The notes under the pieces were generated by a model. That model saw nothing but the letters and a program-made list of their open reading frames with translations. It did not search any database and had not been told where the DNA came from. This document shows positions 1 to 64,000 of a stretch of 64,000 nucleotides of DNA, in pieces. This DNA is from Diphasiastrum complanatum. Its lineage: Eukaryota > Streptophyta > Lycopodiopsida > Lycopodiales > Lycopodiaceae. How positions within the stretch are numbered: the first letter of the stretch is position 1; each line of letters starts with the position of its first letter. The stretch covers positions 13,866,477 to 13,930,476 of the forward strand of contig CM055111.1 of assembly GCA_029204225.1 (NCBI GenBank), given 5' to 3'. The translations under genes and the position numbers were made by a program.

Positions 1-142
1 GACATGTGTTGGATTTCAATTTTCATTGCTCATTGCTAATTACAATCTTAATCATTTTAATTTTCGATGCTCACGAGTTGTTGCTCAAGAGTCGATGCTC
101 ACACAAAATTTGATGCTCAATGATCGTTACAATTTCTTACAG

Positions 143-2326
143 GTGGGTACATCTACTCACACATCGCGCAAGCGATTGAGGAGGTGGGCCCTCAAAATGT
201 TGTGCAAGTCATTATTGACAATGTCGCAAATTGCAAAGTTAGGGGGGATTCGGTGATGGAGAATTACCCCACTATCTTTTGGACTCCGTGTGCTGCACAC
301 ATCGTCGACCTACTAATTGGGGACATTGCAGAAACTAGTCACAAACTTAGTAAGATTCTACATGTCGCGAGGGTTGATTGGTCACGGAGAGTCAAGACTT
401 TTGTTGTTTGCTCTCAAATTTTCAAAATCATGTACCTCTTTGGACCTAGTAACTAGTTTGTCTTTGCTTTCGTCATGACTCATACATGTCTTGCTTTTGT
501 CCAACTCTTCTTTGGGTGAAAGAGGTCCTTGATACTGCATGGTTCTTGGTGAGGTTTGTCATCAAGAAACCAAAGGTCCTCACAATTTATAGAGGGTTCA
601 AAAACTTAAAGATACTTAGACTTGCTCCCACGAGGTTTGAACTTTGAATCTTGATTCTTGATGATATATGTCTTCTCATTCTCAATGCTAGAATATGGGT
701 CTGTATTTTAACGTTTAGAAATTAGCAGCTAGCTTAAGCCTTATATGGATCTCGATTCTTGCTTTGATGCATTGATGATTGTTCAAAATTTGTAAAATTT
801 GAATTGTGCAATGTGTTTAGGTTGATTTGGAGCAGCTCCTAAAGGTACATGACACCCCAAGACAGATGGTTGTTTCTAACCTATGGGTACAATAGGGTGG
901 ATCGGCCGAGTCTCGATCTAGGAGGTTTGAGACCATCGTTTTGTCATCGGCCTTTTGGGATGAGGCAAGGTTGATTGTTGTTGGGTTGTAACCATTCCAC
1001 ACTGTTCTACTACTCACCATGGGCCTTCTTTACGAGTTTATGGATAGGTTAGGTGAGCAGCTTGAGTTTTGCCAGGTATATACTATAACCCCTTGACCCT
1101 TTTAATTTCTTGCGTTTTCCATTTCACAAATCTTCTCAGGTTTGAAGTTGGAACCTTTTCAATCTGAATCGATGACATTCCTTTTTTTAATTTGTAGGAT
1201 TCAAGAGATGGCCAAGTAAGAGAGCAGATGGAACTGGTTTCATAGGCCTTTACATGCAGTTGCCCATGTGCTGCATCTTTGATGGAAGAAATCTGCTCCA
1301 GAGCAGTTCCATGACCATGAGCTTGAGTATGGGTGGTTTGAATACCTCTAGGGGGTCATACCATATGTAGCAACAGACCTGCAATGATGAGCTCATGATT
1401 TTTTGGAGACTGCCTCACATATTAGAGGGCCATGACACAGGATAGAGTTGGCCACTTGAGGCCAATGTCTTGGTGGGACACGTATGGAGGGTGTGCCCCT
1501 AGGCTACAGCACATTGCATTGAGAGTCCTCTCACAGGATTGCACCACAACAAAGTGAGAGGAACTGGAGCATCTACTCCCTCATACACACCAAGAAGAGA
1601 AATAGGCTCTCCACAAAGCAATTAGAAAGGCTAGCGTTTGTGCATTCAAACCTCTGCCTTCTAGATAATATGGGCCAAAGAACCCATGCAGGTAGTCATA
1701 TAGACTTTGTATTTGAGGCTTGAGCTTGAACAACTCAAAGTTGAACTTGAACTTGAGTGCTCAAGGCTGAAAGTTATCACTTGAATCTTGGTACTTGGAA
1801 GTCTTGAAAGTTGAAAGTTGATTAGTTTGAACTTTGATAAATCATGAACCATTTGTAATTTGTGAATTGACTAGTGTCGATATGGGAATTGTTTAAACTT
1901 TAGGTAAACCCTGAAGAGATTGACATTGCCAAGGTTTTTAATTTTGGTAATTGAAATTTGATTACTTGAGTCTTGTATTTCAATCAACTTTTTGTAATAT
2001 CTCGATTCTACTCTCTAGGTCACCTCCTGGGTCTTGAGTCTTCAATTTCAAGATGCCACTGCTCATTAGCATTCAGAGAGCAGCTTCAATAGCTTTACCC
2101 AAGAGATTGAGGAGAGCGAGGATCAGAGCCATGTGTCTTCTTCTGATGAGGTCTCAAAGGTTGGGGATGATGATGACGACGATGATGAGGAGCATGTGCA
2201 GGAGGCTACGAGGCCACCCCCCACTAGGACGACCTATATATACAGTTCATAGTATAGAATTTAGGCCAAGACTTGATATTTCACCTAGAGTCTTACTAGT
2301 ACATTACTATGACAGTTGAGTCATGA
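143..2326 (+). pseudogene. hAT-superfamily transposase, decayed (DUF659 plus hATC domain)
   Basis: The reading frame from about 145 gives a DUF659-type segment (VVQVIIDNVANCK, then IFWTPCAAHIVDLL), the first part of a plant hAT transposase. Further pieces follow in order: FWDEA with LLYEFMDR at about 945-1060 after a stop, RPLHAVAHVLH at about 1237-1270, and the hATC dimerisation region WWDTYGGCAPRLQ through ERNWSIYSLIHTKKRNRL at about 1470-1640. A possible acidic tail rich in Asp lies at about 2095-2220. A likely 3' splice site (TTACAG) precedes the first segment. Stops and frame changes separate the blocks, so the copy is dead. The family normally cuts and pastes hAT elements with 8-bp target duplications. 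The 5' end lies outside the window and no terminal repeats were found. Confidence 0.85.
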
Positions 2327-2454
2327 GTCACGGCTCTAGATTCAACATTTGCCATTAACTGTTCAACTCGTTGTGATATCATATGTGACATGTGTATAGT
2401 TTGATACCGGCTATTCAGTTTTTGTTATATAGTCCATAACTTCATTGTTCGCTC

Positions 2455-2843
2455 CATAGAACCCACGGTTCCCAGAACCGTGGGTCCTGGGAACCGTGGT
2501 ACGGTTCATCTAAATAATAATTAATTAATCTATTAATTATTCCCCCCCCTTATTTAGTATGTACTGTTTTTTGTTTTTTGTTTTTTATAAAAGTGCAGAT
2601 CAAGTAGGAGTCAACGAACATGAGAAGTAGGAGTCATGACTGTTAGAACATCACAGTACTGACCTGTTTCTAGAGATCAATGTTTGGCATTTTTCTGGCA
2701 TTTTTTTGGGCCATTTTTGGGGGTGGGACAAAAAAAAATTAATTAATCACCTGTACGGTTCACCACGGTTCCAGGTTAAAATTTCTGAGAACTGTACGGT
2801 TCTCAGAACCGTGGTGAACCGCTCATGGTTCATTTATTCTATG
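2455..2843. mobile_element. hAT-type MITE, 389 bp
   Basis: The element begins CATAGAA and ends TTCTATG, a perfect 7-bp terminal inverted repeat. It is flanked by the exact 8-bp direct repeat GTTCGCTC (2447-2454 and 2844-2851), the target duplication length of hAT elements. Subterminal palindromes of the ACGGTTC..GAACCGT type occur at both ends. There is no coding capacity, so movement must have depended on a transposase supplied elsewhere. Confidence 0.85.
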
Positions 2844-2920
2844 GTTCGCTCGAATGCTATTTGATTTTGTTTTTTCAATGTAAGTTGTAACTTTTAGATT
2901 TGGATTAAAACCTTTATCCA

Positions 2921-2984
2921 ATGTACTTAGCTTACTAATCACTACTTACAACATGTACTTAGCTTACTAATCACTACTTACAAC
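2921..2984. repeat. 32-bp perfect tandem duplication
   Basis: The 32-base unit starting ATGTACTTAGC occurs at 2921-2952 and again without change at 2953-2984. The perfect identity suggests a recent duplication. Confidence 0.9.
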
Positions 2985-4232
2985 TTAGTAATTACTACCT
3001 ATTGATGTGTGATCGTTGCTGGTTGTATCATGTTTGGTCACTTTAGTCTTGACTCTTCAATCGACGATGATATATCATGCCACATGGATAAATCATAAAT
3101 CACAATAAGAAGTTGGAAGTTGGAACGTGGAATGCAACTAACAAGTTTGAATTGAGTCCACTATCCATTGAATATTCAACATTGTAATGTGCACTTGTGA
3201 ATTATGATTCTAATTTCAATTTTCTATGTAGCAATCTACTATTTATAAGATTTTAGAGACATTGCACACATTATAGAAAACGAAGTACATTAAAAAAAAT
3301 GCAAAAAAAGATTTGCCGAATCTTTCCAATTCTTTCAAAAGGGGCCTGGTTGGGAACCACAATTCATGCCAATTCTTTTGATTCTGAAAACGTCGATTCT
3401 GAACCGGCTGGAAACACTAGTCCATCTCTTAAGCTCATTATGTCGGCCATTCAATGCCAAAAGCAGATAACTAGGATGGGCTTATGGAAGACACTCCTCT
3501 ACTTGGAACGTGCATTCATAAAATCTCCAACTTACATAAAGCAATCCAAAATGTCAAGAATAACTTTTCAAAAAAGATAATCTGAACTGAAATAGCAATT
3601 AAGGTAATTACTGACCTCTGTCAAAAGAAGGCCAAACAGGTTTGATGTGCCTTATAGCTCTACTTGAAATTGGGCCAATTGTGTACATTGTAGCTCTCAT
3701 GATTGAGAAGAAAATGTGGCACACACAATATGCAAAATCTCAATGAACTTGCCTTTTTTCAAAACTGATCGTTGAAATTAGTGGTTTAGAACTGATCTTG
3801 CTTGAATTCAGTGCCAACTCTAAGCTCCCCGTATCAACATTGTGTTGGATATATAAGTCATGCCGCTCTTTCGTGCATGTTGCCCTTTGTGCGTGATGGC
3901 TGGTTTGGTTGGGCAAGTGGTTGAAAGCAGAGAGCTAAGTTGGCTGTCTTAGCTCCCTTGGAGGTACTGGTGCAACATGTGATGTTAAAGCGTTCCTATT
4001 TTGTTGGTGATTGCATGTGCTTATGGAAACTACCATGAAAATGAGAGGTTGGAAGTAGATGCTTACTGCGCAAGCTTCTGCCAATGGGAATGTAAGCATG
4101 GGATGGTTATGATAATCATTACAAAGAGGTGACAAATACCTTACAAATAGGTGAAAATGACTTTTTATCTAAGTAACAAGGAAAAGCTAAAAGGAGTGTT
4201 TCAAATGTGTTTGACATGTGACAGCTTTAAGA
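2985..4232. other. No gene recognised
   Basis: Short open frames occur on both strands (the longest is 93 codons at 3299-3580), but none shows a recognisable domain, splice structure or coding character. No repeat structure was seen. Confidence 0.5.
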
Positions 4233-4828
4233 GTTGGATTGTTACTGTGGCCTCATTTTGACGACTAAGTACTCATTCTTGCTCTTAGATGAAAAGTCTA
4301 TCCTATTGTGGCTGTTCCTTAACTCAAGCATTTTATTGCGTCCTCGTTTGGTTGCTACTATGGCCTCGATTTGACGAAGTACTTGTTCTTGTTCTTCACA
4401 TGAAAAGTCTATCCTATCGCAGCCTATGGCATTTTATGCAGCCAATTTATAGGATTTATGTAGCATATGACATCTCATACCTGTGGTCTTTTCCTATTCT
4501 GGGTTCACATATATAAATTCTACGTAGTCAACTTCACTGCATTCAATGGCCTCGCATGGCTTCATTTGATATTATGAATCTCATGAGCTTGGTCTCATTG
4601 TTATACTCTATGCTATATTTAGTACAAGGGTGCAGTTAATTTGGATGCTCCAGCACCTTTCTATCTAAATGCTGTTTGCGTAGTAGTTTTCTGACTTAGG
4701 TTCATGTAAGTTGAATGGGGAAACCGAGTTTAGCTGCCATGGCTTTGTCGGACAATATGAATCTTATGAGCTTGCTCATGTGGTTATCTGTGCTATATTT
4801 TGTACAAGCATGCTGTTAATTTGGATTC
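4233..4828. repeat. Two neighbouring diverged direct duplications
   Basis: 4233-4339 resembles 4348-4440 (both contain ATGAAAAGTCTATCCTAT). 4549-4651 resembles 4736-4828 (both contain TATGAATCT..ATGAGCTTG and GTTAATTTGGAT). The copies differ by substitutions and small indels. They lie just upstream of the prolyl oligopeptidase exons and may be duplicated intron DNA of that gene, which is inference. Confidence 0.65.
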
Positions 4829-4923
4829 TTGACTATATTACAGATAGATATAGCAAATGTGGTTGATCACATATAAAATTCCTTTATTTGTACTGCTTAC
4901 ATATCTAATACCTAAGTTATTTC

Positions 4924-5552
4924 TTGTGATTAGCTACCTGAGATTTTCTAAATTTGCAACCCTTGCAAAATTGTATGCACCAACTACCCAGGTACTCTCC
5001 ACTGCACAATGTCTCCAGGCCTTGGGAAAATCCCAATCGAGAAAAGGGTACTCAGTACCCTGCTACCATGCTGTTAACAGCCGATCATGATGATCGGGTT
5101 GTCCCCTTACATACGTTGAAACTACTTGCAGTAAGCTTTCTATCTCTAAACTCGTAAGGTTGATCTTCAAGATGTCCCTCAACTTGGTGAAGAATAAGTC
5201 TGTCCCATGTATAGCTTTTCTGATGTTTTGTGAGTGTGCAACAACAGACAATGCAGTACGTCCTGAACAAGAGTCTACCGAATAGTCCACAAACAAATCC
5301 AATAATTGCACGCATCGATGCTAAAGCTGGTCATGGTGCTGGCCGACCGACCAAAAAGCTCGTAAGTTTAACCTTTATCTCTTAGGTATGCTCAAAGAAG
5401 ACATTTGAAACTTTTACGACGTTAAATGTTTATCTGAACTGCCTCACCAAAGTTACAATTATGAATTCACTCACTCGGCTTGTCAGATCGAAGAAGCTGC
5501 AGATAAATATGCGTTCCTTGCAAAGATGTTAGGTGCATCATGGATAGATTAA
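4924..5552 (+). pseudogene. Prolyl oligopeptidase, C-terminal exons
   Basis: The C-terminal catalytic domain of a prolyl oligopeptidase (family S9A, a cytosolic serine peptidase cutting after proline in short peptides) is visible in three exons. Exon A (to 5130) holds [12 protein letters not shown] and [16 protein letters not shown], which carries the catalytic Asp region. Exon B (5248-5361) holds NPIIARIDAKAGHGAGRPT with the catalytic His. Exon C (5487-5552) ends AKMLGASWID then TAA. Splice sites are clean: GTAAG at 5131, ACAG before 5248, GTAAG at 5362, CAG before 5487, and the joins read in frame (LLA-TMQYVL, KKL-IEEAADKY). Exon A is damaged: [12 protein letters not shown] (about 4940) is out of frame with YSPLHNV, and the stretch normally between them is missing. 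The rest of the enzyme, including the nucleophile Ser exon, was not found, so this is probably a 3' gene fragment. Confidence 0.85.
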
Positions 5553-7445
5553 TAGCTGTTATCTTGATAGCTCTATCGATATTGGATGCAACCTTCAAAA
5601 GATCAAAAGTTAAAGACATCAAGCTGGCTTGGCTTGGATTTCTAAAAGCTTCTCGTGACATGATACAGGTGGTTTGTGGTTCTAACACAATTTTTGGTAG
5701 TTAGACCATTTTTGCACAAAGTAAATTGCAGATTGTATATGCATTTTTTCCCATGAGACATTTTTGGAAAGAAGGCAGTGTCCAAATTTGCAAGTCGAGA
5801 AGTTCTGAATGATGATTCTTATTTGCCATATTCAATTCTATGGATTCCATTGTCATAAGTTCATTGTTTCTGTTTGATTGCTCTAGATAGTTTTCTTCTT
5901 GAAATATGAGGAAGACTCTACACCCATGAGTCCATCTGAACTACTATGTTCAAAGGGCATTGTAGCCAATGTACAAGCAACATCTACGAGGGAGAAGACA
6001 CCGTAGCCACTGTAGAAGCATCATCCATGATTGGAAGAAAATGTGCTTTAAGTTTTAAACTTCCAACAAGTCTGGAAGCACATTTATTATTCCAGGTCAA
6101 GATGAGGTATATGCTATGGTGAAAGACCAACTGGATTCAATCATTCACAGCACGAAATGTTTCTAGAAAAATTTGCGGGCCAGCTACTAAACATCACAAA
6201 GCTAATCTGCTAGTGAATAAACTCTGTTAGATGAATTTCAACATCAACCTTTTCTAGAAAATTTCTATAGGCTATGCGTCACAAAGCTGATCTGCTAGTG
6301 ACTCAACTCCGTCAGATAGAATGAAATTATTTCTGGGTACATGCTCACCTTTAGCTTATGAAAGTCAGAACCTAAATGTACATACATAGCTCGGAAGCTC
6401 ATGTTAGGTATGATATGATTTGGTGCACATGCAGATGTGCGCAAACATGCATTAACGTAAATGATCACCTTGTATGACTAGTCCATACTATCTAGGCAAA
6501 GCCATTCTGGAGTTGATTCACTACATGGTTGTTACTTCTACTATTTACACACTTGGGATCAGGTCTAATCTTGCTCAGGAGCATATATGTCGAGGACTGG
6601 CTATGCTTAGATAAGCACTGCTTTCATGTCTGCTATATGTGCAAGGCCTAGAGACTTTGAACCCTCACGACTTTGTAAAATGGGTATTTTTTTCACGGCA
6701 ACTTGTCAACATCTGTTGCTTTTGCTCTCAAATGCACATGTAAACTTTTAAGCACACTTTTATTCTCTACAAAAGCAACAGTAAAATGTCGTTCATTCTC
6801 GGCTTGAGTTGTAAAAGAAAGATGCTGTCACCTATTGGGTCCAGGTTTCGAGTACCAACTCAAATCAAAACATGTAGAAAGTTGGGCCTCTCGGAATTGT
6901 CAAATTTATAATCTAAGTTTTGGCCATATCTGTAGGTCGGAAGTAACCACAATTGTCCATAGTTGTAGCTTGCAATCTGATAGCATTTTTTAAACATAAG
7001 TTTAGACCTCAAACTATCATTGCATAAAAAACTGTTTACTTTTCAAGCTTAACATTCCAATTATCTGCTTTGCACTTATGTATAATCAAAATGGCACAAA
7101 AATTGAAAATAGAAACTACTGATTGTTTTTTTAGAAAATTTGTGCCTCTGCTGCACCCGGGCTCAAATCTTAAGCCTTTGTGCTCCTTAGGCTTTCTATG
7201 ATGTAAAATGCAAATGTTGAACAAAGCAAAGCCATTAGACTGGTTGTATATCTATGAGTGTATGTGTGTGTGTGTGCATGCGTGGATGCGTGTGTCCATA
7301 ACTACATATCATATTATAGATGCAGGGTTTTGGAATGCGATATGGGAATCCCTCTTAGGGTTTTTCAAATCATTGTTATTTTTGGATGGTTTTTTTTGTT
7401 TTTTTTTTCCAAACAATGTTGCATCGGATCACTATCCCTTGCAAT
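5553..7445. other. No gene recognised; one diverged duplication
   Basis: No supported coding region. Within it, about 6155-6225 and 6255-6320 share TCACAAAGCT.ATCTGCTAGTGA and similar flanks, a diverged direct duplication. The first part may be 3' UTR and flank of the peptidase remnant. Confidence 0.5.

Positions 7446-7521
<76 letters not shown>
7446..7521. repeat. (GT)n(GA)n compound microsatellite
   Basis: About 12 GT units are followed directly by about 26 GA units. Open frames across it read poly Cys-Val and Arg-Glu and are not genes. Confidence 0.95.
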
Positions 7522-7524
<3 letters not shown>

Positions 7525-7761
7525 TTAATGGTCATGTGTAGTGAGTGTAAGATTATTCAAATTCATAAGATTGAGAGCAAAGGTTGATTTACATCACCCA
7601 ATAGAGGTACATTTGCAATATGCTAATCAGATCTAATCTGATGAAATTGCAAGTTAGCTCATTCACCAATGGACTTAGTACTCAGATTGTCGAAGGACCA
7701 ATGTTCTTAGACAAAAGAGGAGTAGCAGATGCAAGAGTACACATATCATTCGATAATAGGT

Positions 7762-8172
7762 TCTCGTATGTGTGAGATGATATACACCAGACTAGACATA
7801 GCTTTTGTAGTTAGTTTCTTAAGCCACTACATGGCAAATTTGGGTGTTACTCATTGAAAAGCTCTTATTAGAATTATGAGATATATTTGAGCTACTATGG
7901 ATCCATGTATCTAATATGGAGTAGTCGACAAGGAAAAACTCAATGCTCTTAGTGGTTATTCAGATGCAAGTTGGGCAGGAGATGTAGACACTCGTAGGTC
8001 CACATCTGAATTTACATTCTTCTTCAACAACAGTCCAATCTCATGGAATAGTTGCAAGCAAAGCTCAATAGTTCTGTCATCAACAGAATCAGAGTATATT
8101 GCTGCCTCTCAACTGACAAAGAAAGTAGTGTGGTTGAGAAATTTACTATCAAACATGTCTGAAACATTATGA
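7762..8172 (+). pseudogene. Copia RT end and RNase H remnant
   Basis: The frame reads the end of Copia reverse transcriptase (MIYTRLDIAFVVSFLSHYM) and then RNase H: SDASWAGDVDTRRST, PISWNS and LSSTESEYIAASQLTKK. Stops break it at several points. It is closest in sequence to the Copia copy at 36.1-37.7 kb (same DTRR and SSTESEYIAA blocks). No LTR adjoins it: the DNA turns into an unrelated minus-strand gag fragment at about 8180. Confidence 0.85.
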
Positions 8173-8189
8173 TATGGTAATTGTCTCTT

Positions 8190-8995
8190 TAAGTGTAGGC
8201 AATTGTCTCATTGTGGTATAGCTTTGGACAATGTTAGCAATTTTACAATTTAAGCCATTCAAAACAACTTGCACAAGCTCACTCTACTTGATAGGGTCAC
8301 TAATATAGGCAAGCTCCTTGTTTAAATCCTTTACTCTCAAAACAAATTGATGTCCACTCCTATTTTTCACTTGGAAGCATTGAAGAAATTGATTCTTGGG
8401 AAAATCAATTTTGAGGTATTTTTGGACTCATACATCTTTTGAAGAGTCTCCCAATCCTCTTGGGTTAAGGCACATGATCCTACTTCTTCGAGTAAATCAT
8501 TTGCAACATTCATCTTAATACAATGGAGTGCAATCTTGCATATCTTTTTGTATTTAGTTGCCTCTTGTGGATGGATTGGCTCATCTTCCTCTCCATTCAC
8601 TATATCCATCAAATCTTGCAAAACAAGGATGACCCTCTCATTGATGCCATCTTCTATAAGAAAGGAATGGATTCTAGAAATCAAAACTAGCTATCCCACT
8701 CTCTTAGGGACTTGAGAAGAATCACACTTTGATTTTTCAGCAAGATATAAGATGATATTGAGCTTGATCAATCTTCTAGATCAAAACTAAATCCAAAACA
8801 AGCTCAAATTACTCATAGATTTGCTCAAAACTAGTCTCCCGCTTTGTCCAAACTTTAGAAAAAGGATGAATCAACCCATAATGAATCAAAAGCACTTTAG
8901 AGCACATAAATGCCTCACAAATAAAGCTCTCTGAAATTAGGTTGAATCACTTTGACATAATGAATATCAAATCTATCAAAATCTCAGCCTAATAG
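8190..8995 (-). pseudogene. Copia gag fragment I with 5' leader
   Basis: Reading 8684 to about 8200 on the minus strand gives the N-terminal half of a Copia gag (UBN2-type): LMDIVNGEEDEPIHPQEATK, IKMNVANDLLEEVG, QEDWETLQKMYESK. It is nearly the same as the gag of the complete copy at 14.0 kb. The DNA before the gag (8685-8995) matches the untranslated leader of that copy (about 13680-13935), including the GAGAGTGGGATAGCTAGT stretch. It is broken by frame changes around 8370. It is a truncated copy lying opposite to the neighbouring plus-strand Copia remnant. Confidence 0.85.
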
Positions 8996-9009
8996 AAATG
9001 CAATTTTTA

Positions 9010-9470
9010 CTAGTTTTGCATTCCAAGATAAAAAATAATAAAAAACCTAGCTTTGATTTGTCCTTCTTGGATTTGCCTTTGGAGCTTGATCCACCATCCT
9101 TGTCCTCGGCCTCTTCTTTGCCTTGGTTCTTCTTGGATGAGAATGAGCCTTCTTTTTGTCTTTGAATGAGAAGTTGGCCTTCTCATCACCTCCTTGCAAG
9201 GACATGGATCCCATCCTTGATTTGAGATGAAGCATCCTACTTTCCTTGGCCACAAGCACATTATGGAACTTGTCAATAGTAGGTAGCTTATCTTGGATGG
9301 CAAGACTTTGGACTAGATTAGAATAATATTCACTTAGTCCATTTAGAATGACTTGCACAAGTTCATTGTCTTGGATTTCATCTTCTATTGAAGCCAATTT
9401 TTTGTTCAAAGACTTGATCCTAAGCATATACTCTTATGCACTCTCTCCACTTCCTTTCATGCTTTGAGGC
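9010..9470 (-). pseudogene. Copia gag fragment II
   Basis: Minus-strand frames 9427-9047 give the second half of the same gag type: RIKSLNKKLASI, LVQVILNGLSEYYSNLVQS, LPTIDKFHNVLVAKESR, followed by a Lys/Arg-rich basic region. It is more diverged from the 14 kb copy than fragment I. On the minus strand the C-terminal half comes before the N-terminal half of fragment I, so these are two separate truncated insertions and not one gene. Confidence 0.8.
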
Positions 9471-9479
9471 ACTTAATTC

Positions 9480-9800
9480 CTAAGAATGAGGAAGATATTT
9501 TGTCTCTCGACACTTGTAAATATATATACTAGTTGAATCAAGCTATGTAAGTGTTAATTGAGTTAATTGAAAATTCTCTTTCAAACAGAGTTTTTTGTAG
9601 TCAGCGTTATCACGCTCAGCAAGTTGAAGTTATTACTTCAAGCTATTGTACTCACTGACGATATTAATCAGAGTGCAATTTTTGTCTCACTATTGCGTCG
9701 TTCATTTGCGCATTCTGCATGAATTTTTCTGCTTGAATAATTCTGCTGCTAACTGTTGCGTTTCTATTCCTACACGCCACGCTCAATCCTCGAGCTTCCG
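9480..9800 (+). mobile_element. Copia LTR remnant, related to the LTR at 37.67-38.36 kb
   Basis: 9625-9790 matches the 3' part of the complete LTR at 38200-38360: both contain CTTCAAGCTATTGTAC, ATCAGAGTGCAA and TTTTTGTCT, and end near AACTG.(C/T)GC. Outer ends and target duplication are not visible, so this is a truncated or solo LTR. Confidence 0.6.
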
Positions 9801-10639
9801 CTGCTGCTCATGCCCACACGCGATTTTGACAGGTTCTTCATGGCAAGAAGGCAATGGAGGCTCATTCATGGTGGATTTCAACACATACACTTCACAAGAA
9901 GTGAAATATGGAGAAGACATGCAAGCAAGCATTCATCACTTTTATTTATTATATGTTTGCTGCTGTTTTACAGAGATTTCAAAGGTGGTAACATGGAGGA
10001 ATCATTCCATGCCCATTTTATGTTATTCTTCATGTACTAGTTTCATCTTGAAATGTAAAATTGATGTAAGAAATAATGAAACATCTAATATGGACACTAT
10101 TATCTATATCAATTATAAAATTTATTGTTTTGTACATATTAGGATCATTGAGAGGAGATCTATCCTCAAGATAGAAATCATTCTTAAGTTAGATCAAAGT
10201 AGTGTTGTAAAACTAGCAAGCAAAGTTGAAGAGGGATTGTGAAAATTGTCAACATTTCTTAGTTTTAGGCCAAATTTGGTAATTTTGGCACATAGTTTTG
10301 GATCTGACCTTTCACATGTGTGGAACAGGTCTAGATACTTTTATTTTAGTATATATTTCATAGTGAAGAAGTTTCAAACTTCAGGACTTTCAAAATGACA
10401 CCAAAATCATGTCATTTGGACATATAGGCCAAAATTGACTATTTTAGGCTAGTGGTCCTCTAAAATTGGGTCCTAATTTTTAGAGAGAGGAGAGAGAGTC
10501 ATCTCTCTCACCTATATTAGGCTGAATTTTGTGGAGAAATAGGTTGATGAAACCTATTGTATGATGACTTCAAAACATGTAACTCTGCTAGAGAATCTTA
10601 GCCCAACTCATTATAGGTAAATCTAAGGTGGATTTATGA
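9801..10639. other. No gene supported
   Basis: A 198-codon open frame (9646-10242) begins inside the LTR remnant and shows no domain or compositional sign of coding. The rest of the stretch holds nothing recognisable. Confidence 0.5.
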
Positions 10640-10903
10640 TTTAGCAACTCGGCATCCCCACAGATGATCTAGTTCTATTGGAGGATTTGACTACTTTTGT
10701 ATCCCATGAACCGAAAAAGATCATGGATACTTGTCGACATCAGTTGAGAAATCGTTTGATTTCTGAACATCTGATTCGTTGGAAAGGTAAGTCAGATGAT
10801 GTGGACACCTGGGAGAAGGAGGATGATTTAAGACTTAGATTCCCTGGTTTCTTCCCATATAAGAAAGTTTTTATGAGAGGGGGGGAGGGGGGGGGGGGGG
10901 GGA
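10640..10903 (+). pseudogene. Gypsy polyprotein C-terminus with chromodomain-like end, and polypurine tract
   Basis: The frame reads EPKKIMDTCRHQLRNRLISE then HLIRWKGKSDDVDTWEKEDD, the C-terminal chromodomain-like segment of a chromovirus-type Ty3/Gypsy integrase. It is followed by a long G-rich polypurine tract (10876-10903) that ends exactly where the LTR starts. The rest of gag-pol is absent upstream, so the element is 5'-truncated. Confidence 0.8.
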
Positions 10904-11372
10904 TGTTATGTAGCATAACGGTACGCCCTTCAGTGACGGCCTCGCAAGGAGCATGACACAGAACTGGAATTATCGACATGTTTAGGTGCCACCCGTCACT
11001 ATCCTAGGTGGTCACATGTCGCCGACAGGACCGTGCTTGATGGGACCCACTGTGCTATGCCTATATAGTGGTGGGGTTTCCCTCTTCCCATTCACTCAGT
11101 CTATCCAGGAGTTGGTGGATGGAGAGCACGTGCATTAGCCAGGATGTATCTCCAGGCTAGGAGATGTGTGCTAGGGAGAGCCGAGTGCGATGGCTGGTGG
11201 TATGGGACGCCAGTTATCGTAGGAGTCTTGACCGGGCATGATTGTGTCGATTGCTCCAGGGCATGGGGGTGGGTCGGTTGTGATCCTACAGTTGGGCGGT
11301 TACGGTGCGTCGTCACTGGTATGGGGTGTGTGGAACCTTCAAGGCAATCGATGATCTTAGGGAGTTATAACA
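10904..11372 (+). mobile_element. Gypsy 3' LTR, 469 bp
   Basis: Starts TGTTATGTAG directly after the polypurine tract and ends GTTATAACA, giving an inverted TGTTAT/ATAACA end pair. A TATA box (CCTATATAGTGG, about 11061-11072) sits in the middle, as expected for an LTR promoter. The base composition is G/C-richer than its surroundings. Confidence 0.8.
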
Positions 11373-11439
11373 CTTTTCATAAAGAACATCCACCTAAAAA
11401 GTCACAAATGGTTAAAAATAAGTGTTTTATTTAATGAAT

Positions 11440-12698
11440 TCATGTATCAATTGATTTAGTTTAAATACACATGCAAAACAAAATTTATGCACTTATACCT
11501 AGTGTGCACTGGACCAACAATAAAAACTTCTTCAACCAAGTGCACCAATAAATGCACTTGCGAGTCCATGATAGAAGCTGAAAAATATCTCTCAAACATG
11601 TACACAATCTCCACCATATCCTCATGTCTCTTGCGAAAATCTAGCTCACAAATTTCTTTTGAACACATCCATCTGCAACATATTCAATCCGTTTTATGTC
11701 TATTTGAATTTTCAGTCAATAAATATTAAATAAAAAAATACACCAACAAGTACATGTAAATACCTGACAATGATTGATAGTTTGTATATGGTCTCACAAA
11801 TATCTTTTGACAAACACCCGCGAATTGACAATGGATAGATGAATTGAATCATCTTTAGCCAATCATGAGATTTGAGACCTTGAAACTTTCCATCCACTGT
11901 GAATGATGACCGTAGAGAATGGGCTAAACCAATTGGTGTTCTAATGTCATGTACAATGGAGCGCACATGGTTAAGCTCCTCTTTAGTGAATGTCTAAGGT
12001 ACTTTTGGAGCATGATCTTCACCATCCTTTATCCAATATTATTTTTTGGTGTTTGATTTTTTTAGATAGTGCCTTGTAGCAATGGTATCTTTTTCACCAA
12101 TCAAGTGTTTCCATATAGACTCAACCACATTTTTAAATACGTGCATGGGATCAAGTAGGTGATTAATCAAAAGATTATTCCAATATTCCAAATGATGAAG
12201 ATAATCTTTTCATACCATCGATTGGCTTTGTTTGAGATTCCTCCCATAGTTTTCGCCAATCTTCCACAAACATCCTCTTTGGAGGCATCTCTCTCTCAAC
12301 TCTTCCTCCAAAACCTCTTCTATGAGTGTCTTTGAATGGATGGCCTTCATGCAAGTATTTACGATGATTTTTATAAACAACTTTTTTGAGACTATAAGAG
12401 TATCTTCCCACAAGATTTGGCCCGCACAAAAAACAAGCATTTTTTTCAGCCGTTTGAAAGCCTGTCCAACAAATAGATACTATCAATTACTATTAAAAAA
12501 AGTATATGTCAAAGAATAATTCTAGCCATTGTAGTATATCGTGTAAATGCTAGAAACTAGTTGTATCATGTGTGCCAAACGAGATGTCTTTGCTCCAGGA
12601 TACAATCCTATGTACACAAGATAGACATTGTTTGAATGATTACATATTGCCAACCTCAAGGAAAACGGTACCTGCAAGATCGTGTTGAAATCAAACTC
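11440..12698 (-). pseudogene. CACTA (En/Spm) TNP2-like transposase, C-terminal part
   Basis: On the minus strand, in order: REFDFNTILQ (12702-12673) with a GT donor; after an intron CWTGFQTAEKNACFLCGPN (about 12468-12412) with VVYKNHRKYL; DPMHVFKNVVESIW (about 12155-12115); LKSHDWLKMIQFIYPLSIRG (about 11868-11810); YMFERYFSASIMDSQVHLLV and GPVHTRYKC (about 11610-11470). These match the block order of plant CACTA TNP2 transposases. Stops and frame breaks occur between blocks. The upstream part of the same gene lies at 17637-17750, on the far side of an inserted Copia element. Confidence 0.85.
12693..12698. repeat. Candidate target-site duplication, left copy
   Basis: AAACTC here recurs at 17637-17642 just outside the 3' LTR. 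In the CACTA frame the two flanks join across one copy. Only 5 of the 6 bases need be the duplication, 5 bp being usual for Copia. Confidence 0.55.
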
Positions 12699-12699
12699 T

Positions 12700-13199
12700 C
12701 TTTGATAAGCTAGAGAGAAAATAGGAGCTAAAAATAGCATGTTTTTCATTGTTTTGGGATCTCGAGATCTTGACCCCAAGTTAGGGTGGATCCAATGACC
12801 TATTAGATTAGATATTAGGGTTAGGTTATGATCCAAGCTTGAAAAGTATAAATGTATGATGAGATTTCCATCCAAATATCAAGAAAAATTGAGTTTTTCC
12901 ACTTCTATCATCATTGTCTTTTGGGGGCGAGTTCTAGCTATTGGATGTGAGTGTTTTTATGCATTAATTTCTTGGATTGGAAGGTGCTAAATTTTTTTAC
13001 AGGTCTGAGAAGCTTGCTGTACTTTACTTTGGTTCATTTGATCAAATCTATGTGCCTAATGTGGAGTTAAATGCCAAATTTGCTAGTTTTAGTAACTAGT
13101 CTTGATTCTAGCTCATAGTTTGGATCTAGATCTTTTATTTGTGCATCCTCCATCACTTTTAGGATTGATTGGGATTGAATTCGCTGTAAAATTTTGTTA
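12700..13199 (+). repeat. 5' LTR of the nested Copia, lacking its first 170 bases
   Basis: From CTTTGATAAGC on it aligns with the 3' LTR (17112-17634) down to TTTTGTTA. The first about 170 bases of the 3' LTR (16942-17111) have no counterpart. The DNA to the left is CACTA sequence. Confidence 0.85.
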
Positions 13200-13212
13200 T
13201 GGTATCAGAGCC
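13200..13212 (+). other. Primer-binding site, initiator tRNA-Met type
   Basis: TGGTATCAGAGCC directly after the 5' LTR is the usual primer site of plant Copia elements, complementary to the 3' end of tRNA-iMet. Confidence 0.9.
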
Positions 13213-13993
13213 TAATCAAAAGTGAGCTTTAGATTTGATTTTCTCAAGCTTCGATCCTAGATTTGAGTACTATTAGCTTTGCTCTTGTTACTAGTTGCTA
13301 ATCTAGTGATTGTACATTCAAATTTGGTTTCATTTGAGTGATAATAGATCAAAGGAAACTAGTTTTGCTGAGTTATAGCTGTAGGAACCGAGATTGACCC
13401 ATTTCCATTCAACCAAACCAAATTAGAAAGTTCTTATGAGTTGAATCTTGGAGTACATGTCTCCTAGTAGAGATTTTCATAAGGATTTGAATGCCACCAC
13501 TCTTTAGAAGTTTTGTTCAACCATTTGAGAGCTTAATTAGGTCGTTCTTAGGCTTCTTAAGGTCCTAAAATACACCTTTTAGGTTCAGATCAAGTGTTTT
13601 GATGAGTTTTTCATCTAGAAATGCAAAACTATTGAAATTTGTGTTTCTATTCTACTCGGTTTTAGATAGGTTTGTGATTGAATATGTCAATGTGATTCAA
13701 CCTGAATTTAAGAGGCTTTATTTGTAAGACATTTGTGTGTTATAAAGTGCTTTTGGTTCAGTATAGGTGGATTCACCCTTCTTGTGAAGTCGAGATCAAG
13801 GAGGAGACCAGTTTGATCAAATCTATAGTAAGTTTGGACCTTGAAGATAGATCAAGCTCAAGATCACCTTAGATCTTGTTGAGAAATCAGAGAGTGATTC
13901 ATCTCAGGTCCCAAAGAGAGTGGGATAGCTAGTAGTGATCATATCTTGTACAATCTATCTTGTTTATTTGAATCTATCTCCTTATCATTGAAG

Positions 13994-15787
13994 ATGGCAT
14001 CCATAAGTCCTATCTTTTGGATTCTAGTGATAGATTGAACTCTTCAAATTATTTAATTTGGAAGTTAAGAATGGAATCCATCCTTATCATGCAAGATTTG
14101 ATGGATATTGTGAATGGAGAGGAAGATGAGCCAATCCATCCACAAGAAGCAACTAAATACAAGAGAAGGTGCAAGCTTGCACTCCATCCATTGTATTAAG
14201 ATGAATATTGCAAATGATTTGCTCAAAGAAGTAGGAGCATGTACCTCAGCCCAAGAGGCTTGGGAGACTCTTCAAAAGATCTATGAGTCCAAGGACACCT
14301 CAAGGTTACTTTCCCTCAAGAACCAAGTTCTTCAATGCTTCCAAGGGAGGAGTGAGAGTGGACATCAACTTGTTTTGAGAATAAAAGATTTGAACAAAGA
14401 GCTTACTTATGTTGGTGAATCTATTAAAGAGAGTGACCTTGTGCAAATAGTTTTGAATGGCTTATGTAGTGATTTTACTAACCTTGTCCAAAGTTATGCC
14501 ATCATGGAAAACTTGCCTACAATTGAAGACCTTCAAAGTGTGTTTATGGCCGAGGAGAGTAGGAAGGCTCATATCAAATCAAGGATGGAGAGGCTCTCCA
14601 TCAATGATGGTGATGACAAAGCCTTATTTTTCAAGAGCAAAGGCAAAGCAAAGACCAAGGGAGGAGCATTCAAAAGGGAGCAAGCAAAGGATGGAGATCA
14701 AGGAGGATCCACATCCTCATCATCACAAGTCACGCCCAAGAAGGACAAATCTAAGATAAAGTGCTACTATTGTAGCAAGATGGGGCATTATGCCTCGGAA
14801 TGCTTCAAGAGGAAGAAAGATCAAAGCCAAGCCAACATTGGACAAGAGGAGGAAGAGAGCTATCACGAGGACTCACTCATGATGTCAACCTTTTCATCAT
14901 CAAATGTCAAAGGTGAAGATCCTCTGTGGATAGATAGTGGGGCTAGCTCCCACATGTCGGGTAAAAGGGAGTATTTTTCTCAACTCACACCTTATGTAGG
15001 ACATATAAAGTCCATTTTTACAACAAATGATCATGAATGTAAAGCTGAAGGTGTGGGATCCATTCCCTTATGCTTAGGATCTTCCAAGAATACTAAGATA
15101 GATGGTGTTCTCTTCATTCCTAGCATCACTAAGAATTTGCTTAGTGTTGGCCAACTTTTAGATCATGGTTTCATTGTGGAGTTCTCTACTAATGTGTGCA
15201 ACATCAAGAAAAGTGGGATGATCATAGCAAGGGGAACAAAGTTTGGGAGGTTATTTAAGCTTGATGCTTTTGTCAATCCTAACCAAGTTGTGATGGTAGC
15301 CGAGGAGACCAAGATGACCACATTTGACTTGTGGCACAAGAGGCTTGGTCACATCAACACCAAGTCCATGGAGGCTATGTGCAAGGAGGAGCTTGCTCTA
15401 GGCCTTCCAATATCCATGGAAAAGGAGGAAAAGGCTTGTGAAGCATGTGCTTTGGCTAAAGCACATAGGTTGCCTTTCTCTAACATTATCACTAAGACCA
15501 CTCACCCTCTTAAGTTGATTCATTTGGATGTACATTTTGCTAGCACAAAGAGCAATGGTAGAGCCACAATGTTTGTGATCTTGAATGATGAATCCTCTAA
15601 GAATCATATTGGGAAAGATATGGTTGAGATCAAGGAGGAGCCTGATCAAGAGGAGGAGCAAAATCCGAGAGCTTCAACTATTCCAAGGAGAGCCACAAGA
15701 GCAAAGATGGAGCTATCAATGCTTATTTTTGTGGACAAGGAAAGGAAAGCTGGAAAGGGGGGGTACATTTTGTACTTCATCTGCTGA
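13994..15787 (+). pseudogene. Copia gag-protease-integrase (truncated polyprotein)
   Basis: Gag: LMDIVNGEEDEPIHPQEATK, then IKMNIANDLLKEVG and LVQIVLNGLCSDFTNLVQSY (UBN2-type gag). Zinc knuckle CYYCSKMGHYASEC (CX2CX4HX4C, about 14762-14803). Aspartic protease LWIDSGASSHM (about 14926). Integrase zinc domain HKRLGHINTKSM with CEACALAKAHRLPF (about 15334-15477). The integrase core stops soon after HLDVHF and is replaced by an acidic stretch ending at 15787. Near 14187 a 4-bp duplication (CCATCCAT) shifts the frame: the upstream part reads in one frame from about 14017 and the downstream part in another to 15787. No reverse transcriptase follows. This codes for the structural and processing part only, and with the frameshift is non-functional. 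Confidence 0.85.
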
Positions 15788-16930
15788 GTTTTGAATTCTA
15801 AATTATGGAACGAAAGGTGTTTGTCATATCTACTTACTCGTGAGTATGCTAGAAGTAAGCATGACATTTTCATTCATAAGTTGAAAGAATTTGACTTCAT
15901 TTTCAAGAGGCATGTTGTGAACCTTGTATGAGAATAAGTGAATCATCCTTGAAGGACACTTATATCCATACAAGAGTATTTGGCCTCATTAGTTTCAAGT
16001 TCAACAAGTATGTAATGCAAATTGCTAGTGGTAAGCAATTGTGGACTAGTCAATTGTGGACTAGTAAATTTGGTATAAATAATCTTGGTGATTGTGTTGT
16101 TGACTTGAAAGATCATATTGAGAAGGAGAACATTCAGATTTGGAGACTTGAAAACAAAGTCCTTGAGATTCTTGAAGAAGATCATGGTTTGGATCCATGT
16201 TTTCATCATCAACACCAAGAGGGAGTGAGCATGATGAAGAAAAAAGACAACCCGAGAAGGAGCACTTGTCTCAAGGGGAAAGAGACCTGAATCTACATCA
16301 ATATGAAGGTTTGGGTAAAGATAAAGGAGCAGCAAGGAAGTTTATCCATATCTCCCTTTACTCATCTTATTTTGTGTTTGATGTCATGTATTTGACAAAG
16401 TCCTTTGATGATGCTAGTTTGAACATTGTTTTTCATCCTATATCTTATGATGATGAAATAGTGATCATTACTACTTTGATTGGAGTTCCAAATATGTATT
16501 CAAAGGCCTCGTCTTGTGATCCATTCACTCTTGAATTTCTAAGGAAAGAAGACCTTCATTGGAAGGATGCCAAGTTGGAGTTCATTGTTTTGGTGGATAA
16601 AGTCAAGATGGTGATATCTCAAGCTTTGATTGTATGTGCTTCATACAAAAGTTGGATCTTATGGAAAGCTGCTGTTATTCATGTTTATTTTGAGGAGGAG
16701 ACTCACATTTTTCAGCCCAAGGTGTTCACTCAACAATCTACCCAAGACAAGGCTTGGATCTTGAAGACAATCCTTATTGAGCTCTCACTACATTTGAGAA
16801 CTTGGAGCTCAAATCATATTCTTATCATGATGAGTGATCATAGTCACTCAACAAAGCAAGAACCTGGAAGTTATATTGTTTTTATCCATGTATTGATTAT
16901 TGATCTAGGATAGTCTCATCAAGCTAAATT
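15788..16930 (+). other. Internal region of the nested Copia without pol
   Basis: Where RT and RNase H should lie there is instead DNA with open frames at 15928-16290 and 16197-16913 (238 codons) that match no retroelement protein I know. Motif searches by eye for the YVDD box and the SSTEAEY block were negative. It may be captured sequence or very diverged filler. Confidence 0.5.
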
Positions 16931-17634
16931 GTGAAGAGGAGTGTTAAAATTTCACAATTCTAGCTTGACCAATTTTGGTCATATTGCTTGTAAATTGTAT
17001 TATGGTCATGTTGTGGCTTGTCACACGTGCCAAATAGCATAGGATACTCTTTGTAAGTCTCATTCCTAACCTAGCATAGGAGTGGCACCTTTGGAGTGAG
17101 TCCAAATAGTGCTTTGATAAGCTAGAGAGAAAATAGGAGCTAAAAATAGCATGTTTTTCATTGTTTTGGGATCTCGAGATCTTGACCCCAAGTCAGGGTG
17201 GATCTAATGACCTATTAGGTTAGATGTTAGGGTTAGGTTATGATAAGTACAAATATGCCCTAAAACGTTCAGATCCAAGCTTGAAAAGTATAAATGTATG
17301 ATGGGATTTCCATCCAAGAAAAATCGAGTTTTTTCACTTCTATCATCATTGTCTTTTGGTGGCGAGTTCTAGCTATTGGATGTGAGTGTTTTTATGCATT
17401 AATTGCTTGGATTGGAAGGTTCTGAACCTGTTTACAGGTCTGAGAGGCTTGCTATACTTTACTTTGGTTCATTTGATCAAATCTATGTGCCTAATGTGGA
17501 GTTAAATGCCAAATTTGCTAGTTTTGGTAACTAGTCTTTATTTTAGCTCATAGTTTGGATCTAGATCTTTTATTTGTGCATCCTCCATCACTTTTAGGAT
17601 TGATTGGGATTGAATTTGCTGTAAAATTTTGTTA
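16931..17634 (+). repeat. Polypurine tract and 3' LTR of the nested Copia
   Basis: GTGAAGAGGAG (16931-16941) is followed by the LTR start TGTTAAAATTTC. The LTR runs to TTTTGTTA (17634), about 693 bp. It contains GATCTCGAGATC, a perfect palindrome also present in the LTR at 44.46-45.09 kb, showing that the two families are related. Confidence 0.8.
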
Positions 17635-17636
17635 GT

Positions 17637-17750
17637 AAACTCCCTCTCTTGTAAGGGACGTGAAATGTCATATGCTTTTATCCCCTTCCACAATTCTTCC
17701 AACTCGTCAATAAGCGGCTCAAGATACACATCCATGTTCTTAAGCTTGCA
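17637..17750 (-). pseudogene. CACTA TNP2-like transposase, upstream part
   Basis: Minus-strand frame MDVYLEPLIDELEELWKG then YDISRPLQEREF: the well-known TNP2 block (I/MDVYLQPLIDEL..LW..G...YD). It continues across the inserted Copia into 12698 (REFDFNTILQ). On its 5' side the DNA passes into Gypsy gag at about 17770, so the N-terminal half of the transposase is missing or displaced. Confidence 0.8.
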
Positions 17751-17769
17751 TTGGCAGTGTTAGTTTTAG

Positions 17770-19416
17770 ATGGCCGAAGGTCATCTTCTCTAGGTGAGTT
17801 TACAAACCACGGTAGACCGTGGTTGTTGTGGCTGAGGACATTTAGCAGTGACATGCCCTTCGCCTTTACAATTAGCACATAGTGGCACATATCCTACTGA
17901 CCTCCTGGATTCAGGGAAATCAGGCGAATAGTGACTCGGGGTTTCGCAATTGTAGCACGAACCCCTTACTCTGGGTGGAGGAGTGGAATCTCTTGTCCCC
18001 CCTCTACGCAAAATAGTGTACTGTTGACCAGTACGCAGTTTTGGTATAATGTTCTTTTGGTTAGTAGGAGTTGCAGTATAAGCTACCTTTTCATGATTAT
18101 TAATTGGACAGAGAAATAATTCCTCTTCTAAATAGTTAGTCTGCAAACTGGGACAATTGGTCTCAGAATGACTTTCCTTCCCACAAGTGGTACACCAAAC
18201 ATTGGTATTAAGCTTTGCTTTCTTCCGTTTGGCTTTAACGTCAGACATTTGGACTTTTAAATCACTCATTTTTTTTGTTAATATCTCAACACTCTTCCTT
18301 AATGGATCCATCTTTTTGGATTTCTCCATTCTTTTCTTCCTATCTGAGTTCCTAATCTTGGATTTCCTATAAGAAGATTCTTCTTCTGACCAAGAAGAAT
18401 AAGATGAATACTCTGAAGACTCTTCCTCATCTGCTAAATCAACTTCCGATTCAGACTCAGTAGATGATTTAGATTCTTCTGTACATTTCAATTTATGCTT
18501 TTTACTACTTTTTCTCTCATTCCTCCGTCTACGAGAAATTTGAGAAGTTTCGTAATTCTCGACAGAGGCGATGGCATCTTCCAAAGAAGTCATCAATCCC
18601 TGTCGACAATAACAATCCGTTTTCTTAGGCAAGCCGCCCAAGACCCATTCATTTTGCATGGGGACTGAATACTGGGCTTCTAACTTTTCGATTAAATTCT
18701 TAACTCTACAACTATACTTTCTAAGTGATTCCTTCGGCTTTTTCTCAACAGAATTAAGCCGAGCCAACAATCTAGTGGAGTATCCTAATCTCCCTAACTA
18801 CTTAAGGAATGCTAATTTTAAAGCGTTCCAAGTATTAACTATTTTCGGTACTAATTGACTGTACCAAATCCTAGCCTGCTTCCGCAAAAGACTTGACAAA
18901 ATTCTAACTTTGTGCTCATCTGTATGTTTTTTATTTGCTATAGAAATAGATTCAAACTGAGACAAATAACCGTCCGCATCTTCAAACGATGATCCCTTAA
19001 AAAAATTGTATCTGATTTTTGTAGATGTGGGTGGCACTGGGTTAGCCATATTATCAGGTGGTAAACTAGGTGGACTTGGAGGACTAGGAGGATCAGGATC
19101 TAGGCTATGCTCAGATGATGGTTCTGATGAAGAAGATTTTGATTCTCAACTTGGTTCGGAAGTGAAATCAGACGAATCTGATTTTGATGAATCTGTAGAA
19201 CTTGGTGTTTTAATGGATCTTTCCTCAAATAAATCTACAAATGTTGTAGTAGCGTTTAGAAGATTGTTAAACGCTTCAAGTGTCAATCTTGCTCTAACTG
19301 GCAAATTACGCAAATTCTACAAATAAAAATCGCTAGATTTCCTATATGCTTCTAGTCGCTGTGCACGCTCTAAACGTTTCTATTCAATAGTTGCTTGAGA
19401 GTATGTTCTTGGCATG
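17770..19416 (-). pseudogene. Ty3/Gypsy gag with three zinc knuckles
   Basis: Start at about 19416 (MPRTYSQATIE then a stop), a Ser/Asp/Pro-rich stretch (19060-19200), then the gag core: NFFKGSSFEDADGYLSQFES and KQARIWYSQLVPKIVNTWNA (about 19015-18815). It continues in another frame to a Lys/Glu-rich region and three CCHC-type knuckles: CTTCGKESHSETNC, CYNCETPSHYSPDF (last Cys changed to Phe) and CANCKGEGHVTAKC (about 18200-17830). Several in-frame stops and one frame change show decay. Protease and pol are absent; the frame ends where CACTA sequence begins. Confidence 0.85.
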
Positions 19417-19480
19417 CGTTACATGAGGAAGATTCGTAGACGTAATACACTTAAAAATATTACAAAAGATGAAATTCACC

Positions 19481-19498
19481 TCCCCGACAACGATGCCA
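19481..19498 (-). other. Gypsy primer-binding site
   Basis: On the minus strand TGGCATCGTTGTCGGGGA, a one- to two-base variant of the frequent plant Gypsy primer site TGGCGCCGTTG(C/T)CGGGGA. It lies between the LTR end (CCACA) and the gag start, fixing the element's minus orientation. Confidence 0.8.
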
Positions 19499-19503
19499 AA
19501 TTA

Positions 19504-20500
19504 TGTGGTGGCCTAGTCGTTATAGATTTCACAAAATCAATCAATAAAGTAGTATAAAAGGTTTGATCATTCCCCAAGAGAGAGAATAATGTCTTCTTTT
19601 GTATGATAAGTGTATGTGAGATGGTAAATGGAATGTGATGTGTAATATTCACAATGAATACTACAGCGACACATCTGGTTATACAATAATATTTGGGTAA
19701 ATTGGAATCCAGGAACACCAATGGTGAAACGATTTGGTCAAGGTCTGTGATTATAAAGATTATTTTATCTTTCAGGCTCTTCGAATAACAATATCCAATC
19801 AGATCAGATAGCAACTAGCAAATAGATTCATCAAATAGAATCGTATTGGCTAATGACTCCTCTTAATTGAATACAGTGAATTAGTTTTTTATCACAAGAA
19901 GCAAATAGAATAGAGCATCAAACAAGTTCAGTATCTGAATACATAGCTCATTCAGAATTGAAAGAAATTTTACTTATGGTTATGCTTAACAACTTCGGCT
20001 AATTCCCTGCACACATTAGTTAGAATTGTCGCTCTCTGGTGACGCCTGAAAATCTATGTTAGAGTAACAGAAATTTAGTAAGTCATGAGAAATATGTGTG
20101 ACGCAGATAGAGAAGTATTACAAACAGTTACAGATCATACAAAGTGTATTCACTCAATTGATAAGAAGTAATACTGTAAGAGATGGCAGAGGGGAAGAAC
20201 GCTCAAGCTTATAGAAACTGGCTCTCTTCTCTCTCGATTGATACTCAAATATGTGCGAATGGATATGTACAATGGCATGAAGTGTCGACCTTATAGGAAC
20301 GATCACCGGTCTCAATGTCGTTTACCAACCGTTAAGATGTCGGTTGAGATCCGCTAATGCGTCTCTATAGAATGTCGCACAAAACATCGCGAGTTCTAAT
20401 CTAAATATGAATTTACAAAGTGCAAATAGGCCTTTACATGAATTTAGGCACTATAGCACATTAACATGTATAAAAATTAAAATTTTTTACAATATAAACA
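19504..20500 (-). mobile_element. Gypsy 5' LTR (outer end approximate)
   Basis: In the minus orientation the LTR ends CCACA just before the primer site (plus-strand TGTGGTGGCC at 19504). The outer end must lie before the hairpin that begins at 20523; TTTTTTACA near 20490 is one candidate. No coding sequence is seen inside. The matching 3' LTR was not found. Confidence 0.6.
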
Positions 20501-20522
20501 ATAATCTTGGATAATGTGGGAT

Positions 20523-20967
20523 CATGAGGCTCCACATGGGTAGCGAAAATTCTAGGGTGCAAAGCCTGACTCAACAATATACAGAACATGGATAGCCTTT
20601 CATTGCCATTGTAGTGAACGTTATCCATCTATGAAGCACTGGTGACAGAAGGCATTGTTTGCTATGGCTCAATATACACAAATTACTCAAGCTTGTCACA
20701 GTACCTCCGAACGAAGGCGTTGTTTGCTATGGCTCAATATACACAAGTTACTCAAGCTTGTCACAGTACCTCCGAACGTTCGGAGGTACTGTGACAAGCT
20801 TGAGTAACTTGTGTATATTGAGCCATAGCAAACAACGCCTTCTGTCACTAGTGCTTCATAGAGGGATAACGTTCACCACAATGGCAATGAAAGGCTATCC
20901 ATGTTCTGTATATTGTTGAGTCAGGCTTTGCAACCTAGAATTTTCGCTACCCATGTGGAGTCTCATG
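20523..20967. repeat. 445-bp long inverted repeat (hairpin)
   Basis: The left arm starts CATGAGGCTCCACATGGG and the right arm ends CCCATGTGGAGTCTCATG. The dyad centre is GAACGTTC at 20774-20781 with no loop. The right arm is about 190 nt. The left arm is about 255 nt because a 65-66 bp block (GAAGGC(A/G)TTGTTTGC.. to ..CCTCCGAAC) is duplicated in tandem. The arms differ at several positions, so the structure is old. A transcript would form a nearly perfect hairpin of about 190 bp. Confidence 0.9.
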
Positions 20968-21390
20968 GCGCTAATGGTCTGGTGCTACCAATTTTTCTAG
21001 CTTTTCCTTGGAATTTATAAAACCATGAAACAAAAATGGCAGTTCTAGATCATTAGCGCCAGCACTGATGGTCTGGAGCTGCCAATGTTTCTTCAATTTC
21101 ATACACAATACCATAAATAAATAAAAAAACTTAAACACAATTGACAATGAAAATAAAAATGGCAGCTCTGGACCATCAACGTTGGCGCTAATGGTCCGGA
21201 GCTGTTATTTTTTTCGTTGTCAACTATGTTTGTCAAAAACAAGCTCACAAACGTAAGAAAAAATGGCAGCTCCAGACCATCAATACTAGCGCTGATGGTC
21301 CGGAGCTGCAACTTTTTTTCATTGTGAACTGTGTTTGTCGAAAACAAGCTCACAAACGTAAGAAATGGCAGCTCTATTGTCATATCAAGC
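20968..21390. repeat. Array of short inverted-repeat-bounded units
   Basis: A motif of about 24 bases, GCGCTGATGGTCCGGAGCTGCCA, and its reverse complement alternate at about 20968, 21035-21085, 21163-21215, 21266-21312 and 21364. Between an outward pair of motifs lie 60-110 bases, so each interval looks like a tiny element with terminal inverted repeats, separated from the next by about 10 bases (GCGCCAGCAC, ACGTTGGCGC, ATACTAGCGC). The last two intervals share CAAGCTCACAAACGTAAGAAA. Confidence 0.75.
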
Positions 21391-21559
21391 AGTAGTTCTT
21401 CAACCGAGAAGACTTCATTTTTTATCAAAAAAACAAAGAAGAACAGTCCATCAAATTCTAATGATATGGAAGGCTTTTTCAATACTGGAAGAAGTGTCAT
21501 TCCACTAATCTTGGAGAAACCAGGTCCAAGCATTTTGAAAAGGTTGCTAGTTAACGCAA

Positions 21560-23900
21560 CCTCTCATTATATGGTGAGCTTCCACGAGAGTACAATGGAA
21601 ATGTTGTCTTTGAGCTCCCGCCAACTTTTGTTACCAAAATGACAATGATGGATGGGATGGAGCATAAATATGATGGTCATATATGGGCCAAACCAGTAAC
21701 TGCCGATGTATCTTTTGAGGGCAATGTTAGATTGTCAGATTGTGGTGGAGTTTTTGAGTGCATGAATATTGCTTGCCCAAAATATGTCAACAATGGAATC
21801 AAGAACAAAACATGTTTCAAAGGTACATTGTTGAGGAAGTGTGACTTCGGGATAACCACACAAGGTGAAGGCTCATTACTGTGTTTTTTTTGCAGAAGAC
21901 TTATTGTTTGCATTGGTGCATGTTCATGCATACTATGTAATGCCAACAGACACAAATGTCATGAGATTAGTGTTGCATGTAGGAACCAAAACCATGATGT
22001 CCAACCCGGCTCGTCCAAAATTCTTGCCGCTGATCACAATCTGGCTCCAAAGGTGGTTCAGATGAATATCACAAAGCAATTAATAACAACATCCGCAACA
22101 AGAAGAGAAGTAGATTGTGGCCATAAACTGGGAGATATGGAGTTGGACAATTTATTGGAAGTTCTTGCACCATTGGAAGATACGGGATGTAAAACAATTT
22201 GGCATGAAATTAATACTGGTGTACATTCTGTTGGTTTTTTTTGTGTTTCATGTCAATGCAAATTGTCGTCAACTATTTTTGTACTGCCTGCCATTGCAAA
22301 TTTTCTAGAATTGTATCTTCTACAAGGGGGACGGGAAACTATATTGGCGACTTCATCGATCAAATTCTTCGTCTAAAAAGAGACTGTAAATATGATTTCT
22401 TCAAGGAAGCAGATTTTCTGAGCAATGTTTGTCTGGCGATAGATGTTATCTATTCAAAATGTCATCCTCTCTGGATCGACATCTAGAGTTGATCTAGTGA
22501 ATCGAATGAGAAGGACCAGAACCGGTGACCTAAGGAGGTCTTGGATACAATTTGACCATACAAGGCATGCTCGTAATTGGACAACCATGGCATGCCATGT
22601 ATACGACCCCAGGTTAGAAATAATCTCCATCCATTTTCAAAGTGGAGAAAGAATTAGATATTCATAGTTGAACTCTAATTACCTTAAGTAACAGTCGTTT
22701 TTTTGCATTGGTGCAGCATCCAGGGACTTTTGACAGTAGCCACTTGAGGATACAGAATCGCAAGGATTGTTTTTGGGAGATGCTCAACTCCATCATGGTT
22801 TGAAATGGTTTTGATAAAGCGAACTTTCATGGATTCATGTCAGATGAGGCCCAAGCCAACTGGAGAGCAGTGCACACCATTTTTAACGAGGGACTCGAAA
22901 ACAAGATGGAACAACGTGAAAGATCACGTCTATTTCATTGGAAATAGAGTCTTCAGATTCACACGACTAAATATGTTCTGAAGGAGTTTCAATCAGACCA
23001 TGTACAAATGTGTGAAGATTGGCATCTGGCTGAAACAAGGGACGATGCAGTTGATCAGTTCAGGATTATCTGACAATGGTGGCGAACCGACAAGGTCAGA
23101 GACACTGATATACCTGCAATGATAGTTGGATATCTTGGTGGACTGTCAGGATTGCTCATTGGGGAGGTTGTATGGTGCAGGTGAGAGTATGAGAGAATAG
23201 ATGCACATGAAATTCTTAAATTGTCTAGAATATTCATAGAATTTGAATGAGTATATTTGTTTTTTAATTTTCTTGTTCTCTACTATAAGGTTGTTGATGT
23301 TGTTGAAGGAGTGAACACACCGCGGACAAATCTTTTCGAATCTGTACACGATAGTTGGCTAGCTGGCGAAGGAAAATGAAAAATAATATTCTTGTACGAC
23401 GTGTGTGTTTTTGATCTTGCAAACGCTTTACTTCAAAGTGCTAAACAACACGCTTACAACATGGGAAAGCATCTAGGAGAGGGTCCCAATCTAGAGAAGT
23501 TAATGATGCATTCAACTTTAAGACAAAGCATGAGGCCACGAAATGTTACATAGATTGTGAATAACACAACATTTGGTACTCCTATGTACCATCAACCAGT
23601 CCACATGGAGGGTGATAGGGAGACTGTACGAAGAAAAAGAAAGCCTGGTAAAACTGTCGGAATCGAAGAGAATGCAAGCCATCGACCAGAGTACAATTAT
23701 GAAAATATATATAGAGGACGTCGTGTTATTCCTAAAAAAATCAATTTTGCCGCTACCCATAGGAAGGAGGAATGCAAGGTGGACGGGAAGCCAGTGGTTG
23801 AAGAGGACGTACACATAAGTATGTGGGCAATATGAGGAACATCTGCCAATAGTCGAGTCAAGTGTCTCGGGTTGATTCCTAAAGAGGGTCCTTGTGAACG
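21560..23900 (+). pseudogene. DDE-type transposase-like gene (plant, Mutator-like), decayed
   Basis: Blocks in order: LPREYNGNVVFELPPTFVTK (about 21580); MDGMEHKYDGHIWAKPVTA (21651); a Cys/His-rich region with FECMNIACPKY and LLCFFCRRLIVC (about 21755-21910); WTTMACHVYDPRLE (22579); GFMSDEAQANWRAVHTIFNE then ERSRLFHW (about 22833-22950); HTTKYVLKEFQSDHVQMCED; WLAGEGK and SAKQHAYNMGKHLGEGPN (about 23350-23490). I recall this order from large plant repeat proteins with a catalytic-core look (FMAD.AQANW, RLFHW), but cannot name the family with certainty. Stops and frame changes occur throughout. A basic C-terminal tail runs to about 23835. No terminal repeats were identified. Confidence 0.6.
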
Positions 23901-24084
23901 TCCTATTGTTTGACATGTGGAGGTTATGTCTTACAAACGCAGGTTGTGGATGGGGGCGAGCCGCCAATTTCTCATAAAAGGGATGTTGGTGCATCAAACT
24001 CTCATGAACAACATTGCACACCAGGGCAGAGCACCCACCAGGACATGGCACCACATCATCATCTTTTCCAAACACAGATACGTT

Positions 24085-25039
24085 TTCATTGATTATAAGA
24101 TGCTATGGATTTGGCCCAGATCTTTGTGGAAAGATTATTCAAGCTTTGTGGACTATCAAGTGATATTGTTAGTGTGTGTGTGTGATAGAGATCTTGAGTT
24201 TAAAGGTCATTTTTGTCAACTATATTGTGTAAGCTTGAGACCTCACATAGTTTTAGTTCTACTAATAATCGTGAATAAGATGAACAAACTAAAGAACTAA
24301 TCAGACTATGGGAGATATGGTGGGAACATATGTGTCTTATAGGCAGTTTAGTAGGAGGATTACATCCTTTGATTGAGTTTGCGTAAAATAGTAGAAAACA
24401 TTTTGTTACAAATCATAGTCCATTTATGCTTCTATACAATTTTCAACCTATAACTCCAGTTAAAATTTGTTAAGGTCTAGGAAGTTGTTGATTTCTTGCA
24501 TGATATGCAAGAAATGTAATAAGTGGCACGTGATAGTATATGTAATGCTCATGATATTATGCTAATCTTAAGATATCTCCTAGAGATTTTAAAATTGATG
24601 ACTAGGTATATCTTATAGTTCCAAAAGATTCTAGGACTATGCATATCGGACAACATTACAAGAAGTCTAGTGATATTGTGGACTATTTCGGATTAACAAA
24701 GAAAATTGGTTCTTTAGCTTGCGAACTTGATCTTTAAGATAAATCTATTGCTCATTCAATGTTTCATATAAGTTAATTAAAACTAGGTCTACATGAAGGT
24801 GATATAGTTGGATCTAATAATGATCTTACCAATTTGGAGGAATTATTGCTTAGTGTACTTTTGGAACCAGAAAAAGTACTCAGAATTAGAGATAAACAAT
24901 TATGAAATTGCTCTATCTCTGAGTGCTTGATCTATTGGAAAGGATGTGTTGAGGATGATGATTTGTGGGAAAGATTTGAAATCATAAAAAAAAGACAATT
25001 TTTACTTCTAAGGACAAAAGTAGTTCAAGGGGGGAGAAA
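24085..25039 (+). pseudogene. Gypsy integrase and chromodomain-like end
   Basis: Fragments in different frames: CDRDLEFKGHFCQLY (integrase core, about 24181), GSLVGGLHPLIEFA and NHSPFMLLYNFQPITPVK (24340-24470), then EPEKVLRIRDKQL, ISECLIYWKGCVEDDDLWER (about 24868-24980). These are the last third of a Ty3/Gypsy pol. A polypurine tract AAGGGGGGAGAAA ends at 25039. Confidence 0.75.
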
Positions 25040-25163
25040 TGTTACATCCATGTATAATATAAAGGATTCAGAATAATCTTTGACGTGGATATTCGATACT
25101 CTAGTCTATGAGTTTATTAATTAGTTATGTCTCACCATTCTAGACTAGGCTAGAAATGTAACA
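25040..25163 (+). mobile_element. Possible short or internally deleted LTR
   Basis: Begins TGTTACATCC after the polypurine tract and ends GAAATGTAACA, so the ends are inverted (TGTTAC/GTAACA). At 124 bp it is short for a Gypsy LTR and may be deleted internally. Confidence 0.4.
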
Positions 25164-25184
25164 AATAAACCTGTGAGGACCCAG

Positions 25185-25640
25185 GCATACCCATTAGAAA
25201 ATGTAGAGCTAGTGCATGCCTTTGGTAGTTGACATCATGCTATGAATGTAGCTAACTTAGTTAACTTGTCCACTACAACCCAAATAGAATCATTTTGCCA
25301 TTGGATCTTAGGAAGTCCAATTGCGAAATCCATAGATATATTTTTCCATTATTTAAGGGATGCAACAATCATCCATTCTTTAAGTGTTTTCTGCTTTGCC
25401 TTACTCACGGGGCTTACACTTAGCCACATAAGACTCAACATATGGCTTGAGTTTTGGCCAATAAAACTCTCTTCTAACCAAGTCCAAAATCCTATGTATA
25501 CTTGGATGACTTGCATAGGGAGCTATTACGTACCCATAAGGGCACGTAACAGAATGCTTGAGGTAATGGTCTCATTCAACGGGCTATCTCCTAAAAAGAC
25601 CAAGCTTTTCCACACTTCAAGAATTTTTTTTTTCTAAATA
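25185..25640 (-). pseudogene. Gypsy integrase remnant, opposite strand
   Basis: Minus-strand frames read ISMDFAIGLPKIQWQND then SIWVVVDKLTKLATFI (about 25345-25245), the start of the Ty3/Gypsy integrase core, preceded by decayed sequence up to 25640. It is a separate insertion from the plus-strand copy next to it. Stops are frequent. Confidence 0.7.
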
Positions 25641-25789
25641 CTAACAAAAGAAGGCGATCTTTCAACCTTAACAATCCAAGTTCATTCATCTTAGGGCAAG
25701 GCACGAGTAGAAGAAATTTTTTTATGGTAAACATGGATAAAGAAGAACAAGACAATAGCTCAAAAAATGACTTACCGGTAAAAAAGTTG

Positions 25790-27050
25790 AATTTTTATAG
25801 GGATTGACATTTTTGGTAGTTTTTAAACGTTTCTTCAATTTGTTGTTTGCAACATTTTGGTACTTTTCGATCTACTAGCATTTAACTGTTTGGTGCTTTT
25901 TAATATTTTGGAACTTTTGGTACTTGTGATATTTCAAGTGTTTTTAAAACTGTTGTTTTGTACTTTGAGACTTGCGGTAATTTTTGTACGACGGATTATT
26001 TTATCTGTGGTACTTTGGTATTTTGAAAAGCTTACAAACAGCTATTCAACGTGCAATGTGCAACAACAAGAAAATTATGTCCGACTGCATTTTGACATTT
26101 TTTGAAACCTAAGACTACCAAAGTTTGATACTATTGGTACTTGTTGGTTTGTTTTTTTGTTTTAAGATTGAAGTCTTGAAGTCGTTTGCCACTGATTCGT
26201 ACCAATGAAGCAATATTTGTATTGAATGTTTGTAATGAAGCAATATTTGTATTGAATGTTTGAATATTTGTATTGGTACTACTGGAACTTATCGTGTAAC
26301 AATTTTGATACAACAGACTAACAAAATAGGTTCTTTTATAACTTGTGTCTCATTTTCATTCTAAAATCATCCAAATTGGTCTACTGAGATTTATAATGTG
26401 TACCATTTTTATTTTAGAATCTACAGCATTTGGTTCTATTTTTTAAAAATTTCGTCGTATTTGCAGTTTGCACATGTCTTTTTGGTACCGCTTTAGTGTT
26501 GTTACACCAATTGATAGTATTACTCCAGTAGTCGCAGGGTACTAATTTTACAAATTTTGTACTATTTTGGTACTATATTTGTGTTGGTAAAACTCTTGAA
26601 TACAAAAGAATGGTACTACAATAACTTATCGCATACCAATTTTGATCCTCCTAACTACCAAATTAGGTTATTTTATAGTAAGTGTCTTATTTTTATTTTA
26701 AAATCTACCAAGTAGGTACTATTTAGACTTCTCGTGACCATATTTTACGCATAAAAACATTTGTACTATTTTTGTAATGTTTACGTGTTTCTGAAACTTT
26801 TGAGTACCAAAGATTGGTACTATTTGAACCTATCGTGTAACAATTTTGATCCTCCAGACTACCAATTAAGATTCTTGTATGTTTAGTACTTTGGTACTAT
26901 AAGATGCTTTGGTACTTTAGTACTACCTGTATATGATGCTTTGGAACTACCTACATGTACTTTCTACCGAGCTGCACCAATGTCCGAGTACTAATTTTAC
27001 AAATTTTCTACTGTTTTGGCACTATTTTTGTGTTGGTAAAACTCTTTCAT
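25790..27050. repeat. Degenerate tandem region rich in TTTGGTACT
   Basis: TTGGTAC or GGTACT recurs dozens of times. Larger diverged units are visible around 26270, 26610 and 26815, each with ACTTATCG(T/C)(G/A)TA.CAATTTTGAT and (A/C)GACTACCAA or a close variant. A perfect 30-bp tandem copy (AATGAAGCAATATTTGTATT and on) lies at about 26202-26261. Looks like an old satellite or minisatellite. No coding content. Confidence 0.6.
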
Positions 27051-27449
27051 TAGAGCCCTTTTTGGACTCAAAAAGGGCCTCTTACTTGCCTAAACAAGTT
27101 TTCTAATCATAATTAATTTAGTGCTAATCAATCCTACGTGGCACCTTTACCTTGGGTTACCATACAAGGTGAGCAAGAGTTAAGGCCTAAATGTAGGTCT
27201 CATTTTCATAGACTATTGTAGGTTATTTGCATAGACTATAATAGGCAACTAATAGGTAGTTTACAAATTACAACTAGAGTAGGGTTAGTATAGGACGACC
27301 TTTCATTGTCCTAACTACAATAGGACCCTAGGGATGGAAACTAGTATATGCCTAATAAAGCTTATATCATGGTTAGTTCACACAAGGTTGATTAAGGTGT
27401 GTTTCTACTGTTCTACATAGATTCTTTTGGGAAATTCGACATCTTCAAG
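27051..27449. other. Upstream flank of the multi-gene element; no gene
   Basis: Holds a short inverted repeat GCCCTTTTTGGACTCAAAAAGGGC (27055-27078; each arm is under 12 bases) and several CTAT(A/T)GTAGG-like repeats. It may contain the promoter and the outer end of the 27.4-35.4 kb element, but no terminal repeat was matched at the other side. Confidence 0.4.
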
Positions 27450-30140
27450 ATGACAACCAAGTATCACTTACATGTGAAGTTAGAGAAGGATTATGCGACC
27501 ACCAAAGCTGCATGGGGTGTTAACTTAAATCCGTATGACATGCATTGTTGGAGATTAGAAGGGAAAAAACATATTGACCTATGGGTAAGAGGTGATTTAT
27601 ACCCTCATAATCCACTGGTAGATGCTCCTCCTAAATTTTCTGATGTACATAGTTTGTTAAGGTTCGTTGGGGATGGTCGGAATGGACTGCTTGGCTATTG
27701 TCAACCAATGGATTCTCGAAGAATTCAAGCTGAGACATTGGCAAATACGGCAAACATTCATATATTGAGTATGAATGACAATTTAAAGTCATTGCATGGA
27801 ATAAATATGAAATTGGAGCAGGAGATAAATGGTTTGAAAATAGAGCTTGCCAGTTTTGTCGCAAAAATTGAAGAATTGCAATCTTCAATCAGTATATTTC
27901 AGAGAACAATATATGGCTTACAACGAAAGCGTAGAGTCTCGATGGATCAGCAAGCAGAAAATGAAAACACTAAGAGACACAAACTAGAAGCTTTGGCACC
28001 AGGTGGTGGTGCCAGTAAAAGACGTATGAGGGACACAAAAGAGTTCTTGAAAAAGACGGTTGGAAAAGATTTTAGTGCCGAAAAATACATGAAACATTTT
28101 TTGAAGGGTAAAGATTTGATTAAGATTGTGGAAGATGAAACAAGTGATTCAATTCGCTTGAGAATTGCAAAAAAGCTAGTCGACAAGTTCAAGCCAAATC
28201 CAAATGTTAAAGAGATGGTGTACGCATGTGACCAAGGAGGTGTGAGTCGCAAGGGGTATAGAGCTTTGAAGAAGTATATGAAACGCTCTGACAAAAATGG
28301 GTTAAAACGCCATCAAATAATTCCTACTTATAAACTTGTCGAATCCGCCAAATGAGAATGCAATTCGATATTGCTCTCTGAATTAGGAGAGTTTCAACAT
28401 ATTGAGGATTCTTTTATAGTAATCAATAAGAAGAAAGGACCTCCGAGATGTTTTCGTTATTATCAAGGCAATAATATATTCTTAGATCTGGAAAAGGTCC
28501 AAGCGATGATGATCCGACATTACAAAGTTAGAACAAATGGTAAGAACATTTATTGTGAATTTCAGTTTTCAATTGTATGCTTTTCTTCAACTAATATGTT
28601 TTAGTAATGAAATTTCTGTTTTACAGATTGGGGAGGTAAAGTTATATTTGTTATTAAGTTGGACAAAGCAGAAATCGTAAAAGGGCGTAAACTTGAACGT
28701 GTCACAATCACCTTGATGAATCGTGAATTGCAACAGTGTGGCGGAAGTTATTGTAAAGAATTTAGCGTGCAATCCGAAAATCACATATGGTGGATAGCTG
28801 CATTTGAAGTTCTTAAGGAGTCTCACGACGTACTGGAGTGGCTATTTGAAAAATGCAGTATATCTAAGATAATACATGCACAAAATGAAGGCAAATTGCT
28901 CAATGTTGAAGGAGAAAGCTTTGCTGTAGAATGGCACCTACCTGCTGATTTGAAGACTTTGAAATGCATGTACGGTTGTGGTCTCTGTGCAAATGCAAAG
29001 AATTTTTGTATATATTGTATGTTTGAATCTGGGCGGAACAAAAGTATTTTAAATTGCAACCAACGTCTTCCATCAAATAGGCACAATCTAGACAAAGCTT
29101 GGAGTCCTGTGTTGAACATTCCTCTCGAAAGAGTCCATTTTTGCACAATGCATGGTGAATTACGAATACTGGACAAATTATTATTTTTGCATTGTTGTTA
29201 CGCATGGAACATGCAGCCCAAATCAAGAGCAGATGTTAGCATTAGAAATCTAGAGATAATTTTATCCGATATGGGATTGCACGGGGGCCACGTGAGTCTT
29301 ACCAAAGACGTTGAGATGAGTGGAAAAACGCAAGATGTTCCAGCAAAAGTTTCAATGGGTGGTGCGAAAGCGAGACACCTATTGTCAAATCATACTGCAC
29401 GTGAAAGCAGTGTTAAATGGGGTACTGGAGGAAAATATGTCAATGCACAACAAATATTGGCTCAGATCCTCGCATCTCAAGTACACGTGCTAAGGTTTGG
29501 CAAGTATTTAATGCCTTGTCACAAACTATCAACAAAAAAATTGTGAGAGATGAAGATTTGAATAGATACGCAAGAGAAGTCAAAACATTTACTGAATTGA
29601 TGATCGATGCATGGGGAGAAACACACATAACTCACTATATGGTATGTGTGTCTCATATTTTTTACTTTCATATTTATGTATTTGTAAAGATTTAAACTAA
29701 TACAAATTTTCTATGAACAACACATCTTCTATGCTCATGGACCTTGGTTTATGAAAACCTATGGATCATTAGCTATTTGGAATACGCAAGGCATGGAAAC
29801 GAGTCATTACAGGGCAAAGGCTGCGTATTTAAAAAATTCACGGCATGGCGGAGGAAAGGGTCTTAGCAATGCATTGGTTGAGATATTCCAATGGTTTTAC
29901 AGAGGAGTTTTGGGCCGAGGACACTTTCAAAACACAAGAACTGAAGAGTTGTGTTCAATGATCTCCAATTCAAATTCAGTCAGAAAGACAGCATGGTAAT
30001 CCTCTAATGCTAGAACAAGGCATCAAGAATGGAGGATGTTTAGAGTCCGAGTTGGAAAGAGGTGGATGCCGAGGACACCAACATCCAATGTTTTGGAAAA
30101 CAGCGCTAGAGAAACTACAGAAACTGATGAGATGAAATAG
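27450..30140 (+). pseudogene. Transposase-like protein of unnamed family, multi-exon, decayed
   Basis: ATG at 27450 (MTTKYHLHVKLEKDY). The first exon continues to 28539 with a coiled-coil-like segment (about 27770-27900), a basic region, and one in-frame TGA at 28353. The intron 28540-28626 has GTAAG and TTTACAG ends and joins in frame (RTN-DWGGKV). The next exon has WHLPADLKTLKCMYGCGLC then CIYC (about 28930-29010) and LNIPLERVHFCTMHGELRI (about 29112), resembling uncharacterised repeat proteins with a LGL....C.YC and IPL..V....LH pattern. A frameshift lies near 29470-29490 (VWQVFNALSQTINKKI continues in another frame), then a GTATGT donor at 29642. The last part holds YGSLAIWNTQGMETSHYRAK, a TAA at 29997, and a tail to 30140. 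Role as a transposase is inferred. Confidence 0.55.
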
Positions 30141-30273
30141 AAACAATTTATGCTGAACTGTAATTTGAATATTCCTTTGTGATAAATATTACTGTCGAAT
30201 TGGATTGTTGTTGTAAATAGAATTTATTTTATTTGGTTTTATAGTAATATCTATTTTTGGATACACGTCCCTC

Positions 30274-30280
30274 TATATAA
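30274..30280 (+). promoter_or_regulatory. TATA box of the 30.4-kb gene
   Basis: TATATAA stands 120 bp before the ATG at 30400. The 30 bases after it (..GAGTGGGGG..CATTT..CACTTC) resemble those after the TATA box of the H3-like gene on the other strand (33778-33772), which suggests a shared promoter type. Confidence 0.6.
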
Positions 30281-30399
30281 GAGTGGGGGTTTTCATTTTG
30301 TTGTCACTTCTTGCTTTGTTGAAATTTGTTTCCTCGTAATTTAGCTTGTCTTGTTCAATTATATTACTAGTTTGTTGGTCAATTAGTGTTCTTAGTTGC

Positions 30400-31876
30400 A
30401 TGACAATGTCGTGCCCTAAAATAGAGTTGGCCAATCTGCTAGCCCCCACAGAGTTTTTAGATCAATTAGATCGTATTTATTGTATGTTTACCGGTAGAAT
30501 AGACACGCTTGCCACTCTACGGGCTAATGCGGATGCATTCACGTACGTGAGTGAGTATATAGATGAAACTTTGAAGCCTTATGCCATACAAATTTCTGGC
30601 TCAACTATCATGTGGATTCCGTATAACTTGCTTAGTTATATATGGAAAGGAGATAGACCCTTTATCGCTCGTCTCAACAGATTTATTAGTCACTTGGATA
30701 ACGATCATTACTTGGAGCTGACGAAGGATCAGCTGAAAACTTTTGATCTTGAAAGTGTAGGAAAAAAGTTTCTATCCGGTGAGATTACTATTATTTTTTT
30801 GCTTAATGAGTTTCCAGCGACTGTGGCCAGCAACAAACACAATCCTAGTGAGCAGGTGAACGAGATGAACGACCTGCGTGAAGAGGAAGATTTATCTGCG
30901 AGCACGAAGCAATCTTGGCTGCGCAAGAGGCAACAGGTGCATCCACATCAGCGGAGCCAGAAGATACAGATGAGTTCGATGATGTCGTGCTTCGAATCCA
31001 TGGCCTTGCTCCAATCATCATTGATGGGTAGGAGTATGTGTTCATGCATGACTTGCAACATATTCTCGGCTTGCGAGAAGATGAGATGCTGGCAACATTG
31101 GTAAATTTGCAGAATGGCAGTTCCACTTTCGACCACACCCAGCCCGACGACATGTATGAGAAGCTGATCGGGCATGACACGGACACCACCGAGCAAGCAC
31201 TGGCAAGGGTGCTTTGCCAATTGAAAACGCTTCAACCACCACCAGTTCAAACGAGGCCATTCGAGGTACTCGAAGGGAAAACTACTGACGTGAAGTACAA
31301 AGGCAAAAGAATTAACCTTGCGCAAACCGAAGACATTGATGAAGGCACCGAGGCAAGTCTGACCCAACAATTCAACTTGCATGTGTTTGTTATGTTTTTT
31401 TGTCTTCATTATACTCATTTTGCAATAATTTGAACCAAATGCAGGATGCAGTGGAGCTTGATGCATTTGCAATGCGAAGGGGTGGCTCTCGGGAGAAAGT
31501 TGAAGCAGGAACTCTGGACAGGTCTATGTCCCACTACATTGGGAGCTTGCCCAACAACTTTATTTTCTGCTTCAGCAACAAGTACAGCCCAGATGGATAG
31601 ACAGAGCTTCTTAAATGCAAAGCACTCTCCAAGGACATTGGTGAGCTGGACATGTCACCGTCAGCGCCAAAGGCTTACTGTGTCCTCCAAAAAGCCGTTT
31701 TGAATGATTTTTGCCCTGGATTCGAGACCTGGCTCATTCTCTCGGGATTAATTGGCCCTTATGAGGATGAGGGAGATGCTCCTAAATTAGCATTAGAAAT
31801 TTTAAAACCAGTACTGTCATCAGAGAAGCAATTAGAGAAGCTGAAGTCCTCTTTGAAGGAAATGGATCAAATGTGA
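30400..31876 (+). pseudogene. Unknown protein, second plus-strand gene of the 27-35 kb element
   Basis: ATG at 30400. The first frame (to about 30890) reads YCMFTGRIDTLATLRANADA and LLSYIWKGDRPFIARLN, ending with an acidic stretch. A one-base shift near 30890-30910 moves to the frame HEAILAAQEATGASTSAEPE, with an in-frame TAG at about 31030, then FMHDLQHILGLREDEML and KYKGKRINLAQTED. A likely intron ends at 31443 (AAATGCAG); the last exon reads DAVELDAFAMRRGGSREKVE, SHYIGSLPNNFIFCF, a TAG at about 31598, and KAYCVLQKAVLNDF to a stop at 31874-31876. No domain recognised. The broken but long co-linear frames show it was once one protein of about 400 residues. Confidence 0.5.
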
Positions 31877-32000
31877 ATAAAGATTTTGTCCTTTTTTTCT
31901 TGTGGACTCTCCTAATTCTCTGTTGTCATTATATGATGTGCTAATATATTGAATTTAGAATTTAATTTTATTTCTGATAAAGATTTCTCCTCCTTTTTTT
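31877..32000. other. 3' flank between convergent genes
   Basis: AT-rich sequence following the stop of the unknown plus-strand gene. No clear polyadenylation signal other than AATAAA-like bases at 31876-31881 (GAATAAAG). Confidence 0.3.
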
Positions 32001-32235
32001 GCGTGACGTGATTTTCACGCCAGGGCGCGACCAGCGCCCGTTTGACCAGGTCAAACATCCCCTGGTCGTGCCTTGGCGTGATTTTCATGCTAGGGCGCGA
32101 CCAGGGCCCGTTTGACCAGGTCAAACGTCCCCTGGTCGCGCCTTGGCGTGATTTTCACGCCAGGACGTGATCAGAGCCCGTTTGACCTGGTCAAACGGGC
32201 CCTGGTCGTGCCTGGCGTGATTTTCAGGCCAAGAC
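32001..32235. repeat. 70-bp tandem repeat of nested palindromes, three copies and a part
   Basis: Units start at about 32008, 32078, 32148 and 32217 (spacing 70, 70, 69). Each contains GGCGTGATTTTCACGCC-like and GTTTGACCAGGTCAAAC palindromes, and (G)GCGCGACCAG pairs with CTGGTCGCGCC around the second, so each unit can fold on itself. G/C-rich in an AT-rich surrounding. It lies between the convergent ends of the plus-strand gene (31876) and the H3-like gene (32483). Confidence 0.9.
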
Positions 32236-32482
32236 ATGGAAACCTATCTCATCTACAACATGGTTAAAGAAACTACCATTCTCATAGTACTGAAAAATTT
32301 TAAATCACTGCATTCACATAGATGATACTAAAATTTTCAAATGACTGCATTCACATAAACAGTACTGAAATCAGATATCAAACTCAATCACAACAATTTG
32401 CATTCACACAACCTGAAATTCTGCAAGATACTTGACACCAAATCTTCAGTATATTATAAATAAAATCATGTACATGATATTT
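32236..32482. other. 3' flank of the H3-like gene
   Basis: No gene. Two diverged direct repeats (ACTGCATTCACATA at about 32307 and 32343). Probably 3' UTR of the minus-strand gene. Confidence 0.35.
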
Positions 32483-33656
32483 TTAATTCCGCTCTCTCCT
32501 TAGCCTTCTAGCCAGGTGGAGATCCTTCGGGAGTATTGTGACTCTCTTCCCGTGCACTGCACACAAAAATGAGTCCTCAAAGAGCTGCGTTAGGTACATT
32601 TCTGCAGACTCCGGTATTGCGGACACTGCATCTGCTGTAACTTTGTTCCCCAAGGAAAATTCATCGACTATTTCTTTTACAAGCCTCACAAAAGGGGCCC
32701 TAGGGATCAAAAATTTTACGGACTTCTGATAGCTTCGTATATCCTGGAGCCACTTTGTGATCCTGTGCTTCCTACGCGGTCGAGGAGGTGGTGGCTGCAT
32801 CCTGCGGAGCTCCTTTCCAGCCCATGGTGCTGCACGAGGGGCCCGCCTATCCCTGCGACGCTCTACGGTCCTACTTGGCCAGCTACGGCGGAACTTGGAG
32901 GCGGTGAAGGTGGAGGTGGTGGAGGTGGTGGTGGTGGAGGTGGCGGTGGAGGCGGTGGGGGCGGAGGCAGTGGAGGTGGAGGAGGTGGAGGCGATGTTGG
33001 CGGTGTGGGCAGTGGTGATGGCTCCTGAGATGCAGAGTTCCGTCGCTTTGATGTAGACCCAGCCTTGCGAGGATTCTTTCTTTTTCGCTCGTGTGCTCCT
33101 CTCTCTGACCATCTATGGGTCGCCTTCTGCTTCATCCTTGTTGTGGTCGACATCGGGGTGCCCTCATCAGAACCACCCACCAGCAACGACATCATCGGAC
33201 CCATCACCGGGCTGTGACTTGGAGGTGACACGGTGGGTGTGGTGTCCCCCGATATGCCTAAATTTGATGTGTCCATGCCCATTGCTGGTGGAAATGGGTT
33301 GAAGAAAGAATCATTCAGAACCGGCAACTCACCCGATGCCGCAAGCTCCTCATCTAGGAACTTCATTGTTTCCTCCCGCTCAGTTGCCGTCGAGGAAGGG
33401 CATTTTCTCATGTTGACTGCTGCTGCTGCTGCTCAGTCTGGTCCTCCTGTGCAGTTGCTGTATGGGCCATGTCGTCCTCAGCTTCACGTTGAGTGGCCGG
33501 ATCTTCCTGAGATGCTATAGGGTTGCGACTCCTACTCCTGCTTCTGCTCTCCCGTCTCTCTCTCTCATCGAGGGTGGCTAGTGCATCCCTATGGAGCAAT
33601 GCACTCACTCGGGGATCTCTAGCCGTTTGTTTCGTCCGTGCCATTTCCTTTGACAT
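32483..33656 (-). pseudogene. Histone H3-like protein with canonical H3 tail, long disordered insert and full histone fold
   Basis: The minus strand starts MSKE then MARTKQTARDPR: residues 1-8 after the second Met (33644) equal the histone H3 tail (R2, T3, K4, R8 kept; K9 replaced by Asp). An RS-rich and Gln-rich stretch follows to 33412, then a frame change at or near the (CAG)5 run. The middle (33411-32875, 179 codons) is acidic, then basic, then a proline run of more than 30. An 80-nt stretch with GT/AG ends (32874-32795) joins it in frame to RRKHRITKWLQDIRSYQKS, LIPRAPFVRLVKEI, ESAEMYLTQLFEDSFLCAVH and KRVTILPKDLHLARRLRRER (104 codons with the stop), covering the alphaN to alpha3 helices of H3. 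Loop 1 has the length of ordinary H3, not CENH3. Probably dead or misassembled because of the frame change. It is a histone domain fused behind a disordered linker, inside a mobile-element block. Confidence 0.8.
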
Positions 33657-33771
33657 TGGTTAGCCTTTGAAAACGTATCAGAGAACACGAGAGTTGAAAA
33701 ACAGAGAATTTAAAAAAATTGACACTCTGACACTCAAGGGATGAAGTGGAGAAATGAGGACCCAAGCACCC

Positions 33772-33778
33772 TTATATA
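33772..33778 (-). promoter_or_regulatory. TATA box of the H3-like gene
   Basis: TATATAA on the minus strand, 128 bp before the ATG at 33644. The sequence after it (..GGGTGCTTGGGTCCTCATTTCTCCACTTC, part shown in the comparison at 30274) is similar to that of the 30.4-kb gene. Confidence 0.6.
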
Positions 33779-34013
33779 GTGAAGGGTTCTATTTTTAGTA
33801 AGTGCCCCTATAAAAGTTTTGGCATCTTTTCCAAATATAGTATGTTCTTGTCTAGGCTCATGAGTAAAAATCCTTGGACATCCACAAATGTAGTAACAGG
33901 CATATAAAATGTGACAACGCAAAAGTAATGTCAAAACGTAACCAAATATATTAGAATAGAGTCAAAACACAACCAACTAATTGTGTTTTCTATTTTCCAT
34001 TAGATTAAATCCT

Positions 34014-35374
34014 TTATTCCCATTGGACTCCTAATGTCCCTGTTTGTAAAAATGAAACACATTCATGATCTTTTTCGGCTCGTCTCCGTATCTGCAAAAC
34101 CAGACACAAAGTTAATAATCCTATATTTATTCAACATTATTATTTAAAATTCAGGAATCTGATGAAAATTAGGGACTCACATTTTGTCCATTACGAGTGA
34201 AGACAAAATCTACTAGCACATCAACAAAAGTCAATCCAAGCATATGCCAAAGATCTTCTAGGCTGCACTCCTTATTTATATGAATTTCTCGTATTTCATC
34301 ATGGGGCAAATGTATGGATATCTCCACTTCTTGTTGATTCGTCTCCGCGTCCAGAGGGTCCCATCGGCCATGACCAAACTTATATCGCCTATAAATGAAA
34401 CTTAAGGAGCATGTTTGACGTGAAATATGATACCTTATGGTCATTGTTTCACAAGAGAGCTTACACCTTATTAAATCTCCTTTATGCTCCATTTCCTTTG
34501 AATCCCATGCGACAAATATGTTGTCCAACAATGATGATTCTGTTGCTTTCCATGCCCACATCGTGCTTGTTTCCCTAAAGGGGACCGCCTTAAATATGGC
34601 AACAAATACAGTGATCGGCACAAAGATGCTAGTGTAGACTCGTTTGGATCCGAATGTTGGCTTCATATTACCAATAATCTCTTTGAGAAGTTGCCTCTTC
34701 ATTAATTCAATAGTCAGTTGGTCAACATATGGCCACTCATGAGAATTGATCGCAGGCTCAGAAGTTGGTGCTAATTTGCCTTGGCCAAAGTTTTTTTTTT
34801 GGAACTTCGTACATGTGATCGTAAAAGAAAATGCCCATTTTGATCAGGGCAGAGGATGCCAACCCACCATATATTAGTTCTCCATATTTGGCGTGTATGG
34901 CGGAGAATTTTCCAGTGAAGGACTTCACGTTTTGCCAGTCGAAGCTATTTGAAGGAAAGACATCTGCACTAGGCATTAATGCAACATTATTATCCATTAC
35001 AATGACATAATAATAATTCAAACATAATAGTTAACACAAGAATAAAAGAGGTGAGACCTACAATGTGACTGTATGGTTCTATCAGCAACAGCCACATCCA
35101 ATAAAATATCTCGACGCATGTATACGTGTTGCACATTTGCAAGGTATTCGCCGTTTTGGTCGATCTTGAATTCGTGGATCCTTCCTTTCCAATGGTAGTC
35201 TTGGTTGTTTCGCTTCCTCTTTGCAACCTTGTGAGTTCCTTTGCCCGATGGTTGCATGTAAACCCAGTCAAAAGTTGAAAATGTATGGGGCACCCAATGC
35301 TCATTGGAATCTTTGATGTGTGCAACAATGGAAGCTAGTTGATTCTTGGGCTTCCTTGATTGAGTAGAGGCCAT
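34014..35374 (-). pseudogene. BAH-domain-like protein, three exons, one homopolymer frameshift
   Basis: ATG at 35374 in a good context (ATTATGG). Exon 1 (35374-35058) reads FSTFDWVYMQPSGKG, DYHWKGRIHEFKIDQNG and ANVQHVYMRRDIL; exon 2 (34968-34181) continues ADVFPSNSFDWQNVKSFTGK. Together these give the order of a BAH domain (VYV.., W.GRI.EI, V..(F/Y)YR.(E/D)D, EVF.S...D......I.GK), a fold that reads histone tails and other chromatin proteins. The rest of exon 2 has VPITVFVAIFKAV and KFGHGRWDPLDAETNQQEVE; exon 3 (34091-34014) is a short basic tail. Splice ends are GTCTC/CTAG and GTGAG/GCAG. An A10 run at about 34791-34800 shifts the frame; with nine A the three exons total exactly 394 codons including the stop. 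No paralogue seen in the window. Confidence 0.65.
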
Positions 35375-35476
35375 AATGGATGATGTAATGATAATGTAGG
35401 ATATGCAAAATAGTGTGTAGATCTTCAGATAAGGTGAACCAAAATAAAAAAAATAGAATATCTGTGGAGTATACAG

Positions 35477-35944
<468 letters not shown>

Positions 35945-36045
35945 AAGGTGTCATTGGATGTGGTCAGACGGTGTGGCGTCCCAATTCAAAGCTCGAAGGT
36001 GTTTTTTCTTCATGGCCAAGTATATTTGTTGGGGATTCTCACTAT
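35945..36045 (+). pseudogene. Fragment of a repeat protein with SDG..SQFK motif
   Basis: The frame reads HWMWSDGVASQFKARRCFFF then MAKYICW. A SDG(C/A)A.QFK motif followed by aromatic residues is familiar from uncharacterised repeat-encoded proteins of plants and animals. Only about 30 residues survive. Confidence 0.35.
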
Positions 36046-36149
36046 CTATTATTATCACTCTGTAGTTTTCAGATTTGTTACTTCAGATGGATCGAATCCC
36101 ATTAGAGAATCAAAGTTTAGTCTAGAAAATCGAACCGATCCAGACAGCC

Positions 36150-37670
36150 TCCATCCTGATTTATGGATGATCTAGCCTATTATTTTGTGCAGAAACCAAA
36201 CACTATTTCAGAGGCAATGTCAACACCTGATGTTAATCAATGGAAGGCTGCAATGGACACAAAATTTGATTATTTGATCAAGAATCAAACGTGGATTGTA
36301 ACTGAGGTGCCATAGGATCAAAATCTGATTCCATGCAAATGTATATTCAAAGCAAAGTATGATGCTGAAAGAAGATTAAATCGATACAACGCCAAGCTGG
36401 AAAGCTTCTCCTAGATTCCAGATCTGGATTATTACAAGACCTTCAGCCCTATTGTTAAGCATGCTTCAATTTATTACTTCTTTCCTATGTAGTTGCAACA
36501 GATCATGAAGTCCACAAAATGGATGTCCAGATAGCTTTCCTTAACAAGACTATCGAAGAGGAGATTTATATGTCGTAGCTAGAGGGATACAAGCTGAAGA
36601 ATAAGGAGCACCTTGTGTGCAAAATCCATAAGGCTCTGTATGGTCTGAAACAATCACCAAGAGCCTGGTTTCAGAAGATTAACGTATTTCTAATCGAGAA
36701 TGGTTTTATTCCAAACTCGGTAGACTCAAATGTCTATTTCAAGTCTGTATAGGATTCCTTCATAATCATCATTCTTTATGTAGATGATAAGTTATTGTTT
36801 AGTAACCATCTGAATTTGTTGAAAAACACCAAATGCATGCTATCACAAGAATATAGGAGGATGACTGAGCCCATTACTGTCTCGAAATTCAAATTTTTCG
36901 AGTTTGATCCAGTAGACAGATTTTTATCAGTCAACAACGATATCTCACCAACGTGCTGGACAAATATGGAATGACCAACTGCATATTTGTCTCTCGACCT
37001 TGGTTTGAAGCTGTCAAAGGAGAAATGTCCTCAAACTGAGACATGAAGGAGAAATGACTCACTAATGTATGCAATGCTCGATCAACTCTCTTGGTCAGTT
37101 CCTATCAAATCCAAGGCCAACGCATTGGAAAGCTCTCATGAAGGTCATGAAATACGTCCAAGCCACAAAGCATCTCAGCATCTGTTACAGAGGCAGCTAA
37201 TCTATCAATGTCCTCAAAGGTTATATAGATGCAGATTGGGCAGGAGATATCGACACCAGAAGATTTCCTTCTGGATTTGTGTTCTTGTTAAATGAAGGCC
37301 CAATCTCATGGAACAGCTGAAAACAGACTTCAGTAGTATTATCATCAACCGACTCAGAATACATAGCTGCCACAAATGCTACCAAGGAGGCGATTTGGCA
37401 AAGGAACCTGCTTGCAGATATTGACCTTGCCCAGCCGCAGTCAACAACCATCTATTGTGATAATCAAAGCAAAATTGCACTATCTTCAAATCCGAGATTT
37501 CATTCTCAAAGCAAGCATATCAAAATCAGGTATCACTACTTTAGAGAGAAAGTGCAAATCAAGGAAGTGTCATTGGTTTACTGTAGGATAGATTTTATGG
37601 CAGCAGATTACTTCACGAAAGCACTAGAACCTGAAGATCGAAGTTTTTTAAGATCCACATTAAGGGGGAG
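36150..37670 (+). pseudogene. Copia polyprotein: RT and RNase H, decayed
   Basis: RT begins EAMSTPDVNQWKAAMDTKFD with NQTWIVTEVP (about 36210-36310), then MDVQIAFLNKTIEEEIYM with a nearby stop, LYGLKQSPRAWFQKI (36637), LYVDDKLLF (36774). RNase [18 protein letters not shown] (about 37230), LSSTDSEYIAATNATKEA, IYCDNQSKIALSSNP, RYHYFREKVQIKEVSL, FMAADYFTKAL (37595). Stops and shifts break the frame at many points. Gag, protease and most of integrase are missing upstream. The polypurine tract TAAGGGGGAG (37661-37670) leads into the LTR. Confidence 0.9.
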
Positions 37671-38360
37671 TGTTGGATTTGAATGCTCAGGCCCAAATCC
37701 ATTCGTTAATGAGCATCCTAAAAGATGTATATACTTATACTAGAAAACCAAAAAAAAGGTGACTCGAATTTTTAAGCAAAAGATCGAAATTTGAAATGAG
37801 ATTTTCTCATACCAAATCGACTCAACTCGACTCGTTTTTTTAGAATTTCTCGATACCGGATCGATTCGACTAGAGTCGTGATTTCTCGAGCCATTGTATA
37901 TTTTTGATACATGGTATTATTTGATACTGTCAACCAGAAATCCGACCCATGTCGCGACGTTGATAGTCCACCTACTCTGTAAATACATTTATGGTCAGAA
38001 TGACGGCTACCTACTATAGGACACAAATATAGTAAATTAATGTCATGTTTTCAAGGTACTGATCACTGAAATCTAATAATCAATGTGAATCTACAATGAA
38101 ATCAACAGCCTGATCGAATTTATTTTATTCGGTGGGCATTACTCTGTAGCTAACTAGTTTTTGCTCAACAATATTCAGCTGAAACTTATTCTTTGATACA
38201 CAGCCTCGCGCTATTGCTTCAAGCTATTGTACCCATTTTTCAATCAATCAGAGTGCAAGTTTTTGTCTACACTACTAATTTCTTCTATTGCGCATTGCTA
38301 CTGTTCATTCATCTTGATTATTTTGCTGGTAACTGACGCACTTCCGATCCACAACCAACA
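37671..38360 (+). mobile_element. Copia 3' LTR, 690 bp
   Basis: Starts TGTTGGATTTG right after the polypurine tract and ends CAACCAACA, giving inverted TGTTGG/CCAACA ends. Its last 170 bases resemble the LTR remnant at 9625-9790. Confidence 0.85.
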
Positions 38361-39169
38361 TGATGACAAAAAAAAAGAAATGACATGGAGACCCATTTTT
38401 TTCAAATCTTTTAAGTTTTTTTTTTTAAAAAATATCCAAATTTAAAATGCTTCAAATAATTATATTGTAATGTTAAAAAAATATTGTATTTTGGAAGAAA
38501 ATTATTCAAGCTACAAAATTCTGGTCAATAGATTTCCACAAATAACTTAAAATTAGCTTATATGAAATAATAATACTATTCAAAATAAAATCATCATATA
38601 CACACCCTATAAAATAACTAGAATTTATTTTTTGCTTATTTAAAACAAAAGTTATCATTTTTTGTTTTGGAATTTTAAAAGTTTTTTAAATTACAATTCT
38701 TGTATTAAAAAAATATTTTTTAAATTATGATAAAATTTTAATCAGTATTTTTTAAAGTTTTAAATTTCTTAAAATCTTTACTTATACCTATGTAAGTTCA
38801 TTGAATATTTAAACATTAAATAAACACAAATGAAATTACTTTACAATAGTTGAGATTAAATGATTTGTGAAAATATTTAAATCATCCTGAAAAAAATCTT
38901 TTCATTTCTTTAAATTTCTAACAATAGTTTTTTTTATAAAAAACATTATAAAAACACATCCAAAATTAAAATATTATAAACTTGACAAATCGTTTCAATT
39001 TTAGTTTTGGTTATGATTATCAATGTTAAAATTTTTAAAATATTTCAAATTCTTAATTTTAAATCATTTAAAAACAAATTTAAAAATATTAAGTCAATAA
39101 AAAAGATTTCAAAACACAATACATCAAAAAATATAAACGCAATTATTTTTTGAAACAAAAGAGAATTTC
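38361..39169. other. Very AT-rich DNA, no gene
   Basis: Composition shifts sharply to A/T-rich with many A and T runs directly after the Copia LTR. No coding frame. It is the left flank of the methyltransferase block. Confidence 0.5.
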
Positions 39170-41942
39170 TTATTTCCAAAAATCATCGAGGTCATTTACA
39201 TCTTTTTCTTTTTCTTGAGTAGCCACTGTAGTTTCAAGTGACACCTCTTCTACAGTTTTCTCGACTACCGTAACCACATTATAATCTTGAACCAAGACAT
39301 CAGCAAATTTTCCTGTATCGCCTACTTTTCTGCTAGCAGGAGGCTGAGGTTCCTTGGACAAGGGAATTACTGAATCCTCGTTATCTAGACTCTTTCCCAC
39401 CTCAAATAGTTCATCTGACAAAACTGAAAGAGATTTCATTCTCATTTTTATAAAATCAACTAAATTTTAGCATCTAAATTTACTGCAGCAACATGTCTAC
39501 CTTTCCGAATAGCACATGTGCTCGTAGTGCCGCTATCGCTAAATAAATCCAAAATCCGATCAGTTGGGTGAGAATAAATATCAATTAAATGATTAATTAA
39601 TTGTTGTGGCTTTTGGTAGGGACAAGTCACAGAATCCGTCATTGGATTCTTTAGTTTCTTGGTCACGACTAGATATTGGAACAAATTTCCAAAACTTGTC
39701 AGTCCGAAAGTGTTGTAATGAAGCATCGAGCGTTTGCTATCCAATGAATGATAACTGATGGTTATGTATTCTATTTCATTGCAAAGTCATGCTCCTCTCG
39801 AGTTTCTAACATTGGGCTTGTACCTGACATGGAACATTACAAGTAAAATAAATTAAAAAATTTAAAATATAATTATGAATTAAAATACGAATTTATAATT
39901 CAAGAACTTAAAAACTTACCACACAACATTTTCCATTCCCACTTTACAAAAAGTTAGTAGAGCTTTATGTACTGATGCTGACTGCCAAGAAGAATGAAAA
40001 ATAACAACTCTCCAAATTGGAGAAGTTGTGACTTCGAGAAAACTCTGCATGAAACTATGATTTTCAGTGAATTTGAAGGGGAAATCGTCATTTAATGATT
40101 CTTTTATCGGAAATCCATATGGTATATCGACAATGCAGAGTGTATAAGACCTTTTTTAATTTTTTTTTTAAAAATTTCTCTACAATCACTCTCCTCAACC
40201 GAGTAAAAACATGGTTGATCATCGACACTTTTGGGAAGGTAGGTCTTTAATGGATCCTCCTCCGCAACAATGGTCTCACCCCGTGCTAATCTCTCCCTGT
40301 CCCTTTTTTCTGCTTTTGCCTTCAGAATATCTCTCTTGAATTGCTCTAGAAAGACTTTGTTTTTCTTATCTTCGGGAGACTGAAAAAGAAAAAACTATGC
40401 TTAGCATGGGAGACATAAAATATAAAATAAAATAGGAGACTTAAAGTATCAAAAAAAAATAATTAAATAAAAAAAAAGCTATGTTTCGCATAGGAGACAT
40501 AAAATATAAAAAAGAAACAATCAATAAGCACCTATGCTAAGCATGGGTGAAATAAATACCATGTCTCTAAACAAAATCAGAAATGGACTCAAAGATTCAT
40601 TTCGGCTGCTCTCAGGATAAAGCCTTTGACACTCTTCGAAATCTTGACAATTTAACCCTGTCACAAGGGCTTCTTGAACTTTCATAAATAATTTATGCCT
40701 GCATTTAAAAAGTACAATTGCTAAAAGTCCAACAAAATCATGAAAATCACTTTATTACAAAAAGTAACATGAAAATAAATATTTAGATTATGACTATTAC
40801 CTTTGAAATTCTTTCCTCATTTCTGCCAAAGAAAGTTGACCATCGGCAACTCTAGAAAGAACTTTAAATTTTATTTTTAAGTTATGTACATTTGGCCTGT
40901 CTCCTATTATTGGGTCTACAGGTGGCCTATCACATTGATTTATGTCTAATATCAAAGTTGTTTTTTTTAAACTTTTTTGTTTTATGAATATCTTCTCTTG
41001 ATTTAGCAAGCTCAAAACTATCTTGTAAGGGACGGATGGAGGCACCAGGTAAAGACATCGACGGTTCGGTCGAGGCTTTCTTGCTTTCAGCAGATGGAAT
41101 GGACTTGTGGCGATGTGTAGCCACGGTCTTTGGGCATGACTTAGGTCTAGTGGGAGAGGACTCAGAAATATTATGAGATCTTTTTTTTTTTTGGGATGAG
41201 AGACAACTACAGTATCATCCTCAACGTTTTCAGAGGCTAGCTTTGTGACCCGAGCAATAGTAAAAGCAGGCTTGCGAGGTCCAATAGATACACCTTTTGA
41301 ACTCCATAATGAGTAGACCCGATCTTTCCCCTCAACAAAAGCAGCTAGAACCATTTTTAAGCATTGCTTCATGCTTTGGACATAAACAAAAAACAAGTTT
41401 AAAATATAATGAGTAAAGGCATTTGTACTGGCTATGCTCACAACACATGAAACTCAATTCACAAAAAGATTTTTACTTAAAAGTTCATAAAATTTTATAT
41501 TTAGTAACCATTATGCTAAGCATGGAACAAATGTAAACATACATGAATAAAAATATGTTTTATAATTACACACCAAAGTAACTAGAGCTTTATCAAAATT
41601 GGCTTTGATGGCCTCGTCCTAGCAAAGTTGAATCTTTACCATACTCTCGTTCAGAATGAAAATAGAACGAGACCTATCCGTCTTCTTTACAAGCACGTTC
41701 ACAAAACCTTCTTCCTCATCCTCATCTGGTTGATCAACAAGTAATCTTCTTTGAATTTTGAACTGTGAGTCTCCCCTGCCGGGCTTCTCAGCTAAATGAA
41801 TAAAAAACTCAGACAACTTTGTGTTATTGGCCCCTCTGGTGAAGTAGTACATGAATTTTTTCTTATCTTTCAGTGGAATATCTTGAGGTTTACTCGAAAT
41901 TTTAAAAGAACTCCTCGACATTTCGAAGATTATCAGAGACAT
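39170..41942 (-). pseudogene. Beta-class DNA methyltransferase-like gene, at least five exons
   Basis: Minus strand. Exon 1 from 41942 (MSLIIFEMSRSSFK) has KKFMYYFTRGANNTKLSEFF and an acidic stretch, an in-frame TAG at about 41632, end 41572. Exon 2 is 41373-40801 (LKMVLAAFVEGKDRVYSLWS, then a Ser/Lys linker with two frame changes at A runs). Exon 3 is 40698-40560 (HKLFMKVQEALV). Exon 4 is 40379-39920 (TLCIVDIPYGFP, the DPPY-type motif IV; WRVVIFHSSWQS; NVVW). Exon 5 from 39823 reads YKPN, PYQKPQQLINHLIDIYSHPT and RILDLFSDSGTTSTCAIRKG, the AdoMet-binding motif I. Order IV then I marks the beta class, which makes N4-methylcytosine or N6-methyladenine in bacteria. Both motifs deviate (DIPY for (D/S)PPY; FSDSG for FxGSG). 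An acidic tail ends at 39170. Stops and shifts indicate a dead copy. Introns show a eukaryotic gene, not bacterial contamination. Confidence 0.75.
40395..40555. repeat. Intronic repeats with the ATGCTTAGCAT palindrome
   Basis: Inside the intron between exons 3 and 4: CTATGCTTAGCATGGGAGACAT (about 40396), CTATGTTTCGCATAGGAGACAT (about 40479) and CTATGCTAAGCATGGG (about 40533). Related copies lie at 41510 and 42153, all within the AT-rich block. Confidence 0.65.
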
Positions 41943-42170
41943 TTGAAAATCTGCAGAGAAAAAGATTCTTTGGGAAAATTTCAAGCATTATCTTAATGAA
42001 AATACCGAAAACTTTAAATAGACAAGTAGTTTTTGTAAAAAATCTCTAAAACTCATAACTACAAATTCAACACATTTTCTTATTAAAACATCTCAAAAGT
42101 TTCACTTTTCTCAGACTAAGCCTTGTAAAACGAGAAAAATACGAGTAACGACCTATGTTGGGCATGGGTT

Positions 42171-42440
42171 GTGTTCGGGTCCCTCCTTGGATTATTGGAA
42201 AAACCATCATCCTCCACTCGTCATCAACAAAGAAAAACTAATTTACAAGGTTTTCTGTCAATATTAGACGCGGATTCTGAGGAAGATATGCCAGTTGACT
42301 TTAATGAAGAAGACAGGTCTTCCACTTCATCAGCTGAAAATGAGAGTGTTGATACTATGTCAAGTTCTGAATTGAGAGACATTAGTGAAAATTCCTTAGA
42401 AAATGTATTTAAAAAAAAAAGAATGTGCAAATATAATTGA
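42171..42440 (+). CDS. Unknown acidic Ser/Glu-rich reading frame
   Basis: An 89-codon frame, open from before 42171 without an ATG at its start. It reads a short basic part (STRHQQRKTNLQGFLS) and then an acidic region (DADSEEDMPVDFNEEDRS, SSAENESVDTMSSSELRD). The composition is unlike the random frames nearby, so it may be one exon of a gene divergent from the methyltransferase gene. No domain recognised. Confidence 0.35.
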   Translation: MFGSLLGLLEKPSSSTRHQQRKTNLQGFLSILDADSEEDMPVDFNEEDRSSTSSAENESVDTMSSSELRDISENSLENVFKKKRMCKYN

Positions 42441-42685
42441 AGATGTTTTGTATTTCAATGGGATTTCGAGTTTCAAAAATCATTTGCTATCTTAAATTAT
42501 TATTTCATTTGTAATTATGATGGATTTACAAAGTTTCCAACAAAAAATTTGTAGTTCTTTATTTAAAATATGCATTTTTTGGCTTTTTTTAAAAATAAAA
42601 TTTAGAGATTTATTAAAAAAATTCATGATTTTGGCCTAAAACTAGGACCATTAAAAAACACCAAAAAAGATTACTCTTTTTCAGG

Positions 42686-43330
42686 TCAAAGTCCCAAAAC
42701 AAATGTCATCATCATCAACCCAAATAACAGAAGAGTTACTCTTGTATTTATCACCACAACAACACTTGAAGAAGGGGTTTTTTTCCAGTTCCATATGCGG
42801 GCTTGATGGAGATGCATACGGTTGAAACCAGTTTTAAAGTGTCCTCTGACCCTGGCCCAAGTTTCCTCGGAAAAACAACGTGAAGGTTCAAACTTGTTCA
42901 TTCGGATGATGGTGTCAAATGCAATAGGAGTCTCTAGAGAAGTATTTTTATGCAGAGCGACAAGACTACATGTTTGTACCTCTCTATCAGTGAGATGAGT
43001 AAGCATGATCCAAAGTTCAATGGGTAGGGGAGCGAGAAAATTCACCGTAGGAAGGCTCCAAAGTTTGAAGGAAATGAGTTCAGATTCAAATTCGATAGTT
43101 CAGTTGGGAACCATCGGAATTTGGCAACTTTTGGACTGGCAAAATTCATAAGCGGACTGGTCACCAATGTCACAATTATCTTGGGAGAATAGCTCAATTT
43201 GTGATGCGCTATCCTCATCAAGATCATCAACAAAGACAAGTGATGTGGAGATAAAGGTGTCAAGGATGGGCGAATTGGCAGGCTCAGTAGAATCAATCCA
43301 AGGGCAGAGATAATGATGAGACCTTTTCAC
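42686..43330 (-). pseudogene. Unknown protein, about 210 codons with one internal TGA
   Basis: The minus-strand frame from 43330 reads TEPANSPILDTFISTSLVF, an acidic stretch DDLDEDSASQIELFS, a TGA at 43102-43100, and continues in the same frame ELISFKLWSLPTVNFLAPLP, IELWIMLTHLTDREVQTCSL, FEPSRCFSEETWARVRGHFK to 42686. The uninterrupted frame on both sides of a single TGA (possibly from CGA) suggests a recently broken protein. Function unknown. It lies at the right end of the AT-rich block, next to Copia sequence. Confidence 0.45.
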
Positions 43331-43331
43331 C

Positions 43332-44457
43332 CATGGTAAAGATGGTCACCATAAGACTAATCATTGCTCTTGAGTTGGTTGATGTTTCAAATAAATGTGT
43401 CAAATGCATTTTTTAATGGTTATTTGGATGAGGACAAATTCATGGAGAAACTGACGGTTTCATCAAGCATGGGATGGAAGACAAGGCGCGCCAGCTCAAG
43501 AGAAGCTTGTATGGCTTAAAACAAGCTTCTACATCTTGGAATGCAAGACTCAATATTTTTCTTATCTCTATTGGATTTACTCCACACTGAGTATGATCCC
43601 ACCATAAGATTTAGTGAAAAAGACATGGTATTTTTATTGCTTTAGGTTGATGATATCATACTTAGTGGAGATAAGTTAGAAGGGATTGAGAAAACTAGGC
43701 AAGATCTATCTAAAGAATTCAAGATGGTAGATCTCGGCCATTTGCACTTCATTTTGGATATGAAAGTACTTATAACTTAAGATTATTTATTCAATTTTCA
43801 ATCTAAGCATGCCCTTTGATTACTCAATATATTTAACATGCATGTAGGATGTAAGCATATACTAGTATCCAATAAAGAGGATGAAAGATACTTCAAGGAC
43901 ATTTCGGGCACACTAGACTTTGGAATCAAGTTTATAGAGATGACTCGATTAACTTGCACGCTTTTAGTGATTCACATTTTGTCGGGGACAAGAAGGATAG
44001 AAAGTCAACAAGTGCCTTTGCAACTTTCATTGAAAAAGGTGCAGTTTCTTGGCTATCAATGAAGCAAGAAACAATATCTCTTTCATCAACTGAGGTCGAG
44101 TACAAGGCTCTAACAACCACAACCAAGGAGGTGATTTGGATGAAAAGGTTGCTTGAGGAGCTCAAAGTGATCAGATCAAGTGTCATTCCACTCATCTACA
44201 ATGATAACATCCCAGCCCAACACCTAGCATCTGATCCAATCCACCATGCTAGGAGCAAACACATAGAAATTGCTCACCATTTTGTAAGGGAGAAAGTATA
44301 AGCTAAGGAGATCTCATTGGAGCATGTTTCAAATGAAGAATAAATTTATGTTATATTGACAAAGCCTCTTCTAAAGGCTGTATTTTTTAAGCTTAGATCA
44401 ACCCTTGGCTTAATTAGTAAAGTCAATGTTATCATCTAGCTAGATTGTGAGGAGGAG
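43332..44457 (+). pseudogene. Copia RT and RNase H, decayed; polypurine tract
   Basis: RT: FIKHGMEDKARQLKRSLYGL then KQASTSWNARL (43460-43550), VDDIILSGDKLEGIEKT (43645). RNase H: SDSHFVGDKKDRKSTSAF (about 43962), AVSWLSMKQETISLSSTEVE (44040), YKALTTTTKEVIWMKRLLEE, HARSKHIEIAHHFVREKV (to 44298), then LTKPLLKAVFF. Broken by shifts and stops. It is truncated at its 5' side at about 43332, where the AT-rich block ends. Tract GAGGAGGAG precedes the LTR. Confidence 0.9.
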
Positions 44458-45087
44458 TATTGAAGCCTTGACTAGCTTGTTGTAATTCCACTTGTAAGTG
44501 ATGAAGTGGAACATGCCACATGTATAGATTTTTAGACCTATGCCTAATCATGTAGATTCCTCACACGAGGTCCATTGGAATCTTTACTAATGAGTCTAAA
44601 ATGTACATTAGAGAGAATGTAGGACTATTTTTAGCATGTTTTACCTTGTTGGTGGATCTCGAGATCTTGAGGTCAATGGTAGAGTTGATGGAATATCTTA
44701 GGGCATTCAATTTAGGTTTATGTCAATCATGGTCGAAGGGTAACCCTAAACCCTAAATCCAAGATGGACATGTATATATATCTATGAGATTTTGATGAAA
44801 AAACGAGAGTTTTCACTTTCATTGACATTGTCTTTGTGTGATGAGCTAGAGCTTTGATACGTGAGCGATCTTATGCATTTAATGCAAGTTTTGGAAGTTA
44901 CTAAAGTTGATGACAAGTCTTGGAAGCTTTTTGAACCTTTCTATGGAGTGTTTGATCAAATCTATGTGCAATTTATAAAGTTAACTAGTTTTGTTTCTAG
45001 CTCATAGTCTAGATCTAGATCAATCAAACGTGCATTAACATTACTTTTAGCATTGATTGGGATTCATTTTGCTGCAAATTCTTTTCA
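44458..45087 (+). mobile_element. Copia 3' LTR
   Basis: Begins after the purine tract (TATTGAAGCC, probably TG-start mutated) and ends near CTGCAAATTCTTTT. It shares GGATCTCGAGATCTTG, GAGCTAGAGC and ATTGATTGGGATT blocks with the LTRs of the nested Copia at 12.7-17.6 kb, so the two are related families. Confidence 0.7.
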
Positions 45088-45894
45088 GTTCAGATCCAAT
45101 TTCCATTATTTTTAAAGAATGTAGAGGATAATCTTTGTATTAATTGGCATCTTGATGATTATCTTTTTTTTTTGGACTCTTGGAACAACTTGAAAATCTT
45201 TTTTGTCATGATGATACTTTCAAAACTGCCATATATTTCAACATTTTCAGTTGATAAAAGCAATGATGCTTGGTGTGAGATTATACACAATTGGATGCAC
45301 ATTTTGATCAGTTTTTGCCCTATTTACTAGGTGATATAGGAGGAACCTAACTTATGAACTAGTTTATCAAACTAAAGCTTCATTTCAATACTCTACACTT
45401 TGGGCCCATTCAACAAATTTGTTAAGTTTTCCTTTTCAAAAGAAAAATATATCTTCAACATTTTTTGGCTATTCATTTGAAGATCTTGTCTTCAATCGTG
45501 ACCGTAATTGCCTTCAGCCTTGATCCTACAACTCTAATTCGATCATGCAATGAGTGCAAGTCCTTAAGGCACTAAACACCTAAGTACACAAAGCCTTCAC
45601 CTTGGTTCAATGCACGATTCTAGAGCTTGAAGTTTTTAACCCCATAAACAAATCTTCAAAGTGATCTTGTGCAAGATCTAACTTGCAGCTATCCACTGCC
45701 ATTTGGCACTTGACTTGCATTGATAGGATGCCTAGTTGTAATTTTTTATAGCTCCAGAAAAGGTCTAGCCAATTTTCTTAAAGGTTGCTATTGTGGGTGC
45801 TCAAATCAAACACAATCCACTAGCAACCTATTGTGGCTAGGTACTATGACAGAAGACTTTCAATTGAACTAAGAATTGGCTTTGTTTGAACTAG
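45088..45894. other. No gene recognised
   Basis: Low-information DNA between a Copia LTR and a MITE. No supported frame or repeat. Confidence 0.4.
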
Positions 45895-46256
45895 CATTAG
45901 AAGAGTTCTAAATCCAAAAAAGATCATTTGTAAAGATTCTTTTTATATTTTTTTCTCATTTTTTTCTTACACATGGACCAATCAAAACACTCAAATTTGA
46001 AATCTACGTAACGTAACTTTTTGAGTCCACACTAAAAATGGCATAACTTTTTAGTGGTAAGTCCAAATTTAGCGGAGTTTGGTGCATTGGAAAAGCGCTC
46101 GACAAGGGATTTCCAATGATTTCTTACATGACATATTTTTGAGCTACAATTAAAAAGTTATGGCAAGTCAAAAGTATAATTGTTATAATATTTTAATAAT
46201 ATAAACTACATCTTGCACGAATTCTTAAAGGGTCTTTTTGGAGCTCAAAACTAATG
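45895..46256. mobile_element. MITE copy 1
   Basis: Starts CATTAGAAGAGTTC and ends GAGCTCAAAACTAATG. It is about 85-90 percent similar by eye to the copy at 54140-54517. Shared interior includes ACATGGACCAATCAAAACAC and TACATCTTGCACGAATTCTT. Confidence 0.75.
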
Positions 46257-46765
46257 TCACAATGATCATGCCTTGTCTGATACGCAACTGAGAACAAATC
46301 TAGTCCTATAGTGAGACTAAATAAGGGCCTTCAAGATGCCCCCATTTCAATTTTTTTTCAAAAGGCGTGATATTAAGTGGGCCTTTATTTTTTTTGGCAA
46401 ACTCTAAAAAACTAAAGTATATCCACAAAATGTAAGTCAAAGTGTGAGTGACTTATTGCATAAGTCATCAACTCAAGGCCGAAAGTGTCACCTCCTATAT
46501 GAGGATGGAGACAATACTATTAAAAATGAAAAAGTATTGTGACCTCTCTGCACGAGGAGGACTATCCAATAGGTCTCTCTTTTTGAGGTTAACTAGAGAT
46601 TCAGCATCAATGCACAAATGCATAGAAGGTAGCGCCATGAATCACCTCTTGAGCAACAATATAAAGGGAGGCCTCTTAGGCCTACATATATTAGGAAATA
46701 TTTTCACGTGCCAAAGTGATACAATTTGGTTCCCAGATTTTTTTGTATACAGACTTGTGCAAGGA
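46257..46765. other. No gene supported
   Basis: A 162-codon open frame at 46448-46936 runs into the SINE and shows no domain. It is treated as chance. Confidence 0.4.
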
Positions 46766-46916
46766 GTAGGTTATCACAACATATACAGGTTATCACAACA
46801 TATACAGTCTAGCAATGCCATCCTAGCAATGCCATCTGGGCAACGCCAAGATGTCACTAGGCAGCAGCTGAGATTAGAGCTTGCGCCTTGCCAGTCGCAA
46901 TCAACCACTCTAACCA
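46766..46916 (-). mobile_element. tRNA-derived SINE copy 1
   Basis: The minus-strand head has a box A-like GGTTAGAGTGGTTGATTGCG (46915-46896) and a diverged box B (AAGCTCTAATCTCAG). The body shares GCCATCTGGGCA and the (A)CATATACAG tail side with the copy at 55.1-55.3 kb. Internal small duplications (GGTTATCACAACATATACAG twice, AGCAATGCCATC twice) are specific to this copy. Confidence 0.65.
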
Positions 46917-46929
46917 TAAATTTGAATCT

Positions 46930-47870
46930 GATTTAATAAATTTGAGTGGGTTTTAACTGTCCCCATGGCATAAGCAAGAAATTTTCACAGAGACAAGTGT
47001 GTTACTAGGTCATCAGCAATCTGCCACATGCCAAGCAATCTGCCACATGCCAAGCTCAGACATGAGTGAAGATGCATGCGAAATGCGTTGTGGGGTGGAA
47101 TGTAAATTGCTGTCTTGTTTCTGCAGCTTTGAATGTTTATGTTATGAATGATTCATGGGTGTTTAAATCTGAAGAAGATCGAGCTGCAGTTCCCTTGTAA
47201 GTGCATGCAACCATAATCTATGCAGTAGCCAGAATCAAGCAATTTTTGTTTCTAACAGCAAAGGGAAATGTAAGTTGCAAACTTGTTTTTGTAGCTTTAA
47301 GTGTTATTATGCATTTGTGAGTATTCAAACGTTAAGATGATCAAGCTGCATTTGTAGCTTAAGTGCAAGCATTTTTCATGCAGTAGCCAGAGTCAAGCAA
47401 TTCGGTTTTAGCTGCAATTTCTTTTTTAAGTGCAACCATAATTTCTGTAGGCAGAATCAAAGCAATTCGGTTTTCAAGCAATTTGGTTTCAGCTGCAATT
47501 GCTTTTAAGTGCAACCATAATTCCTGTAACCACTGTAACCAGAATCAAAGCTATTCGGTGTTTGCAGCAAAGGGAATTGTAAGAAGCAAACTTGTTTTTG
47601 CAGCTTTAGATTGTTATTATGCATTCATGAGTATTCACATCCAATGATGATCAAGCTGCAGTTCTAATTTTAAATGCAACCATATCTCCTGCAATAGCAA
47701 GAATCAGGCGATTGGGGTATTTTTACCATTTGGTGAAAGCGTTTGTATCATTGCTGAAGAAATTTGTAACTGCGTGTTGCTGCTGGTAAGCATGCTAGAA
47801 CCAAGAGAATTAGAGTACTTGAACGGGGCTCTTTGATTGTGAATTTAATTGCAGTTTTTGGGAAGGCATA
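46930..47870. repeat. Triplicated region upstream of the LEA gene
   Basis: Three diverged copies begin at about 47098, 47268 and 47576. Each contains (A/T)CTTGTTT(T/C)TG(C/T)AGCTTT, a TTAT(T)ATG stretch and GATCAAGCTGCA or a variant, followed by AAGTGCAACCAT(A)A. RY-type motifs (CATGCA) occur at about 47073, 47203 and 47379; these bind ABI3/FUS3-type factors in seed LEA promoters. A promoter role is inferred. Confidence 0.6.
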
Positions 47871-48345
47871 ATGTCGAGCAGCATGGTAAGAGCCGAACAG
47901 AAGAAGGCAGAGCTTGACAAGAAAGCGCAGGAAAGACAAACCGTGGTGCCAGGCGGTACGGGTGGTTTATCTCTGCAAGCTCAAAAAAATCTAGCAGAAG
48001 GTGGGAAAGACGAGAAACTCTCTCATATGCTATAATAGTAGATCACCGACCGTTTCTCAGTTCTGCTATACAGATTGTTCACAATCGTTTAGTATGAAAC
48101 AGGCTTGAACTTTCCAAATCCTATTATAGTTTAACATCCATCGTCTGTTATATATGATATTATATAGATTGGTTGCAATCTTAAAGAGTCTGGCGTTGTT
48201 ACTTTGCATCGTTTATGCAGGACGACGTAAAGGTGGAGAGGCTAGGAGAGAGCAAATGGGTACTGAAGGATACAAAGAAATGGGCCGAATGGGAGGGCTG
48301 ACTACCGGAGATACGAAGCATGAGGAGGACGAGGCTGCACCTTGA
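47871..48345 (+). CDS. LEA group 1 (Em-like) protein, two exons
   Basis: Exon 1 47871-48000 and exon 2 48221-48345, with an intron of 220 bp (GTGGGA..TATGCAG) splitting a Gly codon. The 84-residue product is very hydrophilic: residues 9-44 read [23 protein letters not shown] and [10 protein letters not shown]; residues 48-70 hold one copy of the Em 20-mer motif ([17 protein letters not shown] at 54-70); the tail is short and acidic (HEEDEAAP). The first Met (47871) gives the usual Em N-terminus length; the intron position after LAEG is as in plant Em genes. These proteins protect cells during drying in seeds, spores and stressed tissue, normally under abscisic acid and ABI3/ABI5 control. No stop or shift is present. 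It is the only clearly intact gene in the window. Confidence 0.93.
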
Positions 48346-48918
48346 CTACAGGAGATACAAAATATGGGAAGAGGAGATAATGAGAAGTTCCAGACTTAGA
48401 TAGACATGGATTCAAAGGCTCCATATCTTTTTATTTTAGTAATAACGGAAAATCAAGATTGCAGTGTAGTAGCTATATATATACCCGAAAAATATAATCT
48501 GCATAAAACTTTGGAAGTGTGTTGGTTGTGTACAAGTGCATGTGTTTGCAATCGTGTTATCGATATAAAGTAACTCTGTTGTTGCAAGGATATCTTGACT
48601 CCTTGAGAACTAAGCGTACTTCTTGGATCATTACTTGAGGTTTCAGTGAAATCGTATGGAGAGTTCGGTACATTCATCGAAATAAAAACTTTAGAAGATT
48701 GTTTGTTTGTTTCCGTTGTCTTTTGTATTAAAACGTCCTGTTATTCAGAAACATCAGTTTCGTGCACCTTTTTCTTCTGCTCATTTAGTTGTCAGTAAAT
48801 CTTAAAAGGAGCACAATCTTCAACTCGAAAGTGACTTATCCAATCCCAAATCACTGTCTGAGCTGCGAAGCTTTGCAGCAAATATTTTCCTAGAGATGGA
48901 AGTACACTGCTTGTCAAG
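48346..48918. other. 3' flank of the LEA gene
   Basis: Probably 3' UTR for the first few hundred bases. No gene or repeat recognised. Confidence 0.4.
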
Positions 48919-49161
48919 GCCTGCAATATTCTTAAATCGCTTCCATAGCTCAAAGTAACCGTATAGCTGCTATCAAAGGTTTTTGTTCAAACTTCAAAGA
49001 GCGCAGCGGGGCCTGCAATATTCCTAGATCCTTTTCATAGCCCAAAGTAACCGTATAGCTGCTAGCAGTATCTATTAAAAGAGTGCTGAGCCTGCAGATA
49101 GTCCCAACTCCCAAATTCCTTTCATAGCCCAAAGTAACCGTTTAGCTGCTAGCAGTTGCTA
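48919..49161. repeat. Three tandem copies of an about 85-bp unit
   Basis: Units at about 48919, 49010 and 49089, each with GCCTGCA, TTCATAGCCCAAAGTAACCG (one base changes in the first) and TAGCTGCTA(G/T)CA. Diverged minisatellite. Confidence 0.85.
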
Positions 49162-49600
49162 TTAAGGATTTCCGTTTTGCTGCAGTGAATAGCAGTTTGA
49201 AGTTTCAAACCGCCTGCGTTCAAACAGATGTATTTTTGGAGAATATAACATAGGTATCTTCTTAAAAGCAGCTTAAAGTGATTGATAATACGTTACATCA
49301 AGAGATAAATCATGTCATCATACCTTTTTTCAGATGGGCTTCTTTAACTACGATGGACAGGCCCAAACTGTTACCACACAGCAATCGTTCTAGACAGGCA
49401 TTTAGCTTCACAGGGAACTAGTGAATGTGAATGACTAGCGGTCAACACAAAAAATCTCAGACAAGGTGGCAACATTCCGTAGATAGTTGTATCGCTTTTC
49501 TTTGTCTATGAAGACTTTGCATGGGTCTTTGTGATTTAGAAGTAGGGTTATAGCGAGCTGTTAGACAACGTTTTCAAGGCAGCGCTCAAGGCTAGTGCTC
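49162..49600. other. No gene recognised
   Basis: Spacer before the non-LTR retrotransposon. It may include that element's 5' untranslated region. Confidence 0.35.
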
Positions 49601-52531
49601 AGATGCAGAGTTTCGGTGATTGGACTTTCTGCAGGGAATCACACAAATAGCTCGAGAAGTTTTGAAGTTCCAGCAGCTTTTATCTCTTGATGGCCTTGTT
49701 GGCCAACATAGAAGCTTCACACAAATTTTTGGAATCTTCGGAGGCAGTGGTTGGATCGTTGGATCTTTACCTGTCAATATGGTTCCTCAAGAATCTTTTC
49801 ATCCTCTACAACTCCCGGATTTCAATTCCTCTTGTTCGACGTGGAGAAAAGAGACCCGCTTCCCCTTCAGAGCATCCTTCTAGTGCTTCCCCTTCATGCG
49901 CGCGTCGTGAAGCCCACTGTGATGTTGCGGATTCCTTGCTTGTTTCCTCTGGCCTGGTGGTGCCATACTGTCCGCCCCATCTTCGCCACCAGCTTTCTTC
50001 CTCTTCTCGCCCCCGTGTTCTATGTGCAAGCTGTGGTCGCCTTTATGTGCAAGGTGCCGGTCTTTCTCGCCATCATAACGCTTGCTCTGCTTTTCGTCAA
50101 CAACTCGCATTAACCAATGTCGACCTTGCACCTCATCCTGCTCCCACTTCGCCACCTAACTCGGCTTGGACCTGGATTTGCCCCCTTGATATTTTGACCG
50201 TTTTTCACTTGGGTTTTCCTCGTCCTCGTCTTTATGCACACATTCCCTTTGCCTTGCGCTTAGATGTCCAGAGAGCTTTGTCCTTATCTTTGTCTCATAT
50301 GGCTTCCAACCCTTCTGATATTGCAGCTTGGCATGCCTTTTTGCTTTTCCCTCTCTGGTGTTTGCCTCTGCCTCCTCGGGGTGGTGATGCTGGTCATAGG
50401 GAAATTCGCAACAGGATTCATCGCTTTATGTCAGGAGATTGGAAAAATTTGCAAGAAGAGCATTTCCTTCGTTGTCAGGTGCTGCTCATGGGATTCGACT
50501 TCGGATGGTGTTTCTATACCCCCTATTCATCGTCGGTTGCGTCACAGTGTTTTACTTGGGCAAGTGGGTGAGTATTCTTGTGCAGCTCGTGCCTTAGCTC
50601 CTACAAGTCCAGCTACTCCTTCTGCTGCCACTCTTCAGGCTTTGGAGCTTCCTCATCCATTGATAATTGACTCCCTTCCCTCTTTTGTTGAGGACTTTGA
50701 ACCTGATTCCGATTTGCAACTCTCAGAATCTCATTTTCTTAATGCTTTTCTATGTAGCCCTCATCTGTCAATTGGGGTCCCTTCTAGTATGGTTTTCGAG
50801 CATCTTCGTGACTGTTTTTCTCCTGATGACTCTACTAGCGGGTTTGGTTTGCTCTTTCAAATTTGCTCTTTCGTAGCATGTGGCCGTATTCCTCTTTCTA
50901 TTGCTCGTATTCTTGGTGTTGCTCGTTTGATAGCCTTGGATAAGCCTGGCGGTGGATTGCGTCCCATTGCTGTTGGAGAGGTTTTATACAGATTGGTTTC
51001 TAGGGCTCTTGGTTTTCAGCTTCGTGACAGTTTTCATAACCACCCGTTTCCTCATCAGTTTGGTTGTGCTACTCCTGGCGGTTGCGAGACAATCGTACAT
51101 GCTTTGCGTGCTACCTTGGATCTTCATCCAGATTGGGTTGTCCTTCAAGTGGATGTTAAAAGTGCTTTCAATTCTGTTTCTCAAGGGGCGATTCTCCAAG
51201 AACTTCGTGCGGCTCATAGTCCTCTCACTCAGCTCATCCCGTTTGTTCGCTCTTTTTATTCCATGGATGCGCCTCTATATTTTAGTCATGCTTCTCGCTC
51301 AGGTGATGTTTCAGTTATCTCGTCTGCTGATGGTATCAGACAAGATGACCCCTTGGGTGGTGTTCTTTTTGCTTTGGCGCACTTTCGGGCATTGCATGCT
51401 TCTTCTGTTGCTTTTCCTTCTTGTTTGTTTCCCTCTATTTTTGATGACACACATATTGTGGGACCTACTAATGACGTCTTTTCGGCTTTCCCACATTTCT
51501 CTCAGCAACTTTCAGCTTTGGACCTCACTGTCAATCCCTCTAAGTGCGTTGCTTGGTGTCCTCAGGGCCTCCTTCCTGAGCTCCCTTTACCTACAGGTTT
51601 CAATACTTTGGTTGATGGGATTCGAGCGCTTGGTATTCCTATAGGTTTCTCGGATTTTGTGGCTTCCTCTTTGCGGGACACTTTGGCGCACATCTTCGTC
51701 ACACTAATTTGCTACCAAAAGCTTGGCAATGCTCAAGTTTCTCTAGGGATTCTCACTCAATGCTTCGTTCAACGGTCAAGTTATATTCTACGGTGTGTTC
51801 CTCCCTCTCCTGATGTTTTGGCTTTGCTATAGGATTTCGATAATACTTTATTAGATATTCTGGGTCGCTTGATGGGTTCAGAATCCTTTCGTATTCCCAA
51901 TGGTCAGTTCGTTAAGCGACAAGCCTCTCTTCCCGCTTCGTCCGGAGGTGTTGGTCTTTCTTGCACAACTTCTATTGCTCCAGCTGCTTTTATGGGAAGT
52001 TGGGCCCTTGTTGCCTCTGCACTTATCTCTCGGTTTCAGCAGGACAACAAGCCCATTCTTCTTGATTCAGTAGCTCATGTGGAAACATGCATTCTTCCTT
52101 TCCAACAACATCTTCGTGCGGCCAAGGATCTCATCCCTCCACCTGTGCGAGCTTCTTTGTCTCTCTTTGAGACTTTGTTTAGCCATCAGCGTGCTCATTT
52201 TCAAAAGTATCTTTTGGAGGGCTTCCACTCACATGCTTTCACTCAGCTTCTCAGTGATTCACCTTCCAATGAGACTCGGGCTCGCCTTCTGTCTTGTGCA
52301 GGCCCGGGTGCTGGTGCTTGGCTTGTTGCGCGCCCTATTGTTCCACAATTGCGCCTTTCTTCAAAGTTGTTTCTCACCGCTCTTCGGGTTAGGTTGGTTC
52401 TCCCTCATCCAGTGCTGGTTGGTTTGACAAAATGTTCCTGTAGTCACCTCGTTGATCCTATTGGTGGAGAGCGCACCGCGACTCATGATTCCATTCGTGA
52501 CGTATTGGCCTCTATTGCACATGAGTGCTAG
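49601..52531 (+). pseudogene. Non-LTR retrotransposon, R2-like (zinc finger, RT, C-terminal CCHC), decayed
   Basis: The N-terminal frame (from about 49687) has a C2H2-type finger VLCASCGRLYVQGAGLSRHH (about 50011-50070). A frame change near 50480 leads to the RT frame (to 51832): ARLIALDKPGGGLRPIAVGE (RT block 1, about 50919), VLQVDVKSAFNSVSQG (block A, 51139), DGIRQDDPLGGVLFALAH (51330), IFDDTHIVGP (the YxDD position, 51439), LTVNPSKCVAW (51525). After a TAG at 51830-51832 the same frame continues to 52531, ending CSCSHLVDPIGGERTATHDS, RDVLASIAHEC, like the CCHC region of restriction-like-endonuclease elements. DD in IFDD keeps two catalytic Asp. One shift and one stop break it. G/C and C-rich codon use differ from the neighbouring AT-rich DNA. 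Confidence 0.75.
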
Positions 52532-53622
52532 ATACTCTGAGAGATGGTTGCTTTGTTATAGTTGTACAGTATCTCAATTTGCCTTATGGCTTTTATGCTT
52601 TCAACATGCATTCCTTTGTACTCTGATGAGTTTTCCCATCTTTTATTAATAAAAACAGGAAATTTCTTCTTTAAGATAAAAGCATAGCTATTTTTTTAGA
52701 TGCAATTGAAAGTTACTGAAAATATGTTACATCAACACATCATCTCGCTTAAAGTAATTTTACTTTATTCTTCTTTTTTGGGCAAAGCTAATATTTATGG
52801 AGAGTGACTAGTGGAGCATAAAATTGGGTTTCTCGCTACTTATGATCTACTTAGTGAGGAATCATGATCGCTACTTAGTGCCATATTTTGATAATACTCA
52901 GTTTATCAAGTCTATTTTGCTTGTGATAATTGTGTACATCTCATTAAGATGTGTTCTTATCAGGTCTATTTTGCTTATGATAATGGTGTACATCTCATTT
53001 AACATCTTAGCTACTTATGACCTACTAAGTTGTACTCCAGGTAGGCTTTAGGGAGTTCAAAATAGAGAGCCTCTATTTTTATAAAGAGTTTACAAGGATC
53101 TCACCAAGCATAATAATATATGATTCTATGATGTACCAATACCCTTGGTGGTGAACTTGGCATGAGGATGAAAAGCATGCATTTGTTAACATTGGTTATC
53201 CAATTTAACTACTTAATCGTGCTTTAGATTATTAGGGTAGGCCCTCATTTTGCCTTGGAAACAATAACATAAAGACCCATCTTCCTATGAAGGTCTTTTT
53301 TAAGTATCCTCATAACAAAATATGTTTTAACATGATGTAGCTTGGACCATATTGGGTGCATTAAACATAGTCACGCATGAACACACTTACCCAACTTGAT
53401 ATGTTGGGTCTCAATATGTACTTATGTTTGTCAAGCCACATCTTATTTTCCCTTGCAATATCTCCCTTTGTGAATGGATAATGTTGTTTGTATGGGAGAA
53501 TAGAATGTAGTTGGTATGTTTAGAGAAAATGCCTCAAGCAAACCTTTGGAGAGTCCAAGAATTTATGAGTGCTAGAAAATGTCTAGACTATAACATCTAA
53601 AGTTTTTTTTTTGTTTCGCAAA

Positions 53623-53623
<1 letters not shown>
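52532..53623. other. No gene; one 40-bp tandem-like duplication
   Basis: TCTATTTTGCTT(G/A)TGATAAT(T/G)GTGT and the following ACATCTCATT occur at about 52909 and 52963. The rest shows nothing recognisable. Confidence 0.5.

Positions 53624-53660
<37 letters not shown>
53624..53660. repeat. (AT)n microsatellite
   Basis: About 18 AT units. Confidence 0.95.
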
Positions 53661-53662
<2 letters not shown>

Positions 53663-53729
53663 TAATATACTAATACTAGTAAAGAGTGCCCATCGTTGAC
53701 GGTCAATGGATGGCCGATGGTTGTTGACG

Positions 53730-53835
53730 GGTGGCCGATGTATGTGTGTGTATGTACGTGAGTGCATGTGTTATATGTGTATGTGGATTTGTGTGTATGA
53801 TTTGTGCTTGGTGTGTGTGATTTATGTCATCAATG

Positions 53836-53866
<31 letters not shown>

Positions 53867-53973
53867 AAATGTGCGTGTGTGTATGCATGTGTGATTTATG
53901 TGGCCGATGGTGTGTGCACACACACACGCATTCGTTGTGTCGGGGGTCACACACACACACAACGAACATGCGC

Positions 53974-54015
<42 letters not shown>

Positions 54016-54120
54016 TGGCATGTGCGCGCGCACACATGCGTGTGCGCGTGCACACACGCATGCACACACACACATACACACAGTGTGTGCGTGTGTGTGT
54101 GTGTGTGCATGCACGTGTTC
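53730..54120. repeat. Compound (TG)n/(CA)n microsatellite cluster
   Basis: Alternating TG-rich and CA-rich tracts. TG and CA blocks face each other, so the region can form hairpins; alternating purine-pyrimidine runs such as TGTGCGCGCGCACACATGCG can adopt Z-DNA. Open frames on both strands are repeat artefacts. Confidence 0.9.
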
Positions 54121-54139
54121 CAAATCCCCCTCCCCCCCA

Positions 54140-54517
54140 CATTAGAGGAGTTCTAAATCCAAAAAAAATCCTTTGTAAAGATTCTTTTTATATTTTTTTT
54201 CAATTTTTTCTTACACATGGACCAATCAAAACACTCAAATTTGAAATCTACGTAACGTAACTTTTTGAGTTTACATTTTGATTCCACACTAAAAATGGCA
54301 TAACTTTTTAGTGGTAAGTCCGAATTTAGCGGAGTTTGGTGCATTGGAAAGCGCTCGACAAGGGCTTTCCAATGATATGTTAGATGACATGCTTTTGAGC
54401 CACGATTAAAAAGTTATGACAAGTCAAATGTATTAGTGTTATAATATTTTAATAATATAAACTACATCTTGCACGAATTCTTAAAGGATTTTTTTGGAGC
54501 TCAAAACTCCTCTAATG
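54140..54517. mobile_element. MITE copy 2 with 13-bp terminal inverted repeats
   Basis: Starts CATTAGAGGAGTT and ends AACTCCTCTAATG, exact reverse complements. The interior matches copy 1 at 45895-46256, with a 15-base insertion (TTTACATTTTGATTC) near 54270. No target duplication can be defined. Confidence 0.8.
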
Positions 54518-55133
54518 ATTTTTCTTTTTTTATTGTCTCTTTTACTCCCTCACCCCATCCTCCTTTTTTTTTTTTAACTGTGCATTTTTTGGCCCATAAA
54601 TAAAAGCTTGTGGGTAACGATTTAGGAGTTAAAGCTAGTGAATTTAGGCTTGTGGTTAAACATTCCTGAAAATGGCGGGCCAAGATAGGATTTTGAAGGA
54701 TTGAAAAAAAAAAAACCCAATTTAACGTAGTCAAGAAAATTTTTGTGTTAATGATTTATGGATAAAACTTTGATAATTTAAAATAAATAAGAAAGCCAAG
54801 TAATAAAGATTATTGGCTAAAGTTTAAAGCACATTGAAATGTGTGAAGAAAATGAAACCTTAACTTCAAACTTTAAGTATTTGAATTTAGTAAGTGGGAG
54901 GGAGGGGGTGAGGATTCTTTTTGGGGTCCACCCCTCAATGCACACAATGTGCAAATGTATGGGGATATGCACATTCCCCATACATGCATCCTCCCCAAGT
55001 TTTTTAGTTAGAAAAAGCTTATGCATGAGTGAGGGGAGGAAGATGCATGGGTGCACCCATACACATGCGCAAAACTGTACATAAGTTTAAATATATATAG
55101 ATATATTTATATTGATATAGAGTTATGCTACTA
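54518..55133. other. No gene recognised
   Basis: AT-rich spacer with poly-T at about 54564-54575. A short inverted repeat GGGGATATGCACATTCCCC lies at 54960-54978. Confidence 0.4.
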
Positions 55134-55288
55134 GTGGGTTATACACAATATATACAGCCTCGCCACGCCATCTGGGCATGCCAAAATCGGAGCAAGCTCC
55201 TTACAATGTCACTACGTAGCGGCTGGGAGTCGAGCCTGCGTCATGCTGGTCGCAGTCAACCACTCTACCCAAGCATCGCGCTACAATG
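55134..55288 (-). mobile_element. tRNA-derived SINE copy 2
   Basis: The minus-strand head TAGAGTGGTTGACTGCG (55267-55251) fits box A and GGCTCGACTCCC (55236-55225) fits box B of a tRNA-type RNA polymerase III promoter. The body and end (CTGTATATATTGTGTATAAC, 55157-55138) match copy 1. It does not fold as a whole tRNA. Confidence 0.75.
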
Positions 55289-55469
55289 GACTACTATTAT
55301 ATTTTCACAACCGAACCACAAGTACAAAAAAAAAAAATCTGTACATGACAAAAAAGGCCAGATCAGAAACAGAGTCCCCCAAAGAAGGGGTGTAGTATAC
55401 AAAAAGTAAGTAAAAGATTTTCAGCACACCATGCAGGGAGGTAGTCCATAATAACTAAACCATAGTAGA

Positions 55470-56330
55470 AAAGTATATAGCAAGCCGAACACATGTTGTA
55501 GTTGACAAAGGCGATGAAGAGTTGTCAAAAACCTATATGTTGTGTGTCAGCCATATAAGTCATAAAAGAAAAAGTTTGTAAATAGCGCGCAAAGGTGGGT
55601 CTCCCAGCAAGATAGTGTCAACCGTGAAGGGAGGAAGAGCATACCAGCGGATAAGAAGGAACTTCCACCCACAGGTCTCAGTGGCAATGGAAAAACAAAT
55701 GCTCGATAGACTCTTATTCTAGCTGGCAAACTGGGTAGAGGCGGTCAGAAAGAAAGGACCACTTAGCCAAAAGGGGGAGAGAGTGAGTCAAGATACGGTA
55801 GGCTAGGTACCTAAGCTTTGCAATCAAGAGAGAATAGGCAATCTTGAGTCATTTACGCCACACAACAAGACAGTCAGAGCGCGAACATGAGGTATTAAAA
55901 TAGTCAGAAAAAAGAAAAGGGTGGTGACGAAGATGAGAAGCTTGGTAGCCTAGCGAGGAATGAGAAAGCATAGACTCCCACCCATTGAGGGTTGTAGAAA
56001 ACGGGGCCAGGCCAAGGCCCAAGGCTGAAGAAGAGACAATAGACAGGAGCAAATGCTTGCCACGACTGAGAGTTGAGTAGCTCATGAAAGGGGACATGAA
56101 TGATTTGACCAAGCGAGTGTAGACCCTTGCGGGCCAGAGAAAGGGAAAGATGGGGGTGGTGGGCAAAAAGAGCGGGGGAAGAAAGGTGGAAGAAAGAGGA
56201 CGTCCATATGGGCTCATCAGGCGAAAGAAGCGAAGGGTTAGTCCAAGAGAGGATATGATGGAAATCGAAGGAGGAGGCCAATTTTCGGAGAATAAGCAGC
56301 CCCTTAAATTCAAAGGAGCCCCCAATGATG
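55470..56330 (-). pseudogene. L1-type LINE 3' end with zf-RVT domain
   Basis: Minus-strand frames read KLRYLAYRILTHSLPLLAKW then CQLE.ESIEHLFFHC (about 55835-55690), the zinc-binding reverse transcriptase domain found at the C-terminus of plant L1-like pol, preceded by a decayed stretch with SWTNPSLLSPDEPIW (about 56245). Many stops. The 5' part of the element is missing. Confidence 0.75.
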
Positions 56331-56436
56331 TTGACTTGCATATTAATCATTTTGGAGAGTTTTTGCATTGTAATTATCATTGCAAGTTATATTTTGATGT
56401 GGAAAAAGAAAGGAATTCAAATCTCTATGTTGCCAT

Positions 56437-57010
56437 ATGCTCTTGCTCCATAGAAAAAAAGAGCAAGCAAGACTAAAGTACAATGAACAACTATTGATTG
56501 GTTCATCTTCAAGCTCTTCCATCAGTCGACGTAGACCGCCTGTTGATCCATCACATGTATGTTTATTAATTTATTTCATAATTTTTTTATTTGCAATAGT
56601 GATGTACTTTGATTTGGTTAAGGATTGTGATATAGTATATTGCTCTTTGGAAAGCCAAGACACCACTCCATCACAAATGAAGGTTGCAAATGCACAAAAT
56701 GTACAAAGACTATTTTGTCAATTTTTGTCACATGTTAGAATTCGTCACATGGTAGAATTTGTCAATTTTCACATGAATGACACTGAAAGAATTTGTGCTA
56801 CAATATAACTTATCATTTGCGATTGGATTATTAGACTACTTTCAACCAAAACATGATGAGAGGATACCATGTACATGCACACAATGCAAAGGCCTTAGGA
56901 TTCGGACAAGGAGGATTGTCAACGATCATATTTGGGCCAATGGAGTGCACACAGAGGATCCAAGAGTACGAGATGTAAACTCTTTAAAGAGTTTTTTAGA
57001 AATGCTTTAA
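56437..57010 (+). pseudogene. Possible CACTA transposase-associated domain fragment
   Basis: 56777-57010 reads RIPCTCTQCKGLRIRTRRIV then NDHIWANGV, resembling the Cys-rich transposase-associated N-terminal domain of plant CACTA proteins ((I/V)PCPC..C......V..HL...G). The upstream frames hold nothing recognisable. Short and low-scoring by eye. Confidence 0.3.
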
Positions 57011-57083
57011 TCTTTGACCCTTATGGCACTTCAAGTAGTTTGGCCAATAAATATTGAGCGATAGGATGAGGCCACGATACTTT

Positions 57084-57207
57084 GAAGTTAATCTCTCACT
57101 TGCTTCTAAAAGGAAAATTCCAAATAGAATAATTAGATGAAGTTAATCTCTCACTTGCTTCTAAAAGGAAAAATCCAAATAGAATGATTAGATGAAGTTA
57201 ATCTCTC

Positions 57208-57212
<5 letters not shown>
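57084..57212. repeat. 55-bp tandem repeat, two and a third copies
   Basis: Units begin GAAGTTAATCTCTCACTTG at 57084, 57139 and 57194; the last runs directly into the GA microsatellite. Confidence 0.9.

Positions 57213-57288
<76 letters not shown>
57212..57288. repeat. (GA)n microsatellite
   Basis: About 38 uninterrupted GA units following the 55-bp repeats. Confidence 0.95.
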
Positions 57289-57292
<4 letters not shown>

Positions 57293-57507
57293 AACACTTC
57301 CAAATCTAGGAAGGTGTGTAGCCCTTGTTTTCTTTTGTTAAAGGTGCGGTTCAAATGTTTTGAAAGATATGTTCCACAAAAAAGTCCAAACATCATAGGG
57401 AGGGAGCATGTTGTGACGTTCTGGAATATGATATAATCATGTGGTTCAGGAATTTTGATTAGCACTCTATAATGTTCTCTCTGTTTTTCTCTTCATGTGT
57501 GTTTAGG

Positions 57508-57617
57508 GTGTGTGTGTGTGTGTGTGCTTGTGTATGCATATGTGTGTTTCATGCTACTAGTTTATAGTTTCTATTATATATTAATTTAGTCCATTGTTAT
57601 ATCTTCATTTATGTTTC

Positions 57618-57704
<87 letters not shown>
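57508..57704. repeat. (GT)n and (GA)n microsatellites
   Basis: About 9 GT units at 57508-57526 and about 42 GA units at 57620-57704, separated by ordinary sequence. Confidence 0.95.
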
Positions 57705-57709
<5 letters not shown>

Positions 57710-58054
57710 CAGAAGAAGGAACATAAGTTGGTTTCAAGGAAAAGAGTTGCAAGAGAGATTGAGAATATTATTGATAGGATAAATCACATGAATATTGATT
57801 TTGGATCATTATTGGCCTTAGATGATGCTCTTGTTGATGATGACCCCTTGCTTGATATAATTAGTTCATCAATGCCTTGTGATTCAATCCATGTCTCCAA
57901 ATCTCCAAAAGATTCTTACCACCCAACCACACCTATCCTAGACGTTGCACATGAGTCCTCCACAACATTCAACATGGATTTCACAAACTTGACCACCCCT
58001 TTAAAAAAGAGAACACGTCTTGGATGTATTATGACTAGTTTGAAAGATAATTGA
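57705..58054 (+). CDS. Unknown reading frame after the GA tract
   Basis: About 115 codons open after the GA tract: KKEHKLVSRKRVAREIENII, then FGSLLALDDALVDDDPLLDI and a Ser/Thr/Pro-rich end stopping at 58052-58054. It looks protein-like in composition, with no domain recognised. The open frame upstream is only the Arg-Glu reading of the repeat, so no start can be assigned. Confidence 0.25.
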
Positions 58055-60439
58055 AAATTACTACGCACTGTTGATGTGTCAAAAGACATTCTAGGTTCTT
58101 TGTCTGACCTTCCTCTTCCACCTAGCTTGCAACCATTAGTAAAAAGTTTCATTAGAAGTAGATATTCGTGTTGGCCACTCCAATCACCATTACCATTAAA
58201 TGGAACACCATTTACGTATTGGGGTGGGATCAAGTGTACATGATCATGCCTAGTGAACACTTTCCTGAGACTGGTTTGGGCCCTTTTGCATTGAGTGTAG
58301 TATTGAGGTCCCTCTAAATAGTGTTGTGATATTGATGCCATATGCAAGACCTCAATACAATTGGGGTGATTGGCATGTTTTGTGTCATCACCAATGGAGG
58401 ATGCAAGTATTCAAATGCTTGTTTTTTTAGAGGAGCAACGCATGCAAAGAGGCAATATCTCAAGGGCAATCAATCATACATGCATTGAAGGATGTCCAGA
58501 TGTGCATGGAAACATTGCTGCATATATAAATAGTTCCATTGGCCACCCTTTATTGACAAATTGTGATTTTGAAGAATGCACCAATGGAAAAGAAGAATAT
58601 TTTACTAGGAATGTAAAGGCCACTTATGCAATGTTCTATGCCAATAGATCTATCATGGTTGGGGAGAGGAATTGTTCATCAAGTATAGTTTCAATCGTCC
58701 TCTATCCAAGTATTTGCAAAAGACAATAAGTCAAATGTGAAGATTTAAATTTTGTTGATATGCAAAGATGTATAATCCATGCATCTTGATTGTATTTGGT
58801 TTGTGTCATTAAATATGTCAAATGTTAGGAGCATTATTCGTCAAGCATTATTCATCATTTGCCTAGATGTTTACATAAGATAATAAGTGAAAGCTAATGA
58901 ATGTGAAATTTATAAATATGTAAATATGTAGAAGCGTGCAATTCTTTGAGTTCATTGAATGTTAACAAGCTGTAGGGGAATGATTTTTAGCGAGCTTTTG
59001 GATGCGAGCTTTTTGGCCATTTTAGCAAGCTTTTTAACCGTTTTGACGTTCAGTTTGTTAGAAATTTTTGGCTTCGGTTTTTTGGTAGTTTAGGGTCTAG
59101 GTTGTGTGTAAACAACAAAATTCTATTGAAATTGTCACTTCCAACTTGGTCAATGTATTATGTTAATCTTAAAATCTATGTTCATAGTGAGATCTCACAC
59201 GCGTGGAGCTTGCTGGACCAGTACACAGGTCGTTTATATATTTGATCCATTGCTCTTGCTTAAATCATAGTGTAATGCATCTAGATCAAGATCTAACACC
59301 TAGAACTTGATAAATCATTGGATTAAGCAATCAATAACTCTTAATGATTGACTAGTACAATCATAATTGTCCTTTTTATCTGAAAATTGACAAGTTCAAA
59401 CTTGAAGAATTGTGCATAACCAAAATATGAACCATGCATTTGTGGGATTAACAATTGCCATGATCGATTCTGAATTGCAAGAAAAAATATGATAGTTAGT
59501 ATGGATGGCTAGCTACATTGAGAAGAATCAAAAGTGTACCAATCGCACAATCTCAAGAGGGCCTTTCAATTGTCGAATTGCTATCATAAATACTTAATAT
59601 GAAATTTTGAAAATTGTAAGTACTTTCATGAGCATCGATAGATGCTCAGTTGTGATCATTGTCATAAAATTATAATTGCAATAATCAAAATTGTGAATCT
59701 TGAATATGGTGACTATTAGTTTCATGAATATTGGGTGCAAAATCATGAATATTTGATTGTGAAGATCAAAATATTTTTCTGAATACTCATAGTGAATGTT
59801 TAATATTTATGCTAAAAGTGTGTGTCTTTTATTTCTAATCATGACTAACATAGTCCAAATTGTGGTATCACGAATATCGAATCATGAAGTCATCAATGTT
59901 GAATTGTGAAATTGTGTGGGGTACAAATGTGTTAAAACATTAGGTTGTGAGTGATTTGATTAACGTTCTACATGTACAAGTGTGGGCACTATCCAATCTC
60001 AATTTCCTATTAAACGCAAAATTATCAAATACATATATTTTGAATATATTATTAACTAGTTTTATAATTACGCATTCGATAAATTATTCACTATATTAGA
60101 TTGACATTACACGAATATCATAAATCAACATCATGAATAATAATCATCAATCAACTACTAGCTTAAATAGCCAACTATAGTGAATTGCAATTATGAGATA
60201 CTTTAATACATTTTATATGATCTTGCCACAAGGGTTTTTAGTAAGATTTTCCAAATTGTTAGCAAGGAACAAAATTGGAAATCATATGATTAAGCATGAG
60301 ATATTGGATCATTTGACATGATAAGTTCGCTTGCATTGTTTTCTATTAAAGTTATGCTTAAATCCCCAAATGACAATGTGAGGATATCATGTGAGGTTGT
60401 ATTTAGGTATGGATGAAATTTCAAGGCCACCCTTTGACA
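58055..60439. other. No gene supported
   Basis: A 119-codon frame at 58370-58729 shows no domain. The rest is AT-rich with no repeat or coding signal. Confidence 0.45.
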
Positions 60440-60550
60440 CTTAGTACACATTGTTGAAACTTGCTACCAAGATGAACTTTGAAAACACCCTTTGTTGCCT
60501 AATTCTTGCTTGTACTAAAGTTGCTAAAGTTGAAGAATGTCCACCAAAGT

Positions 60551-60731
60551 TGTTGACTTTTTGACAAAGTTTGAAGGATGGCCTTTTAGGGCTTGTTGAT
60601 GATGTTTGTCTTGGACCCCTACGTGTTGGACAAAAGTTGAAGTTTGCCAATTAGAACTTTGACAAAGTTTGAAAGGTTGGCCTTTGGGATTTTCTAATGA
60701 CACTTGTCTTGGGCCCCTAAATGTCAATACT
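60551..60731. repeat. Diverged tandem duplication, about 100-bp spacing
   Basis: 60551-60630 and 60654-60731 share TTTGACAAAGTTTGAA(A)GG(A/T)TGGCCTTT and TTGTCTTGG(A/G)CCCCTA. Two copies only. Confidence 0.75.
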
Positions 60732-61367
60732 TGGCATAAAGACACGCACATTGGAGAAGATGTGAGGGGTAGATGGTGAAAGGATTATTTGTAGATTCCC
60801 TAAAAAATTAGCGAAGCCAAATGTTCCAAAGAACTTTCATTACATCAACACATTTCTAAAAGTGGCACAAGAGTTCTTCAATGGAATCCATTCAAGCACA
60901 TTCCAACAACCCCACTCTTAATCCTTTTCTTTGTACCCTATCCTTATAGTACTCTTACTTATCATCTAGGTATCGATATAGTTTAATTGGACACCGTTTT
61001 CTAACCACATCTAAATGTCAACAGTGATTTTTCAAAATATAAATATCAATCCTAAACGTCTAAGATACGTTGATTACCAACATACCATGTACTAGAAATT
61101 TTGGTAATCGGTGATTTAGGGTGTAGATTACCCTTCCTCACAAAAATCAAATAGTGACACAACATTGGTATCTACATCTAACCTTTACCAATTAGAATTA
61201 AGCAATGCCAAGTGCTCATTTTTCTTTTGTATTTTTCTTCCTTGCATGATCATCGAAGATGGGCTAAGCAGCCAAGTCTAAGATACATGTAGCACACAAT
61301 CTTTATAGCTGAAGATTCAGATGGCGATTATGGCATCAACTCCACAATTTGAAGTTAGCCATGAACA

Positions 61368-61430
61368 TGAAGTAAGCTATGAGCAGTCAGGACAGATATG
61401 AAGTAAGCTATGAGCAATCAGGAAAGACAC
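61368..61430. repeat. Tandem duplication, about 30 bp
   Basis: GAAGTAAGCTATGAGCA(G/A)TCAGGA occurs at about 61370 and 61399. Confidence 0.75.
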
Positions 61431-61576
61431 GAGGAGTAGTGCACCAACGAAAGTTAATGGGCCAAATAGTAGAGACTGCAGCAAAGAAGCAAAAGTAAAG
61501 CAAAAATCATCTTCTTTGTGAAAACATTTTGCTTCCACATACATCGTCGCCCTGCTCATCTCCACATACTCAATAC

Positions 61577-61852
61577 TCACCTCCCGCTGCTCACTTCCGG
61601 TGGTTTCCAGCTGCTGCTTGCGTCACAGTTCGCCCACCTCTTCACCTCTTTACTGATTCTGACATTTGAAGAGCCCAGAAGGAAATAACTATTTGCAATG
61701 CAGCTAGAAGTCGACATGGAGAATATGTGATGTGTCCTTCCGCCTTCACTGCTGACAGAACCCTCCTTCGCTTCTTGGTTGCTCATATCTGGATTCTGGA
61801 ATCTGCGCCTCTTCTTCTTCTTCATTATTATTGTGTGGGCCACTTCTGCCAT
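61577..61852 (-). CDS. Possible first exon of an unknown gene
   Basis: The minus-strand frame from 61852 reads MAEVAHTIIMKKKKRRRFQN, then an acidic and Ser-rich part and VKRWANCDASSSWKPPEVSS. At about 61579 the frame meets a strong 5' splice site (GGGAG then GTGAGTATT). The context before the ATG (GACGATGG) is good, and the 200 bases upstream look like a leader. No domain recognised and no second exon identified, so it may be chance. Confidence 0.3.
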   Translation of the reverse strand: MAEVAHTIIMKKKKRRRFQNPDMSNQEAKEGSVSSEGGRTHHIFSMSTSSCIANSYFLLGSSNVRISKEVKRWANCDASSSWKPPEVSSGR

Positions 61853-62130
61853 CGTCTTTAATATTCAAGAATTAAGATGGTAAAAGACAAGGAATAGGCT
61901 GGTGCTGCCAGAAGATGATGATGATGATAATGAATCATGATAGATGATGATGGGAAAAGAGAAAAATCGTCGTGGAGCAAAAACTAGAAGCCTGCTGGTG
62001 CCTCATCTCAATCAACAACAATGGGATAGAATGTAGATCATAGGGGTCTCATTCAGGAGCAAGACCATTTGTCACCATCCCAACCACTTCTGAAATCTGA
62101 TCTCATCTCTCAATCATTGGTGCTTGTGAG
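61853..62130. other. No gene recognised
   Basis: Possible 5' flank of the minus-strand exon at 61577-61852; otherwise featureless. Confidence 0.3.
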
Positions 62131-62480
62131 GTGGAAGGCCTAGTGAGAGGGCCTCCATGGAGGGATTGCCCCAAGGGAGGGAGCCCAAGGCAAGGCCCCT
62201 GGCCTCCACCGAAGTCCGCAGACCCTCAGATCTTCCACTACATAATGCTCAGGTGTAAGGGTGGAGAGAGAATGCACAAGGGTGGAGAGAGAATGCACGG
62301 TGGCAGATTTTGGAAAGAGAATGGCAGATTTTGGAGGAGAGGGAAAGGCGGTTGCACTTTCTGGAGAGAGGATGGTAGATTCCGGAGGAGAGAGAAAGGT
62401 GGATGCATATTCTAGCGCTAAAGGTACCTCTCAAATACAAAGAAAACGTGAGCACCTAGCGGTAGTTAGTAGTTAATGTC
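62131..62480. repeat. Purine-rich minisatellite-like block
   Basis: GGTGGAGAGAGAATGCAC(A/G) occurs twice (about 62260 and 62280); then GGCAGATTTTGGA twice (62302, 62324) and variants with GGAGAGAG to 62410. Degenerate short repeats, purine-rich on the plus strand. Confidence 0.7.
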
Positions 62481-64000
62481 ATTTGGGAAGGCAATAAGAG
62501 CATCTTTTATGAGACTTTGGCAATGAATGGAGGCCCACTAACCATGATGAGATTGGACAATTTGTGGGCATAGCCATGAAGTTTGAAATTTGAATTTACT
62601 ATAGCGCATCATAAGATAGGTATGGCTTGACCAATGGCCATTATTGCACATAATTAGTTTCTTGTGGATTTTATGAACCTATATCGACCTTATTGAGGTG
62701 GTTTTCCATACCTACTTTGATGGCTAAGGAAGACCTTTTTTCATGGCTGAAATTCTTTTACGAGTCTCACTTATGCATCTATGTGGGTCATAATCTCTCT
62801 TATCAAAAAAATTACAATCTTAATATGAGCACAATGTTCCTAGTGAAACATCTTTATGAACTTTAGATTTCATAATATGCCAAAAAAGGTAAATTCACTA
62901 TCAAATTTCATATATTGCAAAAAAAGAGTTTAAGGTGAGGTCACTTTCAAAGTTCATAATGTAGGTCTAACATTTTATGGGAATTTTCGTATTCATGTAT
63001 TCAAAAGCGAACTCATAATTTATTCAGGAAGGGCAACCTTTGCAAGATTAAATCATCTTCACAAACATGAAAAAATCCTTTACATAAAAATTGTGATGCA
63101 AGTTGGCCAAGAAAAAGTGTGTCCAAGTTGGTCACGAAAAAACTGGATGGTGGGTCTATTGAGCTTTTCTGAAGTCCAGTGCAAAAAAAAAAGGGTTTAT
63201 GAATAATTGGAAAAATTGTATATCAAAAAATGGACGTGTCACAAATATATGGGATATAATTAAGCTCCCAAAAGGACCAAATGTCCAACTAATTGCTTAT
63301 GACGTAAAATCCTTGACATGAGCACTTTATGCCCTTAAGGGCCCTTGCTCAAAAGGGCATAAATGCTATTTGGCAATTTTTATAACTTTTATAACCTGTG
63401 CTATTATAATAGAATCTAAACTTTATGACACATTGTGCCGAACATAATGGCCTATAGGAATGAATGAGATATTTTCCAACAAGTTTTTATGCTTTATGGA
63501 AAAATCCCATTTGCTTATCATATCAAATATCTATATGGTCATATCCATCATCACCTGTTAGAGGGAGTATATGCATGACCTACATATAATGCTTGCTTGA
63601 AGTATCTCGCTTGCGATTTGTCGTTGTGGCCTATAGCAGATTGTAGCAAGTTGTAAACTTAAGAAAGAAAATGGCTTACCTAGTTCATCACTTTTATCCC
63701 ATCATGAGCACATATTTGCTAAAGCAAAGTCTTAATAAATTGTGAGCAACTTTTTTGTCAAGCCATGTGTGTGAGAAAGACAATATTCTTGAATTAATTG
63801 TTGGGTTAAATGTGTTAACACATTGTCAATTTTTATTGATTCAAAGGTCAATAAACAGTCTGATTTTGTTTTCTGATCAATACTATCTTCTTATTGCGTT
63901 CAGTATATGTCAGAATGCATGCATCTCTATATTGCTTTTGTAACTGATAGAAATTATCTGAGAATTAAATACCTCATGTTTGGCTATGTAATCACTTAGT
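62481..64000. other. No gene recognised
   Basis: AT-rich DNA. One imperfect inverted repeat around 63321-63363 (GCACTTTATGCCCTT / AAAGGGCATAAATGC). No supported reading frame. Confidence 0.45.

Follow-up and report, generated by a model that had tools for sequence, protein, structure and literature searches.

A multi-copy DNA transposon of four genes in Diphasiastrum complanatum carries an H3-like histone gene beside a RAG1/Transib-like transposase

How an exact histone H3 tail and an H3 fold come to lie together inside mobile DNA, whether the two belong to one gene, and what a mobile element might gain from such a gene are the questions raised by a locus of the lycophyte Diphasiastrum complanatum. 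The whole stretch of DNA that was analyzed, here called the window, comprises 64,000 nucleotides, and the H3-like gene (gene C) occupies positions 32483..33656 on its minus strand. We found that gene C belongs to a DNA transposon that is present in many copies and has four genes, among them this H3-like gene and a RAG1/Transib-like transposase, which gives definite form to the claim of an earlier, sequence-only reading that this gene lies within a mobile element.

In the window, the minus strand from 33656 to 33411 encodes MSKEMARTKQTARDPRV..., an 82-amino-acid segment in which MSKEM-ARTKQTARD is followed by RS- and Gln-rich sequence until a TGA ends the tail frame, and both the ARTKQTAR start and the Asp at the K9 position had thus been read correctly. 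A middle segment in a second frame (32866..33432, minus strand) passes from Met/Ser/Thr-rich sequence through a basic stretch to poly-Pro, and a third frame (32486..32872, minus strand) holds a basic linker and the H3 fold, the fold-bearing open reading frame being 33112-32486. The fold was likewise borne out as complete (Pfam Histone, 4.9e-28; best solved chain H3.1, 1.7e-27). Tail, Pro-rich middle, and fold lie in three frames with no single open reading frame, and the two disruptions fall within or beside tracts of Gln and of poly-Pro. Over 1174 aligned bases the window gene is 95.3% identical to an uninterrupted copy elsewhere in the genome, L009.

The intact copies that the sequence-only reading had proposed to look for do exist. 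In L009, a single open reading frame of 417 amino acids runs from MSEEMARTKQTARD... to ...LARRLRRERN, its fold matches Pfam Histone at 6.8e-29, and 327 residues separate the tail from the start of the fold, so that the earlier estimate of about 250 residues was too low. Tail and fold also share one frame in L048 (440 amino acids, reading AWTKQTAR), L049 (399 amino acids, ARTKQTAR), and the near-identical L050 and L051 (366 and 363 amino acids, ARMKQMAR), the exact ARTKQTAR being kept by two of the five (L009 and L049). These five were selected for long open frames, and 5 of 29 tail-bearing loci is therefore no frequency. Tail and fold are, as had been proposed, parts of one gene, but the window copy cannot encode them as one protein. 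An ordinary processed H3 pseudogene is ruled out by the uninterrupted frames and by the family comparison described below, and the idea that no other copy has tail and fold together is ruled out by the same five loci.

A histone search of the 1.74-Gb genome returned at least 153 matches (best 150 of 6325 first-look candidates scored). Among the matches listed, 13 canonical H3s score above 163 bits and all others below 110 bits; three of the canonical loci were read and the tails of eight were compared. The 20 lower-scoring loci that we examined, mostly with long open frames, fall into two families, 13 in family 1, to which the window copy belongs, and 7 in family 2. A query with the tail found at least 150 matches, more than chance would give (61-100% identity and E values between 5.6e-39 and 3.3e-19 for the best 150 of 463 candidates), and the copies lie on many contigs, many of those listed having stops or frame breaks. 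Across 29 tail-bearing loci (the window and 28 others, of which L055 contains part of the gene only), ARTKQTAR is exact in 12 and K4 is kept in 27, and position 9 reads D in 27, G in 2, and K in none. Several of the departures are C-to-T changes at CpG, which probably reflect the decay of methylated copies.

The body of the family 1 transposon spans 27048..35849 of the window; matches to 13 family 1 loci fall in 27045-35849, with long pieces 90-98% identical, and most of these loci are fragments, carry internal deletions or rearrangements, or end at the limit of the 10-kb regions used. The left terminal inverted repeat (CATTAGAGCCCTTTTTGGACTCAAAAAGGGCCTCTT.., 27048..27084, plus strand) was defined by terminus comparison and a genome pattern search. 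The window copy lacks its right terminus, having lost about 90 bp by comparison with L010, L018-L021, and L024, which continue that far to the end. L020 is a complete element of 8947 bp from terminus to terminus, with (CATT)AGGGCCCTTTTTGGACTCAAAAAGGGCCTCTTC inverted at both ends with small differences. A 33-bp terminus pattern matched the genome 854 + 825 times with at most two mismatches, the termini of short derivatives being counted, while a reversed-pattern control gave 0 + 0; derivatives of about 1 kb with both termini are represented by L038-L040. RAG1/Transib termini begin with the consensus CACWRTG and are accompanied by a 5-bp target duplication. The termini found here (CATTAGGGCC) are not of this type, and neither a 5-bp nor any other consistent target duplication was found in seven terminus pairs (L020, L033, L035-L038, and L040, with L039 excluded because one end is altered), and we therefore call the element RAG1/Transib-like rather than a Transib element.

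The transposase, gene A, lies on the plus strand at 27399..30000, with exon frames at 27399-28355, 28659-29546 (broken here), and 29751-29999; its exon structure was taken from other copies of the element and its open reading frames from the window. A RAG1/Transib core fold was found for P0080, a homologue of gene A, so that the fold is shown on this homologue rather than on the window gene itself. Judged by pattern, with the spacing of the DDE residues and of the CxxC/HxxxxH zinc site in RAG1/Transib proteins as reference, both features are present in the transposase relatives: D1 occurs in 29, D2 in 37, and CxxC in 25 of 48 sequences, many of them partial, and HxxxxH...E occurs in 5, P0074 and P0078 among them. 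P0091 and P0092 have an HGGG-type stretch nearby without HxxxxH...E. A Pfam search of 47 members gave a single match to RAG1 (E 0.0019) alongside further weak matches, and a PDB sequence search of the relatives gave none.

Gene B (30346..31890, plus strand, end approximate) was defined from open reading frames; its protein reads MSSPKIELANLL... and contains the motif IDGQEYVFMHDLQHILGLREDE, has no Pfam match above the cut-off, and is matched, as judged by eye, in P0118/P0119, two gene models of Adiantum. Gene D (34030..35374, minus strand) has three exons at 35374-35021, ~34952-34169, and ~34091-34030, with inferred intron limits, and the gene has homologues. A BAH domain guessed by eye in gene D proved unsupported, as the weak Pfam matches are to other families and none is BAH; there was no PDB match, and a predicted structure with a pLDDT of 34 was useless. 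Neither a RAG2-like nor a PHD protein was recognized among genes B and D in Pfam and PDB searches. P0114 had been considered as a transcript and was rejected, since it reads through an intron and is thus no evidence of expression.

In family 1, genes A and B point rightward and genes C and D leftward. Genes B and C converge on an array (32007..32231) in which a 70-bp palindromic unit is repeated 3.2 times in tandem; the array is matched in other copies and might serve for binding of an element protein. At the other end of gene C, a TATATAAG box (33771..33778, minus strand) forms a putative TATA box 122 bp before the first ATG, a distance kept in 20 of the 21 loci with sufficient upstream sequence (the window counted) and changed to 116 bp in L023. 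The linkage of genes C and D is not confined to the window, as at least 72 of 150 tails have a same-strand D exon upstream of them, at a distance that in most cases differs by no more than a few bases from 525 or 617 bp, and no other arrangement occurs among the matches listed; the count is a lower bound based on 147 of 149 listed D exon matches, and chance would produce such a pairing for about 1 in 8000 tails. An Rfam scan gave no match at the gathering threshold. Elsewhere in the window we noted by eye, from their motifs, Copia-like retrotransposon pieces at 14114-15787, 37321-37743, and 43885-44301 and reverse-transcriptase-like frames within a pyrimidine-rich stretch at 50264-52531, perhaps a LINE-type piece. 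A repeat of about 370 bp is present in two copies (45895-46252 and 54140-54508) some 8.25 kb apart and 91-96% identical by pieces.

Family 2 (L014, L016, L017, L022, L026, L027, and L028) is deeply diverged, its fold being 51% identical to that of family 1 (L014 versus L009). Where its start is intact (L016, L017, L026-L028, and L046), it reads MDRRKQTRRD or MDKRKQTRRD; in L014 the start is not intact and G stands at the Asp position. The family 2 tail is of about normal length, and the protein instead carries a C-terminal extension of 200 residues; this extension (PPPPPPPNFYTYIDSDEYLRFEK...) is common to L014, L016, L017, and L026-L028. Among six loci inspected, frames of A, B, and D lie beside the H3 gene in L014, L016, L027, and L028. 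Identity between the families amounts to 54% over 67 residues (E 1e-19) and 44% over 161 (E 6e-47) for gene A, 36% over 89 (E 2e-14) for gene B, and 32% for gene D. The order A-B-C-D is common to both, and family 2 has A and C on the plus and B and D on the minus strand, so that B and C are each reversed and a single inversion of the B-C pair would not suffice. Because so diverged a family has the same four genes, the H3 gene included, gene C is either older than the split or was acquired twice. Another subfamily (C13:7888589, C12:57910291, C18:39901609, and others), in which gene D is some 67-70% identical and the open frames are long, is perhaps younger.

The divergence between the families also bears on whether the gene C protein has mattered. 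L009 and L014, compared over 76 codons of the fold, differ at 27 first, 21 second, and 49 third positions, an excess at third positions showing that the protein was kept while silent sites changed. Comparison with the host H3 L001 over 71 codons gave 23, 15, and 53 differences, and the tail encodes the same residues as eight host H3 genes with 7 to 8 of 9 third positions different, which shows that gene C is no fresh copy of a host H3. Read from its codons, gene C thus shows past constraint on the protein, not selection on present copies. Purifying selection inside family 1 was considered and dropped: in copies sampled by their tail (20 regions, with fold traces in 12 and an ungapped full fold in 7), the dN/dS of the fold, 0.66 with n=7, does not fall below the 0.60 and 0.58 of shifted frames (bootstrap 0.39-1.24), and that of the linker is 1.01 (n=12; shifted 0.71 and 0.57). 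A fold value of 0.34 (n=26; shifted 0.86 and 1.21) comes from copies whose choice relied on their H3 score or an open frame and is biased for that reason, and tail and middle, at 0.62 each, lie inside the shifted-frame range of 0.43-0.78. Exons of the other genes, represented by few or equally biased copies, gave 1.07 for the transposase (n=7; shifted 0.34 and 0.46), 0.58 for B (n=10; shifted 0.60 and 0.54), and 0.29 for D (n=4; shifted 1.17 and 0.71).

The fold of family 1 is about 53% identical to canonical H3. At 27 positions, whose roles in the nucleosome, such as DNA contact and H3-H3 pairing, we take to be as in ordinary H3, 19 residues of family 1 and 21 of family 2 (with one loop residue removed by hand for register) are identical to H3, and 17 are kept in both, including R69, R83, H113, K115, R116, T118, K122, and D123. 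The other 10 are altered in at least one family, R63 being Pro in both and C110 being Leu in family 2. Because these 17 positions are kept, the plainest reading of gene C is a nucleosomal H3 variant. We propose tentatively that this variant acts against silencing, a reading that we hold at somewhat less than an even chance. In plants, transposons are silenced mainly through a loop in which H3K9 methylation feeds DNA methylation. The gene C fold would pair with host H4 and enter chromatin, perhaps that of the element itself, where a tail that keeps R2, T3, and K4 could be read or methylated as active chromatin. Since K9 is replaced by Asp and the long spacer lacks an ARKS motif (a pattern search of L009 found no such K27 site), H3K9 methylation would be impossible on this protein and the usual K27 site would be missing, so that the element might stay outside the H3K9me2/DNA-methylation loop long enough for transcription and cutting, and the Pro- and RS-rich spacer may lift the tail off the core or recruit other factors. 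The Asp at position 9 in both families and a putative TATA box of its own are consistent with such a variant. The window gene has two candidate start codons, at 33656 and 33644. The first places MSEE before ARTK and so would bury the end of the tail, and a free A1 would need the second ATG, reached by leaky scanning; the start-codon context rule favors the second (G at -3 and +4) over the first (C and T).

The same features can be arranged around other roles. The H3-like protein might be part of the transpososome, where, free or in nucleosomes and bound by another element protein or by host K4 readers, it would steer or activate the RAG1-like transposase; the fold of the transposase homologue, the K4 kept in 27 of 29 tails, and the presence of the four-gene set in both families are in line with this, and vertebrate RAG2 reads H3K4me3, yet genes B and D include no recognized RAG2-like or PHD protein, and we regard such a role as unlikely. 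Even less probable to us is a soluble decoy, in which ARTKQTAR on a long flexible arm would occupy K4 readers or writers outside nucleosomes. An exact tail on a 327-residue low-complexity arm in L009 suits a decoy, as do the long spacers of 12 of 53 tail-bearing database hits, but a decoy has no need of nucleosome-contact residues, many of which are kept, the upstream ATG may block a free N terminus, and in family 2 the arm is short and both A1 and T3 are gone.

Descent from a centromeric H3, with gene C acting at centromeres or favoring insertion there, is suggested by family 2, whose loop 1 is one residue longer than that of H3 and which joins Arabidopsis CENH3 (96/75) in a tree of 91 columns. 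That join carries a long-branch warning and bootstrap values that had not settled, and it assumes that the CENH3 sequence used is correct; moreover, family 1 has a loop 1 of H3 length and no resolved placement in the tree, the tail is H3-like, and the copies lie on many contigs, so that a captured CENH3 appears improbable. A CENP-T match in the window (1e-4, below the cut-off) is unspecific, ordinary H3s showing CENP-T too. We likewise give little credence to gene C as a captured H3 fragment carried without function. Copies sampled without regard to the fold do look neutral, and stops or frame breaks are common among the copies listed, as expected of a passenger; against this stand the third-position excess between the families and relative to host H3, the same residues encoded by different tail codons, and the place of gene C between B and D in both families.

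Relatives in other plants extend the comparison. P0011 and P0013 read MARTKQTARKD, with the fold 186-187 residues further on. The two are joined in a supported clade (97/87) by P0045, an Adiantum nelumboides protein with no tail in its gene model. The gene D relatives P0118 and P0119 in Adiantum continue, by eye, into a gene-B-like stretch within the gene model, and a transposase relative, P0112, occurs in A. capillus-veneris. An ARxKQ tail is present in 53 of 66 H3-like database hits, and 12 of the 53 have a spacer of more than 80 residues, and ARKS occurs in none of these 12 and in 30 of the other 41, a contrast that is a hint only, since the pattern itself demanded ARxKQ, so that the K4 part is built in, and H3s with a normal spacer are conserved for other reasons. 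Stretched H3s that read ARKD or AWKD are P0011, P0013, P0028, and P0042, and ARKS is absent from P0011, P0013, and P0028. In P0028, P0042, P0060, P0063, and P0064, all of them stretched H3s, the K4 tail is exact or nearly so. Scans of IMG/VR with P0028, P0013, and P0080 found no relative.

Our results lead us to a broader speculation, which we consider a long shot, that a lineage of RAG1/Transib-like transposons in seedless vascular plants makes chromatin of its own from a K4-markable H3 without K9 and K27 sites and that its transposase acts on DNA packaged in this way, combining escape from silencing with targeting through the tail, in parallel to RAG and H3K4me3 in vertebrates. If the gene C protein does enter nucleosomes, a parasite would supply the very substrate of silencing with the silencing sites removed, which makes possible a direct test of whether K9 on the H3 of one locus is necessary for transposon silencing. 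The occurrence of a RAG1/Transib-type transposase together with an H3K4 tail in a plant also bears on the use of H3K4me3 by RAG.

No cellular transposon with a core histone gene is known to us, and an exact-word search of open-licence papers, which is weak evidence of absence, found none. With the canonical plant H3.1 and H3.3, gene C shares the histone fold, the ARTKQTAR tail, and many nucleosome residues; it differs in having D for K9, no ARKS, a spacer of 327 residues (L009) versus about 50, and a transposon as its carrier, and from these differences we judge that it is an H3-like variant, not an ordinary H3. Compared with RAG1, Transib, and RAG-like transposons, the element resides in a plant, has termini reading CATTAGGG instead of CACWRTG with no target duplication found, and carries H3 as cargo with no recognized RAG2. 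Three other systems come close. Fungal DNA transposons carry TET/JBP dioxygenases, thought to allow escape from silencing (PMC12730594), so that an epigenetic gene rides on a DNA transposon in both cases, there an enzyme that counters DNA methylation and here a structural histone. VANDAL transposons of plants encode VANC, a sequence-specific anti-silencing protein (PMC5735166, PMC10398659), and would share with our element an anti-silencing gene on a plant transposon, a role that is inferred here, although VANC is no histone. Bracovirus H4 is a histone encoded by a virus, with a tail that acts after the protein joins host nucleosomes (PMC5423620, PMC9145170); it resembles gene C in being a parasite-encoded histone and differs in being a viral H4 in an insect, whereas gene C encodes a putative nucleosomal H3 on a plant transposon.
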